NCBI GenBank assembly: GCA_024278755.1
Contig: JAJRSO010000067.1
Location: forward strand, 1-64,000
Reading direction: 5' to 3'
DNA from: Calditrichota bacterium
Lineage (GTDB): Bacteria > Calditrichota > Calditrichia > Calditrichales > Calditrichaceae
DNA length: 64,000 nucleotides
Part shown: positions 1 to 64,000 of the stretch, in pieces
How the letters are laid out: each line of letters opens with the position of its first letter
Position numbering within the stretch: position 1 is the stretch's first letter
Program-made: the position numbers and the translations under genes
The notes under the pieces: model-generated
What the model was told of the DNA's origin: nothing
Databases searched by the model: none
Seen by the model: the letters and a program-made list of their open reading frames with translations, nothing else

Positions 1-196
1 CATTGCGGGACTGGGAGCAGGTCCATGAAAAACAGTAATTAATAAAATAAAATGCACCTGTAGCTCAATCCCGAAAAACAGAAATCTTCGATTTCGTAGT
101 TTTTCGAGGATCCTCGTACTGACGCAAAATCGAAGATTTTGGTCATTGCGGGACTGGGAGCAGGTCCATGAAAAACAGTAATTAATAAAATAAAAT

Positions 197-211
<15 letters not shown>
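1..211 (+). repeat. 68-bp direct repeat carrying a truncated tRNA-Lys 5' end
   Basis: Bases 1-68 and 144-211 are identical. The repeat holds a short leader plus the first 15 bases of the tRNA-Lys gene (acceptor 5' strand and start of the D arm). In copy 1 the tRNA breaks off after base 68; copy 2 continues into the complete tRNA. The 75-base spacer (69-143) contains the 12-base palindrome cgaggatcctcg near 104-115 and an inverted pair aaatcttcgattt / aaatcgaagattt near 82-94 and 127-139. The repeat may extend left of the window. It looks like a tandem duplication at a tRNA 5' end, or insertion of a small palindromic element into a duplicated tRNA. Confidence 0.85.
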
Positions 212-269
<58 letters not shown>

Positions 270-270
270 C

Positions 271-307
271 AAAAGGGTTTTTGGAACTATTCCTTAAACC
301 CTTTTTT
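271..307 (+). terminator. Terminator after tRNA-Lys
   Basis: Arms aaaagggttt (271-280) and aaaccctttt (296-305) form a 10-bp stem, and the T-run begins inside the 3' arm and continues past it. Confidence 0.85.
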
Positions 308-346
308 GTTTTTAGTAAAACACATTTAACAAAGTGAAAGAATGAT

Positions 347-835
347 ATGTTAAACAATGATATTTTAAGAAGATTCCGCTATGCTCTGGACCTAAGCGAT
401 ACTAAAATGATAGAAGCATTCAAATTATCTGGATATGAAATTGACAAGGGAAGCCTGCTATCTTTTCTAAAAAAGGAGGATGAAGAAGGGTATGCCCCGT
501 GCAATGACCGGATTATGCGCTTGTTTTTAGATGGCTTCATTACAGCAAAACGAGGAATGCAAGAAGAACAACCGGGAAAAGAGAAAAAAGCGGAAAAACG
601 TTTGACTAATAATGTAATCTTAAAGAAGATACGCATTGCCTTATCATTAAACAGTGATGATGTGCGGGAGATTTTAAAGCTGGCGGGGGTTCATGTATCC
701 AAATCGTAATTGTCTGCATTGTTCCGACGAGAAGGCCATAAACATTATAAAGAATGCGGCGATCAGTTTTTGCGTAATTTTTTAAAAGGGTTAACTATCC
801 GCCATAGAAAGACAGACAATACTCAGTTGGACTAA
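347..835 (+). pseudogene. DUF1456 family protein interrupted by in-frame TAA
   Basis: The family (E. coli YehS-like) consists of two similar halves of about 70 residues. The first half starts MLNNDILRRFRYALDLSD and the second LTNNVILKKIRIALSL. Codon 121 (707-709) is TAA, giving a 120-residue product, but the same frame continues for 41 more codons with the conserved family C-terminus (HKHYKECGDQFLRNFLKGL) and stops at 833-835. The full length of about 162 residues matches the family. By alignment from memory, the stop sits where relatives carry Glu, so GAA to TAA is the simplest origin. Function is unknown; either a recent pseudogene or a base error. Confidence 0.85.
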
Positions 836-840
836 CGACA

Positions 841-872
841 TAAAAAAACCGTGCCCTAAAAAGAACACGGTT
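841..872 (-). terminator. Terminator of the cold-shock gene
   Basis: Read on the minus strand, a 7-bp stem aaccgtg/cacggtt (847-853 with 866-872) is followed by a run of seven T residues, just downstream of the cold-shock stop codon. Confidence 0.8.
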
Positions 873-900
873 ATTTGTTTTCAAGTATTTGTAGTCAGAT

Positions 901-1113
901 TTAGACTGTGGCTACATCTTGAGCCTGAGGGCCTTTAGCACCTTCGCCGATAACAAATTCAACTTTTTGGCCTTCTTCCAAAGTTGCGAATCCACCGTCC
1001 GTACGAATTGCACTGTAGTGAACGAAAACATCTTCGCTGCCTTCAACTGAAATAAAGCCAAAACCTTTTGTGCTGTTAAACCATTTTACAACACCCTGTA
1101 CTCGATCTGCCAT
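901..1113 (-). CDS. Cold-shock domain protein (CspA family)
   Basis: A 70-residue single OB-fold protein of standard family length. It carries both nucleic-acid-binding motifs, KGFGFI (RNP1) and VFVHYSAI (RNP2), after the family opening GVVKWFN. Such proteins bind single-stranded RNA or DNA and act as RNA chaperones in the cytoplasm. It stands alone with its own terminator, divergent from the biotin carboxylase gene. Which paralog it represents cannot be told from one sequence, so no symbol is given. Confidence 0.96.
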
Positions 1114-1416
1114 TACTGGTACTCCTTAAAAAAGTAAAAAAATAAAAATAAAAAACTAAACTCTTTTCCAAAATCACCGCGTCTTTTAATAAGTTAAAAC
1201 GACAGTAATCCCTGAAAAGAAATGACAACCTAACCATATCGGTTTTTTATGTCAAGAGAAAAAACAAAAAAGCGCCATCTTTTTTGCTTTAATGGGCTTA
1301 TTAACCGAAAAAAGGGCTTTTTTGCTTGTTTCCCGGCGTTGTGTTGATTGATTTATTCTGAGATACAGCCTATATTTATCAAATCGTATTAAAAAATTCA
1401 TGCAAAGGAATCTTTT
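1114..1416. other. Divergent intergenic region between csp and biotin carboxylase
   Basis: This 303-base AT-rich stretch must hold promoters for two divergent genes. The minus strand would place a 5' leader on the cold-shock mRNA, as is common in the family. I see no convincing promoter hexamer pair, ORF or RNA gene. Confidence 0.5.
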
Positions 1417-2922
1417 ATGTTCAGGAAAATATTGATCGCCAACCGTGGTGAAATTGCCGTCCGTATTATGCGTACCTGCCGGGAAATGGGAATTCAGTCG
1501 GTGGCCGTGTTTTCAAAAATCGATCGTAAAAGTCCGTTTGTATATCATGCCGACGAAGCCTACCCGTTAGGAGGGATCACGTCACAGGAAAGTTATCTGC
1601 AATGGAATAAAATATTAGATATTGCCGCCCGATGCGGCGCAGATGCTATTCATCCGGGATACGGATTTTTATCGGAAAACGCAGAATTTGCCGAAGCGGT
1701 GGAAAAAGCGGGATTTACCTTTATCGGGCCCTCTCCCGAGGCCATTCGTTTGATGGGCAATAAAACAGCGGCAAGAAAATTAATGATTGCTCACCATGTT
1801 CCAACGGTTCCCGGAACGGAAGACGCTGTACGGGATATTGCTACGGCCCAAAAAATTGCCGCTGAAATCGGTTATCCGGTTCTAATCAAAGCGGCGGCCG
1901 GCGGCGGGGGAAAAGGAATGCGTCTTGTGGAAAAAGATGAGGAATTTAAAGAAGCGGTGGAAGGCGCGGCAAGGGAAGCCAGCGCTGCTTTTGGCGATGC
2001 GTCTGTATATATCGAAAAATTTGTAGAAGAACCACGCCATATTGAATTTCAGATTCTCTCGGACGGACAAGGGAAAACCATTCACTTGGGAGAACGGGAG
2101 TGTTCCATCCAACGCCGCCACCAAAAGGTGGTAGAAGAATCGCCCTCTGCATTACTTGATGATGCGCTGCGCAAAGCGATGGGGCAGGCAGCGGTGAGAG
2201 CGGCGGAAGCCTGCGGGTACAAAGGCGCCGGCACCATTGAATTTTTAGTGGACAAACACAGAAAATTTTATTTTTTGGAAATGAATACCCGGCTGCAGGT
2301 GGAACATCCGGTTACGGAAATGGTTACCGGACTCGATTTGGTGGAAGAACAGATAACAATCGCGGCCGGCCACGGAATGAGCCGTCAGAAAAACATATCG
2401 AAATTTTGGGGACATGCCGTCGAATGCCGTCTGTATGCGGAAAATCCGGATAATAATTTCTCACCATCCCCGGGTACCATTGCTTTTTTGAAAGCAGCGG
2501 ACGGCCCGGGCATCCGGGAAGACAGCGGTGTTACGCAGGGCAGTGAAATTTCGCTCTATTACGATCCGATGATTTCCAAGCTGATCGCCTGGGGCAGCGA
2601 TCGGCAGCAGGCCATTCGGCGTATGATGCGCGCTTTGCAGGAATATGAGATTTCCGGTATTCATACAACCATTCCGTTTCTTATAAAAGTGATGGGACAT
2701 CAGGCCTTTCAACAAGGCCGGTTTACTACCAAATTTATAGAAGAATATGGGGATGACTTGTTCACTGTTGATGAAGCAACCGCCGAAACAGCTGCGTTTA
2801 TTTCGGCAGTTGATTTTTTGGAAGAGAAGAAACGTATTTCCGTCAAAGCGCCGGATAACGGTTCCGACACTGCTTTTAAATGGAAAAATTTGCACCGCAA
2901 AAATGCCCTGAGGTCCAGATGA
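1417..2922 (+). CDS. Biotin carboxylase subunit of an acyl-CoA (or pyruvate) carboxylase
   Basis: ATP-grasp biotin carboxylase, 501 residues. It starts FRKILIANRGEIAVRIMRT and carries the glycine-rich ATP loop (KAAAGGGGKGMR), the HIEFQ segment, the ERECSIQRRHQK motif and the EMNTRLQVEHPVTE catalytic segment, then the C-terminal biotin-carboxylase domain. It carboxylates biotin using ATP and bicarbonate. It is about 50 residues longer than a typical AccC because of an extra C-terminal tail, more like propionyl-CoA carboxylase alpha chains or PycA. It overlaps the downstream biotin-carrier gene by ATGA. No carboxyltransferase gene lies in the window, so the acceptor substrate is undecided. Confidence 0.9.
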   Translation: MFRKILIANRGEIAVRIMRTCREMGIQSVAVFSKIDRKSPFVYHADEAYPLGGITSQESYLQWNKILDIAARCGADAIHPGYGFLSENAEFAEAVEKAGFTFIGPSPEAIRLMGNKTAARKLMIAHHVPTVPGTEDAVRDIATAQKIAAEIGYPVLIKAAAGGGGKGMRLVEKDEEFKEAVEGAAREASAAFGDASVYIEKFVEEPRHIEFQILSDGQGKTIHLGERECSIQRRHQKVVEESPSALLDDALRKAMGQAAVRAAEACGYKGAGTIEFLVDKHRKFYFLEMNTRLQVEHPVTEMVTGLDLVEEQITIAAGHGMSRQKNISKFWGHAVECRLYAENPDNNFSPSPGTIAFLKAADGPGIREDSGVTQGSEISLYYDPMISKLIAWGSDRQQAIRRMMRALQEYEISGIHTTIPFLIKVMGHQAFQQGRFTTKFIEEYGDDLFTVDEATAETAAFISAVDFLEEKKRISVKAPDNGSDTAFKWKNLHRKNALRSR

Positions 2923-3440
2923 AAATATTTGCTAATTTTAATGAACATGAATTCGAATATGAATCCGTTTTTAAAGACGAGCTGTATCATTTGTTATATA
3001 ATAATAAAGCGTGTACATACGATGCCGTATCTTTGGGAGGCGGACGTTATTCGCTTTTAAAAGACGGTAAATCCTTTTTAATTCATCTGCAACGCCGGAA
3101 AGAGACCTACCATGTGCTTGTAAACGGAGAATATTTTGAATTACACGTAGAAGATGAACGGACACGCAAAGTAAGAGAATTGGTTCAGGGCGCTCAGAGC
3201 GGTCCGGGTGAATTGATTGTCAGAGCGCCCATTCCGGGAGTTGTGATAAAAATTCATGTACAGGAAGGTGACCTTATAGCCAAAGGAGAGCCGTTACTCA
3301 TTTTGGAAGCCATGAAAATGGAAAATATCATTAAAGCCGATTGTGACTGCCGTGTGGAAAAAGTTGTAACTGTGGAAAATGAGGCCGTGCAACAGGATCA
3401 GGAACTTATTCAATTGCTTGCCGGAACGGTTAACAATTAA
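2919..3440 (+). CDS. Biotin carboxyl carrier protein
   Basis: A 173-residue protein whose last 75 or so residues form a biotinyl domain with the biotin-accepting motif EAMKMEN. The hydrophobic flanks and the proline-rich hinge before it (VRAPIPGVV) are typical. The N-terminal 95 residues resemble the linker domain that joins biotin carboxylase to biotinyl domains in fused alpha chains. This suggests the pair arose by, or is functionally equivalent to, a split alpha subunit. I chose the ATG at 2919 because it forms a translationally coupled ATGA with the upstream stop; an earlier in-frame ATG at 2880 lies inside the carboxylase gene. Confidence 0.9.
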   Translation: MKIFANFNEHEFEYESVFKDELYHLLYNNKACTYDAVSLGGGRYSLLKDGKSFLIHLQRRKETYHVLVNGEYFELHVEDERTRKVRELVQGAQSGPGELIVRAPIPGVVIKIHVQEGDLIAKGEPLLILEAMKMENIIKADCDCRVEKVVTVENEAVQQDQELIQLLAGTVNN

Positions 3441-3545
3441 TTGCCCGGCGGGTATAAATCGCATAGATGTGTCGACTCATCTTCAGGCTGCCGGTGACTG
3501 CCCGATAAAATAAGAAACCATTCAAACCATAATGATCCTTATCGT

Positions 3546-4139
3546 ATGAAACAAAATACTCGAATTGCCGGAATTCTGCTGGCTGCGGGAGATTCTGTCC
3601 GCATGGGATATCCTAAGGCGTTGCTTACTTATAATGGCGTTTCTTTTATTGATACGATTTTAAATAATCTTCAGATTTCAGGCTATCAACCCATTATCAG
3701 TATTCTCGGTGAGGCTGGAGATACTATTTGTGAATGTACGTCCGTCGATAATTATGAATGTTGGTATAATCCCAATCCACAGGATGGAATGTTGTCCTCC
3801 TTAAAAATTGCCATCAAAAAATTACCGGATGATTGTGACGGTTTTGTATTGGCTCTGGTCGATCACCCGGCTGTGCAGTTATCGACCTATCAGATGATTT
3901 TAGAATCGGCAATCAAAAATCCGGACCGTATTATTATTCCCCGGTTTTTTGGTAAGAAAGGACACCCGGTTTATTTTGCCCGCAGATATTTTCAGCAATT
4001 ACTCGATACGCCCAACGATCAGGGAGCGAAAATTGTAGTGCACCGGCATCAAAATGATATTTACTATTTACCGGTGGAAGATTCAGCAGTGTTAAAAGAT
4101 ATCGATACGCCGGAAGAGTATGAAGTGCTTCCGCACTGA
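3546..4139 (+). CDS. MocA/MobA-like nucleotidyltransferase
   Basis: 197 residues with the N-terminal nucleotide-binding signature GILLAAGDSVRMGYPKALL of the MobA-like NTP transferase family, followed by LALVDHPAV (metal-binding aspartate) and KKGHPVYF. In this family the closest characterised members, MocA, cytidylate or guanylate molybdopterin. No xanthine dehydrogenase-type hydroxylase or molybdopterin gene is adjacent, so the substrate is inferred only from the family. It stands alone between the carboxylase pair and a TetR gene. Confidence 0.82.
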   Translation: MKQNTRIAGILLAAGDSVRMGYPKALLTYNGVSFIDTILNNLQISGYQPIISILGEAGDTICECTSVDNYECWYNPNPQDGMLSSLKIAIKKLPDDCDGFVLALVDHPAVQLSTYQMILESAIKNPDRIIIPRFFGKKGHPVYFARRYFQQLLDTPNDQGAKIVVHRHQNDIYYLPVEDSAVLKDIDTPEEYEVLPH

Positions 4140-4419
4140 TTTTTTAGGTCTGATATCCGTTCGTATTTCCCAAAAGGACATGGGCGCTTCCTGCAATAAG
4201 CACAAAATTATCTAAATTATACTATTTTACGAATGTACCATTTGTGCGGGATCAGGTGGTTGCGTTTAATTTGTGTTTAATCCAAAGCCTTGTTTTGTTC
4301 GCTAAACCATCCGGAATATATTAAATAATATTACTATTTTATGATATGCAAACCGAAACGGGTAAAAATCATAATGTTTCGCAGACCCAAAATAAAACGG
4401 ATAAAACTAAAAAAAAGTG

Positions 4420-4449
4420 TTGACAAAGAAAAAACGAAGGCAGTATATT
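4420..4449 (+). promoter_or_regulatory. Sigma-70-type promoter of the first TetR gene
   Basis: TTGACA at 4420-4425 and TATATT at 4444-4449 are separated by 18 bases, 30 bases before the TetR ATG. The operator-like palindrome lies directly downstream. The rest of the 339-base gap (4140-4419) shows nothing I can assign. Confidence 0.75.
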
Positions 4450-4452
4450 TGT

Positions 4453-4468
4453 GAGTAAACACTTACTC
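4453..4468. promoter_or_regulatory. Probable TetR operator (autoregulation)
   Basis: Perfect inverted repeat GAGTAA-ACAC-TTACTC between the -10 box and the TetR start codon, the usual position for self-repression. Direct observation of the palindrome; the regulator assignment is inference from position. Confidence 0.65.
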
Positions 4469-4478
4469 TGGGATAGAA

Positions 4479-5063
4479 ATGAAAGAATTATCGCCTCGTC
4501 AGCTTGAAATTGTTAATCTGGCTATCGAGTTAATTGCAGAAAAAAGTATACAGGGTCTGACAATAAAAAATCTTTCAAAAAAGATTGGTCTTTCCGAAGG
4601 CGCCATTTATCGGCACTTTAACAGTAAATTTGATATTTTGCTCACAATTTTATCCAGTTTTTTACAGGAAGCGGATAAAAGCCTTCAGAATGTATGTGAA
4701 AGTGATAACTCAGCTTTAGACCAGATTGAATCGGTATTTATGTATAATTTTAACCGATTTACCGAACGACCGGCCATTGCATCGGTAATTTTTTCGGAGA
4801 GTATTTTTCAGAACGATAATCGTCTTTCGGTCGAAGTGCTTAAATTGTTGGATAAGCATGAAAGCACTCTTAAATGTATTATTGAAAACGGACAGAGAAA
4901 CGGAGAAATTAGGGTTGATATTCAATGCGATAAACTGATTTCGATGATCATTGGCTCGATTCGATATACCGTCACTAAATGGCGTTTAACAAATTTTGAA
5001 TTTGATCTGATTAACGAGGGTCGTATTTTACTGGAAAGCATTAAAAAACTGATAAAAAAATAA
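4479..5063 (+). CDS. TetR/AcrR-family transcriptional regulator
   Basis: 194 residues. The N-terminal helix-turn-helix reads SIQGLTIKNLSKKIGLSEGAIYRHFNSKFDIL, split here as SIQGLTIKNL and GAIYRHFNSKFDIL, a textbook TetR DNA-binding domain. The C-terminal ligand domain is helical. It is clearly similar to the second TetR at 17266 (shared LTIKNLSKKIG, YRHF.SK.DIL and SVIFSE/AVIFSE segments), so the two are paralogs with different operators. It precedes the membrane cluster at 5107, its likely target besides itself. Confidence 0.93.
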   Translation: MKELSPRQLEIVNLAIELIAEKSIQGLTIKNLSKKIGLSEGAIYRHFNSKFDILLTILSSFLQEADKSLQNVCESDNSALDQIESVFMYNFNRFTERPAIASVIFSESIFQNDNRLSVEVLKLLDKHESTLKCIIENGQRNGEIRVDIQCDKLISMIIGSIRYTVTKWRLTNFEFDLINEGRILLESIKKLIKK

Positions 5064-5106
5064 AACCTAACTCATAAACCTGTTTTAATAACATAAGGAA
5101 GGCAGC

Positions 5107-6630
5107 ATGAAGACATCAACAAATCGTTTTCAGTATCTGTTCCAGTCCACGAAAGGGCTCACCCTTGTGGCGATTTCCATGATTGCGCTGGTAACCGCAA
5201 TTTGGGGAACCCTGTCGGGGCCGATGGTCGAATGGGGAGTACGTGACCTAACCGTTAAATATCTTGGTATGACAATGCACCACTGGCAGCGTGAAGGCCG
5301 TATTATCATGCTTTACCATACCATTGCCATGGCCGTATTGTCTATTGAAGTGTATTTTATCACTTCCATTGTCCCCATGAAAAAACACCAGCAGGTAAAT
5401 ATCAACGCTATTATAACAGTTGGTTATTTAACGGCAATGATCTTTGGTTTATGGTTTGCTTATTTTGGCCATGCCTATATATTTCATGGTTTGTTTTTAG
5501 TTGGTCAGTCCTTAATCTTCTTTGCCGGTGTATCCTTAGCCATTGCTTTGTGGCCCTGGAAAAAAGAATACCGCCTTGCGGCAGACAGCGCTTATGCGCA
5601 TACTAAATCCGGTTTGGATCTGGAGCGGGTAGCCTTTTTTACAATGGCTGTGATGACCTTGCTTTCCGCTACCTGGGGCGCCGTAACCGGCTCTTATTGG
5701 AGCAACGGGCATGAAACCTTTCTGGCGGAAAACCTGATACGTAACCCACATAAAACAGCCCTGGAACATGCAATAATCGGCCACTTACACATTATGCTTT
5801 CCCTTGTTGCCGTGGCCATAACGCTGATTGTCGGGCGCTGGCTTGATTTTAAAGGCGCTTTGCATAAATGGTCGATGTACCTGATGATTCCCGGAACAAT
5901 TGTTCTGACGCTGGGCGCGCTCTCAATTGTATGGCTACCGTGGGCGCATACCACTATCTATTTCGGTTCTGTGGGCGTAATGTTGGCAGCGCTCTTATAT
6001 GTGGTCTATTCCTGGAAAAAACTCATTCATGACCGTGTGGAAGAACTTGGGCTCGAAAAGCCAACTTTTATACAAAAATTTACGGCTCTGTTTCACGATC
6101 CGATTAAGTTTGGTCCGGGCTGGCAAATGGTTTTTATGAATTTCACAGTAAGTGGCGTGGGAATTTTTATGGCCATCAAGCTGGAAAAAATATTCCGAGT
6201 ATGGCCTGCCCGTGAAGAGCGTATTACGCTTACCGGTCACTGGCATATTTTGGCAGCGCTCATTGCTACGATTATTTTAATGTACTATGTGGATTTGTCC
6301 GGTATCAAAGGAAAAACACGAAAGTGGTTTGGCTGGATTTTACTGATTGGTTCGGATATGGCATTTGCTTCGGCAACCATTTTTTCGATGAAACGACTCT
6401 TTGTTACAGAATATTTTGAACATGCCATTGTAAACTGGACGATGGTGTTGATGGATTTCGGTTTGGGCGCAATTTTGGTTATGCTGGCTCTCTTTTTGGG
6501 CTGGCGCTTATTTGATCTTTTTAAACAGGATGGTTTGTGGCAAAAAGAAGCGGAAAATCCCGAACTGGATTTAAACCGCATTGTTCCGGAAACACCTGCC
6601 GAAGGTCTGAATATAGAGGAGGTGAAATAA
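5107..6630 (+). CDS. Histidine-rich 12-TM membrane protein, possibly heme-binding
   Basis: 507 residues with about 12 hydrophobic segments. Histidines cluster at membrane faces: [10 protein letters not shown] and LYHTIAM near the N-terminus, [21 protein letters not shown] in the middle and TGHWHIL in the C-terminal half. The GHxH pattern recurs in both halves. Such patterns recall heme ligands of heme-copper oxidase or NO reductase subunit I, but I cannot find the double-His (HH) CuB-type motif of those enzymes in the expected place. A heme O synthase-like gene sits two genes downstream, which supports a heme protein. Not recognised as a named family; the heme role is inference. Confidence 0.5.
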
Positions 6631-7583
6631 TGAAAACAGCTTTTTATATTGTGTCATCTCTTGTTTTAATGTTTAGCTTTGCTTGCAGTACACCAAAGAA
6701 CACGCAGGTTGCACCGGTAAAATATATCGATACCGGCGTTGATTCTGAAGCCTGGGCGAAAGTCCCGGCCGGAGAGTTTTTAAAAGGTCAGCATCGCCAC
6801 GTAACAATAATTGATAATGATTATGAGATCATGATTACGGATGTAACGAATGCGCAATATATCCGTTTTTTAACGGAGGCACTGGCTAAAGGTACCATTA
6901 AAATTATTGACAATAAAATACTTGGTTTTTACAAAGGCGATCCGTTTGACGGCTGGAAGCATGAATATGAAGTGCCGGCCGGCGATAAATTGTATATGAA
7001 TTTAGCGGAACCCGGCATTCGGATTCAGTTTGACGGAAAAACATTTAGTGTGGTAAGCGGTTTTGAAAACCATCCGGTGACCTTTGTAACCTGGTTTGGC
7101 GCTAACGCCTATGCACAATTCTACGGCTGGCGTTTACCAACGGAAAACGAATGGGAAAAAGCGGCGCGGGGAACCGACGGACGCACCTATCCCTGGGGTG
7201 AGAAAATTTCGGCCAATTCGGCAAACTATCTTAGCAGCCATACCCTGTTCGAAAAAATACTTGGCGAAAATACAACGACCACTCCGGTAGGTTTTTATAA
7301 TGGCAAAACACATGACGGCTATGAAACCGTTGATGATCAAAGTCCTTACGGATTATCTGATATGGCCGGAAACGTTTGGCAATGGTGCGGCGATGACTAT
7401 CCGAATATGCATTATCGATATATGCGTGGCGGTAGCCGGACAAATTACGAATATAATTTGTTTACCTGGGCACGCAACAGCGCCGGGCCGGATTTCTACA
7501 GCATGTATGTCGGTTTTCGATGTGCTCGTGATATACAGGAACCAGCAAAAGAAGAGACGCCTGATGAAGACGCTGCGAAGTAA
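6630..7583 (+). CDS. SUMF1/formylglycine-generating-type lipoprotein
   Basis: 317 residues. The N-terminus has a lipoprotein-like signal ending at Cys (LMFSFACST). The rest is a SUMF/FGE-sulfatase domain: [75 protein letters not shown] and the terminal VGFRCAR. Family members include formylglycine-generating enzymes and many noncatalytic binding proteins. Start chosen at the TAATG overlap with the upstream gene; GGAGGTG precedes it. It overlaps the prenyltransferase by 20 bases, so the genes are translationally coupled. Confidence 0.85.
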
Positions 7584-8427
7584 ATTTAAACTCTACTGGC
7601 CATTAATTAAAAGCATGCAAACCGGCCTGCTATTGGTTACGGGAATTACCGGGTACGTGAGTACGCGCTGCCCGGTAATGAACTGGCAATCGTTTTTAGG
7701 ACTGGTCGGTAGTCTATTTCTGGCCGTTAGCGGAAGCACCATTTTAAATATGGTTTACGATCGCGATATCGACGCCAAAATGAAACGAACGGCACATCGT
7801 CCTCTGCCCTCCGGCGAACTTAATCCGCGCGAAGCATTACTGGTTGGATTGTTTGTTTCGGTTCTTGGCGTCGGCTGGGCATTGTCCATGAATATGGTTT
7901 ACGGGCTGGTGGTATTTGGCGGATTATTTATCGATGTGATTGTTTATACGGTTTGGCTTAAACGAAAAACAGCCTGGTCTATCGTTTGGGGCGGTATCTC
8001 CGGCGGAATGCCTATTTTAGCCGGAAGAGCGCTTGGCGTTGGCGGTATTGATGCCGTTGGAATCTTGTTTACCATTGCTATTTTATTATGGATTCCCACG
8101 CATATTTTAACCTTTAGCATGCGCTATCACCAGGACTATGCGGAAGCCGGTGTGCCCACATTCCCTTCGACGTATGGGAACAAAGTCACACAGATAATTA
8201 TCGCTTTGTCCAGTTTTGGCGCAGCGGTTGCCATTGGACTTGGCGCTTTTGCCGTCGGTTTATCCTGGGGGTATTTACGTTTATTGGCTGTTTTAGCCGT
8301 TGGCGTCATCGGGTTAGCCATATTTAGCGTATACCGTCCTTCGGAACGTACAAATTTTGGTCTCTTTAAATATGCCTCTCTGTATATGCTGGGCTCTATG
8401 CTAATGGTAACGTTAGGAACGATGTAG
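7564..8427 (+). CDS. UbiA-family prenyltransferase, heme O synthase-like (CtaB/CyoE)
   Basis: 287 residues with about nine membrane segments. The first aspartate-rich motif is N(M)[13 protein letters not shown] followed by HRPLPSG, and the second region has [11 protein letters not shown] after [16 protein letters not shown]; both match protoheme IX farnesyltransferases. [10 protein letters not shown] and [13 protein letters not shown] are also typical of that group. The reaction would be farnesylation of heme b to heme O. It lies within the operon of the His-rich membrane protein, although no classical oxidase subunit is in the window. Start at 7564 is the only one giving a family-sized N-terminus. 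Confidence 0.8.
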
Positions 8428-9029
8428 TGAAAAAGATATCAGTTCTTAACAGATTTATTTTTTTGTTTACCGGTCATGTTGCAGGTTATAAAGTGGTTGG
8501 CGGAATCCAGCCCTATTCGGAACTGACTACTTTTTACTATACCGTTGCTTTTGGAACGCTGGTGCTGGCTTCCATATTGCTTATGCTATTCGGGTTTGAA
8601 ATTTTAGAAAGCAATGGCGTGTTGGTTGTGGCTGCATTCATTCCGGTGAGTTTGTCGCTGGGAATGGTAAACCAGTATCTGCCGCAAATGCATTTATATT
8701 TTTTAATTATCAGTATTGCCGGAATCGGCGCCGTGGCTTTTTCACGCTTTTTGGTTTCCGAAAAAACCGCCGTCCTCGTACTGACCCTGGTGCATGGAAT
8801 TGCCGGCAGTGTAGTGGTTTTAATTCCACTTATGCTTGTAATAAACGGAACACTAAACACAATCGCTCTTTTAATCAGCCTTGGCGGAATTATTATCGGA
8901 AGCGAAGGTTTGCTGCTGGCGGCTTTTAAAATGGGAAAAGAATTTGTCGCGGCTGAGAAAATATATGCTTCATTTCCGGTAATTTTATTTATGGCCAGCC
9001 TGGCCTTTATAGTGGGAATGCAGAACTAA
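8427..9029 (+). CDS. Unknown multi-pass membrane protein
   Basis: 200 residues, about six hydrophobic segments, GTG start overlapping the prenyltransferase stop (TAGTG), so it is the next gene of the same operon. I do not recognise a family. His17, in the segment FTGHVAGYK, is a possible ligand near the first membrane helix. It probably works with the prenyltransferase or the His-rich protein, judged only from tight coupling. Confidence 0.6.
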   Translation: MKKISVLNRFIFLFTGHVAGYKVVGGIQPYSELTTFYYTVAFGTLVLASILLMLFGFEILESNGVLVVAAFIPVSLSLGMVNQYLPQMHLYFLIISIAGIGAVAFSRFLVSEKTAVLVLTLVHGIAGSVVVLIPLMLVINGTLNTIALLISLGGIIIGSEGLLLAAFKMGKEFVAAEKIYASFPVILFMASLAFIVGMQN

Positions 9030-9265
9030 AAATGAGCATTTTTTATTCTCGAAAAACGACTTAACAATCTTAAGGTCTTGAGGATTTAAACAGATTACAA
9101 AACCACTCGACTAAAGATAAGATTTTAGGGGCCGGTGTGCATAACGTACGCCCGGAAAGCCAGAGCTACGTTTAAAATGACAGAACAGGGAGGATATAAA
9201 AACCAAATTTTCACACTAATTAACCCACTAAATCCATTTCATTCAATTAATTCTTAGGAGGAATT

Positions 9266-10345
9266 ATGTTCAATGAAACCACAAAAACTCAGCGCATCAT
9301 TATGGCCGTTACGGCCGTTGTCGCTGGTCTGTTTATGATGTATGTGGCCCCGTCAGAAGGGATGCATACATTGAAAATCGCGCTCGAAGAGGTGATGGAA
9401 CGGCTGATTCCGTTTGACCCGGATTTTTATCCTGCCGTACCTATTCTTGGCGCAACGTACAGCATCTGGATGGTCGTTTTGTGGCTGGCCGGTGCCTTTT
9501 CAATTGTCTTTGCCTGGAAAGTATATGAAGGCGCGGAATGGGCGCGCAGTACGATGCTGGGCTTTTCCGCGATTCCAGCCGTTGCCGGAATGACCATGCT
9601 CATCCCCTGGATGGTGCTGGTTGTATCTGATTATTCACAAGGTCCGGTGCCGGGAATTTTACCTCCACCGGCCGGTACTTCTGTTATGCCTCCGGTTATC
9701 TGGACGTTAGCGTTTGGCCTGTTATTCTATTATATCTTTCTGCTGGCGGATAAAGATACGATTAAAAATAAAATCATAAAGCTGATTCCCTATACCTTTG
9801 TGGGCATTGTAGCCGGTATGGTATTTATGAACGGCCAGCATGGCGTTCGATATTTTATCTTTATTCCGGAATTGCTTACGCCGAACCCTCCGGGTGATTT
9901 TAGTCCGTTAGGAAATTTTTTCACCAATTTGGATCACTACAACGCCATTGCTTTGACCACCATTTCCCAGATGCAGCTGGATTCGCTTAAGGTCGGTCAG
10001 ACGGTTGATATCGTTAATAAAATGCATGAAGTTGTTCCGACGGTGGTTAAATTTGCCAAACCCGAATATGATCCGAACACATTGGTTCTGCTGCTTGGCG
10101 GATTTATGAATTATCTCGCTTCTTTTATGATGGTTATTGCCATTCCTTTCTTAGCCATGAAAAAGAAATTCGGTTATTATACGATTTTAGGAACCAGTCT
10201 GGCAACCGCGCTAATCGGTTTTCAGGGCTTTTTTGTTCGCGGTTCATTTGAATGGGGCGTGGGCGGCGTGCTTTCCCTGGCCTTGTTTGTGATGTTTGTG
10301 CTTCCGTTCTTTAAAAAATATTTTATAGCCGAAGAAACTGCCTGA
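9266..10345 (+). CDS. Unknown multi-pass membrane protein
   Basis: 359 residues with roughly nine hydrophobic segments and a soluble stretch in the middle (about residues 205-265). A strong ribosome site (TAGGAGGAATT) precedes the ATG and a strong terminator follows. The 236-base gap to the previous gene contains no recognised element, so it may have its own promoter. I do not recognise the family. Its position closes the presumed heme/membrane cluster. Confidence 0.6.
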   Translation: MFNETTKTQRIIMAVTAVVAGLFMMYVAPSEGMHTLKIALEEVMERLIPFDPDFYPAVPILGATYSIWMVVLWLAGAFSIVFAWKVYEGAEWARSTMLGFSAIPAVAGMTMLIPWMVLVVSDYSQGPVPGILPPPAGTSVMPPVIWTLAFGLLFYYIFLLADKDTIKNKIIKLIPYTFVGIVAGMVFMNGQHGVRYFIFIPELLTPNPPGDFSPLGNFFTNLDHYNAIALTTISQMQLDSLKVGQTVDIVNKMHEVVPTVVKFAKPEYDPNTLVLLLGGFMNYLASFMMVIAIPFLAMKKKFGYYTILGTSLATALIGFQGFFVRGSFEWGVGGVLSLALFVMFVLPFFKKYFIAEETA

Positions 10346-10355
10346 TTTTTACCGT

Positions 10356-10388
10356 ATCCATCCGGCGCTTTGCCGGGTGGATATTTTT
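10356..10388 (+). terminator. Strong terminator
   Basis: Arms atccatccggc (356-366 of this kilobase) and gccgggtggat pair over 11 bp with one G-U, followed by ATTTTTATTT. Separates the membrane cluster from the FadL gene. Confidence 0.85.
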
Positions 10389-10444
10389 ATTTGTTCTTTT
10401 ATAAAAATCCAATATCATTTTATTATCCAGAAAGAAGGTTTTTC

Positions 10445-11626
10445 ATGAAAAAGCTGTTTTTTTCCCTGGCTATATTGATTTCTGTTTCAACGGTACTCGC
10501 AACAGATGGCGACCAGATGCTTGGCGTTTCGGCATTGCAATGGGCACGCGGCGGAGCGATTATCGCCTCTCCCGTTGATGCGCCGAGTATGATTTATAAT
10601 CCTGCGGCAATTGGTGAGATTAGATTTAATAGTATTGCATTTGATTTAGGTCTTGGCGTTCTGAATCCGCCACGTAAAATAACTTCCATGGCCGGAACCA
10701 CCGAAAGTAATTCGAATCTATATCTCGGAATGGGAAATGGATTTATCGGGAAGTTATCGGATAAACTGTATATTGGTATGGCAGCCGGCGGCGTTGCCGG
10801 AATGGGCGTCGATTTTCCTTCAACAACGCTTCCGGATAATCCCAATACGCCAGTCCCGGAAAATGTATCTGTGGTTACCAAAAAAGGTTTATTAAAAATT
10901 ACGCCGACCATTGCCTATAAACCCACTGATAATTTAACAATTGGTGTTTCCCTGCAAATCGGCCAGCAGTCTCTTGCTCTTAAGACGCCTGGCTTTATCA
11001 TGCCGCAAACAGAAGCCTGGGGCTTTGGCGGCGCTATCGGTATTATTTATCATATTATGCCTTCCTTGCAGGCAGGTTTTTCGTATACTTCTAAACTTGA
11101 TGTTGCTGAATACGAATTTAACGGAACCAGCCCGATGGGCGGTGAAGGCATTTATAAAATGGATATGGATAGTCCGCAGCAGGCCTCCTTTGGTTTGGCT
11201 TATCAGTTAACGCAAAAATTAATGATTGAAGCAGATGTGAAATGGTATAATTTTTCTGATGTTAATGATAAGATTGAGTTAAAAGGACCAAACGGGGTTG
11301 TTATTCCGTTGGCATTTGGATGGGATGATCAGACTGTTTATGCCGTTGGTGCAAATTTTAAGGTTGTTCCCGGAATGTGTATAAAAACCGGTTATAATTA
11401 TGGTAAAACACCGATTGGTGAAGAAAATGTGGATAGTAACCTCGGCGCCATCGCAGTGGTTGAACATCATGTTTCCATCGGTATTTCCAAAAAATGGAAT
11501 GATACATGCGTCTCCACGATTTCCTACACCCGTGGTTTTCATAACGAAGTAAAATCCAGCATTACGCCAAATAAAATTGAAGCTGAACAAAACATTGCTT
11601 TTTTACAGTTCAGTTTTCGTCTCTAA
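10445..11626 (+). CDS. OmpP1/FadL/TodX-family outer-membrane transporter
   Basis: 393 residues. A signal peptide (MKKLFFSLAILISVSTVLA) precedes a domain with the FadL signature: GVSALQWARGGAIIASPVDAPSMIYNPAA, seen here as GGAIIASPVDA and MIYNPAAIG, then alternating beta strands and a final aromatic residue pattern (FLQFSFRL). Such barrels carry fatty acids or other hydrophobic compounds across the outer membrane. The start was set at 10445 because AGAAAGAAGG lies just upstream and the signal peptide begins there. Monocistronic, with terminators on both sides. Confidence 0.88.
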   Translation: MKKLFFSLAILISVSTVLATDGDQMLGVSALQWARGGAIIASPVDAPSMIYNPAAIGEIRFNSIAFDLGLGVLNPPRKITSMAGTTESNSNLYLGMGNGFIGKLSDKLYIGMAAGGVAGMGVDFPSTTLPDNPNTPVPENVSVVTKKGLLKITPTIAYKPTDNLTIGVSLQIGQQSLALKTPGFIMPQTEAWGFGGAIGIIYHIMPSLQAGFSYTSKLDVAEYEFNGTSPMGGEGIYKMDMDSPQQASFGLAYQLTQKLMIEADVKWYNFSDVNDKIELKGPNGVVIPLAFGWDDQTVYAVGANFKVVPGMCIKTGYNYGKTPIGEENVDSNLGAIAVVEHHVSIGISKKWNDTCVSTISYTRGFHNEVKSSITPNKIEAEQNIAFLQFSFRL

Positions 11627-11643
11627 GTAATCCTTATGTGGAG

Positions 11644-11673
11644 AAAGGAGCTTGTTTCTCAGGCTCCTTTTTT
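11644..11673 (+). terminator. Terminator after the FadL gene
   Basis: Arms aaaggagc and gctccttt with an 11-base loop, then a T-run. Confidence 0.8.
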
Positions 11674-11681
11674 ATTGAAGG

Positions 11682-12224
11682 ATGGCGTTTAAGAGAAAGC
11701 ACGATAAAATGTTTAAGTTAAATAAAATAACAAAGGTCTGGAAGTTCTTTTACTGGCCTGTCGTATGGCTAATTGTGTATGTTCCTGCCTTTGTCCGACC
11801 TGTTTACCTGTATGGATTTCAAAAAACAATAGCTCTGGTTTTCGGCCTTATTCTGATTGGCATTTCACTGTTACTTACTTCTGCCGGAGGACGGACTTTG
11901 GCCCAAAAGGGACACCAAAAAGATCATAAAACTCTTTGGCCGGATAAATTTATAGAGTTCGGTATCTTTAACTGCATGCGGCACCCTATGCATTTGGGCC
12001 TGGCAATTTTCCCGGTGGCGCTTGCTCTGATAAGCGGATCGGTTCCGGCTATACTGAGTTCTGGCTGGGGGGTGTCCGGTGCGCTTTGGTTTGTGTTGCA
12101 AATTGAAGAAAAAGACGCGCTCAATAAATATGGAATGGTTTATAGCGCTTATATGCAAAAAGTACCGCCTTTTTCTTTACGCTTGCGCTGTATAAAAAGT
12201 CTTATCAAGTCAAAGAACGGGTAG
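11682..12224 (+). CDS. ICMT/phospholipid-methyltransferase-like integral membrane protein
   Basis: 180 residues with about four or five membrane segments. The C-terminal half carries the SAM-dependent isoprenylcysteine or phospholipid N-methyltransferase pattern: MRHPMHLGL, then EEKDALNKYGMVYSAYMQKVPPF, where a Glu, a Tyr-rich segment and a terminal VP.F recur in the family. Substrate unknown. A second in-frame ATG at 11709 is an equally plausible start. Confidence 0.72.
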   Translation: MAFKRKHDKMFKLNKITKVWKFFYWPVVWLIVYVPAFVRPVYLYGFQKTIALVFGLILIGISLLLTSAGGRTLAQKGHQKDHKTLWPDKFIEFGIFNCMRHPMHLGLAIFPVALALISGSVPAILSSGWGVSGALWFVLQIEEKDALNKYGMVYSAYMQKVPPFSLRLRCIKSLIKSKNG

Positions 12225-12383
12225 TTTGTAATCCCGTCCAGACGTGATTTGTTTCCTGCCCTCTGGGCCGTGATAAAGATTCACGTTATTCTGGATACCC
12301 CGTTACCCCGATAAATCGCTATTTTAAATTTACAGCGGTGTTGTCCAGTAAAAATTTTAGCGAAAAAAAGGAGCCACTCTTAA

Positions 12384-13418
12384 ATGAAAAGATTTCGGGT
12401 AAAAAAACTAAGAATAAGCTTTCGAAAGATTAGCATAATAGCATCCGTACTATATTTTATATGCGCCGGCGCGGATCGCGTCCTTGCTCAAACCGAAATA
12501 ACCGGTTTTTTTGATATTGTTCATACCGCTGAGCTTACAAAAGGGGAAACCGCCGGGTTTAAGATTAACCAGTTCGAAATTGATTTCAGCAAAGCTTATA
12601 AAAGAAACCTTTCGTTTGGAGCGGCAATCGCTTATAATAACATGTGTGGCAATATCGAATTAAGTATGGTTTATCTCCATTATAATCTGTTTAATGACGG
12701 CATAAAACATCCCCGCAGAACGGAAGAGGAGGAACATGCCGGTATTGTTATCGGGAAATTTGATGTGCCCATTGGGCTGGATTATCTCTCTTTTGCCTCG
12801 CCGGATCGTCCGGTAGTCAGCCAACCCTTGATTATTGAACAGACCATTGCCGGCTGGAACGATGTGGGGATGAATATGCATCTGAATAAAAGATATTTTA
12901 CAATTAATTTTAGCGCCGTAAACGGATTTAATGACGGGGTGAATTTTGCCGGGGATCTGGTTTTTAAAATTACCCGCGATATCCGTATGGGCTTTTTTCA
13001 TACCTCCGATTTTAATAATAAGATAAAGCGAAAAAGTTTAATTAGCGGCGCCTACTTATTTGCCGAGTGGAACCTGTGGGAACTTAAATCGGAATTCCTT
13101 TGGGCTGACGGTATTTACGGCGGGGAACAGGATTCTTTAGGAAAGCATTGTCATAACGGATTTTATGTCCAATTAGTTTCCGATCTCGGTAAAACGAATA
13201 TTTCGATGCCTCTGTTTTTTACATTGCGCTATAGTTTATGGCAGGATAAGAATACCGTGATTCCCAATCCATCTCCTGAAGAAATAGACCGCTATGTACT
13301 GGGTGTTGGATATCAGGTGAATGATTACAGTAGCCTCAGGATGGAATATTTAATGGAGAATCCGGAAGGCGAAAAACATTTTGATCGTATAACCGCTCAA
13401 TTGGTTGTAGGGTTTTAA
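12384..13418 (+). CDS. Porin-like outer-membrane beta-barrel protein
   Basis: 344 residues. A basic N-terminus and hydrophobic core ending in VLAQ form a signal peptide. The mature part begins EITGFFDIVH and shows alternating short strands with aromatic ends and the terminal phenylalanine (LVVGF) expected for BAM substrates. I place it only generally among phosphate-selective or OprO-like porins. The paired half-permeases follow 62 bases downstream. Confidence 0.65.
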   Translation: MKRFRVKKLRISFRKISIIASVLYFICAGADRVLAQTEITGFFDIVHTAELTKGETAGFKINQFEIDFSKAYKRNLSFGAAIAYNNMCGNIELSMVYLHYNLFNDGIKHPRRTEEEEHAGIVIGKFDVPIGLDYLSFASPDRPVVSQPLIIEQTIAGWNDVGMNMHLNKRYFTINFSAVNGFNDGVNFAGDLVFKITRDIRMGFFHTSDFNNKIKRKSLISGAYLFAEWNLWELKSEFLWADGIYGGEQDSLGKHCHNGFYVQLVSDLGKTNISMPLFFTLRYSLWQDKNTVIPNPSPEEIDRYVLGVGYQVNDYSSLRMEYLMENPEGEKHFDRITAQLVVGF

Positions 13419-13480
13419 AAAATAAACCCGGAATTTACTAAAATGTTTAGGATCGGAACAGGGAGCGTGAGGTTATACAG

Positions 13481-13963
13481 ATGAATGTAACGGCAATTTT
13501 TATTAACATATTTTCTTTGCTTCTTTTACTGATTGCATTCATTAAAGATCGGAAGAAAACAAAACAAGCGCTTAAAATAGCTTTAAAATCGTTTATTGCA
13601 ATTTTGCCAATGGTGTTGATTATTATAATTCTTATCGGCCTCTTGTTAAGCTTTGTATCTTCTTCCGATATTTCCACAATAATCGGCGAACAATCGGGTT
13701 TTAGCGGCGTGCTGATTGTGGCATTATTTGGTTCTGTGATGCATATCCCTTCGCTGATATCATTCCCGCTGGCGGCTTCTGTGCTGAAAAACGGGGCCTC
13801 CGTGATGGCGGTTGCCGCGTTTATAACAACACTGACGATGATTGGATTATTAATGCTGCCTTTAGAGATCAAAGAACTTGGTAAGAAAATGGCCTTATTG
13901 CGCAATGGTTTGAGCTTCGTTTTTGCCATTCTAATCGCATTGCTTATGGGAGCGGTTCTATGA
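13481..13963 (+). CDS. Half-size permease (ArsP/DUF318-like), first of a pair
   Basis: 160 residues with four or five membrane segments. The segment MHIPSLISFPLAASVLKNGAS matches the conserved glycine/proline-rich motif of the PF03773 permease family (PSLISFPLA-like) and recurs in the next gene as LPTGPLYLAFPLAA. The two proteins together would equal one full permease, so they probably form a heterodimer. ATGA overlap with the next gene. Substrate unknown; some family members move arsenicals. Confidence 0.7.
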   Translation: MNVTAIFINIFSLLLLLIAFIKDRKKTKQALKIALKSFIAILPMVLIIIILIGLLLSFVSSSDISTIIGEQSGFSGVLIVALFGSVMHIPSLISFPLAASVLKNGASVMAVAAFITTLTMIGLLMLPLEIKELGKKMALLRNGLSFVFAILIALLMGAVL

Positions 13964-14505
13964 ATAAGGAATCGCAGCAGAAACAAAAAAAGACCTTCAA
14001 ACGCGATGTGGCAATTTTAATGATTGTTCTGCTGGTAACGGTGATCTTAAGTTCTTTTTTCCCGGACAAACGTCCGGAGCTTATAAACGTTTCCTGGGGA
14101 TTTTTAATTGAGATGGCCGCCATTCTGCCGGCTGTCATGATTTTAATGGGCTTGTTTGCGGTATTTGTTCCCAAAGATACGATTGTTAACCATTTGGGTG
14201 AAACCTCGGGTATAAAAGGTATTGCTCTGGCGCTGTTTTTTGGCGCCCTACCGACAGGGCCGCTCTATCTCGCTTTCCCTTTGGCGGCGGTCTTAATTAA
14301 AAAAGGAGCCCGTATTTCAAATATTATTGTTTTTCTTTCCGCCTGGGCCTGTATAAAGATTCCGCAGGAAATGATGGAACTTCAGTTTTTGGGTGTTAAA
14401 TTTATGGCTGCGCGCCTTGTTTTAACGATTGTGTTTGTGATTGTTATGGGTTTGATTATTGAAGGTTTACTTGAATGGGAAGAAAAAAAGTTTAATAAAA
14501 ATTAG
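13960..14505 (+). CDS. Half-size permease (ArsP/DUF318-like), second of a pair
   Basis: 181 residues, five or six membrane segments, basic N-terminal tail, and the same family motif as its partner (GALPTGPLYLAFPLAA). It starts on an ATGA overlap with the preceding half. The two halves are only distantly similar, consistent with an old duplication and specialisation. Confidence 0.7.
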   Translation: MNKESQQKQKKTFKRDVAILMIVLLVTVILSSFFPDKRPELINVSWGFLIEMAAILPAVMILMGLFAVFVPKDTIVNHLGETSGIKGIALALFFGALPTGPLYLAFPLAAVLIKKGARISNIIVFLSAWACIKIPQEMMELQFLGVKFMAARLVLTIVFVIVMGLIIEGLLEWEEKKFNKN

Positions 14506-14541
14506 TCTGTTACGATGGGTTTTGATTTAAGGAGAAATAAA

Positions 14542-14922
14542 ATGAGTCGCATATTTTTTACATTAGGATCGTTGTTTGGGGCAATTGGTGTAGCGCTTGG
14601 CGCCTATGGAGCGCATGGCGGAGCACGGCTGATCGAATTGCATCAGGCTTTCATCACTTATGGAAAAGCATCCCGCTACAATATGTACCATGTCTTCGCC
14701 CTTTTGGCGGTAGCCTGGGCGCTGGATAATTGGCCAAAGCAGGAAAAACTGCTTACATCGGCCGGTTGGCTGCTGGTGGCCGGTGTTGTCCTTTTTTCCG
14801 GTTCCCTTTACATCCAATCGTTAAGTGGGATTTCTTTTGGCTATGTTACACCGGCAGGCGGCGTTGCTTTTATAGGCGGCTGGCTCTTGATGACCTGGGC
14901 CGGTTGGAAAGAAAAGGTATAG
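14542..14922 (+). CDS. DUF423 membrane protein
   Basis: 126 residues with four membrane segments. The family signature GVALGAYGAHG follows the first helix, and later conserved segments YHVFALLAVAW, FSGSLYIQSLSG and TPAGGVAFIGGW match E. coli YgdD-like proteins. Function unknown. The start at 14542 follows AAGGAG with good spacing; an upstream in-frame ATG at 14515 lacks one. Confidence 0.9.
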   Translation: MSRIFFTLGSLFGAIGVALGAYGAHGGARLIELHQAFITYGKASRYNMYHVFALLAVAWALDNWPKQEKLLTSAGWLLVAGVVLFSGSLYIQSLSGISFGYVTPAGGVAFIGGWLLMTWAGWKEKV

Positions 14923-15274
14923 CAAACGGAAGCTGTGAATAAATACAAACCGGGCTGATTTTTTACACGTTTTAAAACTTGGATTTTATCAAGACTACTG
15001 TCCAACCACGGTTTTTTACACTCTGTTTTACTTTTAGTTGGCATCGTAAAATCCACATTAAAATAAAGCAAGCGTAATATTTCAGCCTTTTATTTTTTAC
15101 ATATTCCACCTTCATCACTAAATCTTCTACAGGTCGCTTTATTTCAGTTCGTGAATAAAATAGAATTCCCACCTTGTTTTTTGTACTTTCTGCGCTATTC
15201 ATTCGTTATTAGGATATTTATGCCCGTAGCGGCTACGGAAATAACAGAAAATTGAAGAAACAGTAAGGAATAAA
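14923..15274. other. 352-base intergenic region without a recognised feature
   Basis: AT-rich, no ORF with family features, no clear promoter pair. It precedes the MFS gene, so a promoter presumably lies here. Confidence 0.5.
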
Positions 15275-16804
15275 ATGAGCAGAAAAAAGATAAGTTTACG
15301 CGATTTCCCCGGTAATTTTTGGATCGCCAATACAATGGAAATTTTTGAACGCATGGCCTGGTACGGTTTTTTTGCCGTTTCATCGCTTTATATTACCGGG
15401 GCCGTTTCCGAAGGCGGACTGGGCTTTACCGATGAAGACCGCGGCGTTATTCAGGGGGTGGTTACCTTTTTTCTCTACCTTTTTCCGGTGGTAACCGGGG
15501 CTTTGGCTGATCGCTATGGTTTTAAGAAAATGCTGTTTTGGGCTTTCGTCGTGCTGGCGCCGGCCTATTTTATGCTGGGGCAGTTTAAATCAATGGGCGG
15601 TTTTTTTGCCATGTATATGCTGGTGGCCCTGGGCGCGGCCATGTTTAAGCCGGTGATTATCGGTACGGTTTCTAAAACAACAAATGACAGAACCTCCTCT
15701 TTGGGCTTCGGGATTTTTTATATGATGGTGAATATCGGGGGATTTGTGGGACCCATTGCGGCCGGAATTGTACGCGGTTGGGCCTGGAAATGGGTGTTTG
15801 TGGCGTCGGCCGGATGGATTGTGGTTAATTTTATTTTTGTAACACTATTTTTTAAAGAAACCGTTGATGAACATAAAACCGAAAATCCGCGCAGTCTTAA
15901 AAAAGTAATGACCGATATGGTGGAAGTGCTCGGGAACGGACGTTTTTTCTTATTTATTTTTATGCTGCTCACGATCTTAGTCATTGGTTCTAAATATACG
16001 GCGGGCGGATTTATCAGCTGGATGCAGATTATTTATATCATTTCAGGCTGGTTCGTCTTTAATATCTTTTATGATTTCCTACTCAAACTGGGAACTCAAA
16101 CAGCAGATACACCCTGGTGGCGCACTCCGATGAAATTAGGAGATTGGCGCTTCGGTTTGTTTCTGCTGCTCATGTCCGGTTTTTGGACCTCTTTTAACCA
16201 GATTTTTTACACGCTGCCCTTATATATCCGGGATTTTACGGATACATCGGATTTAATCGGCTGGCTCTCCGGTTCCATGTCTGTGCTTGGATTGGGCGGT
16301 TTAACGGAATCGGTAAAAAATTCGATGGCCGTTTCGGGACAGTTAAATCCTGAGTATATTATCAATGTAAATGCAGGCGCTATCATTTTATTTCAGGTAT
16401 TTGTATCGTATCTGGTAACCCGTCTAAAACCGTTTACCACTATTTTTTGGGGCGTTGTGATTACGGTCGTCAGTTTTGCGATTCTGGCCTTCGGAACCTT
16501 GGGATGGGTCGTCGTGGCAGGGCTGTTTGTATTCTCTTTTGGCGAAATGATGGCCAGTCCCAAATCCAAAGAATACACGGGCAAGATTGCTCCGCCCGAT
16601 AAAGTGGCCATGTATATGGGATATTTTTACTGGTGTGTGGCGCTGGGAAACCTGTTCGGAGGAATCCTTTCTGGCCAGCTCTACGCAGCGTTTGCGCGCG
16701 ATATGCAGCGTCCGGATTTAATGTGGATTATCTTTGCCCTTATTGCGGTTCTGACGGCCGTCGCTATTTTTATGTATGACCGATGGATCATTAAGAAAAT
16801 ATAA
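15275..16804 (+). CDS. MFS transporter of the POT/PTR peptide-transporter type
   Basis: 509 residues, 12 or more membrane segments. The first helix carries IFERMAWYGFFAV, a form of the ExxERFxYYG proton-coupling motif of proton-dependent oligopeptide transporters. Then come the MFS A-like motif GALADRYGFKKM and a proline/glycine-rich IYYMMVNIGGF-like segment in helix 5. Import of di- or tripeptides is the family function; substrate here is not proven. It is preceded by AAACAGTAAGGAATAAA, a plausible ribosome site. Confidence 0.8.
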   Translation: MSRKKISLRDFPGNFWIANTMEIFERMAWYGFFAVSSLYITGAVSEGGLGFTDEDRGVIQGVVTFFLYLFPVVTGALADRYGFKKMLFWAFVVLAPAYFMLGQFKSMGGFFAMYMLVALGAAMFKPVIIGTVSKTTNDRTSSLGFGIFYMMVNIGGFVGPIAAGIVRGWAWKWVFVASAGWIVVNFIFVTLFFKETVDEHKTENPRSLKKVMTDMVEVLGNGRFFLFIFMLLTILVIGSKYTAGGFISWMQIIYIISGWFVFNIFYDFLLKLGTQTADTPWWRTPMKLGDWRFGLFLLLMSGFWTSFNQIFYTLPLYIRDFTDTSDLIGWLSGSMSVLGLGGLTESVKNSMAVSGQLNPEYIINVNAGAIILFQVFVSYLVTRLKPFTTIFWGVVITVVSFAILAFGTLGWVVVAGLFVFSFGEMMASPKSKEYTGKIAPPDKVAMYMGYFYWCVALGNLFGGILSGQLYAAFARDMQRPDLMWIIFALIAVLTAVAIFMYDRWIIKKI

Positions 16805-17198
16805 TACATCAAATAAACAAGCGCCGGACCGTGTAAATACATTCGGTTCTATGTCGAATCGGTGAGGGAAAAAACAAGCACTGATTCCACCATAAAAACC
16901 ACGAATTCCACAAATTTACACGAATTTATTCAATGTAATTTCAATAAAAACAATCTGTGTCTTTCTGTGGAAATCAGTGGCTATGCCTTTTTAGACTGGA
17001 CTCATATATTTTGGACAAATGCGATTCAGATGTATTATTTACAAATCGCAGAACCATGGCAAATTTGTTACCGCTTCCTTGTAGCTCACTCCGTGAATCC
17101 GTGTAAGATCACGGCAATTTTTTAGTAAGTTACCCACACAAAACGACAGTGTATCAGAAATTTATCCGAAGCCGGTTGAAATTTTTTAGATAAAAAAA
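16805..17198. repeat. Intergenic region with an imperfect palindromic element
   Basis: Bases 16879-16980 are bounded by cactgattccac and its near-perfect inverted partner gtggaaatcagtg. The interior contains the phrase accacgaattccacaaattt. This looks like a 100-base noncoding palindromic repeat. An 87-codon frame across it is not supported as a gene. Confidence 0.5.
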
Positions 17199-17227
17199 TT
17201 GACAAAGAGAATTTAGTGTCGTATAAT
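17199..17227 (+). promoter_or_regulatory. Consensus sigma-70 promoter of the second TetR gene
   Basis: TTGACA (17199-17204), 17-base spacer, TATAAT (17222-17227): an exact match to the consensus at optimal spacing, followed at once by the operator. Tight repression would be needed to keep such a promoter quiet. Confidence 0.92.
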
Positions 17228-17244
17228 GTGAGCGAACATTCACA
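17227..17244. promoter_or_regulatory. Operator upstream of the second TetR gene
   Basis: TGTGA and TCACA arms overlap the last base of the -10 box. The inner sequence gcgaacattcac matches 10 of 12 bases of the perfect palindrome found in front of the exporter (17874-17885). Confidence 0.75.
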
Positions 17245-17265
17245 CACGTTTTAGGAAAAAGATTT

Positions 17266-17847
17266 GTGAAAACGACAAAAAGACAAAAAGACATTATCGA
17301 TGCTTCCATCGAACTCATTGCCGAAAAGGGCATTCAGGAGCTGACCATAAAAAATTTATCCAAAAAAATCGGTATTGTGGAATCGGCTATTTACCGTCAT
17401 TTTAAGAGTAAGATGGATATTCTGATTAGTATTCTTTCGCTCTTCCGTGAAAGCAAGGAGATGATGAATAAAGAACTGAGTGCGTTGGAAGCCGACTATA
17501 CCGAAAAACTAAAACAGATGTTGCAGAAACGTTTTACTTTTTTTTCTTCCAATCCCGCTATTGCCGCGGTGATTTTTTCGGAAGAATTGTTCCGCAACGA
17601 CCGCCGTCTTTCAGATTTTGTGTATAAAATTATGCAGTACAATCAAAAGGTGATTATTGATATTTTAGAAAACGGACAGCAGATTGGCGAGTTCCGCGAT
17701 GATGTTCCCGCCAAAGAGCTGGCCTTTATGATTACCGGCGCTTTGCGTCTCGTGGTCACCCAGTGGCGCATTGCCGATTATAGTTTTGACTTGCAGGAAG
17801 AGGGGCGGCGCCTGTGGAAGACCATTGAAATATTAATTCAAAAATAG
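17266..17847 (+). CDS. TetR/AcrR-family regulator of the MMPL exporter operon
   Basis: 193 residues, GTG start after AGGAAAAAG. The helix-turn-helix runs through ELTIKNLSKKIG and ESAIYRHFKSKMDIL. It is a paralog of the TetR at 4479. It sits 58 bases before the exporter gene and both have similar operator palindromes, so it probably represses itself and the exporter operon until it binds a ligand, probably a substrate of the pump. Confidence 0.93.
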   Translation: MKTTKRQKDIIDASIELIAEKGIQELTIKNLSKKIGIVESAIYRHFKSKMDILISILSLFRESKEMMNKELSALEADYTEKLKQMLQKRFTFFSSNPAIAAVIFSEELFRNDRRLSDFVYKIMQYNQKVIIDILENGQQIGEFRDDVPAKELAFMITGALRLVVTQWRIADYSFDLQEEGRRLWKTIEILIQK

Positions 17848-17873
17848 GTTCTAAAAAAATAACTAAAAATAAA

Positions 17874-17885
17874 GTGAATATTCAC
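17874..17885. promoter_or_regulatory. Perfect operator palindrome before the exporter
   Basis: GTGAATATTCAC is a perfect 12-base palindrome located 20 bases before the exporter ATG and next to its ribosome site (AAGAAGGAG). Probable target of the adjacent TetR. Confidence 0.75.
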
Positions 17886-17905
17886 AAACCTTAAGAAGGA
17901 GTGTT

Positions 17906-20214
17906 ATGGAAAAGTTATTAAAACGAGTACTCGAGTATCCCAAAACGGTTTTAGTCGTGATTCTGCTGATCTCGGTTGCTTTTACAGCGATCATGAAAAA
18001 GAATACGCGCATGGAAACAAATCTTGATAAGTACATGCCCGAACAACACCCGGCTTTCGTGTATTCCAATCAGGCTGAAGAATGGTTTGATATTAAAGAT
18101 GGCATTATTATCGCCATCGAAAATAAGGATGGTATTTATAATTCCGGAACCTTGCAGAAGGTGAAAGATTTAACCAAAAAGCTGCAAAAAATGAAAGAGA
18201 TCGAAAAGACCGACGTAACCTCGTTGTATACGGCCGACAATATTGTGGGTACCGAAGACGGGATGGATGTAAAAGCCTTTTTTAAACGCGTTCCCAAAGA
18301 TTCCGCTAAATTAGCAGATTTGCGTGAGAAGGTTCGCAGTAACGAAATGGTGTTCGGACGGATTGTTTCCACCGATGAAACGGTTACCGTTATTATCGCC
18401 CGAATCGGAGACGATGTGTTTTCACAGGATTTTTACCATCGTATTTTGGATATTTCCAAAGAATACGAAGGGCCGGAAAAGGTTTATGTTGCCGGAAGGC
18501 CCATTGTGGAAGGAACAATGGCGTATCTTGGGCCGCGCGATATGAAACGGATGGTGCCCATTGTCCTTTTAGTGATTTTGCTGGTTTTATATCTTGTGCT
18601 GCGCAACGTGAAAAGCACGCTGTTTACGTTGTTTGTGGTTGTGTTTAGTACCATCTGGGCTTTTGGTCTTATGGCGGCGGTTAATATTCCCATTTATGCG
18701 GTTTCCACCATGTTGCCGGTGATGCTTATTGCCATCGGTGTGGCCGACGGCATCCATTTATACAGCCACCTGTATATGTTTTTAAAAGAGCATCCCAACG
18801 CTACACGCCAGGAAGCGGTGCATGATATGCTGCATGAGATGTGGCGGCCTGTTGTAATGACATCCGTAACAACGGCAGTCGGCTTTATTTCACTGCTTAC
18901 ATCGCAGGTCTATCCCATTAAGTACTTTGGTATTTTTACGGCATTCGGCGTTATGATGGCCATGGTGTTTTCCCTTGTTTTTATTCCGGCAACGCTTTTG
19001 GTTTTCGGCTTGCCGCATCTAAAAAAGAAAATTAAAACGGAAGAAGACGACGAAGATGATAAAACGGATCATCTGGCCTATCGTTTTGCCGAAGGTGTTT
19101 TAAAATATAAAAACGTGATATACGCCCTTACTTTTATTGTTGTTGTTATCTCAGCTTGGGGAATGGCCAAGGTCTGGATCAATTCCAGCTTTTTGGAAAA
19201 ATTTGAAAAAGACAGCGATATTGTATTAACCGATAGTTTTATTAATTCCCATTTCGGCGGAACAAGCACGCTAAACGTTGTGCTCGAAGGCAAAAGCGGA
19301 GACACCTTTAAGCAACCTGCCGCGCTAGAGGCAATTGTTGAAATGCAGGATGATGTGGTGAAAAAACTACCGGTTGTGGGGAATTCGTTTTCGCTCGGAG
19401 ATTATTTAAAACGTATGAATAAGGTTATGCATGCCGATAGCGAACGCTACGACGCCATTCCGGACAATCAGGATTTGATTGCCCAGTATTTACTGCTGTA
19501 CGAAATGTCCGGAGACCCCGATAATCTGTGGCAGGTGGTAACCGAAGATTATAAGAAGGCCAATGTAACTTTTCAGTTGAAAAGCGATAATTCCAAAGCC
19601 TTAAACAGCGCCATTGCCATTATCGAAGAATATAGGCCTAAATTCGAGCAGGCGGGTATTCAGGTAAACTATGCCGGCTCGGGATATAAAGCATTGGTAT
19701 TTACGGATCTGATTCTGGAAGGCCAGATTACCAGCTTGATTCTGTCACTGCTAATCATTGTCGTTTTATTGTCCTTTATGTTTAAAAAACTATCCATCGG
19801 TTTAATCGGTTCTGTACCTATCGTAATTACGGCGCTTATTGGTTTGGCGTAATGGGGTTACTGAATATCCCGCTAAGCACGACCACCGCTTTGATCTCCA
19901 GTATTGCCATCGGTATCGGTATCGATTATGCGGTGCATTTTATTGAACGGTATAAAATATATGCCGAACAGACAGGGGATAAACTGAAAACCGTACGGCT
20001 GACCATGCACCATTCCGGTCGGGCCATTATCTTTAACGCCATCGTGGTAATTGCCGGCTTTTTAGTGCTGCTTTTTTCCGTGTTCCCTCCGAACCGCTCG
20101 CTGGGCGCTCTGGTTTCACTGAATATGTTTACCAGTTTTGTGGGTACGGTAACGATAATGTTTATTATCCTGTATGCCAGTAATGTTTATTTTAAAAAAA
20201 ATGAAAAGCATTAA
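17906..20214 (+). pseudogene. MMPL/RND-family exporter with a one-base frameshift
   Basis: The first 648 codons give the N-terminal membrane helix, periplasmic domain, helices 2-6 with the IGVADGIHLYSHLY motif, and most of the second half. The frame closes with GCG TAA at 19847-19852. The remainder (IPLSTTTALISSIAIGIGIDYAVHF) continues in the next frame to 20214. Inserting one G, giving GCG GTA ATG, restores a single protein of about 770 residues with the second DYAVH motif. Both proton-relay-like segments are therefore present. Operon partners are a YtfJ-like protein, a LolA-like protein and an outer-membrane barrel, a common set for lipid or hydrophobic compound export. Confidence 0.85.
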
Positions 20215-20334
20215 AATATGAACGCAAAGATAACGGGGTGTCCGGGAGACTTAACTGTCCGTACGAATGCAAATCCTCGTTATCCGCGCTCAAATAGTAC
20301 CTTTGGATAGTGTTTGAAAAAACGGAAGAAATAC

Positions 20335-20880
20335 ATGAATCGCAAAAGATTATATTTTTTAATACTCTTTATACTAAGCGGATATTTACTGTTGCGCGGT
20401 AACGCATTTGCGGATGGATTTTCTGCGCTGACTTTGCGTGGTGAAGACGGAGGAATGTGTGGCGGAAAGGAGTGGAAAAGCAGCTCTTTAAAGAATAAGG
20501 TAAATTTACTGCTGTATGTCGATCCGGATAAGCAATCCTGGGTTAAACCTTTGGTCGCCATGCTGGATTCCATTCATTTTTCGCCGGATTCGCTGGGCAT
20601 TACCTTTGTCTTAAATACCGACGCGACCATCATTCCCGATTTTATTATCCGCAATCGGGTGCGGGAAAAGGCAAAAGCATCATCGGACATCGCCTATGTA
20701 TTAGATCGAACCAAGATGCTTGTGCGAAAATGGAAGCTGAAAGATGATGATATAAATGTTCTGCTCCTCGATGCATCCGGAAATCTTATTCGGGAACACT
20801 ATGGAGCGATGACCAAAGAATTTATCAATCAATTTATCACCCAAATTAATCAGTCAATCAAAAAAGGAGAACCAAAATGA
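20335..20880 (+). CDS. YtfJ-like periplasmic protein with thioredoxin-type fold
   Basis: 181 residues with a signal peptide ending near NAFA. The segments KNKVNLLLYVDPDK, FVLNTDATIIPDFI, YVLDRTKMLVRKWKL and INVLLLDASGNLI follow the pattern of E. coli YtfJ (PF09695), a thioredoxin-like fold; no CxxC pair is present, so redox activity is not expected. It lies between exporter and LolA-like genes and overlaps the latter by ATGA. The ATG at 20335 has GGAAG upstream; a TTG at 20314 is possible. Confidence 0.72.
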   Translation: MNRKRLYFLILFILSGYLLLRGNAFADGFSALTLRGEDGGMCGGKEWKSSSLKNKVNLLLYVDPDKQSWVKPLVAMLDSIHFSPDSLGITFVLNTDATIIPDFIIRNRVREKAKASSDIAYVLDRTKMLVRKWKLKDDDINVLLLDASGNLIREHYGAMTKEFINQFITQINQSIKKGEPK

Positions 20881-21665
20881 CACGCAGACGAAATCAACTC
20901 TTACTAATCGCGTTTGTTTTAACGTCGGTTGTCTTTTCCTACGCTCAGGAAAAAATCACCGGACTTCAGGTCATTCAAAATGTATACGATCGGCCGGAAG
21001 GCAACGATATGCAGTCCGAGCTAACCATGACCTTAATCAATTCCCGCGGCGATCAACGGGTACGGGAAATTAAACAGTTCATTAAAGATATGGGTAAAGT
21101 CGAAAAAAAAATCATGTTTTTTATGGCCCCTGCCGATGTGCGCAATACGTCGTTTATGAACTGGAGTTACACCGAAAAGGGCAGAGATGATGACCAGTGG
21201 ATTTATCTGCCGGCCCTTAAAAAGGTGAAGCGTATTTCCAGTGACAGTAAAAGCGACTATTTTATGGGTTCGGATTTTACCTACGATGATCTGGGTGACC
21301 GCCAGCCAACCGATGATAGACATAAAATTTTGCGGGAAGAAAAACTGAGCGGCGAAGATTGTTACGTGGTGGAAAGCATGCCAAAGGATGAAGATTACAT
21401 GTATTCCAAAACCATTACATGGATTATCAAAGACAAATGGATTGGTTTAAAGAAAGAATTTTATGATGAAGACGGCGATCACCTGAAAACACTGACCGTA
21501 AAAAAGTATGAAAAAATCAAAGGTTACTGGATCATTGAAGCGTCCGAGATGAAAAATGTTCAAAAAAATCATACTACAACCATGAGTTTAAAAAATATAA
21601 AAATCGACAGTGGCATCTCGACTAATAAATTTACCGAACGCATGATGAAACGGGGGATTAAATGA
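20877..21665 (+). CDS. Outer-membrane lipoprotein-sorting protein (LolA-like)
   Basis: 262 residues. Signal peptide MTRRRNQLLLIAFVLTSVVF..AQ, then the LolA-like pattern seen beside MMPL exporters: LTMTLINSRGDQRVREI, WIYLPALKKVKRISSDSKS, FMGSDFTYDDLGDR, and a C-terminal KTLTVKKYEKIKGYWI. It probably binds a lipid or lipoprotein in the periplasm and passes it between the inner-membrane pump and the outer membrane. ATGA overlaps on both sides. Confidence 0.85.
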   Translation: MTRRRNQLLLIAFVLTSVVFSYAQEKITGLQVIQNVYDRPEGNDMQSELTMTLINSRGDQRVREIKQFIKDMGKVEKKIMFFMAPADVRNTSFMNWSYTEKGRDDDQWIYLPALKKVKRISSDSKSDYFMGSDFTYDDLGDRQPTDDRHKILREEKLSGEDCYVVESMPKDEDYMYSKTITWIIKDKWIGLKKEFYDEDGDHLKTLTVKKYEKIKGYWIIEASEMKNVQKNHTTTMSLKNIKIDSGISTNKFTERMMKRGIK

Positions 21666-22999
21666 AAAACATTTTTTTAACTCAGAAAAGGGGAAGAAGA
21701 GCTGTTTCAATAGTCCCCCCCGGCCGACTCCGTCGTCCGCCCCTCTCTAATGGATTGGGGAAGGGATGGGGGGGGGTTAGATTACCCGCCCTTCTTCTTC
21801 TTCTTCTGCTGCTGCTTTTATCAGGGCTGGTTTCGGCACAGGGAATTACTTTTAACGGCTATGCGCGAAACTACACAGGTGTTTTGCTTAACGGCGATCA
21901 CGAGTATTCCATTATTCAGAATACCTTGAATTTAAATCTGGAACACGGCCGCGATATGGTGGCATTTAAAGCCAATCCGTTTATCTACCAGTATCCGAAT
22001 CAGGAATTGCAAATCGGCCTGCGCGAAGCTTATATGGATATTTTCTTCGAATCCGTAGACATTCGCATCGGTAAACAGCAGATAATCTGGGGTAAGGCGG
22101 ACGGCGTATTTATCACCGATATTGTGTCTCCCAAAGATCTAAGTGAGTTTTTACTGCGTGATTTCGACGAAATCCGCATGGGCGTTACCGGCGCAAAATT
22201 CGATTATTATATCAACGATAATACCTTCGAACTGGTCTGGCTGCCGGTGTTTACGCCGACCATGATGCCGGGCAAAGAAACTATCTGGTTCCCTAAAATG
22301 GATTTTCCGGTACAGCCCACAATCAATGATCCGGAAACGGTAAAAGGATCGCTGCAAAACAGCGAAGTGTTTGCCAAATACTCCGCCATGACTTCGCTGA
22401 TCGATTATGAAATCATGGTCGGGTATGCCTGGGACGACGATCCTGCCATGCATATCACCAAAACAATGGATACGCAGGGATTGCATCTGACCGTAAATCC
22501 GCGCTATCATCGTCTGACCATTGCCGGCGGTAGTTTTAGTACAACGCTGGGGCCCGTTGTCCTGCGTGGCGAAGGCGCCTATTATCAGGGAAAGAATTTT
22601 AATACCGCCGATCCGACTGCCAAAGAGGCGCTGGTCGAAAAGGACTACCTGCATTACCTTGTTGGGCTGGATTATTCACTGTGGGAGATCAAACTTAGCG
22701 GCCAGTTTATTCAGCAGGCGATTCTTGATTACAATGACGCTATCGACCAGGATGAATATGAAAATACGGTTACCCTGTTGGCCCGCCGGGATTTTTTGCG
22801 GGAAACGCTGACCCTGGAATTGTTTTCCTATATCGGTCTGAACAATGAAGACGCCTTGATTCGTCCCCGGATTTTATACGATTTGACGGATGGATATGAA
22901 ATCCAGTTTGGCGCCAATATTTTTACCGGCTCTTCCGGTAATTTTGGCCAGTATGATAATAATGACATGGTGTATGCGAAATTCAAATATAGTTTTTAA
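21662..22999 (+). CDS. Outer-membrane barrel protein (DUF1302-like) with repeat in its signal region
   Basis: 445 residues. The mature part begins ITFNGYARNYTGVLL and contains LREAYMDIFFESVDIRIGKQQIIWGKADGVFITDIVSPKD, shown here as DIRIGKQQIIWGKADG, typical of DUF1302-like porins found with LolA-like and MMPL genes. It ends in a strand with terminal Phe (AKFKYSF). The N-terminus is odd: a C/G-rich palindromic insert (about 21713-21778) encodes a Pro/Arg/Gly segment between the first Met and the hydrophobic leucine run. The true start could therefore be internal, but none with a clear ribosome site is visible. Confidence 0.75.
   Translation: MKNIFLTQKRGRRAVSIVPPGRLRRPPLSNGLGKGWGGVRLPALLLLLLLLLLSGLVSAQGITFNGYARNYTGVLLNGDHEYSIIQNTLNLNLEHGRDMVAFKANPFIYQYPNQELQIGLREAYMDIFFESVDIRIGKQQIIWGKADGVFITDIVSPKDLSEFLLRDFDEIRMGVTGAKFDYYINDNTFELVWLPVFTPTMMPGKETIWFPKMDFPVQPTINDPETVKGSLQNSEVFAKYSAMTSLIDYEIMVGYAWDDDPAMHITKTMDTQGLHLTVNPRYHRLTIAGGSFSTTLGPVVLRGEGAYYQGKNFNTADPTAKEALVEKDYLHYLVGLDYSLWEIKLSGQFIQQAILDYNDAIDQDEYENTVTLLARRDFLRETLTLELFSYIGLNNEDALIRPRILYDLTDGYEIQFGANIFTGSSGNFGQYDNNDMVYAKFKYSF
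21713..21778. repeat. C/G-rich palindromic repeat inside a coding sequence
   Basis: A C-run, then gcccctctctaatggattggggaagggatgggggggggtt in segments. It resembles the repeat at 46839-46882 (ccccctcccttgacgcttcaagggaggggg type). It is in frame with the barrel gene and adds about 22 residues. Confidence 0.6.
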
Positions 23000-25130
23000 A
23001 ATTCTGCTGAGCGCGCTTCTGTATGCAGCGCCGCTTTTTGCCGGGGAAAAAGTCGCCGTCGTGTTAAGCGGCGGCGGCGCCCAGGCTATGGCTCATATTG
23101 GTGTGCTGCGGGCCTTCGAAGAAGAACAGATCCCCATCGACTATCTTATCGGCTCCAGCGGCGGTTCGATTATTGGCGGTTTATATGCTGCCGGGGTAAG
23201 CCTGGACGAACTGGAAGAGATGGTTCGGAACGGGACAATAATGAAACTGTTTTTGGGAAGGAAGGAACCCGGCGATCTGCCTGTGTATGAAAGGGCGTTT
23301 CGAAAATCCGGCAGCTTTTCCATTTTCGAGAATAACGGCAGCATCAAAACTTCGCCCGGACTTCTAAATGACAAACTCATCTGGAAAGAATTATTTCTGC
23401 TCACTGCCCCTGCCGAATATCGCGCACATTCCAATTTTGATTCATTGCTCATTCCGTTTCGGGCCATCGGCGCCGATGTGGTAAATCGGAAAGCGGTTGC
23501 CATTGGTTCCGGTTCTCTGTCCGAAGCGCTTCGTATTTCCATGTCCATGCCGCTTATCTATCCGCCGGTAATCAGAGGAAATAAGATGTTTCTCGACGGC
23601 GGGATTTATGCCAAAGTGCCGGTCTTTGCCGCCCAGAACTTAAAGGCCGATGTGATTGTTGCCGTCAATGCCGGCGACCCGACGCCGGCGGCAGACGAGG
23701 TGCATGATGTGTTTGATTTCTTTGACGCCATCAACGCGCTGCTGTTTTCCTACAGCGATTCCATAAATGTTAAGGGTTGGGATTATTACATTAATATTGA
23801 TACGGAAGGCTTTAATGTCTTTGATTTTGCCGGCGGGGAGACGCTGATTACCCGCGGGTATCTGGCCGGTAAAAAAGCGGCGCAGAAAATAGGCGGCAAT
23901 TTAAAGCGCCGGCGGCATATGCAGACCTTTAAAGAAGAGCAAGCCCTGTTCCGGAATGCACTGGACGGCGTGTTGATCGATTCGATTCAATGGATTAATA
24001 AAAAAACCGGAAAACAGACGGCGCCAGAATTTAACCTGGCCCTGCCTTTTGTTTATTCCGCGCATAGAATAAACAGTCTGCTAAATGCGCTGTATGCCAC
24101 GCACAGGTACGAATCCATAACACCGATGCTGGGCGGGAACGACCGGACACTGCGATTTATTGTTCAGAAAAAAGCCCGCTGGAGCGCCACTCCGGAAATA
24201 AAGATAAACAGTGTCAACGGTTTTTTTTTGATGACAAATTTGGAATATCATAATGCGCGCTCTTCCTGTGCAAACCGATTTCAGGGCGGAATCGGCAACC
24301 GCAAGGCCAACTACCGCTATTCTTTTTCACCGGTCCATTTTTGGTATGCCGATAATTCGGCAAGACTAAACTATTTTTGGGAGCTTCGGCAGGCATCCCG
24401 CTATCATGCTTACCGTGTGCAGAAGTTGCCTAATGAAGACATAAAATTTTACAGCAGTGAAATTGAACTGCTGAATCATTTTGTTTTAAGCTGGAATCAG
24501 GAATTGATTATCGCGGCGGGAATGCGCTACCGTTACTGGAAAAATATTAATCAGGATTCCAGTGTTTTATTTATTAAAAAGGATATTCCGATTTTTTATC
24601 CGTTTGTAAAAATAAGTTATCAATATAACCGCCTTAAACGGGTGGCTCCTTTTGTACGGGGGTGGAAAATGGGAGCTCAACTGCTGGCCGGAAATGAAAA
24701 GGAACGGTCGTTTTACAGCTTTGCCTTAAGTGGCAGAATGGGTGTTCAGTTAAGCAAAAAATACCATTTTGGGCTTGACGTATCAATGCAAAATGCCACA
24801 AAAGAAACGCCGTTGGAAGCATTGGCACAAACGCCGCTTCCTGCCGCTTTTACAGAACTGCTTTATTTTGACCGGCTTGCCTACGCGTCGTTTTCGGTTG
24901 TGCCGGCGTTTACCGCTTCATTTTTTCGAAGTGATGTATTTGTTACGGCTCAAGCCATGCACAGCTATCTGCAAAATCGGGTAATAAACCGGAGGGATGG
25001 CTGGTCCTCCGGTTGGGATACTTATATAACCTACAATAGTATTTTAGGGCAACTGCAGCTGGGCTGGTCCATTCAAAAGGATACGAATTATCAGGTGCTC
25101 TCGTGGACAAAAGTACATATTTATCTATAG
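22974..25130 (+). CDS. Patatin-like phospholipase with C-terminal barrel-like domain
   Basis: 718 residues. After a signal peptide the patatin domain shows the oxyanion loop SGGGAQA, the nucleophile motif GSSGG and the catalytic DGG (LDGGIYAKVP). Together these form the Ser-Asp dyad of lipid acyl hydrolases. The last 350 or so residues are rich in alternating aromatic strands, like the BamA/Omp85-type barrel of PlpD-like autotransported patatins, although I do not see a clear POTRA domain boundary. Start at 22974 overlaps the previous gene by 26 bases and gives a good signal peptide. Confidence 0.85.
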   Translation: MRNSNIVFKILLSALLYAAPLFAGEKVAVVLSGGGAQAMAHIGVLRAFEEEQIPIDYLIGSSGGSIIGGLYAAGVSLDELEEMVRNGTIMKLFLGRKEPGDLPVYERAFRKSGSFSIFENNGSIKTSPGLLNDKLIWKELFLLTAPAEYRAHSNFDSLLIPFRAIGADVVNRKAVAIGSGSLSEALRISMSMPLIYPPVIRGNKMFLDGGIYAKVPVFAAQNLKADVIVAVNAGDPTPAADEVHDVFDFFDAINALLFSYSDSINVKGWDYYINIDTEGFNVFDFAGGETLITRGYLAGKKAAQKIGGNLKRRRHMQTFKEEQALFRNALDGVLIDSIQWINKKTGKQTAPEFNLALPFVYSAHRINSLLNALYATHRYESITPMLGGNDRTLRFIVQKKARWSATPEIKINSVNGFFLMTNLEYHNARSSCANRFQGGIGNRKANYRYSFSPVHFWYADNSARLNYFWELRQASRYHAYRVQKLPNEDIKFYSSEIELLNHFVLSWNQELIIAAGMRYRYWKNINQDSSVLFIKKDIPIFYPFVKISYQYNRLKRVAPFVRGWKMGAQLLAGNEKERSFYSFALSGRMGVQLSKKYHFGLDVSMQNATKETPLEALAQTPLPAAFTELLYFDRLAYASFSVVPAFTASFFRSDVFVTAQAMHSYLQNRVINRRDGWSSGWDTYITYNSILGQLQLGWSIQKDTNYQVLSWTKVHIYL

Positions 25131-26503
25131 GGGAAAGACAAAAGGTGTACCGACTACTAATCGTCCTGTTTATTATTTTGGCAATAAATGCGCCGCTTCG
25201 GGCCGCTCAAAGCACAACCGAAATCAATACGGACAGTGTCGCTGTGGTGCATCCGAAGCGCAATGCGTTGCTACAGGCATTGGGAATAGACCTTGGTATC
25301 TGGGCCTTTAACAGTTACGTTGCCCAAAAGGGTTGGGCTAAGATAACGATGAAATCGTTTCGAAGTAATATTGAAAGCGGTTGGGTTTTGGATGACAACA
25401 GTTTTCATGTAAACCAATTCGGACATCCTTTTCAGGGCGCTTTGGTTTATACGGCCGCCCGCGCGCAGGGTTTAACCTTTTGGCAGTCAATTTACTATCC
25501 GGTGTTCTCCAGTTTTATTTGGGAAATGGGCATGGAAACTGAAAAGCCGGCCATTAACGATATGATAACAACACCTTTAAGCGGTATTACCTATGGCGAG
25601 GTGCTGCACCGGATGAGCCTGATAGCGCTGGGCGACCACCCCGGTTTAAAAGAAGAAATTCTGGCTTTTATAATTAATCCCAGCCTTGGAGTTAACCGTC
25701 TATTTCGAAAAAAATCGGATCGTCTTTTTCGGGCCGAGAAAAAAAAGAATTTTAGCGCCGGTTTCTCTGCGGGCGGCGGCGGGTATTTTTTAAAAAACCA
25801 GGACGAATTGCTGCCAAACCAGTTTATTCGTTTTCATCTTTTTTATGGAGAGCCTTTTAATAAAAAGAAACTAAAAAGGCCATTTGATTATTTTTCATTT
25901 ATTGCAATTGTGAATACGGATCGTTCGGAATATGTGGGCGAACTTTTTTCCAGCGGAATCTTAAAACCCCTGCTAATTAAAAAAGGCGTTTCGCATTCTT
26001 ATTTAGTGGGTATCTTTAAAGATTACGATTATATGAACCACGATGAATTTAAAGTGTCCAGTTCGAGTATCGGAACGGGAATTATCCAGAATTTAAGGCT
26101 ATCATCGGCATTTCGTTTATACAATGAAGTCTTTGTAAACGGAATTCTATTTGGCAGCGCAGGCGGCGATTCCATTGATGTGCACGAACGTAATTATCAG
26201 TACGGTCCCGGAGTAAGCGGCAAAGTTATTTTTATTCTTAAATACCGGAATAGCTGGAAGCTTTATACCCGTTTAAAACGATACCTGATTTTTAATGTGG
26301 AAGAGATGCGTATTTCCCGTTATGAAAACATCAATCTGCTCAAAGCCGGGATTCAGGTGCATGTTTGGAACCGGCTTTCTGTTGGCGGGGAATACACGCT
26401 TGTCTCCAGAAAACCGGTGGGTAGTATTTTACCGGAAGTATTGCAAAAACGAGATATTTTCCGTTTTTATGTGGTTTATCATATTGGGAATAATAATTTA
26501 TAA
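25103..26503 (+). CDS. DUF3943 outer-membrane-associated protein, copy 1
   Basis: 466 residues. The DUF3943 core is clear: WVLDDNSFHVNQFGHPFQGALVYTAARAQGL (seen as NQFGHPFQGALVYTAARAQG), SFIWEMGMETEKPAINDMITTPLSG and TYGEVLHRMS. The C-terminal half is strand-rich. A GTG at 25145 gives a shorter N-terminus beginning directly with the signal peptide and is a strong alternative start; the ATG given overlaps the patatin gene. A close paralog follows immediately, so this is a tandem duplication. Function unknown. Confidence 0.85.
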   Translation: MDKSTYLSIGERQKVYRLLIVLFIILAINAPLRAAQSTTEINTDSVAVVHPKRNALLQALGIDLGIWAFNSYVAQKGWAKITMKSFRSNIESGWVLDDNSFHVNQFGHPFQGALVYTAARAQGLTFWQSIYYPVFSSFIWEMGMETEKPAINDMITTPLSGITYGEVLHRMSLIALGDHPGLKEEILAFIINPSLGVNRLFRKKSDRLFRAEKKKNFSAGFSAGGGGYFLKNQDELLPNQFIRFHLFYGEPFNKKKLKRPFDYFSFIAIVNTDRSEYVGELFSSGILKPLLIKKGVSHSYLVGIFKDYDYMNHDEFKVSSSSIGTGIIQNLRLSSAFRLYNEVFVNGILFGSAGGDSIDVHERNYQYGPGVSGKVIFILKYRNSWKLYTRLKRYLIFNVEEMRISRYENINLLKAGIQVHVWNRLSVGGEYTLVSRKPVGSILPEVLQKRDIFRFYVVYHIGNNNL

Positions 26504-26569
26504 TGAACAGGACTAACATTTAAATCGAATGCCTGATGATTTAAAGCAAACGCGGGAGTTTTCATTTTA

Positions 26570-27928
26570 ATGAAATACAAAACAAAATTTGTGCTCATCT
26601 TTTTGATCACGTTGCAATTGCAATCAACATTTGCCAGCGCTCAGGGAAATTTCTCTCGGGACAGCTTAAAATTAAAGCATCCGCATCTGAGCGCATTTGC
26701 TCAGATGGTTGGCGTGAATCTGACCCTATGGGCGCACAACCGTTATATTATGCAGGAACCCTGGGCCCGAATCAGCCTCAATTCTGTAAAAAGAAATTAT
26801 GAACACGGCTGGGTACTGGATGATAATAATTTTAATGTCAACCAGTTTGGCCATCCGCTGCAGGGATCGCTGGTGTACACCGCCGCCCGCGCGCAGGGTT
26901 TATCTCTCTGGCAATCCTCCGTTTATCCCATTCTGTCCAGTTACATGTGGGAAATGGCTATGGAAACGGAATATCCGTCGGTCAATGACATGCTTACCAC
27001 GCCCCTAAGCGGTATCACCTACGGTGAAATTTCCCACCGTTTAAGTCTGCTTATTCTCGGCGACAATCCCGGTTGGGGAAAAGAGCTGGCTTCTTTGATT
27101 GTTAATCCAAGCCTTGGCCTGAATCGTTTATTCCGCGGACGAAGAAGCGGATTTTATAAACCGATAAAAGTGGATAAATTTGCCGCGGGGATTTAGTATG
27201 GCAGCGGCGGTTATTTAATAGATGAACAAAAATGGATGACATCGCGACAATTCTTGCGAGCGCATATTTTTTACGGTAATCCGTTTAAGTCGGCTAAGGT
27301 TGCACAGCCGTTTGATTATTTTTCATTTATTATGATTCTGAATATCGGACGCGAAGGCTACGTGGGCGAAATTTATACGAGCGGAAATTTAAAATCGCTG
27401 CTGGTGAAGCGGCAACCGCACTATTCGTATATGATAGGAATTTTTAAAGATTACGATTTTATGAATCAGGATCAGTTTAAGGTTTCCAGTTCCAGTGTCG
27501 GTCTGGGAGCGGTTCAGAAGTACATCTTCGAATCGGGATTGAGACTGAACAACGAAATCTTAGTATCGGGGATCATTATCGGCAGCGCAGGGAATGTAGA
27601 CCAAACGGGTGTGGAACGGGACTATTATTATGGCCCGGGTCTCAGCGGGAAAATTTTAATAATGCTCACAAAACAACACTGGGGCCGGCTATATCTGCGC
27701 CTGAAACGCTATTTTATTTTAAATATCGAAGATTTCCGAACTTCCCGTTATGAAAATGTGAATCTGATAAAAACCGGCGTGCAGATACCTTTGTGGCAGC
27801 AACTCGCCTTTGGAGCGGAACTGACACTGGCAACGCGAAAATCGGTGGAAGGAGACCCGCCGTACAATTCTCAGAAAAGGGGAATAATTCAGTTTCATCT
27901 TATTTACAATATCAAAAGTTCTTATTAA
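26570..27928 (+). pseudogene. DUF3943 protein, copy 2, interrupted by in-frame TAG
   Basis: The N-terminal 208 residues repeat all DUF3943 motifs of copy 1 (NQFGHPLQGSLVYTAARAQG, WEMAMETEYPSVNDMLTTP). Codon 209 (27194-27196) is TAG, and the same frame continues YGSGGYLIDEQKWM and FLRAHIFYGNPFKS to 27928, colinear with copy 1 (which reads AGGGGYFL at this point). So the gene is full length apart from one stop codon, with an expected length of 452 residues. Either a recent nonsense mutation tolerated because copy 1 is intact, or a sequence error. Confidence 0.85.
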
Positions 27929-27960
27929 AAGTGAAAATCAATAAAAGGAAGGAACTAAAT

Positions 27961-28335
27961 ATGAAAAACAACTGGAATAAACCGATTGCTGTGATTGCCG
28001 CTCTAATGGGTGTGCTTCCCGTGATTACCGGAACCCGGGTTTTGAGCGGTTCATTTGATCCCGGTTATGCCACATTCATTACGCTAATCACTTATAATAT
28101 TTTGATGGGGCTGGTTTCGGTTGCAGCCGGATATTTTATTTGGACAAAAACAAAACAGGCCTTATTATTTTCGGGATTCGTGGCCGGCGGGCATATCCTG
28201 GTTCTGCTTTCTTTGCTTACCGTCTTCAATGATGTTATTGCCACACAGAGTATTAAGGCTATGACTTTTCGTTCGGTTGTCTGGATTGTAATTTTTTTGT
28301 TTGTACGTAAAAGCAAGGTTCCGATGGTTGGCTAA
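27961..28335 (+). CDS. Small four-TM membrane protein
   Basis: 124 residues, four hydrophobic helices, good ribosome site (AAAAGGAAGGAAC) before ATG at 27961. No family recognised. It lies between the DUF3943 pair and the VIT-family transporter and could belong to either unit. Confidence 0.75.
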   Translation: MKNNWNKPIAVIAALMGVLPVITGTRVLSGSFDPGYATFITLITYNILMGLVSVAAGYFIWTKTKQALLFSGFVAGGHILVLLSLLTVFNDVIATQSIKAMTFRSVVWIVIFLFVRKSKVPMVG

Positions 28336-28381
28336 GTAAGAATAGAAGTAAAAATATGGCAAGTAATATAAAAGGGTAAAA

Positions 28382-29170
28382 ATGTTATCACGAAATTTAG
28401 AACGGGCACGTCATGCTTTTAAGAAAAATGATGTGCACGAAATGCGCAAAGCGCACGATGCTACAGGCGGTGAGCCGCACAAAAATGAACAGGGCCAGTA
28501 TATTAAAAGCATGGTATATGGCGGTCTGGATGGCATTATTACAACCTTTGCCGTGGTGGCCGGCGTTGCGGGCGCTTCACTTTCGGCGGGTATCGTACTG
28601 ATATTGGGTTTTGCCAATCTGATTGCGGACGGGCTTTCCATGGCCATTGGCGACTTTTTAAGTACCCGGGCCGAAAACGAATACAATCGAACCGAGCGCA
28701 CGCGCGAACAGTGGGAAGTGGAAAATCATCCCGAAGGTGAAAAACGGGAACTAATAGAAATTTATACGGAAAAAGGAATTCCCGAAAAAGACGCTCAGAT
28801 CATTGTCGATATTTTTACCGAACATGAAAAAGCCTGGGTGGATATCATGATGGTGGAAGAACTCGGGATTATCGAATCCGATGAATCGCCGTTAAAAAAT
28901 GCGATGGTTACGTTTGTGGCATTTATCTCATTTGGTTTTTTACCTTTGCTGATTTTTGTGTTAGCCTATTTTATCCCGGAACTAAATGATAAAACGTTTC
29001 TGCTGGCCAGCGTGTTAACCGGCTTGTCGCTTTTTGCGCTGGGGGCTTTAAAAGTGCGAATAACAGAACGAAATTGGTTGGTTTCGGGGTTGGAAATGTT
29101 TTTAGTGGGCAGTCTGGCCGCGGCGGCGGCCTATGGAATTGGCTATGCCTTTTCAGGTTTCGGAGGTTAA
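28382..29170 (+). CDS. VIT1/CCC1-family iron or manganese transporter
   Basis: 262 residues. The signature YGGLDGIITTFAVVAGVAGA in helix 1 and LGFANLIADGLSMAIGDFLS in helix 2 are diagnostic. A central Glu-rich cytosolic stretch (residues about 95-165) is the metal-binding domain between helices 2 and 3, and three C-terminal helices follow. In eukaryotes the family moves Fe2+ or Mn2+ into vacuoles; bacterial members are thought to export these metals. Confidence 0.93.
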   Translation: MLSRNLERARHAFKKNDVHEMRKAHDATGGEPHKNEQGQYIKSMVYGGLDGIITTFAVVAGVAGASLSAGIVLILGFANLIADGLSMAIGDFLSTRAENEYNRTERTREQWEVENHPEGEKRELIEIYTEKGIPEKDAQIIVDIFTEHEKAWVDIMMVEELGIIESDESPLKNAMVTFVAFISFGFLPLLIFVLAYFIPELNDKTFLLASVLTGLSLFALGALKVRITERNWLVSGLEMFLVGSLAAAAAYGIGYAFSGFGG

Positions 29171-29202
29171 AAAAAAGGCATACCGGATTGCCGGTATGCC
29201 TT
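29168..29202 (-). terminator. Bidirectional terminator between convergent genes
   Basis: Perfect 12-bp stem aaggcataccgg / ccggtatgcctt (29175-29186 with 29191-29202), loop attg. On the minus strand it ends in eight T residues, ideal for the M13 peptidase gene; on the plus strand the T-run is short but the stem is strong for the VIT gene. Confidence 0.85.
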
Positions 29203-29222
29203 AAATAGAATGTGGAATAACT

Positions 29223-29286
29223 ATTCCCTTCGACAAGTTCAGGGAACGTATGCTGAACTTACGAGATCCCGATTTGTCGGGATCAA
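29223..29286. repeat. Intergenic repeat with internal palindromes
   Basis: Contains ttcgacaagttcaggg, the partly inverted ctgaactt, and the hairpin gatcccga / tcgggatc. This resembles short noncoding repeats found between genes in many environmental bacteria. Confidence 0.45.
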
Positions 29287-29314
29287 AGTAAGCCATATTT
29301 TAAAAGGATTTGTT

Positions 29315-31333
29315 CTACCAAATATCCACCCGAATAGCTTCAGCACGGTACATACCATCGCCTTCTTTTACGTCAAAGGCTTTGTAAAAGGCAGGTAAAT
29401 TAGCCAGAATGCCATTGCAGCGGTACTGACCGGGCGAATGCGGATCGGTCATTAATCTCTGACGCATCGCTTCTTCGCGCATTTTACCGCGGGTCACCTG
29501 GGCCAGTCCCAAAAAGAATCGCTGATCGCCGGTAAAACCGTCAATGACGGGCGCCTCTTTGCCGTTTAAAGACATATGATAGGCGTCATAGGAAATTACC
29601 ATTCCGCCAAAATCGGCAATATTTTCACCCAGCGTCAGTTTGCCGTTCACATGCATGGAATCGATGGGGCTGAATTGATCGTATTCATCCACCATCACCT
29701 GCGCGCGTTCTTTAAAGTTTTTGGCGTCCTCTTTGGTCCACCATTCACGCATATTGCCGTCGCCGTCCGATTTACGTCCCTGATCGTCAAAACCGTGGGT
29801 CATTTCGTGTCCGATAACATAGCCGATAGCGCCGTAATTTACGGCGTCATCCGCTTCCAGGTTAAAGAAAGGTGGCTGCAGGATGGCGGCCGGAAAAACA
29901 ATTTCGTTTCTCGTGGGGCTGTAATAGGCGTTCACCGTTTGCGGCGTCATTCCCCATTCGGTTTTATCGATTGGTTTTCCCAGTTTATCTATTTCGCGTT
30001 CAAACTCAACGATATTCGAACGGGTATTATTGCCAACCAAATCGTCTTTTTTGACGATCAGTTTGGAATAATCTTTCCATTTGTCCGGATAGCCGATCTT
30101 TGCATTGAACTTGGATAGTTTTGTTAAAGCCTCTTTTTTTGTTTCGGGACTCATCCAGTCCAGTTTTTCGATACGTTTGGCAAAGGCATTCTGTAAATTA
30201 TCAACCAGGGTTACCATGCGCTTTTTGGCTTCGGGCTTAAAATACTTTTTAACATAAACTTTTCCAACCACTTCACCGAGCGAACCTTCGACATTGCTGA
30301 CCGCGCGTTTCCAGCGGGGACGGTTCTGCTCGACGCCGCGCAGTGTTTTGCTGTAAAACTCGAAATTTAAATTTACAAAGGGGCTCGACAATAAGGAGGC
30401 GGAAGAGGACAAGAGTTTGTATGTAAAGTAATCTTTCCAGTCCGAAACAGGTGTGCGCGTAAATAGCTTGCCGAATTTTTTGAAAAAACTGGGCTGATAA
30501 ACAACAATCTCATTTACATTTTTTACACCGGCGGCTTTAAGAAATTCGCTCCAGTTAAATCGTGCGGTTTCTTTGGATAAATTATCCAGCGTATATTTAT
30601 TGTAGGTTTTGTCGCGGTTGCGATTCTCCACTCGGGTCCACTGTGCTTTGGCCAGTTTCGTTTCTAAAGCCATAATCTTTTTAGCTTTGGCGGCGCCGCC
30701 TTTTATATTGGCCAGCGTAAATAACTCTTCCATATATGTTAAATATTTAGCCCGGATGTCTTTAAACTTTTTCGTATCTTTAAGATAATAATCCCGATCG
30801 GGCAGCCCCAGCCCGCTTTGGTACAATTGACTGATGTACTGATCCGATTTTTTTTGGTCGATGCCGATGAAATAGTAAAAGGGTTTTGGTACGCCTACGA
30901 CTAAAAAATGAGCCATTAAATTTTGAAGATCTTTCTTAGATTTAACAGAACTTATAGTGTTCAATTCTTCCTTTAAAGGAGTAATTCCCAATTCTTCAAT
31001 ACGCGCGCTGTCCATAAAACTCAGATAAAAATCGCCTACCTTTTGTTCGTCGCTGCCTTCAACTTTATCTTTTTTATTGGCGGACTCCTCAATAATAGTG
31101 CGCAGATGCTTTTGCGCTTCCTCGCGTAGTTCGTAAAAAGAACCCCAACTGGAACGGTCGGCCGGTATCTCGGTGTTTTTCAGCCAAGCGCCATTCACAT
31201 AACGGTAAAAATCATCCTGCGGCCGAACGGTTGTATCGAAACCATCCTGGCTAATTCCCGATTTAAGCTGTTTCTGCCCACAGGAAATGAACAATCCCAG
31301 TCCAATTAAACTAATAAGTAAAAACTTGTACAT
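29315..31333 (-). CDS. M13-family zinc metallopeptidase (PepO/neprilysin-like) lipoprotein
   Basis: 672 residues. Lipoprotein signal with lipobox-like LFISC. N-terminal M13 domain DDFYRYVNGAWLKNTEIPADRSSWG, seen here as DDFYRYVNGAWL. Catalytic part: NAYYSPTRNEIVFPAAILQPPFF (as NAYYSPTRNEIVFPA), the zinc motif VIGHEMTHGFDDQG, and the second zinc Glu in ENIADFGG. The conserved C-terminus normally ends in a CxxW-like motif; here it is RVDIW. It cleaves peptides in the periplasm or at the outer membrane. Convergent with the VIT gene and sharing its terminator. Confidence 0.95.
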   Translation of the reverse strand: MYKFLLISLIGLGLFISCGQKQLKSGISQDGFDTTVRPQDDFYRYVNGAWLKNTEIPADRSSWGSFYELREEAQKHLRTIIEESANKKDKVEGSDEQKVGDFYLSFMDSARIEELGITPLKEELNTISSVKSKKDLQNLMAHFLVVGVPKPFYYFIGIDQKKSDQYISQLYQSGLGLPDRDYYLKDTKKFKDIRAKYLTYMEELFTLANIKGGAAKAKKIMALETKLAKAQWTRVENRNRDKTYNKYTLDNLSKETARFNWSEFLKAAGVKNVNEIVVYQPSFFKKFGKLFTRTPVSDWKDYFTYKLLSSSASLLSSPFVNLNFEFYSKTLRGVEQNRPRWKRAVSNVEGSLGEVVGKVYVKKYFKPEAKKRMVTLVDNLQNAFAKRIEKLDWMSPETKKEALTKLSKFNAKIGYPDKWKDYSKLIVKKDDLVGNNTRSNIVEFEREIDKLGKPIDKTEWGMTPQTVNAYYSPTRNEIVFPAAILQPPFFNLEADDAVNYGAIGYVIGHEMTHGFDDQGRKSDGDGNMREWWTKEDAKNFKERAQVMVDEYDQFSPIDSMHVNGKLTLGENIADFGGMVISYDAYHMSLNGKEAPVIDGFTGDQRFFLGLAQVTRGKMREEAMRQRLMTDPHSPGQYRCNGILANLPAFYKAFDVKEGDGMYRAEAIRVDIW

Positions 31334-31599
31334 TAAAAAAACCTCCTAAGTGATATGAATATAATCGTATGACCTGTTATAGTTATTTATTCAAAACGTA
31401 TATAAATCGAATATCTTTTTTTCGTCTAAAAGGAACTTTCCGGCGTTCCAAATATTTTTCATTAATTTAAATTGAAAAGCAAATGGAATGAAAACAATTT
31501 GTATATACTATTAAAATACAAGAAAGATGCATTCCTAAATATTTTTTTCCGGGCTAAAGATAGAAGTATTAATTTTCCTCCTTTAAGTTATAACTCTGT

Positions 31600-32157
31600 T
31601 TAAAGCAAGTGTGAAATTAAAATGTGGGCGCCAATGAGAATAAGTACTATTCCGCCAACTATTTCCATTCGTTTACCAACCAAAGCGCCCAATTGCTTTC
31701 CAATCATTATTGAAATAACAGAAAGCAGCGCTGTCACGAATCCGATGATTACACTTGGATACCAGATACTTACATTCAGCATTGCAAGCGTTAAACCGAT
31801 GGCAAAAGCGTCAATGCTGGTTGCCACACTAAGCATGATTAATGTAAATCCTCGCGAGGGGTCGTTAACAAAACTCTCGTTCTCCGGTTTCAGGCCGGAG
31901 CGTATCATTCGTCCGCCAACGAAAAACAGCAGTCCAAAGGCTATCCAGTGATCAAATGCCGAAAAATAAGCGCTGAAGTTTATACCCAGCAGCCAGCCGA
32001 GGACAGGCATCAGGAATTGAAATAAACCGAAATGGAAGGCCAGACGGAAAGTTGAACGTGACTCTTTCGCAAATCCGGAGGCTGCCGCCACAAGCGAAAC
32101 GGCCGACGCGTCCATTGCCAGACCGAATGCGATGAAAAGTATTTCGACTAACTCCAT
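31600..32157 (-). CDS. mntP: Manganese efflux pump MntP
   Basis: 185 residues with six membrane helices. The conserved acidic helix motifs are AFGLAMDASAVSL near the N-terminus and SVATSIDAFAIGLTL in the second half, exactly as in MntP (formerly UPF0059). It exports Mn2+. I looked for a yybP-ykoY manganese riboswitch in the upstream leader (32158-32450) and did not see one. Confidence 0.95.
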   Translation of the reverse strand: MELVEILFIAFGLAMDASAVSLVAAASGFAKESRSTFRLAFHFGLFQFLMPVLGWLLGINFSAYFSAFDHWIAFGLLFFVGGRMIRSGLKPENESFVNDPSRGFTLIMLSVATSIDAFAIGLTLAMLNVSIWYPSVIIGFVTALLSVISIMIGKQLGALVGKRMEIVGGIVLILIGAHILISHLL

Positions 32158-32481
32158 GTATTAAAAATATCTCCGGGAAAATACAGATGGATAAAATAAG
32201 GAATATGAAATGAGAATAAAAATAAAACATACAGAAAAAAGACCGGCAGTTAAAAAGATTTTGTTTACGGAGCAGATTTCTTGGGTAAAGAATGTGTTTT
32301 ACATCAGAGGTGAAGAAAGTTTAACTTACATAAAAAATGATAAAAATCCCAATTTTCAGCCTAAAAAAAAATCAGAAAAAAATTTCTTCATTTTTTATCC
32401 ATTTCCGTTTCTTTTTGTTTTGGAAAACTTGACAAATTTTGTAAAATAGCGCGACTTCAAAAGACAAGGGGTTTTTGTTCA

Positions 32482-33978
32482 ATGCCTAAAAAAATTCATT
32501 TCGAAGCCTCGCGCACCCTAATGGAATTCCGCCTCTTACCCGGACTAACCACAGAAGAAACGACCCTCTACAACATTTCCTTACGCACGCCGCTGGTTTA
32601 CTGTAATGAGAGTGAAACCAAATACCACCTGAATATTCCCGTGGTGGCCGCGGCGATGCAGTCCGTATCCGGCGTTAAAATGGGGATTGAACTGGCTACT
32701 CTGGGCGGGATGGCGTTTATTTACGCTTCCCAAACGGCCGGTCAGCAGGCCGATATGGTGCGCCAAATTAAAAAATTTAAAGCCGGATTCGTGCCGCCGG
32801 AAACGGTAAAACCGGATACGCCCATTCGCGATATTCTTGAACTGACCCGTCAGCGCGGCTTCAATACCTTTCCGGTGGTGGACGAAACGAACCGGCTGCT
32901 GGGTATCATCACTAAAAACGATTACGACGTTAAACCCCACGGCGACCTGCCGGTAAAAGAGCGGATGATTCCCCGTAAAGATTTAACCGTGGGCGTTAAT
33001 ATCGAAAATATCAAAGAAGCCAATACCCTGCTGCGCGAAACCCACCAGTCGGTGCTGCCCATCGTGGACGGCGGCGACCGTCTGCTCTATCTTGTATTTC
33101 GCAAAGACATCCGCAACCACCTGGACAATCCCAACGAGGTGTTAGACGAACACAAACGTTTGCTGACCACCGCGGCCATCAACACCCACGATTACGAATC
33201 GCGTGTGCCGGCCTTAGTGGAAGCGGGCGTGGACGTCTTGTCGCTGGATTCTTCGGACGGTTATTCGGTGTTTCAGGCCAAAGCGATGCAATGGATTGCC
33301 GAACACTATCCGGATGTACCGGTAATTGCCGGCAATATCATCACCGCAGCCGGTTTTGATTATCTGGTGGAACACGGCGCGCGGGCGGTTAAAATCGGGA
33401 TGGGCGGCGGTTCCATCTGTATTACCCAGGAACAAAAGGGCACCGGACGCGGCCTGGCCACTTCCATCATTAAGGTGGCGGAAGCGCGCGACCGCTATTT
33501 TGAAAAGACCGGAAGGTATATTCCGCTGGTGGCCGACGGGGGCATTGTCAACGCCAAAGACGTAACCATCGCTCTGGCTCTCGGCGCCGATTACGTGATG
33601 ATGGGCCGTTATTTTGCGCGGATGGACGAATCGCCCACTGAAAAGATGACCATAAAAAACCAGGTGATGAAACCCTACTGGGGCGAAGGTTCGGCCCGGG
33701 CGCGGGAATGGAAGGAAATCCGTTACAATCAGGCGCAGTTTGTGGAAGGCGTGGAAGGCTTCGTGCAGTACGCCGGTAAGCTGCGCGACAATCTGCCCGA
33801 AACCTTAGCCAAAATAAAAGCTTCCATGTCGTCGGTGGGCGCGCAGAATATTCGGGAATTTCATAAAAAGGCGGAACTGGAAGTGGTTTCGGCGCTATCT
33901 ATCCGCGAAGGCCAGGCCCACGACATTTATATGCCGGGTCAGGACAACACCTACAACACCACCAACTGGGGAAATTAA
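32482..33978 (+). CDS. guaB: IMP dehydrogenase
   Basis: 498 residues. Oxidises IMP to XMP with NAD+, the first step to GMP. A (beta/alpha)8 barrel is split by two CBS domains (about residues 95-215, with FNTFPVVDETNRLLGIIT). The catalytic loop is GGGSICITQEQKGTGRG with nucleophile Cys313. It belongs to the divergent IMPDH branch (opening EASRTLMEFRLLPGL; MGRYFARMDESPTEKM) rather than the E. coli type. First gene of the nucleotide supercluster, three bases before purA. A long unexplained leader (32158-32481) lies upstream. Confidence 0.95.
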   Translation: MPKKIHFEASRTLMEFRLLPGLTTEETTLYNISLRTPLVYCNESETKYHLNIPVVAAAMQSVSGVKMGIELATLGGMAFIYASQTAGQQADMVRQIKKFKAGFVPPETVKPDTPIRDILELTRQRGFNTFPVVDETNRLLGIITKNDYDVKPHGDLPVKERMIPRKDLTVGVNIENIKEANTLLRETHQSVLPIVDGGDRLLYLVFRKDIRNHLDNPNEVLDEHKRLLTTAAINTHDYESRVPALVEAGVDVLSLDSSDGYSVFQAKAMQWIAEHYPDVPVIAGNIITAAGFDYLVEHGARAVKIGMGGGSICITQEQKGTGRGLATSIIKVAEARDRYFEKTGRYIPLVADGGIVNAKDVTIALALGADYVMMGRYFARMDESPTEKMTIKNQVMKPYWGEGSARAREWKEIRYNQAQFVEGVEGFVQYAGKLRDNLPETLAKIKASMSSVGAQNIREFHKKAELEVVSALSIREGQAHDIYMPGQDNTYNTTNWGN

Positions 33979-33981
33979 ATA

Positions 33982-35202
33982 ATGGCCAATTATATTGTGC
34001 TCGGCGCGCAGTGGGGCGACGAAGGCAAGGGTAAAATTGTAGATATGCTCGCCGGAAAAATGGACCTGGTGGTGCGTTTTCAGGGCGGCGCCAATGCCGG
34101 CCACACGGTGCGAATCGGGGATAAGGAATATGTGCTGCATCTGATTCCCGGCGGCATTGTGTCCGGAACTTCGGTAAATGTGATTGGCAACGGCTGCGTG
34201 GTGGACCCGGTCACTTTTGCCAATGAACTGGATTATCTGGCGGACAAAGGGATTACGGTTACGCCGCAAAAACTGATTGTTTCGTCCCAGGCGCATATGG
34301 TCACCCCGGTGCATAAATACCTCGACAATGTACTGCATAAAAAAATCGGCACCACCGGCCGCGGCATCGGCCCGGCTTACGCCGACAAAATTCACCGCAC
34401 GGGCATCCGGATGTAATCCATTCTGGACGGCAGCATTGTGGAACGTTTCGAAGAGCACCTGCTCAATTACAAACACATCAGCGAGCAAATTTACAACGAA
34501 CCCTTTCCCGATGTGAAAGCCACCATCCGCGAAGTGAAGCAGTCGCTGGACAAAATCAAACCCTTTATAAAAGATTCGGTGGAAGTGATTGCCGGTTTTG
34601 TGGATAAAGAGGCGAACGTTTTATTCGAAGGCGCGCAGGGCACTTTTTTGGATGTGGACCACGGCAGCTATCCCTTTGTGACCTCTTCGTCCACGTCCAT
34701 CGGCGGCGCCTTTACCGGCGGCGGGGTGTTTGTGGAATTTGACAAGCGCATCGGCATCGTAAAAGCCTACACCACCCGCGTGGGCGAAGGGCCTTTCCCC
34801 ACGGAACTGTTTGACGATACCGGAAAACAATTGCAGAAAAACGGCAACGAGTTCGGTGCCACCACCGGCCGTCCGCGGCGCTGCGGCTGGCTGGATTTAA
34901 AAATGCTTAAACGCTCGTTTGTGATTAACGGATTCAATTATGTGTCTTTGAGCAAGATAAGCTGCCTGTCCGGATTCGAAACCGTTAAAGCGGCGGTGGA
35001 TTACGACGCCGAGGGCAAACCCGTTTATAAGGAATTCTCCGGCTGGTCCGAAGAAGTGGAAGGCGCCACTTCTTTAGAGCAGTTGCCGAAGAATTGTAAA
35101 AATTACATTAATTTTATTGAAGACTATCTCGGTGTGCCCATAGGAATGATTTCCACCGGCCCGCACCGGAAGGATATTATTTTTAAGGATGATTTGTTCT
35201 AA
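33982..35202 (+). CDS. purA: Adenylosuccinate synthetase with an in-frame TAA codon
   Basis: Joins IMP and aspartate with GTP to make adenylosuccinate. N-terminal P-loop GAQWGDEGKGKIVDML; GTTGRGIGPAYADK; C-terminal VEFDKRIGIVKAYTTRVGEGPFPTE, here as AYTTRVGEGPFPTE, and TTGRPRRCGWLD. Codon 145 (34414-34416) is TAA in the sequence GIRM-stop-SILDGS; the frame then continues without break to 35202, giving the normal length of about 406 residues. By context Gln (CAA) is the likely original codon. As purA is the only route to AMP here, an error in the base sequence or readthrough is more likely than a dead gene. Confidence 0.9.
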
Positions 35203-35664
35203 TTCCCCCTTATCAAAGGGGGCGCGCCGGCAGGCGGATGCGTCTACCGACGCAGACTAAAGGGGGTTGTTTTATGAAAGTATATTACAATCCTGAACTA
35301 AAACAAAAGGCAAGAAATTTAAGAAACAACGCCACCTTTTCAGAGCGGGTTTTATGGAAATACTTAAAATCGGGTCAAATGAAAGGGTATAAATTTACGC
35401 GACAGAAACCTATAGGAAACTACATTGTCGATTTTTATTGCCCGAAGTTACAATTAATTATTGAAGTTGACGGTGACAGTCATAACGAAAAACAAGCATA
35501 CGATAGGAAACGGCAAAAAGAATTAGAGAGCGAAGGATTTAAGTTTTTACGTTTTGATGGATATTCAGTGATAAAACAAACGGATTCGGTACTATCGGTA
35601 ATAGTAGATAAAATAGAAGAAATAGAGAAGACAACCCCCTCCCCCCCCCTTTATTAAGGGGGGA
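35203..35664. mobile_element. DUF559 element with inverted hairpin ends (intact copy)
   Basis: Left end: ttcccccttatcaaaggggg (35203-35222), an inserted stem-loop (tgcgtc-tacc-gacgca, within 35223-35257), then taaagggggttgt (35258-35270). The DUF559 start codon follows three bases later. The right end (35631-35664) is the reverse complement: acaacccccct-type C-run, then ttattaaggggggat. The endonuclease gene thus fills the space between two inverted hairpin repeats. Same ends recur at ten other sites between 35.8 and 58 kb. Confidence 0.75.
35274..35657 (+). CDS. DUF559 endonuclease-domain protein
   Basis: 127 residues. The N-terminal segment YNPELKQKARNLRNNATFSE, then VLWKYLKS and GYKFTRQKPIG, and the nuclease core GNYIVDFYCPKLQLIIEVDG are characteristic of DUF559 (PF04480), a PD-(D/E)xK/Vsr-like fold. 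Visible catalytic candidates are Asp in VDFYC and Glu/Asp in IEVDG. Start at 35274, directly after the left hairpin end; the stop overlaps the right end. Family members are often solitary and of unknown role. The remnants at 40.2, 41.5 and 41.8 kb derive from a near-identical gene. Confidence 0.88.
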   Translation: MKVYYNPELKQKARNLRNNATFSERVLWKYLKSGQMKGYKFTRQKPIGNYIVDFYCPKLQLIIEVDGDSHNEKQAYDRKRQKELESEGFKFLRFDGYSVIKQTDSVLSVIVDKIEEIEKTTPSPPLY

Positions 35665-36029
35665 TGGATGAAAGTATCCGGGGGAAGTGAGGTGCTTAAG
35701 TGAAAGAGATTCCTCTTCTCGTTGACACGGTATTCGGAAGAAGGTTTGGGTTGGAAGAAAAGAAAAATACGCCAACATAAATTATTTTTTCGAAAACGGG
35801 ATTTTCGCTTCGCTACAACCAACTTGGTTGGGAATCCAGAAAGATTATCCACTGGATTCCCGTTTTTACGGAAAGGACGGCGGACCGTTTCCCCCTTATC
35901 AAAGAGGGACTAAGGGGGTTGTATAGAGACTTGAATAACAACCCTGTGATTCCTTTTATTATGGGAACGGTTGCGCGGACAAGGGCTCTTTGCCCTGGAT
36001 ACCGCTTGCGGGACAGAAAGATAATGTAA
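35665..36029. repeat. Repeat-filled gap between DUF559 element and purM
   Basis: Contains gggaatccag / ctggattccc inverted partners (about 35829-35860) and a solo copy of the hairpin end at 35889-35922 (ttcccccttatcaaagaggg ... gggggttgt). No gene seen. Confidence 0.6.
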
Positions 36030-36058
36030 CCCTTCCGGGGTATTAAAACCCGGAAGGG
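36030..36058. repeat. Strong hairpin before purM
   Basis: Perfect 10-bp stem cccttccggg / cccggaaggg with a 9-base loop, about 31 bases before the purM start and not followed by a T-run. Could stabilise or attenuate the mRNA, or be another intergenic repeat. Confidence 0.55.
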
Positions 36059-36089
36059 CTACACTGAGACTGAAATTAACAGGAATGCA

Positions 36090-37172
36090 ATGCACCTAAA
36101 ACCATCCGGCATAGACATCGACCTGGGAAACAAATGTTCCCGAATCGCTTATGGCTACGCTAAAAAAACCTTTGCCAACCGTCCGCCCGGCAGCGGCAAT
36201 CCGCTGGTTTCGGCAGACGGCGGTTTCGCCAATATTATGGATTTTGGCGGCGTGAAAATCGGGATGTCCTCGGACGGCATCGGGACGAAAATCGAATTGG
36301 CCGAGCGCACGGGCATTTATAAAACACTGGGCTACGACCTTATCGCGATGGTGGCCGACGACCTGGCGGCTAACGGCATCGAAACCGTGAACCTGTCCAA
36401 TATTCTCGATGTGGATAATCTGGACGCGGATATTGTGGAAGAGCTGATGCAGGGCCTAAAAGAAGCGGCGGATTTTTCCCGTATCGCCATTACCGGCGGG
36501 GAAATCGCCGAGCTGGGCAACCGCATCGGCGGCTACGGCAACGGGATGCATTTTAACTGGGGCGCCACGGGCATCGGCATTCTGCCGCAGGATAAGGAAA
36601 TCGTGGACGGCCGTCACATTGCGGCAGGCGATACGGTGCTGGCCCTGAAGAGCCGCGGTTTCCGCAGTAACGGGTTCTCCTTGCTGCGCAAAATTATGCA
36701 GGAACAGTTCGGCGAGGACTGGCACAACGCAGCCTATGACGATGAAACCGGCTGGGGTGAAAAATTGCTTACCCCTTCGCTGATTTATTCCCCCTTTATC
36801 AGTAAACTCATTCAAAACGATGTACAACTGAAAGGCTGCGTACACATCACCGGCGGCGGTATTGCCGATAATCTGTCGCGCATCCTTAAAATAAACCGAT
36901 TGGGCGCGGAACTAAACGACCTGTTCGAACCGCTGCCCGTAATGAAAAAAATACAGGAAATGGGCGCCGTGGCGGAAGAGCAGGCTTACCGGCTCTGGAA
37001 TATGGGCAACGGAATGCTGCTCATTGCAGACGCAACCCAGATTTCGAAAATTACCGAATTAGCGGCGCGGCACGACTACCGGGCGAAAATCTGCGGCCGC
37101 ATCGTCGCCGGACCAAATATTAAAATTGATACCCGGGGCCGTCATCCCCAAAGGTTACTTACCAGCTATTAG
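36090..37172 (+). CDS. purM: Phosphoribosylaminoimidazole (AIR) synthetase
   Basis: 360 residues. Makes AIR from FGAM with ATP (step 5 of IMP synthesis). PurM features: YAKKTFANRP, SSDGIGTKIELAERTG (metal/ATP), MVADDLAANGIE, TGGEIAEL, GFRSNGFSLLRK and HITGGGIADNLSRIL. It is followed after 12 bases by purL, which makes its substrate. Confidence 0.93.
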   Translation: MHLKPSGIDIDLGNKCSRIAYGYAKKTFANRPPGSGNPLVSADGGFANIMDFGGVKIGMSSDGIGTKIELAERTGIYKTLGYDLIAMVADDLAANGIETVNLSNILDVDNLDADIVEELMQGLKEAADFSRIAITGGEIAELGNRIGGYGNGMHFNWGATGIGILPQDKEIVDGRHIAAGDTVLALKSRGFRSNGFSLLRKIMQEQFGEDWHNAAYDDETGWGEKLLTPSLIYSPFISKLIQNDVQLKGCVHITGGGIADNLSRILKINRLGAELNDLFEPLPVMKKIQEMGAVAEEQAYRLWNMGNGMLLIADATQISKITELAARHDYRAKICGRIVAGPNIKIDTRGRHPQRLLTSY

Positions 37173-37184
37173 AGAGGACCCTCT

Positions 37185-40181
37185 ATGACTACCGGAACCG
37201 CTAACCACGTTCAGCTGATTTTAAAAGAAAATGTTGTCGATGTTTCCGGTTCTCGTGTCCGGGAAGACGCCCAAAAATTTCTGCAAATCGAAACCGGCCG
37301 GGTAAAGTCGGCCAAAGTGTTTTCCATTCTGCACAACCTGACCCCGGCGCAGGTGGAAGCCTTTGCCAACGAATCCCTCAAAGATTCCATTCTGCACGAA
37401 GTGCGCATCAATACTCTGTATACAAATCCGGATTTTCAATCCCAGTTAGTAATTTCCAAACTGCCAGGGGTGACCGACGACGAAGGCGTTTCCGCGCAAA
37501 AAGCGCTGTGCGATTATTTCGATATGCCCTTCGATTACAGCCGGCAGATTATTTTCACCCACGAAATATTCTATTTTGAAAAAGAACTAAATCGGGCGCA
37601 ACTGGATTCCATTGCTTCGGAACTGCTGGGCAATCCGCTGATTAACCATTTTGAATTTGCCTTTGACGGCGCCATCCGTTTTGTGCCCCAAGTGCAGATG
37701 CGCGCGGACACATCCACGGAAACCATCAATATTTTTGTTTCCGATGAACAACTGCTCAGGCTGTCCAAAGACCTGCTGCTGGCGTTGGATTTAAAAGAGA
37801 TGCAGGCCATTCATAAGTATTTTAAAGATGAAAAAGTACAGGCGGCGCGTAAACAGGCGAGAATGCCCGAATTGCCCACGGACGCCGAGCTGGAAATTTT
37901 AGCCCAGACCTGGTCGGAACACTGCAAGCATAAAGAATTCAGCGCCAAGATTTCTTACAAAGATTTGGACACGGGCGAAGAGAAGGAAATCGATTCCCTG
38001 TTCAAAACCTACATTCAGGGCTCCACTAAAAAAATCACGGAACAACTTGCGGCCAAAGGCAAACACTGGCTGCTGAAAGTTTTTTCCGATAACGCCGGCG
38101 TGGTGCGCATCGACGACCGGCGGGTGTTTATCTGGAAAGTGGAAACCCACAACAGTCCCTCCGCGCTTGACCCTTACGGCGGCGCGCTGACCGGTATCGT
38201 GGGCGTGAACCGCGACCCGCTGGGCACGGGCGTCGGCGGCGGCAAGCTGCTGTTTAACACCAACGTACTCTGTTTCGGTTCGCCTTACTACAAAGGGGAA
38301 TTGTTGCCCGGTCAACTGCACCCGCGGCGCATAATGAGCGGCGTGGTGAAAGGCATCGAGGACGGGGGTAATAAATGCGGCATCCCCACGGTGAACGGTT
38401 CCATTGTTTTTGACGAACGCTACAGCGGTAAGCCGCTGGTCTTTGCCGGCACCGGCGCGGTAATGGACGCAAATTACAAAGGGGTGGATTCCTGGAACAA
38501 GCCCATCGACAACGGTGACCGCATCGTTATGGCCGGCGGCCGGGTGGGCAAAGACGGCATTCACGGCGCTACGTTTTCCTCAATGGAAATCGACGAGCAT
38601 TCCCCCCGTTCCGCCGTACAGATTGGCAGTCCCATCACCCAGAAAAATATGTCCGATTTTATGATTCGGGCCGCCAAAGAGGGTCTGATTAAAAGTTCCA
38701 CCGATAACGGCGCGGGCGGTTTGTCCTCTTCCATCGGCGAACTGGCCACCATCACGAGCGGCGCGGTGGTGGAACTGCACAAGGTGCCGCTGAAATACGC
38801 CGGACTCAAACCCTGGGAAATTTTCGTGTCCGAATCCCAGGAACGGATGAGCCTGGTGGTGGAAACACAAAACGTGGACGCCCTTTTCAAAAGGGCAGAA
38901 GAATATGAGGTGGAACTAACCGACATCGGCTATTTTAACAGCAGCGGATTTCTGGAAGTGCATTACGAAACCGAGCGTATCTGTTACCTGAATTTGGATT
39001 TCCTGCACGAGGGCGTACCCAAAAAACATCTCTTTGCCGAATGGCGGGCGCCCAGACTCAGCGAGCCCGCGTTGAAAAACGAGCTGGATTACAATCGGGT
39101 TTTGTTGGATTTACTCGGCGGCCTGAACATCTGCTCGCGTGAGCCGGTGATTCGCCGCTACGACCACGAAGTGAAAGGCAAGTCGGTGATTAAACCGCTG
39201 ATGGGCGCACAGGGCGTGGCCCCGCAGGACGCGGCCGTGATGCGGCTGGATTTTGAGTCCTGGGCCGGTCTGGCCATTGCCAACGGTATCCTGCCGCGCT
39301 ACGGCGACATCGACGCTTACGAAATGTCCGCCGGTTCCTTTGACGAAGCCCTGCGCGGCATCATTGCCGTGGGCGGCGAACTGCCGGACGAAACGAACGA
39401 AGCCAACGGCTTCTGGACCGTGAATGATAATTTTTGCGTGCCCGATTCCGTTTTCAACGAAGAGGGCAATCCCGACGGTCGCTACAAACTGGCCCAGTTG
39501 GTGCGGATGAACGAAGCGCTCTACGACAGTTCCACTTTTTTCAATATTCCCATGACTTCGGGTAAGGATTCGATGAAGAATGATTTCATTAAAGGCAAGG
39601 TTAAAATATCCGTGCCGCCGACGATTCTCTATTCGATGGTGGCTAAAGTGGCCGATGCGCGCAAAGTCGTCACTGCCGAGTTTAAGCAAGCCGGGGATTT
39701 GATTTATCTGGTGGGCAAAACCTACGACGAGTTGGGGGCTTCGGAATTTTACAAAATATTTGGCGAACTGGGCGCCAATGTGCCCCGTGTGCGCCGGGAA
39801 GAGGCGCGCCGGATTTACAAAAAAATGATGGGCGCCAACCGGCAAAGACTGATTGTTTCTGCGCACGATATTTCCGATGGCGGGCTGGCTGTGGCACTGG
39901 CGGAATCCGCTTTTGGCGGGGATTTCGGGGCCGTCATTGAATTGCCGGATGACAGGCTTAGCCTAAACGCCGCCCTGTTTGCCGAATCCCATTCCCGATT
40001 TGTGGTTTCCATTGCCCCGGAAAATAGGGAAATATTTGAAACGATTTTCGGTCCGGATGCGCAATTTTTGGGTTCGGTAAGCGCAACGAAAAAACTACAC
40101 ATTTCGAAAAACGGTAAAGCAATTATCCATTTGGAAATAGAAAAGATGCTCAACACCTGGCGCACCGGGCTGGAATTTTGA
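37185..40181 (+). CDS. purL: FGAM synthase large subunit, PurL with PurS-like N-terminus
   Basis: 998 residues, intermediate between small PurL (about 740) and the 1,300-residue fused form. It converts FGAR plus glutamine-derived ammonia to FGAM. The first 160 residues contain two PurS-like halves (SQLVISKLPGVTDDEG and the ending ELLGNPLINHFEF). Then come the linker EILAQTWSEHCKHKEFSAKI (as QTWSEHCKHKEFSAK), KVETHNSPSALDPYGGA, GGGNK-like EDGGNKCGIPTVNG and MTSGKDSMKN. No glutaminase domain is present; that is supplied by purQ downstream. No separate purS gene is needed. Confidence 0.95.
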   Translation: MTTGTANHVQLILKENVVDVSGSRVREDAQKFLQIETGRVKSAKVFSILHNLTPAQVEAFANESLKDSILHEVRINTLYTNPDFQSQLVISKLPGVTDDEGVSAQKALCDYFDMPFDYSRQIIFTHEIFYFEKELNRAQLDSIASELLGNPLINHFEFAFDGAIRFVPQVQMRADTSTETINIFVSDEQLLRLSKDLLLALDLKEMQAIHKYFKDEKVQAARKQARMPELPTDAELEILAQTWSEHCKHKEFSAKISYKDLDTGEEKEIDSLFKTYIQGSTKKITEQLAAKGKHWLLKVFSDNAGVVRIDDRRVFIWKVETHNSPSALDPYGGALTGIVGVNRDPLGTGVGGGKLLFNTNVLCFGSPYYKGELLPGQLHPRRIMSGVVKGIEDGGNKCGIPTVNGSIVFDERYSGKPLVFAGTGAVMDANYKGVDSWNKPIDNGDRIVMAGGRVGKDGIHGATFSSMEIDEHSPRSAVQIGSPITQKNMSDFMIRAAKEGLIKSSTDNGAGGLSSSIGELATITSGAVVELHKVPLKYAGLKPWEIFVSESQERMSLVVETQNVDALFKRAEEYEVELTDIGYFNSSGFLEVHYETERICYLNLDFLHEGVPKKHLFAEWRAPRLSEPALKNELDYNRVLLDLLGGLNICSREPVIRRYDHEVKGKSVIKPLMGAQGVAPQDAAVMRLDFESWAGLAIANGILPRYGDIDAYEMSAGSFDEALRGIIAVGGELPDETNEANGFWTVNDNFCVPDSVFNEEGNPDGRYKLAQLVRMNEALYDSSTFFNIPMTSGKDSMKNDFIKGKVKISVPPTILYSMVAKVADARKVVTAEFKQAGDLIYLVGKTYDELGASEFYKIFGELGANVPRVRREEARRIYKKMMGANRQRLIVSAHDISDGGLAVALAESAFGGDFGAVIELPDDRLSLNAALFAESHSRFVVSIAPENREIFETIFGPDAQFLGSVSATKKLHISKNGKAIIHLEIEKMLNTWRTGLEF

Positions 40182-40182
40182 T

Positions 40183-40371
40183 TTCCCCCTTAGCAAAGGG
40201 GGATAAAGGGGGTTGTTTGAAAGTACACTACAATCCTGAGCTAAAACAAAAATGTTGTAAAATAGAAAAAACGATTTTTTTGGTAATAGCAGAGAAAATA
40301 GAAGAATTAGAGAAGAAAACCCCTGTTAGCATCCCGATTTATCGGGGCTAACCCCCTTTTCTAAGGGGGAA
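40183..40371. mobile_element. Internally deleted DUF559 element, copy 1
   Basis: Left hairpin end ttccccct..gggggttgt, then an N-terminal remnant (KVHYNPELKQK) joined to the C-terminal end of the gene (VIAEKIEELEKK), then a right end split by a 28-base insert containing cccgatttatcggg. Almost all the nuclease core is gone, so this is a non-autonomous derivative. Confidence 0.75.
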
Positions 40372-40454
40372 TAGATGTTAGCATTACAGAAACTCGAGGC
40401 ACTATCGTCATTCCTTTTCCGCTAACGCGGAAATTCGGAATGACGACGGACCGT

Positions 40455-40488
40455 TTCCCCCTTAGCAAAGGGGGATAAAGGGGGTTGT
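40455..40488 (+). repeat. Solo hairpin end
   Basis: ttcccccttagcaaaggggg followed by ataaagggggttgt, with no inverted partner nearby. It is preceded by the ttccgctaacgcggaa palindrome unit (about 40416-40446), which also precedes the copies at 41509 and 41819. Confidence 0.7.
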
Positions 40489-40572
40489 TGTTAAGGGCGA
40501 AACAATCTGGGTTAAAACAAACGAAAAAGGTTTTATCGGCAATTGGCTCTTGGAAATAAACAAAGGAAGTAA

Positions 40573-41388
40573 ATGAAAAAAATAAAATCACTCATACTTA
40601 CCGGCTACGGCATCAACTGCGAAGAAGAAATGGCCGCGGCTTATGAGCTGGCCGGGGCGGATGCGCGTATTGTTCATTTAAGCGATATTTTCGCCGACCG
40701 GATTGCCATTCACGATTATCAAATCCTTAATTTCCCGGGCGGATTTTCTTTTGGCGACGATTTGGGTTCGGCCAAGGTGCTGGGCAATAAATTCAAATTC
40801 AAGCCAATGGCTTCCGGCAAACGTTTTATGGACGAGCTGCAACAATTCCTTTCTGACGGCAAATATATTCTGGGTGTGTGCAACGGCTTTCAGGCGCTGG
40901 TGAAAATGGGTCTGCTACCCAACACGGGCGGCAATTCTGATCAGGAAGCTACCCTCACGCACAACGATTCCGGCAAGTTCGAAGACCGCTGGGTACGGAT
41001 ACGAGTGAATGAAAAGGCGCGGACGCCGTACCTGAACGGACTGGATTTTTTCGACGTTCCCGTACGCCACGGCGAAGGTAAATTGATTTTTAAGGACGAA
41101 GAAATCCGTACCGCAGTGCTTAAGCAAAATCTGAATTGTTTGGAATACGTCGACAAGCAAGGTGACTCCACGGCGGAATATCCGCTCAATCCCAACGGCT
41201 CGGAACTGAACTGCGCCGGACTGACCGACCCGTCCGGGCAGGTGTTTGGCCTCATGCCGCATCCGGAAGCGTATCTGTCGCTGTACAATCATCCCGACTG
41301 GGGGAAAAAGAAACGGAAAAATCCCGATATTTCGGAAGAGGGGCAGGGGCTGGCACTGTTTAAAAATATTATTGAGAAATTAAAATAA
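40573..41388 (+). CDS. purQ: FGAM synthase glutaminase subunit
   Basis: 271 residues, class I glutamine amidotransferase. It opens with LTGYGINCEEEMAAAYELAG (GxNC-type PurQ signature) and NFPGGFSFGDDLGSAKVLGN, has nucleophile Cys103 in LGVCNGFQALVKMG and catalytic His/Glu in MPHPEAYL. Supplies ammonia to PurL. It is about 40 residues longer than the Bacillus-type PurQ and fits the larger PurL used here. Confidence 0.95.
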   Translation: MKKIKSLILTGYGINCEEEMAAAYELAGADARIVHLSDIFADRIAIHDYQILNFPGGFSFGDDLGSAKVLGNKFKFKPMASGKRFMDELQQFLSDGKYILGVCNGFQALVKMGLLPNTGGNSDQEATLTHNDSGKFEDRWVRIRVNEKARTPYLNGLDFFDVPVRHGEGKLIFKDEEIRTAVLKQNLNCLEYVDKQGDSTAEYPLNPNGSELNCAGLTDPSGQVFGLMPHPEAYLSLYNHPDWGKKKRKNPDISEEGQGLALFKNIIEKLK

Positions 41389-41508
41389 CGTGTCAATGGC
41401 CAAGAGCCGATTTCCAAGAGGGTATTTTGGATTTTGGATTATAAATGTTAAATGAAAATGGGATTCCTCTTTCCGCTGACGCGGTAATTCGGAATGACGA
41501 CGGACCGT
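41389..41508. repeat. Gap downstream of purQ with palindromic repeat unit
   Basis: Contains ttccgctgacgcggtaattcggaatgacgac (in two parts), the same 40-base unit that precedes hairpin ends at 40455 and 41819 and recurs at 42089-42120. No gene seen. Confidence 0.5.
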
Positions 41509-41734
41509 TTCCCCCTTCGCAAAGGGGGATAAAGGGGGTTGTTTGAAAGTACACTACAATCCTGAGCTAAAACAAAAGGCAAGAAATTTAAGAAACAACG
41601 CCACCTTCTCAGAGCGGGTTTTATGGAAATACTTAAAATCAGGTCATATAAAAGGATATCGGTTTTAACGGTAATTATAAATAAAATTAAAGAGATGCAG
41701 GGACAACCCCCTAACCCCCTTTTCTAAGGGGGGA
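41509..41734. mobile_element. Internally deleted DUF559 element, copy 2
   Basis: Left hairpin end, 37 codons of DUF559 N-terminus (KVHYNPELKQKARNLRNN, TFSERVLWKYLKSG), a premature TAA in the deletion joint (gatatcggttttaacgg), the short 3' remnant, and the right end acaaccccctaaccccctttt. Nearly identical to copy 3, which starts 310 bases downstream. Confidence 0.8.
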
Positions 41735-41818
41735 TAGATGGTGGCATTACAGAAACTCGAGGCGCTACCGTCTTTCCTCTTTCCGCTGACGCGGAAATTC
41801 GGAATGACGACAGACCGT

Positions 41819-42042
41819 TTCCCCCTTCGCAAAGGGGGATAAAGGGGGTTGTTTGAAAGTACACTACAATCCTGAGCTAAAACAAAAGGCAAGAAATTTA
41901 AGAAACAACGCCACCTTTTCAGAGCGGGTTTTATGGAAATACTTAAAATAGGTCAAATGAAAGGATATTGGTTTTAACGGTAATTATAAATAAAATTGAA
42001 GAGTTGCAGGGACAACCCCTTAACCCCCTTTATTAAGGGGGA
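41819..42042. mobile_element. Internally deleted DUF559 element, copy 3
   Basis: Same structure and same deletion joint as copy 2, with a few base differences (one base missing in the codons around tacttaaaataggtc). The two copies plus the intervening palindromic unit form a 310-base tandem pair. Confidence 0.8.
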
Positions 42043-42179
42043 TGGATGGTGGTATCCCGGGAAGTCCGTGATTCAGTGAATAGGATTCCTCTTTCCGCTG
42101 ACGCGGAAATTCGGAATGACGGGCAAAATTGGTTGTCTAGTAATTGGAAATTGGTTCTTGGAAATTTATAGAGGTAAAA

Positions 42180-43793
42180 ATGGAAAGCATAAAAATCAAA
42201 CGTGCGCTGATTAGCGTTTCGGATAAAACGGGCGTCGTGGCGCTGGCCAAAACCTTGGTCGGATTCAGCTGCGAGATTATTTCCACCGGCGGCACTAAAA
42301 AGGTGTTGCAGGACGCGGGTCTTGCGGTAACCGACATTTCAAAAGTCACCGGCAATCCCGAAGCCTTTGGCGGACGGATGAAAACCATTTCCTTCCAAAT
42401 CGAATCGGCGTTGTTGTTTGACCGTGAAGAGGACGCGGAAGAAGCGGAATCCCTGAACATCAAACCCATCGATATGGTGGTCTGCAATCTCTACCCCTTC
42501 GAACGGGTCAAACGGGACGGGGCGGATTTCGACACGCTGATTGAAAATATCGACATCGGCGGGCATACGATGGTGCGCGCGGCGGCCAAGAATTTCAAAT
42601 ATGTGGCCATTGCCACCGACCCGGCGGACTATCCGCAGTTGGTGGAAGAATTGCAAGCTAACAACGGCGCCCTTACTTACGACGCCCGCTTCAAACTGAT
42701 GCGCAAAGCCTTTAACGCCACCGCCGATTACGACGCGATGATTGCGTCCACAATGGATGAAACCGCCGGAGAACTGAGTGTGCGCCTGGCGTATGGTCAG
42801 GCCAAAGAGCTGCGCTATGGGGAAAATTCCCACCAGAACGCCTTTTTTCTGCGCCGCAACAGCGGGACGGATTCTTTCTACGACATCGAAGTGCTGCACG
42901 GCAAGGAATTGTCTTTTAACAATCTTATCGATATGAACAGCGCCATTGACGCGGTGCGCGACCTCAAACAATCCGGTTGCGCGGTGATTAAACACAACAA
43001 TCCCTGCGGACTCAGTTCGGGCATGGATCAGCGGCGGGTATTTGAACAGGCCTGGGCAGGCGACCCGCTTTCCGCTTTCGGTTCGGTGATTGCTTTTAAC
43101 CGGGAACTGACCGTAGAAGCGGCCGATTTTATGAATCTGGACGCGCCCAACAAGATACTGCGCAAATTTGTGGAAGTGATTGTGGCACCCTCTTTTACGG
43201 ATGAAACGCTGGATTACCTTTTCCAGCATAAAAATTTACGGGTGGTACAATTCGACCCCCAAAAGATTACGCCGACGTGTGATTACCGGGTGTTGCATAA
43301 TGCCCTGCTGGTGCAGAACGCGGATACCAGATTGTACGACAAAACCGAAACCGTAACCGTGCAGGCGCCGGATTTTAAAACGGACTTACTGGAATTCGGT
43401 TTGATTGCCGTGCGCCAGGTGAAATCCAATGCCATTGTGATTGTGCGCCAATTGGCCAACGGAGATTTTCAGTTATTGGGAATGGGCGCCGGGCAGCCCA
43501 ACCGGGTGAATTCAACCCAGATCGCCATCAGCCGGGCCAAGGAGAATCTGCGTTTATCCTTTAGCGGGGCTGCGGAACAACTGGAAAATTATATTAAAGA
43601 AGAAATGGGTAAAGCCATTCTGGTGTCGGACGCCTTTTTCCCGTTCCCGGATAATATTGAACTGGCGGCCGAGGCGGGCATTAAAAACATTTTTCAACCC
43701 GGCGGTTCCATCCGCGATAAATCGGTTATCGCCAAATGCGACGAGCTGGGCATTGGGATGGTGTTTACCGGGCTGCGGCACTTTAAACACTAA
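42180..43793 (+). CDS. purH: Bifunctional AICAR transformylase/IMP cyclohydrolase
   Basis: 537 residues; last two steps to IMP. N-terminal MGS-like cyclohydrolase domain (ALISVSDKTGVVALAKTL, EIISTGGTKKVLQDAG, VTGNPEAFGGRMKT), then the transformylase domain with RYGENSHQNAFF, KHNNPCGL and SDAFFPFPDNIE. The ATG at 42180 is preceded by GAGGTAAAA; an upstream ATG at 42144 would add 12 atypical residues from repeat DNA. Confidence 0.96.
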   Translation: MESIKIKRALISVSDKTGVVALAKTLVGFSCEIISTGGTKKVLQDAGLAVTDISKVTGNPEAFGGRMKTISFQIESALLFDREEDAEEAESLNIKPIDMVVCNLYPFERVKRDGADFDTLIENIDIGGHTMVRAAAKNFKYVAIATDPADYPQLVEELQANNGALTYDARFKLMRKAFNATADYDAMIASTMDETAGELSVRLAYGQAKELRYGENSHQNAFFLRRNSGTDSFYDIEVLHGKELSFNNLIDMNSAIDAVRDLKQSGCAVIKHNNPCGLSSGMDQRRVFEQAWAGDPLSAFGSVIAFNRELTVEAADFMNLDAPNKILRKFVEVIVAPSFTDETLDYLFQHKNLRVVQFDPQKITPTCDYRVLHNALLVQNADTRLYDKTETVTVQAPDFKTDLLEFGLIAVRQVKSNAIVIVRQLANGDFQLLGMGAGQPNRVNSTQIAISRAKENLRLSFSGAAEQLENYIKEEMGKAILVSDAFFPFPDNIELAAEAGIKNIFQPGGSIRDKSVIAKCDELGIGMVFTGLRHFKH

Positions 43794-43803
43794 AAGAAAA
43801 CTA

Positions 43804-43902
43804 TTCCCCCTTAGAAAAGGGGGGTAGGGGGTTGTGAATTCATATGAAAGGTTTAGGATATAATTGAAAAAACACCCCCCTTTGTCCCCCCTTGATAGGG
43901 GA
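43804..43902. mobile_element. Short gene-less hairpin-ended element
   Basis: Left end ttcccccttagaaaagggggg..gggttgt (shortened here) and right end aacacccccctttgtcccccc..gataggggag enclose about 36 bases including taggatataattgaaaaaa. A very similar element lies at 53198-53297, sharing the interior aggatata..gaaaaaacaccccc. Confidence 0.65.
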
Positions 43903-43968
43903 GCGCAGTTGGGTTGTGAACCAAAATCTAAAATTCAAAATTTAAAATTGCTTAAAGGGAGGTTAGTT

Positions 43969-45354
43969 TTGAATTGCATAGTAAATATAGTTACCCCTCA
44001 ACTGGAAAAAATCCATTCCGGTAAGGTGCGCGAAAGTTTCCGTGTGGACGCCCAGACGCGTCTGATTGTGGCCACGGACCGCCTGTCCAGTTTCGATAAC
44101 GTGCTGGAAACACCGGTGCCCGGCAAAGGCGCGGTGCTTAATCAATTGGCCGCCTTCTGGTTCGAAAACACCCGCGATATCATCGACAACCATTTTATTA
44201 AACTGGTAGACCCCAACGTATCGCTGGTGCGCGAGGCCACGCCCATCCGGGTGGAAATGATTGTGCGCGGCTACATCACCGGCTCGGCCTGGCGCGGGTA
44301 TCAAAAAGGCAAGCGGGCGCTGTCCGGCGCGGATATGCCCGAAGGAATGAAAAAGAATCAACCCTTCCCCACGCCCATTGTCACCCCAACCACCAAGGAA
44401 GACAGCGACCGTGAAATCAGTCCCAAAGAGCTGGTGGACGAAGGCTGGGTGTCCGCGGATATTTACAAGGCGATGGAAAAAGTGTCCCTTAAACTGTTCG
44501 AACGGGGCAGCGCGCTACTGGAGGAACGCGGTCTGATTCTGGTGGACACCAAGTACGAATTCGGTCTGATTGATAACAAACTGGTGCTGATTGACGAAAT
44601 ACACACCCCCGATTCTTCCCGTTTCTGGTCTAAAGAAAATTACGAAGCCGATCCGGACAACGCCGAGCAGTTGGACAAGGAATATGTCCGCAGCTACCTG
44701 ATGAAAAACAAAAAGGACGGCGTATATCCCAACACCCTGCCCGACGACGTGGTGCAGGAAACCACCCGCCGCTACCGCGATATTTACGGAATGATTACCG
44801 GCGAACTGCTGCCTCAAATCGATGAAAACGCCCAACTGCGTCTGCATACCAATCTGGTGAAACACAAAATCATTAAAGACGGATTTGTGGCCATTGTAAT
44901 GGGTTCCACTTCCGATTTGGACCACTGCAATAAAATGAAAGACATCATCGAAAAATACGATGTAAAAGTGGAACTGCGCGTCGTATCCGCCCATAAGAAC
45001 GGGGAAGATTTAGCTGCCGTAATTGCCGATTACAAAACCTCGCTGGAACCGGTGGCCGTGATTGCCGTGGCCGGGCGTTCCAACGGATTGGGCGGGGCGC
45101 TGGCCGCCAATCTGCCGGTGCCGGTCATCAGTTGTCCGCCGTTCGGTGATAAAACCGATTTGATGGTCAATATAAATTCTTCGCTGATGATGCCGTCCAA
45201 CACGCCGGCGGCTACGGTGGTAGACCCCAAAAACGCCGCCCTTCTGGCCCTGCGCAGTTTAAATCTGCCGCGCCTGCGGGAAGTGTTTACTAAGAAAATT
45301 GAAGCAATGAAACAGGACCTGCGCGAAGCGGATAAAACGGTGCGGGGTCGATAG
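43969..45354 (+). CDS. purCE: Fused SAICAR synthetase-AIR carboxylase (PurC-PurE)
   Basis: 461 residues. Residues 1 to about 300 are SAICAR synthetase (HSGKVRESFRVD, ATDRLSSFDNVLETPVPGKG, EMIVRGYITGSAWRGY, DTKYEFGL, VLIDEIHTPDSSRFW). Residues about 305-461 are a PurE domain (VAIVMGSTSDLDHCNKMKD, VSAHKN, VAGRSNGLGGALAANLPVPV, SCPPF), whose Gly/Ser-rich loop and SLMMPSNTP segment resemble the CO2-using class II PurE of animal PAICS. This explains the lack of purK. I chose the TTG at 43969, six bases after GGGAGG; an ATG at 43864 would translate repeat DNA. Confidence 0.9.
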   Translation: MNCIVNIVTPQLEKIHSGKVRESFRVDAQTRLIVATDRLSSFDNVLETPVPGKGAVLNQLAAFWFENTRDIIDNHFIKLVDPNVSLVREATPIRVEMIVRGYITGSAWRGYQKGKRALSGADMPEGMKKNQPFPTPIVTPTTKEDSDREISPKELVDEGWVSADIYKAMEKVSLKLFERGSALLEERGLILVDTKYEFGLIDNKLVLIDEIHTPDSSRFWSKENYEADPDNAEQLDKEYVRSYLMKNKKDGVYPNTLPDDVVQETTRRYRDIYGMITGELLPQIDENAQLRLHTNLVKHKIIKDGFVAIVMGSTSDLDHCNKMKDIIEKYDVKVELRVVSAHKNGEDLAAVIADYKTSLEPVAVIAVAGRSNGLGGALAANLPVPVISCPPFGDKTDLMVNINSSLMMPSNTPAATVVDPKNAALLALRSLNLPRLREVFTKKIEAMKQDLREADKTVRGR

Positions 45355-46713
45355 ATGGATAAAGCAATTTCGCCACTGGACGGACGCTACGGCGCGCGGC
45401 TGGCGCACCTCGGGGATTATTTTTCGGAATTTGCTTTAATGCGGATGCGCGTTATCGTGGAACTGCGTTTTTTACGGGCGCTGGACGAAACCGCTTTGTT
45501 TGATAAACTGACCGCCGCCGAACGGGTACGCATCGACCGCGTGAACCAAAATTTTTCCGAATCCCATTACCGGCGCATCCAGGAAATCGAAGCAAAAATC
45601 AATCACGATGTGAAAGCCTGCGAAGTTTTTTTGCAGGAAGAACTGGAACTGCGTCAGCCCAATATGATTCATTTCGGTCTGACCTCGGAAGATGTGAATA
45701 ATCTCTCTTATTCCTTTTTATTGAAGGAATATCTGGAAAACGAGCAACTGCCGCAATTAAAAGCGCTTATGGAAATTCTGCTCGCTCACGCCGAACGCTG
45801 GGCAGAGACGCCCTTTCCGGCGCGCACACACGGGCAGATGGCTTCGCCCACCACCGGCGGCAAAGAAATGGCGGTGTACCTTTCACGCCTGCTGCGTCAG
45901 TTCCGGCTGCTGAAAAATTTTAAAATGAGCGGCAAACTGAACGGGGCCACTGGAAATTATTCCGCCCTGCTGTCCGCCTTTCCCGAATTCGACTGGCTGG
46001 AATTTTCACAGAAATTTATGGCGCGGCACGGCCTGGAAGCCAATCTAACCACCACCCAAATCGAAGACCACGACACCTGGGCGCTCTATTTTTCCATCAC
46101 CAAGCAAATCAATCATGTAGTGCTGGATTTGAATCGCGACGTCTGGCTGTATCTGACTCTGGGTTATCTGACCATCAGCGCGGAAAAGGGCGCGGTGGGT
46201 TCGTCCACCATGCCGCACAAGGTCAATCCCATTAATTTCGAAAACAGCGAAGGCAATATGCAGGTCTCTTCGGCTCTGCTGAATGGGCTTATTGACAAGT
46301 TAGGTAATTCCCGTTTGCAGCGCGATTTATCGGACAGCACCGCCTCGCGCAATATGGGCGTGGCCCTGGCGCATAGTTACCTCGCCATTCAGGAAACCGT
46401 CAAAGGCTTAAAGAAGCTGGATATCAACGCGGGATACTGCCAAAGCGAACTGGAAGCGCATCCGGAGCTTTTGGCCGAACCCATTCAGACCATTCTGCGC
46501 AAAGAGGGCGTCGACGACCCCTATAATCTGCTTAAAGAGATTACCCGCGGCAAACGGGTTTCGCTTGAAGAGCTGCAAAAGTTTGTGGATAAACTAAAGG
46601 TCAGCGCGGAGACAAAAGAAAGATTAAAAAATCTTACTGTGCCCGGATATGTGGGCGACGCCCCGCGCATCTGCCGGATGGTGGTTCAGCAGACTAAGAA
46701 AGAGTTATTGTAG
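45355..46713 (+). CDS. purB: Adenylosuccinate lyase
   Basis: 452 residues, fumarase/aspartase superfamily. Acts twice: on SAICAR in IMP synthesis and on adenylosuccinate in AMP synthesis. Segments SPLDGRYGARL, FGLTSEDVNNLSYS, THGQMASPTTGGKEM, the signature loop GSSTMPHKVNPINFEN and RDLSDSTASRNMG are all present. ATG follows the purCE stop with no gap. It resembles the E. coli-length PurB. Confidence 0.96.
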   Translation: MDKAISPLDGRYGARLAHLGDYFSEFALMRMRVIVELRFLRALDETALFDKLTAAERVRIDRVNQNFSESHYRRIQEIEAKINHDVKACEVFLQEELELRQPNMIHFGLTSEDVNNLSYSFLLKEYLENEQLPQLKALMEILLAHAERWAETPFPARTHGQMASPTTGGKEMAVYLSRLLRQFRLLKNFKMSGKLNGATGNYSALLSAFPEFDWLEFSQKFMARHGLEANLTTTQIEDHDTWALYFSITKQINHVVLDLNRDVWLYLTLGYLTISAEKGAVGSSTMPHKVNPINFENSEGNMQVSSALLNGLIDKLGNSRLQRDLSDSTASRNMGVALAHSYLAIQETVKGLKKLDINAGYCQSELEAHPELLAEPIQTILRKEGVDDPYNLLKEITRGKRVSLEELQKFVDKLKVSAETKERLKNLTVPGYVGDAPRICRMVVQQTKKELL

Positions 46714-46743
46714 AAAAACAGGGGATGTTAGATTTTGGATTTT

Positions 46744-46977
46744 AAATCAATAGTGTCCGGGTTAATTTAGAAAATTTGTTCTGTTAAAGAGATTATTTTA
46801 AAAACTCTCCCCCGAGCCCCGATTTAACGGGACTCGCCCCCTCCCTTGACGCTTCAAGGGAGGGGGATGGGGGTGGGTTCCGAATCAAGTCCTGTTAATT
46901 CGTATTTCCCTTAATTTCCTGGAATTACAGAATTTCCAGACACTTGTTATTTTTTAACCGGACACTATTGATTTTAA
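46744..46977. mobile_element. MITE-like element with terminal inverted repeats
   Basis: The ends aatcaatagtgtccgg and ccggacactattgatt are inverted copies that extend to about 22 bases with one gap. They enclose 190 bases with no ORF. Inside is a C/G-rich stem-loop, ccccctcccttgacg..caagggaggggg (about 46839-46868), similar to the repeat inside the barrel gene at 21713. No transposase lies in the window. Confidence 0.65.
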
Positions 46978-47110
46978 ATGAAAGGGACAGGAATTTGTTG
47001 AATATTAGTAAAGGCCTTTAAAACATCATGATGAATTTTTACTGAATAGCCAATACGAGTAAAGCTCACAATAGCTGGTAATTCACTATGAAGGTAATTA
47101 ATTTATAGGT
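46978..47110. other. Leader of the KilA-N gene, nothing recognised
   Basis: AT-rich, no clear promoter or RNA. Together with the MITE-like element it makes a 397-base gap after purB. Confidence 0.4.
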
Positions 47111-47988
47111 TTGAGTATGGGTATTAAAACAAAACAAATTACTGTTAAAGACACGATTATACATATTACCCAACACAATAAAGAAGACTATATCAGTCTG
47201 ACAGATATGCTAAAATACAAAGAAAGTGGCGGGTTAATTTTTAAATGGTTAAGTAATAAAAATACGATTGAATTCCTCGGTGTTTGGGAAAAATTTATAA
47301 TCCGGATTTTAATTACACCGAATTCGGTGTAATTATGCAGGAAGCCGGTGTGAATCGATTTACGATGTCGGTTAAACAATGGGTTGAACGAACAAATGCC
47401 ATTGGATTAATTGCCAAAGCCGGCAGATATGGCGGAGCATATGCCCATAAAGATATTGCTTTTGAACTTGGAACCTGGATTAGCCCCGAGTTTAAACTAT
47501 TGATTATTAAAGAATTTCAAAGATTGAAAGAAATCGAGAGCAACCGATATAATCTTGAATGGAATGTGAAACGAATTTTAAGTAAAGCGAATTACTACAT
47601 TCATACGGATGCTATTAAGCACAATATCTTGCCTCGAAAGGATTATGAAAAAGATGGTGAATGGTTGGTTTATGCAGAAGAGGCAGACTTATTGAATGTG
47701 GCGTTGTTCGAGTGTACGGCAAAAGACTGGAGAGAAGCAAATCCCGGACTATCTGAAAAAGGAATGAATATTAGAGATATTGCAAGTATAAATGAACTGG
47801 CTGTATTATCTAATCTCGAAACATTAAATGCAGAAATGATAGCGAATAAGATGGACAAAGAGATCCGGTTCAAAAGGTTAAAGATAATTTCGGAATATCA
47901 ATTATCAATAATGGATGAAGTTAATCTGGTGAAGGCTTTAAAAAAGATAAATGATGAAATATATATTGATAAAAATCAAAAGAAGTAA
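47111..47988 (+). pseudogene. KilA-N domain protein with one-base frameshift
   Basis: Frame 1 (47111 onward) encodes ITQHNKEDYISLTDMLKYKE and WLSNKNTIEFLGVWEK. The reading then shifts at the A-run 47289-47293, and from there the second frame gives IYNPDFNYTEFGVIMQEAG, KQWVERTNAIGLIAKAGRYGG, AHKDIAFELGTWIS and the C-terminal FECTAKDWREANPGL. One extra A restores a protein of about 292 residues typical of phage- and plasmid-related KilA-N DNA-binding proteins. A homopolymer slip suggests error or phase variation. AT-rich compared with the flanking pur genes. Confidence 0.85.
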
Positions 47989-48010
47989 TTTGGGCAGAGC
48001 GATAATTAAA

Positions 48011-48208
48011 TTTCCCCTTAGAAAAGGGGATTACCACAAAGGTGGTCACTTGCACGAAGGGGTTGTAAAAATTGCCGATTGCGAATGCGCTTTGTTGTTT
48101 TTAAAGACAACCCCCTTGCCGCAAGCCAGCCGGCAGGCTGATCCGCCTTATGGCGTGAACGGATTCGCCTTACCGGCGAAGGTGGAAGAAAACAGATTAA
48201 AGGGAGAA
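48011..48208. mobile_element. Hairpin-ended element with inserts in both ends
   Basis: Left end tttccccttagaaaagggga, interrupted by ttaccacaaaggtggtcact, then gaaggggttgt. The interior is 39 bases; the right end begins acaacccccttg, contains a 75-base insert with gccagccggcaggctg, and ends attaaagggagaa. The final bases form the purD ribosome site. Confidence 0.5.
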
Positions 48209-48210
48209 TT

Positions 48211-49458
48211 ATGAATATAGCTATCATCGGTTCGGGCGGACGCGAACACGCCATCGCCTGGAAACTGGCGCAGAGTGTGAAAGCGGACGACGTGTTTGTG
48301 CTTCCCGGCAACGGCGGCACGCAAAACAATGTGCCCATTGCCCCCACGAATTTTGAATCGATTAAACAATTCTGTTTAGAAAAGAAAATTGAACTCATTT
48401 TCGTGGGCCCGGAAGACCCGCTGGCGCGGGGCATTGTGGATTTTTTCGCCGGCAGCTCTATTAAAGTGTTTGGCCCGGATAAGCAGGCCGCGCAAATGGA
48501 AGGTTCTAAAATCTGGTCCAAACAATTTATGAAACGCTACGGCGTGGCCACGGCCGATTTCTGGATTCCCGAAGACACCTTTCAGATTCGCGCCATTGCC
48601 CAGGAAATGGAAGGGCAAGCGGTTGTCAAATACGACGGACTGGCCGCCGGAAAAGGCGTGTTTGTATGTTCGTCCACCACCGAAATTTACGAAGCCATTG
48701 ACGAAATTCATAAACGCTATGGTCGGAACGCGCCTTACCTGATTGAGCGCAAGATGAAGGGGCAGGAAGTATCCATCATCGGTTTTACGGACGGGCAGAG
48801 CATCCGGCTTTTACAGCCCTCGCAGGACCACAAGCCTGCGCTGGACGGCGATAAAGGGCCGAATACAGGCGGAATGGGCGCCTACTGTCCCGTGCCGTTC
48901 TGTGATGAAACACTGCTGGAAAAAATCAGCGCAACCATTGTACAGCCCACCCTGCGCGGGATTCAGTCCGAAGGCTTTCAGTACAAAGGCGTGCTCTACT
49001 TCGGTATAATGGTCACCGAAGACGGGCCAAAATTACTGGAATACAACGTGCGTTTCGGCGACCCGGAAACGGAAGTGCTGCTGCCGTCCTTAAAAAGCGA
49101 TTTACTGGATTTGACTTTAGCCTGTTTAAATGGCACGCTGGCGGATTTTAATCTTGAGTTTAATAACGGCTATTTTGTGGATGTGGTTTTGGCTTCCGGC
49201 GGTTATCCCGGTTCCTATGAAAAAGGGAAGGAAATCAACGGACTGGATAATTTGCCTGCCGGGGCGCTGGTGTTTCACGCCGGTACAAAAAAAGATAAGG
49301 GGCAATTGCAGACTTCCGGCGGACGGGTACTGAATCTGGTGGGGCAGGGGGCAACCCTGCAGGCGGCCATCGATTCCGCTTACCAAATGGTGAAGCAGGT
49401 GCGCTTTGATAAAATGTATTTCCGTAAAGACATTGCCAAAAAGGGATTGACAGTATGA
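48211..49458 (+). CDS. purD: Phosphoribosylamine-glycine ligase (GAR synthetase)
   Basis: 415 residues, ATP-grasp. Adds glycine to phosphoribosylamine (step 2). Opens IAIIGSGGREHAIAWKLAQS; then FVGPEDPLARGIVDFF, KYDGLAAGKGV, QDHKPALDGDKGPNTGGMGAYCP (as GDKGPNTGGMGAYCP) and EYNVRFGDPETEVLLP. Ribosome site AAGGGAGAATT. Normal length, intact. Confidence 0.97.
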   Translation: MNIAIIGSGGREHAIAWKLAQSVKADDVFVLPGNGGTQNNVPIAPTNFESIKQFCLEKKIELIFVGPEDPLARGIVDFFAGSSIKVFGPDKQAAQMEGSKIWSKQFMKRYGVATADFWIPEDTFQIRAIAQEMEGQAVVKYDGLAAGKGVFVCSSTTEIYEAIDEIHKRYGRNAPYLIERKMKGQEVSIIGFTDGQSIRLLQPSQDHKPALDGDKGPNTGGMGAYCPVPFCDETLLEKISATIVQPTLRGIQSEGFQYKGVLYFGIMVTEDGPKLLEYNVRFGDPETEVLLPSLKSDLLDLTLACLNGTLADFNLEFNNGYFVDVVLASGGYPGSYEKGKEINGLDNLPAGALVFHAGTKKDKGQLQTSGGRVLNLVGQGATLQAAIDSAYQMVKQVRFDKMYFRKDIAKKGLTV

Positions 49459-49485
49459 ACAATGTTATTTCCAAATTAAAATAGA

Positions 49486-50556
49486 ATGAAAAAGATTCGA
49501 AAAACAGAACAGAATATTTTCTACGAAAAAATTGCCCGGCTTTTACAGCAAGCCCGTGAATCGGTTGTCCAAACTGTAAACCGAACAATGGTTTACACTT
49601 ACTAAGAAATCGGGATGCTTATTGTAGAGGAAGAACAAATAGGGAAAGAACGAGCGGAATACGGCAAATCCTTATTAGAAGAATTATCGAAGCGTTTAAT
49701 ATTGGAATTTGGCCGGGGTTTTTCAGAAACTAATTTAAAGCAGATGAGGCGGTTTTACCTAACTTACTCAATTCGTCAGACACTGTCTGACGAATTTGGC
49801 GACGATAAGTCAAAAACTGTAGTTACTTCCTCTAAAATGAATACGGATGATTTCAAATTAAGCTGGTCTCATTACCTTATTTTAATGCGAATGGCTAATA
49901 ATGAAGAACGAAAATTTTATGAAATTGAAGCAATTAAAAATAACTGGAGTTTACGAGAATTAAAACGTCAGTATAATGCGGCTCTTTATGAACGGTTGGC
50001 GCTAAGTCGTGATAAAGAGGGAATCAAGTCGTTGTCCGAAAAAGGACAGGTGATTGAGAAGCCGGAAGATGCGCTTAAAGACCCGTATGTGCTTGAGTTT
50101 GTTGGTTTACCTGAAGAAAATCGTTATTCTGAAAATGAGTTGGAAAAGAAATTAATCGATAAATTAGAAAATTTTTTACTTGAACTTGGGAAAGGATTTG
50201 CATTTATAGGAAGGCAGGTACGTTTTAGCTTTGATGACGAGCACTATCGAATCGACTTGGTGTTTTACAACCGATTGTTACAATGTTTTGTCCTAATCGA
50301 TTTAAAAATTGGTAAACTGACCCATCAGGATTTGGGCCAGATGCAAATGTATGTGAATTATTATGATAGATATATAAAAAATGAAAATGAAAATGAAAAC
50401 AAAACAATTGGCATCGTATTGTGTAAAGATAAAAATAATACTCTGGTAGAAATATCTTTGCCTGAGGATAATGAACAAATATTTGCCAGTAAATATCAAA
50501 CGGTTCTGCCAAGTAAAAAAGAACTAAAAGCATTAATTGAAAATAAAAAGAACTGA
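49486..50556 (+). pseudogene. DUF1016 (YhcG-like) nuclease-domain protein with in-frame TAA
   Basis: The frame opens at 49486: IARLLQQARESVVQTVNRTM, VYTY, then TAA (49603-49605), then EIGMLIVEEEQ and ERAEYGKSLLEELSKRL in the same frame. In relatives this position reads TYW/YEIGR, so the stop replaces an aromatic codon; TAC or TAT to TAA is one change. The C-terminal part has the PD-(D/E)xK-type segments YRIDLVFYN and LIDLKIGKL. The whole protein would be 356 residues, the family length. Family function uncertain; some members act with restriction-type or defence loci. A GTG/ATG restart at 49615 could still give the C-terminal 313 residues. Confidence 0.85.
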
Positions 50557-50566
50557 TATATAGTAA

Positions 50567-51148
50567 ATGTTTAAGCAAATGAAAAAACGCATCGCCATCT
50601 TTATTTCCGGCCGCGGCAGTAATATGGAAACCATTGTGCGCCAGACGCAGAGCGGCATTCTGAAAGAAGTCTGTGAAGTGGCGCTGGTATTTTCCAATAA
50701 GCCGCAGGCCAGAGGACTGGAAACTGCTAAAGAATTAGGAATCGAAACCGCATCCATTCCATCCAAAGGCAAAAAGCGGGCAGATTTCGACCGCGAAGTG
50801 GTGCATCTGCTGGAACCGTACGGCGTTGATTACATCGTGCTGGCCGGATTTATGCGCATTCTCAGTCCGGTATTGATTCAGGCTTACAGAAATAGAATCA
50901 TCAACATTCATCCGGCGGATACGGATGAATTTCAGGGCATCGGCGCTTACGAATGGGCCTTTGAAAATAAAAAGGAATTCACTAAAATTACCGTGCATTT
51001 TGTGGATGAGGGTGTGGACACCGGGCAGGTCATCGCCAAAGCGGAGGTGGACCTGCGCGGGGCGGATACGCTGGAAGAAGTAGAACGGCGTGGCTTGGAA
51101 GTGGAACACCGGTTTTATAGTGAAGCGCTGGAAAAAGTATTTAAATAA
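50567..51148 (+). CDS. purN: Phosphoribosylglycinamide formyltransferase
   Basis: 193 residues. Uses 10-formyl-THF to formylate GAR (step 3). IAIFISGRGSNMETI, LVFSNKPQARGLETAKELGI, VLAGFMRILSP, INIHPAD and VHFVDEGVDTGQVIAKAEV are present. The family usually reads HPSLLP where this protein has HPADTDEF; His and the catalytic Asp (in DEGVDTG) remain. Either 50567 or 50579 may be the start. Confidence 0.93.
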   Translation: MFKQMKKRIAIFISGRGSNMETIVRQTQSGILKEVCEVALVFSNKPQARGLETAKELGIETASIPSKGKKRADFDREVVHLLEPYGVDYIVLAGFMRILSPVLIQAYRNRIINIHPADTDEFQGIGAYEWAFENKKEFTKITVHFVDEGVDTGQVIAKAEVDLRGADTLEEVERRGLEVEHRFYSEALEKVFK

Positions 51149-51267
51149 CAAAAATCAAAATTCAAAAGACAAATAACAAACAAAATCCAGGTATCAAATA
51201 AATCAATTTTCAAAGAATCAACACAAATGGAAACGTAAAATATTAGGCAGAAGTACAAATTAAATCA
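51149..51267. repeat. A-rich flank of the S23 gene
   Basis: Contains caaataacaaacaaaatcc, which is a near inverted copy of ggatttatttgttatttg at 51694-51711, downstream of the S23 gene. The gene is therefore bracketed by imperfect inverted repeats. Confidence 0.55.
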
Positions 51268-51279
51268 TTGGTAACTGTA

Positions 51280-51651
51280 ATGACAGGAAACAATAAATTA
51301 GCTAAACCATACGATTTAGAGGAACGGACATTCTTATTTGCCAAAGAGGTTCGTATGGCAATAAAGTCGCTTCCAAAATCTATTGCTAATTTTGAAGATG
51401 TAAAACAATTGGTTCGTTCATCCGGTTCGGTAGGTGCGAATTACATTGAAGCAAATGAAGCGTTAAGTAAAAAAGATTTTTTAATGCGCATAAAAATCAG
51501 CCGGAAAGAAGCTAAAGAAAGTGTTTATTGGCTGCGTTTGCTTTTAGAAACCAATGAGTTAAAAATTCAAAAGGACATTGAACGTTTGCTTGGAGAAGCA
51601 ATTGAATTAAAGAAAATTCTTTCATCTATTATCGAAAAATCAAAAGGATGA
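51280..51651 (+). CDS. Four-helix-bundle protein of the S23 (23S rRNA intervening sequence) family
   Basis: 123 residues, all helical. LEERTFLFAKEVRMAIKSLP, RSSGSVGANYIEANEALSK, DFLMRIKISRKEAKESVYWLRLL (here as IKISRKEAKESVYWLRLL) match the S23/TIGR02436 family first found within 23S rRNA intervening sequences. Free-standing copies are common and their role is unknown. ATG at 51280 preferred over TTG at 51268. It is AT-rich and inserted between purN and purF. Confidence 0.9.
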   Translation: MTGNNKLAKPYDLEERTFLFAKEVRMAIKSLPKSIANFEDVKQLVRSSGSVGANYIEANEALSKKDFLMRIKISRKEAKESVYWLRLLLETNELKIQKDIERLLGEAIELKKILSSIIEKSKG

Positions 51652-51757
51652 TTATTCTCACTGTTTAATGTTTTGAGTTTTGTTTTTTTGTTGGGATTTA
51701 TTTGTTATTTGAAAATTGTTGTTTGAGGTTTATGACTTTATTTATAAAGGAAGAGTT

Positions 51758-53191
51758 ATGTGCGGTATCATCGGTGTAATCGGGAATAAGGATGTTTCGT
51801 CCGAAATTATTAACGGATTGATGACTTTACAACATCGCGGACAAGATTCGGCGGGAATGGTCACCTTTGACGGGAATTTTCATATGCACAAGGGTTCCGG
51901 TCGGGTGAGCGAGGTATTTAAGCATACGGACCTAAGTACTTTAAAAGGCTATTGCGGATTGGGGCATGTGCGTTATTCCACCATCGGTTCCACCGAAGCG
52001 GTGGACGCTCAGCCCATCGCGGTGAATTATCCCTTTGGCTTGGCGATGGTGCACAATGGCAATGTGATTAATTTTAAAGAACTGCGTAAAAATTTGTATG
52101 AAGAACACCATCGCCTGCTGGATACGTCCAATGATGTGGCGCTGATTCTCTACACCTTTGCCACGGTGCTGGAACAAAAGGATTTAAAACATCTGACCGT
52201 GGACGATATTTTTGACTCGGTGCAGGAAGTGCAGAAAAAAGTGAAAGGCGCTTATTCTTCTATTACGGTAATTGCCAATCACGGCTTTCTGGCCTTTACC
52301 GACCCTTACGGTATCCGTCCCATTGTGCTGGGTCGCAAGTTTACCAACCAGGGCGTGGTGTACGCCTTTGCTTCGGAAAGCTCGACTTTCGATTATCTTG
52401 GGTATGAAAAGATGTACGATCTAAAACCGGGCGAAATGGTGTTTATCGATAAAAGTCACCACATTCATTCCCGGGTGGGTAAAACCAAAAAGCAGGCCTT
52501 TTGTGTGTTTGAATACATTTACTTTGCCCGTGAAGACACTAGTATTCATAATCGTCTCGTTGCTACCGAACGGGTGCTGATGGGCAAACAATTGGCGGAA
52601 ACCTTTCGCAAAACCGGATTGAAACCGGATATTATTATCGACGTGCCCAACTCGGCCTACTTTTTTGCTTCCGGTCTGGCCGAAGCGCTGGATGTGCCCT
52701 ACCGGCGCGGAATGGCCAAGAATCCCCATATGGGGCGCAGTTTTATCACGCCCAACCAGGAACAGCGCGAACTGATGGTCAAGCAAAAACTAAATCCCAT
52801 CGGCGATATTGTGAAGGGCCGAAAGGTGGCGGTTGTGGATGATTCCATCGTGCGCGGAACGACGTCTAAACGCATTGTGCAGTTGCTGCGCGACGCTGGC
52901 GCCAAAGAGGTCTATTTTGTATCCGCTTCGCCACCCATCAAGCATCCCTGCATTTACGGCATCGATATGTCGGTAAAAAGGGAAATCCTGGCTTCCAACT
53001 ATGATGTGAGCGAAATTCACAAATATATCGGCGCGGATGCGGTTGTGTACCAATCACTGGAAGATTTGGGTGAGCTGTACAAAGACCTGCCCATCTGCGA
53101 CGCCTGTTTTTCCGGGAAATATCCTACGGGGATTACCAAAGAATTATTGGCGGAAATCGAGCAGGAAAAACTGGACTCGAACCGGGTGTAA
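51758..53191 (+). CDS. purF: Glutamine PRPP amidotransferase
   Basis: 477 residues; first step of purine synthesis. The mature N-terminus must be the Ntn nucleophile Cys2, so the start is the ATG of MCGIIGVIGN at 51758, after AAGGAAGAG. Glutaminase domain: LMTLQHRGQDSAG, GHVRYSTIGS, MVHNGNVINF. PRTase domain: VDDSIVRGTTSKRIVQLL. A CxxC-type C-terminal part (ICDACFSGKYPTG) suggests an Fe-S cluster form, as in Bacillus PurF; I see Cys residues but did not map all four ligands. Confidence 0.96.
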   Translation: MCGIIGVIGNKDVSSEIINGLMTLQHRGQDSAGMVTFDGNFHMHKGSGRVSEVFKHTDLSTLKGYCGLGHVRYSTIGSTEAVDAQPIAVNYPFGLAMVHNGNVINFKELRKNLYEEHHRLLDTSNDVALILYTFATVLEQKDLKHLTVDDIFDSVQEVQKKVKGAYSSITVIANHGFLAFTDPYGIRPIVLGRKFTNQGVVYAFASESSTFDYLGYEKMYDLKPGEMVFIDKSHHIHSRVGKTKKQAFCVFEYIYFAREDTSIHNRLVATERVLMGKQLAETFRKTGLKPDIIIDVPNSAYFFASGLAEALDVPYRRGMAKNPHMGRSFITPNQEQRELMVKQKLNPIGDIVKGRKVAVVDDSIVRGTTSKRIVQLLRDAGAKEVYFVSASPPIKHPCIYGIDMSVKREILASNYDVSEIHKYIGADAVVYQSLEDLGELYKDLPICDACFSGKYPTGITKELLAEIEQEKLDSNRV

Positions 53192-53197
53192 GGTCTT

Positions 53198-53297
53198 TTC
53201 CCCCTTAGTAAAGGGGGAATAAGGGGGTTGTAAAAATTTAAAGCAATATAGGATATAGAAAAAACACCCCCCTTTGTCCCCCCTTCGTAGGGGGGAA
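53198..53297. mobile_element. Short gene-less hairpin-ended element
   Basis: ttcccccttagtaaaggggg, aataagggggttgt, a 30-base interior (aggatatagaaaaa), and right end acacccccctttgtcccccc..cgtaggggggaat. Sister of the element at 43804-43902. Confidence 0.7.
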
Positions 53298-53326
53298 TGT
53301 AATGGAAAATAAAATAATGGGACTGT

Positions 53327-54601
53327 ATGCTACTTAAAAACGCCAAATGGCTGAACGCGGATGGAACGTTTTCCAAAGGAAGCGTCCACATCGAAAATGG
53401 GATAATTGCCGAACTAACCGGACGGGATTTGCCGGATGCCGGTCAAGAAGTATTGGATGCTTCCGGAATGCTTGTATTGCCCGGGACCATCGACCCGCAC
53501 GTGCATTTCCGCGAGCCGGGGCAGTTATACAAAGAGGGTATCGACAGCGCCTCAAAAGCGGCTCTGGCCGGCGGGGTGACCACGGTTATCGATATGCCCA
53601 ATAATAATCCGCCCTGCACAACGGCCAAACGTATCGAGCAAAAGAAAAAATTGTTCCGCAAAAAAAGCCACGTAAACTGGGGGCTGATGCTGCATGCCAC
53701 GGAATACGGTTTGCCCGCGGTTCGGCCGGCGATCAAATCGGCTAAAATTTATATGGCCAAATCCTCCGCGGTTCCGGCGATTACTTCCGAGGCAACCATC
53801 CGGCGATTAATGCAGCATTTTCCGCAGGTTTCTTTCCACGCCGAGGATGAGACGGAATTTGATACCGATGCAAAAACCGGAACGCCGCACCACGTAAAGC
53901 GGCCGCGGGCCTCCATTGCCGGTGCCTTGCGAAAAATCGAGCAGGCCTTAAGATCGTTGCCTGAAAAAGAGCGGCCGCGCACGGTCATCTGCCATATGAA
54001 CACAGCGGACGAGGTGCGCTGGCTGAAGCGGATGAAACAGGAAGGCTTTGACGTGTGGGGCGAAACCTGTCCCCACTATCTCTATTTTACGCAGGAAGAT
54101 TATCTGAAGCAGGGTAGCGTTTTTCAGGTGAATCCGCCCATCCGCACGGCTGCAGACCGCGACGCTTTGCGTCAGGCCATCGCGGACGGAACCATTGATT
54201 TTATGGGCACCGACCACGCTCCGCATCAGAAATCGGAAAAGGAAAGCGGCAAGCCACCTTCGGGCATCGCGGCCATCGAATGGCTGACGCCACAGATGCT
54301 GCATTTCGTGGATTCGGGACTGTTGAGCTGGAAGCGGTTTCACCGGTTAATATGCGGCCAGGCCGCGACTTGCTACAAAATTGAAAAGCGGAACGGTATT
54401 AAGGCGGGCAATTTTGCCGATATAGTTTTAGTGAAACAAGCGGCGTATCCGCTAAAAAGTGAAAAAGTACAGAGTAAGGCCGGAATACCTTTATACGAAA
54501 ATTTCGATTTTGGCTGGCGAGTGGAACAAACCATCGTAAACGGGAAAATCAAATTTAACGGACATACATTTTTTAAGGAACCAAAAGGGAAAGAGGTTTA
54601 A
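53327..54601 (+). CDS. pyrC: Dihydroorotase
   Basis: 424 residues, amidohydrolase fold. Cyclises carbamoyl-aspartate. Metal ligands DPHVHFREPG; AKIYMAKSSA (Lys for the carbamate bridge); FHAEDETEF; ICHMNTADE; and GTDHAPHQKSEKE, which carries the catalytic Asp. It is directly followed by pyrE (TAA then GTG without gap). It begins the pyrimidine half of the supercluster. Confidence 0.93.
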   Translation: MLLKNAKWLNADGTFSKGSVHIENGIIAELTGRDLPDAGQEVLDASGMLVLPGTIDPHVHFREPGQLYKEGIDSASKAALAGGVTTVIDMPNNNPPCTTAKRIEQKKKLFRKKSHVNWGLMLHATEYGLPAVRPAIKSAKIYMAKSSAVPAITSEATIRRLMQHFPQVSFHAEDETEFDTDAKTGTPHHVKRPRASIAGALRKIEQALRSLPEKERPRTVICHMNTADEVRWLKRMKQEGFDVWGETCPHYLYFTQEDYLKQGSVFQVNPPIRTAADRDALRQAIADGTIDFMGTDHAPHQKSEKESGKPPSGIAAIEWLTPQMLHFVDSGLLSWKRFHRLICGQAATCYKIEKRNGIKAGNFADIVLVKQAAYPLKSEKVQSKAGIPLYENFDFGWRVEQTIVNGKIKFNGHTFFKEPKGKEV

Positions 54602-55222
54602 GTGCAAACGATTACCAAAAATGAATTTATCCAGTTTTTGATTGACGAAAAGGCCCTGCGCTTTGGCGATTTTACGCTCAAGTCCGGATTAAAGTCGCCC
54701 TTCTTTATCAATCTCGGCGATATCTGCTCCGGCGGCGCGCTGCGTTTTGTGGGGCAGGCCTTCGCCCAAAAAATTAAATCCGATTTCGGCGGCGCGGAGG
54801 TGCTGTTTGGTCCGCCTTACAAGGGCATTTCGCTCAGTTCCGCCGCGGCCATTGCCTATGCGGATCTGTTTGATGCAACCGTGTATACCTGTTACAATCG
54901 CAAGGAAGCCAAAACCCACGGGGAAGCGGGAATGTTTGTGGGCCATCTGCCACAACCCGGCGAACGCATCATCGTGATTGACGATGTGCTGACCACCGGC
55001 GGCACTAAGGTGGAAGCTATCGAACTGTTGGAAAAAACCTTTGGCGTAACGGTGAGCGGCGTACTGGTTACGGTGGACCGCCGCACCAAAGGCACGGACG
55101 CCGGGTTGGGCAATTACCCGCTTAGCGCGTTAGTCACCCTGCCGGATATTATCGCCTTTTTAAAAGAGAGGAACGACATCAGCTATAAACTGATGCAGAA
55201 TTTCTGGGAGGGGAATAAGTAA
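54602..55222 (+). CDS. pyrE: Orotate phosphoribosyltransferase
   Basis: 206 residues, GTG start right after the pyrC stop, with AGAGGT upstream. It converts orotate and PRPP to OMP. LKSGLKSPFFINLGDICSGG, FGPPYKGISLSSAAAIAYAD, YNRKEAKTHGEAG (the catalytic loop) and the PRPP motif VIDDVLTTGGTKVEAI are present. Confidence 0.96.
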   Translation: MQTITKNEFIQFLIDEKALRFGDFTLKSGLKSPFFINLGDICSGGALRFVGQAFAQKIKSDFGGAEVLFGPPYKGISLSSAAAIAYADLFDATVYTCYNRKEAKTHGEAGMFVGHLPQPGERIIVIDDVLTTGGTKVEAIELLEKTFGVTVSGVLVTVDRRTKGTDAGLGNYPLSALVTLPDIIAFLKERNDISYKLMQNFWEGNK

Positions 55223-55611
55223 CATCATCCTTATAGGGAAGATGTGGAAATACCATTCCGCAGGAAACTTGTAACGGGTGTCGTCAATAAAATAGTGAGC
55301 GCCAATGAAAAAGATTCTTATCCCGTAGGCATCCCTTCGGGTAAGTTTTTTGCCGCGGATTTACACGGTTTAAAAGGGATAAAAGTAAACTAAAAGCGCC
55401 GGAATCTGATATTTGAACCTTTTAGTTTTACTCAGTGCACTCGGTGTTCTCGGTGGCTAAAAAATCGTTTTGCAGCACCCTGATAAATGGGGATAGCGCC
55501 GTAGGCGTATCGATAGCAGGGGTTGTAAAAACCTGAAACAATAACAAAAAATACGCTCCTTTGCCCCTTTTCAAGGAGAAATGTTGAAGTAAAATTATAA
55601 AGGAATATTAA
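55223..55611. repeat. 389-base gap with degenerate repeats
   Basis: Holds the phrase ctcggtgttctcggtggcta (about 55440-55459), a type of intergenic repeat, and a degenerate hairpin-ended element near 55533-55582 (aggggttgtaaaaacc ... acgctcctttgcccctttt). No gene seen. Confidence 0.45.
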
Positions 55612-56304
55612 ATGAATAAAATCAGAAAAGTGGTTCCGGCGCTGGACGTGACCGATTTAAATCGCCTTGAGGAATTGATTAAAACGATTGACGGCCGGGA
55701 AATTATTTACGGCTACAAAGCGGGTTTTTCGCTGGGACTGACCCACGGACTGCCCAAAGTGGTGGAAACCATCCGCAAACATTCCGCTAGGCCGATTATC
55801 TACGACCACCAAAAGGCGGCCACGGATATTCCCGATACGGGCAAACTCTTTGCCCAAACAATGAAAGATGCCGGCGTCGACGAGGTGATTCTCTTCCCGC
55901 AGGCCGGGCCGGTCACGCTGGAAGCCTGGGTGCGTGCGATTCAGGAACTGAAAATGAAAGTGATTGTGGGAGGTATAATGACTCATCCCAAATTCGTGGT
56001 TTCCGAAGGCGGCTTTATCCGCGACGAAGCGGTGATTGAAATGTACCAAAAAAGTTTTGAGCTGGGCGTAAAGGATTTTGTAGTGCCGCTGACTAAACCC
56101 GAGGCCACTAAAAAATTGTACGAAGAGGCCGGGCTGGATGAATCCTGCGCCTTTTATTCGCCGGGATTCGGCAAGCAGGGAGGGGACGCCGCGCAGTTCG
56201 CTTTTCTGAAAACCCATTATATGATTATCGGCCGCTCGTTATTGCAGGCGGAAGATGCGAAGGGGTATTTGAAGCGTGTAGAGAAAGATATTTACGATAT
56301 TTGA
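55612..56304 (+). CDS. pyrF: Orotidine 5'-phosphate decarboxylase (variant subgroup)
   Basis: 230 residues. Makes UMP from OMP. Recognisable parts are VPALDV, YKAGFSLGL, IYDHQKAATDIPDTGK, VGGIMTHPK and YSPGFGKQGGDA, MIIGRSLL. The usual catalytic DxKxxD reads here D-H-Q-K-A-A-T-D, with wider spacing, as in a divergent subgroup that I associate with archaeal-type enzymes. Place in the operon supports the call. PyrE and PyrF are separate genes, though nearly adjacent. Confidence 0.88.
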   Translation: MNKIRKVVPALDVTDLNRLEELIKTIDGREIIYGYKAGFSLGLTHGLPKVVETIRKHSARPIIYDHQKAATDIPDTGKLFAQTMKDAGVDEVILFPQAGPVTLEAWVRAIQELKMKVIVGGIMTHPKFVVSEGGFIRDEAVIEMYQKSFELGVKDFVVPLTKPEATKKLYEEAGLDESCAFYSPGFGKQGGDAAQFAFLKTHYMIIGRSLLQAEDAKGYLKRVEKDIYDI

Positions 56305-56342
56305 TTTAAACATATATTATTTCAATGATTTGATAATATAAG

Positions 56343-56432
56343 TTCCCCCTTAAAAAAGGGGGTTAGGGGGTTGTTCTTATTGAATCCAGGCAGTCAAGTT
56401 CACAACCCCTTAATCCCCTTTGCTAAGGGGAA
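56343..56432. mobile_element. Minimal 90-base hairpin-ended element
   Basis: ttcccccttaaaaaaggggg, ttagggggttgt, 28-base interior, acaaccccttaatccccttt, gctaaggggaa. The shortest and cleanest copy: two inverted ends and almost nothing between. Confidence 0.8.
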
Positions 56433-56499
56433 ATTAGAGCCTTGTCATACAGCAAGTTTAGTTCTTACAAAATGAATGGGTAATAAAAACGAGGTACGA

Positions 56500-57420
56500 A
56501 TGAAAAAAGACCTAATTTCAATGGAAGACTTAACGCTAAGCGAGGTAAACGATTATCTCGTAACGGCGGCAAAGGTGGAAAAAACGCCTTTGGAAGAACG
56601 GGTGAAACTGCTACCCGGCCGCATTATGGCCGCGTTGTTTTTTGAACCCAGCACCCGCACCCGGCTCAGTTTCGAAGCGGCAATGCACCGTCTCGGCGGC
56701 AGCGTGATTGGTTTTGCCGCCAAAGACGCCACTTCGGTTTCCAAAGGGGAATCCTTCACCGACACCATTCACACCGTGGAAAGCTATTCGGATATTCTGG
56801 TCATCCGCCACCCGGGCGAGGGCACGGGAAGGCTGGCGGCCAGAGAAAGCTTTTTGCCGGTGATTAACGCCGGGGACGGTTCCAATCAGCATCCCACGCA
56901 GACCCTGTTGGATTTATACACCATTCAAAAAGATCTGGGCAAAATCGAAGGACTGAAAATTGCCTTCGTGGGCGATTTAAAATACTCGCGCACCGTGCAT
57001 TCACTGATTCGGGCGCTGATGATGTTCAACGTAACCGATTTTACCTTGGTGGCCCCGGAGTCCCTGCGCCTGCCGTCTCATTTTATGCGCACCGACCAGC
57101 CGGGCAAGTTTACCTTCCGCGAGACCGAACACATCGAAGAAGCTATTCGAACCAGCGATGTGCTGTATATGACCCGCATTCAGCGTGAGCGTTTTCCGGA
57201 TATTCTGGAATATGAAAAGGTGAAAGATTCCTACGTGCTCACCGCCGAAATGCTTGAGCAGGCTCAGGATCATCTGCGGGTACTGCATCCCCTGCCGCGG
57301 GTAAACGAAATCGCCTACGATGTGGACAAAACCAAATATGCCGGATATTTTCCGCAGGCGCGCAACGGGGTGATTATGCGTCAGGCAATCATTCTAAAAC
57401 ATTTGGGGGAATCCATATGA
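56500..57420 (+). CDS. pyrB: Aspartate carbamoyltransferase catalytic chain
   Basis: 306 residues. Carbamoyl-phosphate site FFEPSTRTRLSFEAAM, then KDATSVSKGESFTDT, VIRHPGEG, INAGDGSNQHPTQTLLDL and HPLPRVNEI. The start at 56500 follows CGAGGTACG; an upstream ATG at 56476 is less likely. Overlaps pyrI by ATGA. Confidence 0.96.
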   Translation: MKKDLISMEDLTLSEVNDYLVTAAKVEKTPLEERVKLLPGRIMAALFFEPSTRTRLSFEAAMHRLGGSVIGFAAKDATSVSKGESFTDTIHTVESYSDILVIRHPGEGTGRLAARESFLPVINAGDGSNQHPTQTLLDLYTIQKDLGKIEGLKIAFVGDLKYSRTVHSLIRALMMFNVTDFTLVAPESLRLPSHFMRTDQPGKFTFRETEHIEEAIRTSDVLYMTRIQRERFPDILEYEKVKDSYVLTAEMLEQAQDHLRVLHPLPRVNEIAYDVDKTKYAGYFPQARNGVIMRQAIILKHLGESI

Positions 57421-57893
57421 AAAATACCGAACAAATGCAGATGATTCCAAAAATTGAGCTGGGAATCGTAATCGACCATATTCCGGCCGGTCAGGGCATT
57501 AAAATTATGGAAATTATTTCCAAGGCGGAAGATATGAAAGACGTGGCTTTGTCGCTGGGTCTGAATTATGAAAGTCAAAAACTGGGGCGCAAGGATTTAA
57601 TCAAATTACAGATGGAATATCTTTCACCGGAAATTATTCAGCAGATTTCCATTGTGGTGCCCGGGGTAACGATTAAAGCCATTAAAAATTTTAAGGTACA
57701 CAGTAAGGTGGTGGTGCAATCGCCTAAGGAAATCCGTAATTTACTGGAATGCAAAAATCCCAACTGTATCACCAATTCGGAAAAACACGTGGAAACCCAT
57801 TTTACCGCTCTGGAAGAAAACTGCAAACGGGTGCGCTGCGAATATTGCGAACGGGTGTTTGACTTAAAGGAACTGCATGCGCTGGTGGATTAG
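57417..57893 (+). CDS. pyrI: Aspartate carbamoyltransferase regulatory chain
   Basis: 158 residues. N-terminal nucleotide-binding domain (IDHIPAGQGIKIMEII) and C-terminal zinc domain with the four cysteines CxxxxC (CKNPNC) and CxxC (CEYC). It makes ATCase allosterically sensitive to CTP/ATP, as in enteric bacteria and archaea. Coupled to pyrB by ATGA. Confidence 0.95.
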   Translation: MKNTEQMQMIPKIELGIVIDHIPAGQGIKIMEIISKAEDMKDVALSLGLNYESQKLGRKDLIKLQMEYLSPEIIQQISIVVPGVTIKAIKNFKVHSKVVVQSPKEIRNLLECKNPNCITNSEKHVETHFTALEENCKRVRCEYCERVFDLKELHALVD

Positions 57894-57914
57894 CTATCCG
57901 AATACAAATTACCG

Positions 57915-58046
57915 TTTCCCCCTTAGAAAAGGGCGATTAAGGGGGATGTGATTGAGTGGATACGTGTGAATTAATCGTTTCTGCCAACGAGAATACAACC
58001 CCCTACCCCCCTTTAGTATGAGGGTATAAGCGTAGCATCCAAAAGG
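57915..58046. mobile_element. Hairpin-ended element in the pyrI-pyrD gap
   Basis: Left end tttcccccttagaaaaggg..attaagggggatgt (57915-57939) and right end acaaccccctacccccctt (57995-58014), the latter followed by an insert (agtatgagggtataagcg) before aaaaggga. Interior about 45 bases. No gene. Confidence 0.6.
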
Positions 58047-58104
58047 GATTCCTCCCCCAAAGTCGGGTCGGAATGACGACGCTAATTTAAATTGAAAGTA
58101 TTCA

Positions 58105-59013
58105 ATGAAAACAAGCTTTTTAAATCTGAAAATGAACAATCCGCTGGTGCTGGCTTCGGGCATTCTGGGTTTAACCGCTTCTTCGATGAAACGGGTGGTG
58201 GAAAACGGCTGCGGCGCGGTAACCACCAAATCCTTTAATCTGGAAGCGCGCAAAGGGCATCCTAATCCCAGCATCGTGCCCTTTGATCACGGCCTGCTAA
58301 ACGCGGTGGGTCTGTCCAATCCGGGCGCCGAAGAGGCGGTTAAAGAAATTAGCCGATTTAAGGAAATAAGCGACGTCCCCATCTTTGCATCCGTTTTCGG
58401 CCGCACCATCGAAGAATACGGCAAGGTGGCGGAAATTGCGCTCAAAGCCAAGCCGCACCTGATTGAAGTGAATGTATCCTGTCCCAATGTGCGCTCGGAA
58501 TTCGGAACGCCTTTTGGCGACGTACCGGAAGACACAGCTGAAATCACCCGATTGGTCAAACAGGTAGCCGGCGATATTCCCGTATCCATTAAATTAGGGC
58601 CGCACGGCCCGGGCATTGCCCGGATGGCAAAAGTATGTGAAGAAAACGGCGCCGACGCCATCACGGCCATCAACACAGCGGGACCGGGAATGCTGATTGA
58701 TATCAACGTGCAGAAACCGGTACTGTCCAATAAAACCGGAGGCGTATCGGGTCCGGCTATTTTGCCCATTGCGGTTAAATCCGTTTACGAAGTGTATAAA
58801 AATGTGTCTATTCCCATCATAGGCACCGGCGGGGTAACCTATTGGCAGGACGCCGTGCAAATGATTCTGGCCGGCGCTACACTGATCAGCCTCGGCACGG
58901 CGGTCTATTACGAGGGAATCGAAGTATTTAATAAAATCAATGGGGGCTTGCGGGATTATATGAATCAATTCGGATACACATCCATTGCGGATTTCCGGGG
59001 GGGCGCCCATTGA
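58105..59013 (+). CDS. pyrD: Dihydroorotate dehydrogenase, class 1B catalytic subunit
   Basis: 302 residues, FMN barrel. NPLVLASGILG, TKSFNLEARKGHPNP, NAVGLSNPGA, IEVNVSCPNVRSEFGTPFG (Cys in NVSCPN is the class 1 catalytic base), TAINTAGPGMLIDI, GVSGPAILPIAV and GTGGVTYWQDAVQMILAGA. The adjoining electron-transfer subunit makes this the NAD-dependent heterotetrameric class 1B. Confidence 0.96.
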   Translation: MKTSFLNLKMNNPLVLASGILGLTASSMKRVVENGCGAVTTKSFNLEARKGHPNPSIVPFDHGLLNAVGLSNPGAEEAVKEISRFKEISDVPIFASVFGRTIEEYGKVAEIALKAKPHLIEVNVSCPNVRSEFGTPFGDVPEDTAEITRLVKQVAGDIPVSIKLGPHGPGIARMAKVCEENGADAITAINTAGPGMLIDINVQKPVLSNKTGGVSGPAILPIAVKSVYEVYKNVSIPIIGTGGVTYWQDAVQMILAGATLISLGTAVYYEGIEVFNKINGGLRDYMNQFGYTSIADFRGGAH

Positions 59014-59792
59014 GCGGACTTATGCACACCTTTCCCGTTAAAAAAATTATCGAGCACGGCCCGGGGGTAAAAAGTTTTTATTTTGAACAGAGCTTTGAAG
59101 CGCAGCCGGGGCAGTTTGTCAATCTCTGGATTCCCGGCGTGGATGAAAAACCCTTTTCCGTGTCGGCTATTAAGGACGGTTTAATCGAGATTTCGGTAAA
59201 ACAGTACGGATCGTTTACCCAAAAACTGATGCAGGCGCGGGCAGGTGATTTATTAGGCCTGCGCGGCCCGTTTGGCAACGGTTTTACGCTGCGGGAAAAT
59301 GCGCTGCTCATCGGCGGCGGCATTGGTATCGCGCCTTTGCGTTTGTTAGCCGCGGAATTGCATCAAAACAACAAGCGTTTTGTATCGCTGTTCGGCGCGG
59401 CTACAAAGTATGAACTTATTTTTAAAGCGGATTTTAAAGAAATATCCAACTGCTATTTTTATACGGACGACGGTTCCTTTGGTAGAAAGGGGTTGGTGAC
59501 CGAAGATTTACTAAACATTATCCGGGATGAAAAAATTGAATTCATTTACGCCGCCGGACCGGAAATTATGTTTGTGAAGCTGAAAGAAATTATTGACCCG
59601 CTTGATATTCCGTACGAATTTTGTATGGAACGCTATATGAAATGCGGTATCGGTATCTGCGGCCAGTGTGTGCTGGACGGTTCCGGCGTGCGGCTTTGTG
59701 TGGAAGGTCCGGTACTCAATCAGGATGATTTAAAAGGAGTGACGGAACTGGGAATGGTGCATCGCGACGCTTCGGGCAGGCGCATTAAATAG
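59010..59792 (+). CDS. pyrK: Dihydroorotate dehydrogenase electron-transfer subunit
   Basis: 260 residues. FAD domain (QPGQFVNLWIPG, KPFSVSAI), NAD domain (LLIGGGIGIAPLRLLAAEL) and [2Fe-2S] cysteines in CMERYMKCGIGICGQCVLDG and VRLC. Passes electrons from PyrD to NAD+. The start given is TTG overlapping the pyrD stop (TTGA); the next ATG is at 59022. Confidence 0.94.
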   Translation: MSGLMHTFPVKKIIEHGPGVKSFYFEQSFEAQPGQFVNLWIPGVDEKPFSVSAIKDGLIEISVKQYGSFTQKLMQARAGDLLGLRGPFGNGFTLRENALLIGGGIGIAPLRLLAAELHQNNKRFVSLFGAATKYELIFKADFKEISNCYFYTDDGSFGRKGLVTEDLLNIIRDEKIEFIYAAGPEIMFVKLKEIIDPLDIPYEFCMERYMKCGIGICGQCVLDGSGVRLCVEGPVLNQDDLKGVTELGMVHRDASGRRIK

Positions 59793-59795
59793 CGT

Positions 59796-60506
59796 TTACA
59801 GTTTCCAGTTAAATTCGTTGTGAAATAAAGTATCCGTTATAATGCCGTCAAAACTATAGTGCGCTAAACGATTGTAATCTTCCATTCGGTTAATCGTCCA
59901 GACAAAGAGCTGTTTGTTTCGCTTTTTTGCTTCTGCCATCAATGGCTCTGAGATTACGCTGTAATGGGGATGCCAGGCATCGGATTTTAAAAAGATATCG
60001 ATATATCGGGAAATTCTTGGGAAATGCCGGAATAAATATCCGGTGCGTATTTCCGGATTCAATATCTTAAAAATTCCCAATATACTCGGGTCAAATGAGG
60101 ACACCCAGATTTGCGGAATCACATTAAAATCACTTATCGTTTTAGCAACTGCGCGTACTAATTTAAGATTGTTTGCATAATAGGATTTAATATCTAAAAT
60201 GAGTGGCACAGTGCCTTTAAATTCTTCGAGATATGCTTCTAATGTCTGAATCCCTATAGCGCCGTTAGTTCCGTTTTGTTCGTATCTATAATGTTTAATG
60301 TCTTTGTATTTTGCAAAACTGATAGGTTTCATTTTTCCAAAATGACGCAAAAGCGATTTGTCGTGAAATAAAAGTAATTCACCAGAGGCGCACAAGCGGA
60401 TATCCACTTCCAGTCCGGTAGCGCCTTGTTCAATGGCCAGACGACCTGCTTCGATAGTATTTTCAGGAGCGTTGGCGCGATCTCCTCTATGCGCAATTAT
60501 TAGCAT
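59796..60506 (-). CDS. Glycerophosphodiester phosphodiesterase
   Basis: 236 residues without signal peptide, cytosolic type. IAHRGDRANAPENTIEAG, GLEVDIRLCASGE and LLFHDKSLLRHFG carry the Glu/Asp/His metal and catalytic residues of GDPD. The C-terminal VWTINRMEDYNRL and DGIITD match the family. Convergent with pyrK (3-base gap). Confidence 0.93.
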   Translation of the reverse strand: MLIIAHRGDRANAPENTIEAGRLAIEQGATGLEVDIRLCASGELLLFHDKSLLRHFGKMKPISFAKYKDIKHYRYEQNGTNGAIGIQTLEAYLEEFKGTVPLILDIKSYYANNLKLVRAVAKTISDFNVIPQIWVSSFDPSILGIFKILNPEIRTGYLFRHFPRISRYIDIFLKSDAWHPHYSVISEPLMAEAKKRNKQLFVWTINRMEDYNRLAHYSFDGIITDTLFHNEFNWKL

Positions 60507-60515
60507 TTGTTTCTT

Positions 60516-61166
60516 TCATTTCAGAAAAAAATTAAAATCACGCAGTAAATAATAAATAATAATTGCGGGGATGATAATAGAGACCGATATGGAAAAACGG
60601 ATTAAATTATTCTTTGTAATTCGTTTTAAACCTGTAATGGCATAAGAAACAGAAGATATAAAAAGAGAGGCATAACCCAGCCCGATAAAAATATTAGTAT
60701 ATGGGTTTTGAATCTTTATTAAAAAATCAAGAGCGATTATCCCAAAAATAAACGTGTTTATTTTGCCCCAAATATTAGCCATCATCGGTTTTTGGGTTAC
60801 GCGTAACAGGGCCGATCCGGAAATGATAATTAGTAAATCACGATATAAAAAGAAAACAAGCAGGGGGAGTGGAAATTGCCGGTATAAAATAAGGGTAATA
60901 AAAATAACCGCCATGGCAATTTTATCACAAATAGGATCAAGGATAATCCCCAGCTCCGTTACCTGATGCCGTTTGCGGCTTACATAGCCATCCAGGATAT
61001 CGGTAGAACCGGCAATAAAAACGAGAATCAGTAAAATAATATTACCTGTATTTGTGTTTGCCGCTATTAAAAAGGCCATAGGAATTACTAGAATCACACG
61101 GCTTAAACTTAATAAATTTGAAAGGAAAAAAAATTCCCTAAATTTAACCTGCATGTACTGCTCCAA
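60516..61166 (-). CDS. CDP-alcohol phosphatidyltransferase family protein
   Basis: 216 residues with six membrane segments. The active-site motif DxxDGx2(A)Rx8Gx3Dx3D is DILDGYVSRKRHQVTELG then IILDPICDK, with Ser in place of the usual Ala. Similar to phosphatidylglycerophosphate synthase, but the alcohol acceptor cannot be told. It precedes the GDPD gene on the same strand and both act on glycerophospholipids. Confidence 0.88.
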   Translation of the reverse strand: MEQYMQVKFREFFFLSNLLSLSRVILVIPMAFLIAANTNTGNIILLILVFIAGSTDILDGYVSRKRHQVTELGIILDPICDKIAMAVIFITLILYRQFPLPLLVFFLYRDLLIIISGSALLRVTQKPMMANIWGKINTFIFGIIALDFLIKIQNPYTNIFIGLGYASLFISSVSYAITGLKRITKNNLIRFSISVSIIIPAIIIYYLLRDFNFFLK

Positions 61167-61296
61167 AACAAACGGATTTAAATTTCGGAAGATTAATTGA
61201 ATTATATAAATTAAACATTTTTTATTAAATTTGAAAATATTTCATTTGTAATCCGGCGCTTTTTTGAAGGTTAAAAAATCCGTACATTGAAACCAT

Positions 61297-63135
61297 ATGA
61301 AAACGACAACGAGAATTAAAGAAAAAATTAAAAATATCCCCAGACAGCCGGGATGTTATTTGTTTAAAGACAGCAAGGGGGGGATTCTCTATGTGGGTAA
61401 GGCCGGTGTGCTCAGGAACCGTGTGCGATCCTATTTTAAGGAATCACATCCGAAACATCCAAAGTTAGAAGCGCTGGTAAAGAAGATTGTCGATTTGGAA
61501 TGGATTGTAACGGATTCGGAAGTGGAAGCCTTAATCCTGGAAAATACGCTGATCAAAAAACATCAGCCCCGTTACAATATCAGTTTAAAAGATGATAAAA
61601 CCTATCCCTATATTCGCATTACCAATGAAGACTTTCCGCAAATATATGTAACCCGAAAACGGATGCCGGATGGTTCGCAGTATTTTGGTCCCTATACGGA
61701 TGTTAAAAATATGCGTTTTGCCTTAAAAACGCTGCGTTCTGTTTTTCAGGTACGATCCTGTAAATTTAAACTTACGCCCGAGACGATTCAAAATCGCAAA
61801 GTCGATTTATGCATGGATTATTATATCAATAAATGCAAAGGCCCCTGCCAGGAGCTGCAAAGTAAGGAAGAATACCGGACGATGATCAAAAAAGTGGGCC
61901 GCTTTTTAAATGGAAAGACGGAAGAACTGGTCCGTGAATTAAAAACAGAGATGCAGGAACGCGCGCAGGAAATGAATTATGAAGAGGCCGCCCGGGTGCG
62001 TGACCGACTTTCGGCTTTGGAAAATTACCGCAATACTCAAAAAATAGTTCAGAATGATTTTAAAGACAGGGATCTGATTTCGGTTGTAAAGGAAGACACG
62101 GAGGCCTGCGCGGTAGTCTTTCGTATCCGTGACGGTAAAATTACGGGTCGAATGCATTATTATATGAACGGTGTGGAATGGAACGAGACGGCAGAGATAC
62201 TGGAATCCTTTCTACAACGTTACTATTCTAAAACCGATGATATCCCTCGGGAAATAATGCTGCAAGAACCAATAGAACGGCAGATCGCCGTTGAAAACTG
62301 GCTGACAGGCCGTCTTCATAAAAAGGTAACGCTTTTAGCGCCGCAAATTGGAGAGAAGAAAAAACTGGTTTCGATGGCGCAGACAAATGCCCGATACCTG
62401 CTAAAGGATTTAAAACTTCAGAGACTTAAAGCCAAAGACTATGTACCGCATTCGGTGGTTGCGCTTCAGCGCGATTTAAAGCTTTCTATCAAACCGCGAC
62501 GAGTGGAATGCTTTGATATTTCCAATATTCAGGGAACGGATGCGGTTGCTTCGATGGTCTCTTTTTGGGATGGAAAACCGAAAAAGTCGGAATACAGAAA
62601 ATATAAAATTCTTGTAAAAGAAACACCGGATGATTTTGCAATGATGCGCGAAGTGATTGAACGCCGCTACCGCCGGCTGTTACGTGAAAGGAAAGCGCTG
62701 CCGGATTTAATTGTAGTGGACGGTGGGAAAGGACAATTATCCAGCGCCAGGCAGATTTTGGATAATTTAGGCCTGAAGAAGCAAGCGGTTATCGGTTTGG
62801 CCAAACGATTGGAAGAAGTTTTTCTGCCTGGCCTTTCTGAAGCGCAAATGATTCCCAAAACCTCATCGTCATTAAAACTACTACAACAAATCCGGGATGA
62901 AGCGCACCGCTTTGCCATTACATTCCACCGGGAGCGTCGAAAAAAACGAACGCTTATCTCCGAATTGGACCAGATTCCGGGGATTGGCCCCAAGCGCAGA
63001 AATCACCTGTTAAAAACATTTGGATCGGTACGGAAAATTAAAAAATGCAGCGCCGAAGAACTGCGAGAGAAAGGAAAACTACCTCAGAACATTGCCGAAG
63101 AAATAGTTTTGTATTTTCATCCATTGTCAGAATAA
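61297..63135 (+). CDS. uvrC: Excinuclease ABC subunit C
   Basis: 612 residues. GIY-YIG nuclease domain (GCYLFKDSKGGILYVGKAG), Cys-containing segment CMDYYINKCKGPC, UVR motif YEEAARVRDRLSALE, RNase H-like second nuclease with ECFDISNIQGTDAVAS and DLIVVDGGKGQLSSA, and HhH repeats IPGIGPKRRNHLLKTFG. Makes both incisions in nucleotide excision repair. Full length, alone on the plus strand. Confidence 0.97.
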   Translation: MKTTTRIKEKIKNIPRQPGCYLFKDSKGGILYVGKAGVLRNRVRSYFKESHPKHPKLEALVKKIVDLEWIVTDSEVEALILENTLIKKHQPRYNISLKDDKTYPYIRITNEDFPQIYVTRKRMPDGSQYFGPYTDVKNMRFALKTLRSVFQVRSCKFKLTPETIQNRKVDLCMDYYINKCKGPCQELQSKEEYRTMIKKVGRFLNGKTEELVRELKTEMQERAQEMNYEEAARVRDRLSALENYRNTQKIVQNDFKDRDLISVVKEDTEACAVVFRIRDGKITGRMHYYMNGVEWNETAEILESFLQRYYSKTDDIPREIMLQEPIERQIAVENWLTGRLHKKVTLLAPQIGEKKKLVSMAQTNARYLLKDLKLQRLKAKDYVPHSVVALQRDLKLSIKPRRVECFDISNIQGTDAVASMVSFWDGKPKKSEYRKYKILVKETPDDFAMMREVIERRYRRLLRERKALPDLIVVDGGKGQLSSARQILDNLGLKKQAVIGLAKRLEEVFLPGLSEAQMIPKTSSSLKLLQQIRDEAHRFAITFHRERRKKRTLISELDQIPGIGPKRRNHLLKTFGSVRKIKKCSAEELREKGKLPQNIAEEIVLYFHPLSE

Positions 63136-63335
63136 TTCAGAGATTCTGCCATCATGACCCGCAAGTACGCCATATATTCCGCTGCAAAACTTCGCCATTT
63201 TTATTGAATATTGTTTGTTGTTTAAAATAACTCAAATAAAAACAATTGTATATGAATCGGAAAAAATTTTTGGCATCCTGTTTGTTAATAGATGGGGCGA
63301 AACGCAACCAATTAACAAAAAACAGGAGGTGCATT

Positions 63336-63782
63336 ATGACACTCGTAAAATATAACCCGACCCGCAGTCTTTTCGGCTTACGTTCAAACATGGATCAGTT
63401 GTTCGATGAATTTTTTGGACTGGACAAAGGGATTTGGCCCGAAAGCACGTTAAACGTTGTTCCGGCAGTTAACCTCGAAGAGACCGAAGACGCCTATAAA
63501 ATAAGCGCCGAACTTCCGGGAATGCAGAAGAAAGAAATCAACATCACTCTGGAAAACAACGTGCTGAGCATCAGCGGCGAAAAGAAAGCCGAAAATGAAA
63601 TCAAAGAAAAGAATTACCATCGTGTAGAACGCAGCTATGGTAAATTCCATCGCGCTTTCGAATTGCCGGGAACCGTTAACCGGGACAAAATCGAAGCCGA
63701 TTACAAAGACGGTATTCTGCGGATTACGGTTCCGAAGGCGGAAGAAGCCAAACCGAAACAGATTGAAATTAAAGTAAAATAA
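63336..63782 (+). CDS. Hsp20/alpha-crystallin small heat-shock protein
   Basis: 148 residues. Alpha-crystallin domain with YKISAELPGM, INITLENNVLSISGEKK, the signature ERSYGKFHRAFELPGTV and the motif DGILRITVPK. Start set at 63336 after a perfect AGGAGG; the upstream in-frame ATG at 63246 lacks one. ATP-independent holdase. A terminator follows. Confidence 0.95.
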   Translation: MTLVKYNPTRSLFGLRSNMDQLFDEFFGLDKGIWPESTLNVVPAVNLEETEDAYKISAELPGMQKKEINITLENNVLSISGEKKAENEIKEKNYHRVERSYGKFHRAFELPGTVNRDKIEADYKDGILRITVPKAEEAKPKQIEIKVK

Positions 63783-63796
63783 GTCCCGCCTAAGGA

Positions 63797-63828
63797 AAAG
63801 GGCAGTCCATTTATGGCTGCCCTTTTTT
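63797..63828 (+). terminator. Terminator after hsp20
   Basis: Arms aaagggcag and ctgcccttt, 11-base loop, run of T residues. Confidence 0.88.
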
Positions 63829-63892
63829 ATTTTACCGCCATTTATTACATTATCTCCGAATTAGGCTTCTAAAAAATAGTTAAAGGCAAATA

Positions 63893-64000
63893 ATGCTCCG
63901 TCTTACCGAAATAAAACTTCCCCTGAATCATAGTGAAAACGATATAAAAAACAAAATTATAAAGAGACTTAAAATACCGGAAAATGAACTGGTTCGCTAT
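63893..64000 (+). CDS. FAD-dependent dehydrogenase, N-terminal fragment (runs off window)
   Basis: 36 codons beginning MLRLTEIKLPLNHSEND, then KIIKRLKIPENELVRY. This N-terminus matches the small alpha/beta domain that opens the large COG2509-type FAD-dependent oxidoreductases. The rest lies outside the window. Identification from a short segment only. Confidence 0.65.
   Translation, partial: MLRLTEIKLPLNHSENDIKNKIIKRLKIPENELVRY

Follow-up and report, generated by a model that had tools for sequence, protein, structure and literature searches.

A DUF559 nuclease gene between inverted intrastrand-triplex ends: a probable member of a widely distributed class of small mobile elements

A small gene of the DUF559 family lies directly after purA in a 64,000-nucleotide stretch of DNA from a Calditrichota bacterium (assembly GCA_024278755.1, contig JAJRSO010000067.1; this whole stretch is referred to as the window), and the repeats around it raise the question of whether gene and repeats form a unit that moves. 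An earlier note had proposed that the gene is packaged between inverted hairpin ends, and this was confirmed at 35201-35664 by the open reading frame, the Pfam match and an end-motif scan. The whole element (35201..35664, plus strand; AATTCCCCC...GGGGGGAT) consists of a left end, the DUF559 gene and an inverted right end, and its left end starts at the purA stop codon (35200-35202). The left end begins with the hairpin CCCCCTT-ATCA-AAGGGGG (35205..35222, plus strand; DNA folding energy -7.4 kcal/mol, z -4.4). This is followed by a GC-rich insert of about 37 bp (35223..35260, plus strand) that is not in other copies, and then by AAAGGGGGTTGT with the block GGGGGTT (35262..35268, plus strand), which mirrors AAGGGGG; the block is assigned from its sequence as a putative third strand under a triplex code that was tested over many loci (below). 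Three bases separate AAAGGGGGTTGT from the ATG of the gene (35274..35657, plus strand), which encodes a predicted 127-residue nuclease of the PD-(D/E)XK/EDxHD type and is the sole intact copy within the window. The right end, located by the end-motif scan (35631..35663, minus strand), is a hairpin with its third strand directed into the gene, and includes the final codons (SPPLY) and the TAA stop codon. The three-base spacing of the start codon and the position of the stop codon within the right end are thus as first described; the hairpin and G-block reported for the left end are also present, but the insert between them had been missed. Ends at 40185-40216 and 41511-41542 are insert-free and serve for comparison. 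The insert would part the third strand from the left hairpin of the only intact copy. It is partly palindromic and resembles DNA near 48130. The neighboring purA (33982-35202) reads as two open reading frames of 144 and 254 residues, which suggests a frameshift, a stop or an assembly error. In the one relative compared at this point (L249) the corresponding position after purA carries no hairpin.

The window protein matched Pfam PF04480 with 127.5 bits (curated cut-off 20.6), and six residues, Glu-24, Asp-53, Glu-64, Asp-66, His-70 and Asp-77, were invariant in 27 proteins. An AlphaFold model built from 27 sequences (pLDDT 86.8) had 3hrl as its best structural match, and matched 3hrl, the endonuclease I-Bth0305I (3r3p, probability 1.00) and PvuRts1I at E values below 0.001 and Vsr more weakly. 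The protein therefore has the PD-(D/E)XK (EDxHD) nuclease fold together with conserved acidic and histidine residues. E. coli YcjD, which belongs to the DUF559 family, has been assigned to the PD-(D/E)XK superfamily (PMC1189080). The dN/dS values of ten DUF559 pairs were between 0.05 and 0.14, so that purifying selection maintains the intact copies as functional proteins. Comparison with PADLOC gave weak, partial matches.

The end-motif scan detected 16 ends in the window, forming eight pairs along with at least two single ends. One pair encloses the full gene, three enclose genes with internal deletions but with both termini retained, and four are nearly empty at about 90-110 bp, so that the recurrence of the ends, some with gene remnants, amounts to seven further pairs plus the single ends. 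The internally deleted elements, all on the plus strand, are at 40183..40371, where the start and end of DUF559 and both element ends are retained; at 41509..41733, where about 130 nucleotides of the gene start lie between triplex ends; and at 41819..42042, a near duplicate of the preceding element and its local tandem copy. The gene-less, MITE-like elements, likewise on the plus strand, are at 43802..43904 (from the end-motif scan), 53197..53297 (two inward-facing triplex ends), 56343..56432 and 57916..58028. Single ends are found at 35890..35922 (plus strand), where no partner is present, at 40455..40488 (plus strand), adjoining the element at 40183..40371, and, in decayed form, near 48009. 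Internally reduced copies with both ends kept are as one would expect if a mobile element is moved by its ends. Across the genome the general end motif gave 33 matches and the reversed pattern none; the strictest motif gave five, all on this contig. The two other DUF559 genes of the genome (L006 and L007) also have hairpin repeats on both sides, with other sequences and in direct rather than inverted order, so that what links gene and repeat is a design and not one repeat family.

Three further repeats were noted in the window. The region from 40403 to 42121 is a mosaic array in which DUF559 remnants take turns with copies of a second repeat (CATTCCTCTTTCCGCTGACGCGGAAATTCGGAATGACG); similar copies occur in relatives G001 and G013. 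At 46739-46979 a 27-bp inverted repeat of the TAGTGTCCGGGTTAA type surrounds a different triplex-like hairpin (CCCCCTCCCTTGACGCTTCAAGGGAGGGGGATGGGGGTGGG), placing a triplex motif within another MITE-like element. A 68-bp perfect direct repeat, its copies 143 bp apart, occupies positions 1-211 and ends in a tRNA-like start.

Inverted hairpins are present as originally noted, but they are not plain hairpins, because the second G-run is a mirror image of the stem, as a third strand would be. The ends fit a purine-motif intrastrand triplex made of a C-rich arm, a G-rich arm and a mirror third strand; in the flanks and the window copies we found a pyrimidine arm, a loop, a purine arm and a mirror third strand that sets G on G and A or T on A. 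The mirror score of stems against their own third strands was 0.769, compared with 0.703 for the stems of other loci (sd 0.007; 0 of 1000 permutations), and a direct, non-mirror reading scored lower, at 0.695. Opposite internal A residues, in a register fixed from the G residues alone, the third strand had T 40 times, A 17 times, C three times and G never. This covariation and these base counts correspond to the triplex code and so exclude a simple second Watson-Crick hairpin for ends of the GAGGGG/GGGGTG type, which fit mirror pairing only; for ends of the AAGGGGG type, pairing of the second G-run in an alternative Watson-Crick hairpin is possible. The covariation between stem and third strand supports selection on the predicted structure.

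Such motifs have been described before. Holder et al. (2015, PMC4666352) characterized the intrastrand triplex motifs of E. coli MG1655, earlier known as BoxC or PIT, and found that the motif forms a triplex in vitro as an isolated single strand, with no stable triplex in vivo. The DUF559 ends share the three-block design (locus L056 has CCCTCTCCC-N3-GGGAGAGGG-N3-GGGTGAGGG at both ends, which is the E. coli type) and are similarly intergenic, multi-copy and present in many bacteria. They differ in being paired, inverted and tied to a co-evolving nuclease gene, whereas Holder et al. never found mobility-providing activities around triplex sites (PMC4666352). The earlier note had proposed a nuclease/palindrome pair not attributed to a known transposon family; the pair is supported, and its ends belong to this described repeat class, which the note had missed.

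When 84,980 species genomes were searched with the window protein, 80 loci from many phyla were obtained, picked by protein similarity and not by their flanks. A repeat shared from flank to flank (score at least 18) was present at 71% of the 68 testable loci and at 0.8% of 1360 control positions obtained by shifting within the same DNA. The flanks follow a common plan: an A- or T-containing C-rich arm, a loop, a G-rich arm, two or three bases, a second G-rich block, the gene, and then the reverse complement of all of these, as in AATTCCCCTC-TTGA-GAGGGG-CTA-GGGGTG (L097) and CCCCCCTTT-GAA-AAAGGGGGG-CTA-GGGGGGATT (L145). When the loci were scanned for motifs that obey the purine-motif code, with G placed on G and either A or T on A in stems of at least six bases and at most one misfit, 38 of 71 (54%) had a triplex motif within 250 bp on both sides, against one of 852 shifted windows (0.1%) and none of the 211 other open reading frames in the same loci. 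The third strands point toward the gene at both ends in 30 of the 38. Of the 54 loci in a second set, drawn from more diverse genomes, 23 had motifs on both sides, all with gene-facing third strands; long proteins containing a DUF559 domain (L027, L061 and L069) had no flanking triplex motif in the scan of this set. In the first set, roughly 45% of loci are without a formal motif on at least one side.

The motifs also co-occur with the gene at the level of whole genomes. Among 98 genomes, a single triplex pattern recurred five or more times in 22 of 42 with DUF559 and in nine of 56 without it, an odds ratio of 5.7 (p 2e-4; Spearman 0.52), values that are uncorrected for phylogeny and assembly gaps. 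When the ends of 18 genomes were tested against one another, own-type copies were dispersed in many; several genomes also hold other end types, and the comparison is therefore not counted as a test of specificity.

End type follows the protein. The type changes 24 times along a tree built for 121 DUF559 proteins, whereas 200 shuffles gave 54 changes on average and never fewer than 46. Within the Bacteroidota alone it changes four times, compared with at least seven in 500 shuffles. A clade with GAGGGG ends unites Bacteroidota with Spirochaetota, Fidelibacterota and Chlorobiota. The tree was built from 115 columns and leaves many forks open, which makes individual joins uncertain, but taken as a whole the pattern departs widely from a random one. 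Gene and ends are inherited together, across phyla as well as within them.

The gene might nevertheless be no more than cargo lying between two triplex repeats that spread by a mechanism of their own, such as fork stalling, slippage or recombination between repeats. Holder et al. argued for replication and repair errors and proposed mutagenesis through replication trouble (PMC4666352), and many end copies occur in two genomes in which DUF559 was not detected, G004 (141 matches in an assembly 89% complete) and G063 (32 matches). Two plasmids of close Picosynechococcus strains differ by triplex-motif units of 106 bp and 33 bp that adjoin existing motifs beside a DUF559 gene, and recombination could also have produced these. 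Cargo of this kind is at odds with the agreement between end type and DUF559 type, which holds even within one phylum, with the absence of similar bracketing from the other reading frames of the same loci, with the purifying selection on the gene and with the retention of both ends by pseudogene copies. We consider this explanation unlikely, though it is the strongest of the alternatives.

Dispersal of the elements was examined by comparing relatives within the window's own family at positions defined by synteny of the pyr/pur cluster. The site at 43802 has no hairpins in G008, G009, G002 and G014. The element at 53197 is absent from G003. The element at 56343 is present in G004 and missing from L248, and that at 57916 is also present in G004 and missing from several relatives. 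Homologs without such flanks, or positions occupied in every relative, had been named as evidence against mobility; homologs are flanked far above chance, and relatives have unoccupied positions. With ends that co-evolve with the protein and copies that are dispersed, the nuclease/palindrome package behaves as a dispersed element, as had been proposed. Among the compared relatives, whose intergenic DNA is too diverged, we found no full DUF559 copy with a base-exact empty site. In G149, from another phylum-level group, there are about 17 DUF559 loci, mostly remnants, with inward-directed ends wherever the contig allows and many single ends besides. A Chloroflexota genome assembled from a metagenome has two full copies (L108 and L113) on different contigs that are 88% identical, with homology dropping near the triplex ends AAATTCCCCC...GGGGGAATTT. 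No target duplication was detected in 53 end pairs (mean longest direct match 2.9, compared with 2.7 in controls) or around the eight elements inspected individually (0 of 8).

Two other loci were considered as empty-site cases and set aside. On a plasmid of Synechocystis sp. B12 (L176) a DUF1156 gene, which plasmids of Nostoc, Planktothrix and Geminocystis have intact, is interrupted by a DUF559 gene lying between triplex-like hairpins whose tails point outward; the linker varies between species, and the boundary is therefore not base-exact. In E. coli, the one BoxC motif in the neighborhood of ycjD lies about 175 bp downstream, and the other side of the gene has none. Most strains carry ycjD in the sapF-fabI interval (L170, L179-L183), and others have an RND efflux operon and a TetR gene there instead, so that this is a case of allelic replacement rather than a clean empty site.

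The lack of target duplication would also be expected of a free-standing homing endonuclease. DUF559 would then cut bare triplex motifs, and repair from an occupied copy would convert a single motif into motif-gene-motif, the motif acting as a recognition and protection site and not as a transposon end. The EDxHD fold with its conserved residues, the homing endonuclease I-Bth0305I among the closest solved folds, and the position of the new Picosynechococcus units next to existing motifs all agree with such a role. Against it, the unoccupied positions in the pyr/pur cluster of relatives are mostly without any motif, and homing alone leaves the dispersal of ends to new sites unexplained; we regard it as improbable. 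A stationary nuclease gene with the ends as its terminators or regulators would account for their location near the start and stop, and for the stop codon within the right end, but it is very improbable and we rejected the hairpins as mere terminators, since the same ends are dispersed without the gene and earlier work cited in PMC4666352 found no promoter or terminator activity for BoxC/PIT motifs. Least probable of all, the elements could be MITEs of an ordinary DDE transposase with DUF559 as cargo, a reading prompted by the 8-bp target duplications around outer GGTAGTGTCAAAA repeats in L073 of G149 (TTAATAGA) and L015 of G022 (TTAATTGA) and holding only in these two genomes, where the DUF559 unit is nested in the larger element; the outer repeat was found neither in the window nor at any other locus inspected, and no target duplication accompanies the triplex-ended unit itself. 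The nesting in L073 and L015, in two distant groups, is of note in itself, as a DDE-type MITE perhaps carries the triplex-ended element.

The gene and its ends are associated, share an anatomy, are co-inherited and are dispersed, and we conclude that the window element probably belongs to a widely distributed family of small mobile elements, in which one DUF559 (YcjD-like) nuclease gene lies between two inverted intrastrand-triplex ends. The motif-rich genomes in which DUF559 was not found (G004 and G063), the loci with one-sided or missing motifs and the one-sided ycjD of E. coli count against this conclusion. From the fold, the conservation and the co-evolution we infer that the nuclease cuts its own ends; mobilization in trans and a replication step are parts of the same proposal. 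In single-stranded DNA, as on the lagging strand or during repair or recombination, an end would fold into a hairpin of C-arm and G-arm capped by the G-rich third strand. The nuclease would recognize its own end type and cut there, or at an unoccupied motif elsewhere. Host copying or joining would then carry the element, or whatever DNA lies between a pair of such ends, to a new site with no target duplication. An intact nuclease would also move gene-deleted copies and single ends in trans, and these would become MITE-like and BoxC-like repeats. As PD-(D/E)XK nucleases lack a DNA-joining activity of their own, a partner would be needed, with host repair or replication completing the move. A homing-like version, in which bare motifs are cut and the element is copied in, and a transposition-like version, in which the element leaves by its ends, both fit the missing target duplication.

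A close parallel is with REP sequences, their RAYT proteins and REPINs, which likewise combine short palindromes, inverted pairs, gene-less derivatives and one associated nuclease gene without target duplication. However, RAYTs are Y1 HUH tyrosine enzymes and DUF559 is a PD-(D/E)XK protein, and REPs carry GTAG/CGTC tags, whereas the DUF559 ends have as their tag a G-rich third strand, in mirror order to the stem. Membership of the REP/RAYT system was rejected, as DUF559 is the only gene of the element, with no Y1 HUH gene, and its tags are GGGGGTT, GGGGTG and GGGGGAT and not GTAG/CGTC at the hairpin foot. Elements of the IS200/IS605 type also have structured ends and make no target duplication, but the DUF559 element has neither TnpA nor TnpB. 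I-Bth0305I, an EDxHD/Vsr-like enzyme, resembles the modeled DUF559 protein in its predicted fold (3r3p) and pattern of catalytic residues; it is an intron-linked homing enzyme, whereas DUF559 stands alone between its own ends in intergenic DNA. In the literature naming DUF559 or ycjD that was accessible to us, from which most subscription papers are missing and which may thus omit a published link, we found no connection to triplex, BoxC or REP repeats. The fold and the repeat are already known; what would be new is the pairing of the nuclease with triplex ends, and the element class.

A broader reading, which we advance tentatively and hold a little less likely than its converse, is that the DUF559/YcjD proteins are structure-specific nucleases that read intrastrand-triplex ends and drive a bacteria-wide class of mobile elements, with BoxC/triplex repeats, including those of E. 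coli, as non-autonomous copies. BoxC/triplex repeats have been an orphan repeat class since the 1990s. If the reading is true, this class gains a gene, and a nuclease family still labeled a domain of unknown function gains a role. The mobile element itself would work with a PD-(D/E)XK nuclease and a triple-stranded DNA end instead of a known transposase, and the question of what spreads triplex/BoxC repeats becomes directly testable in laboratory E. coli.
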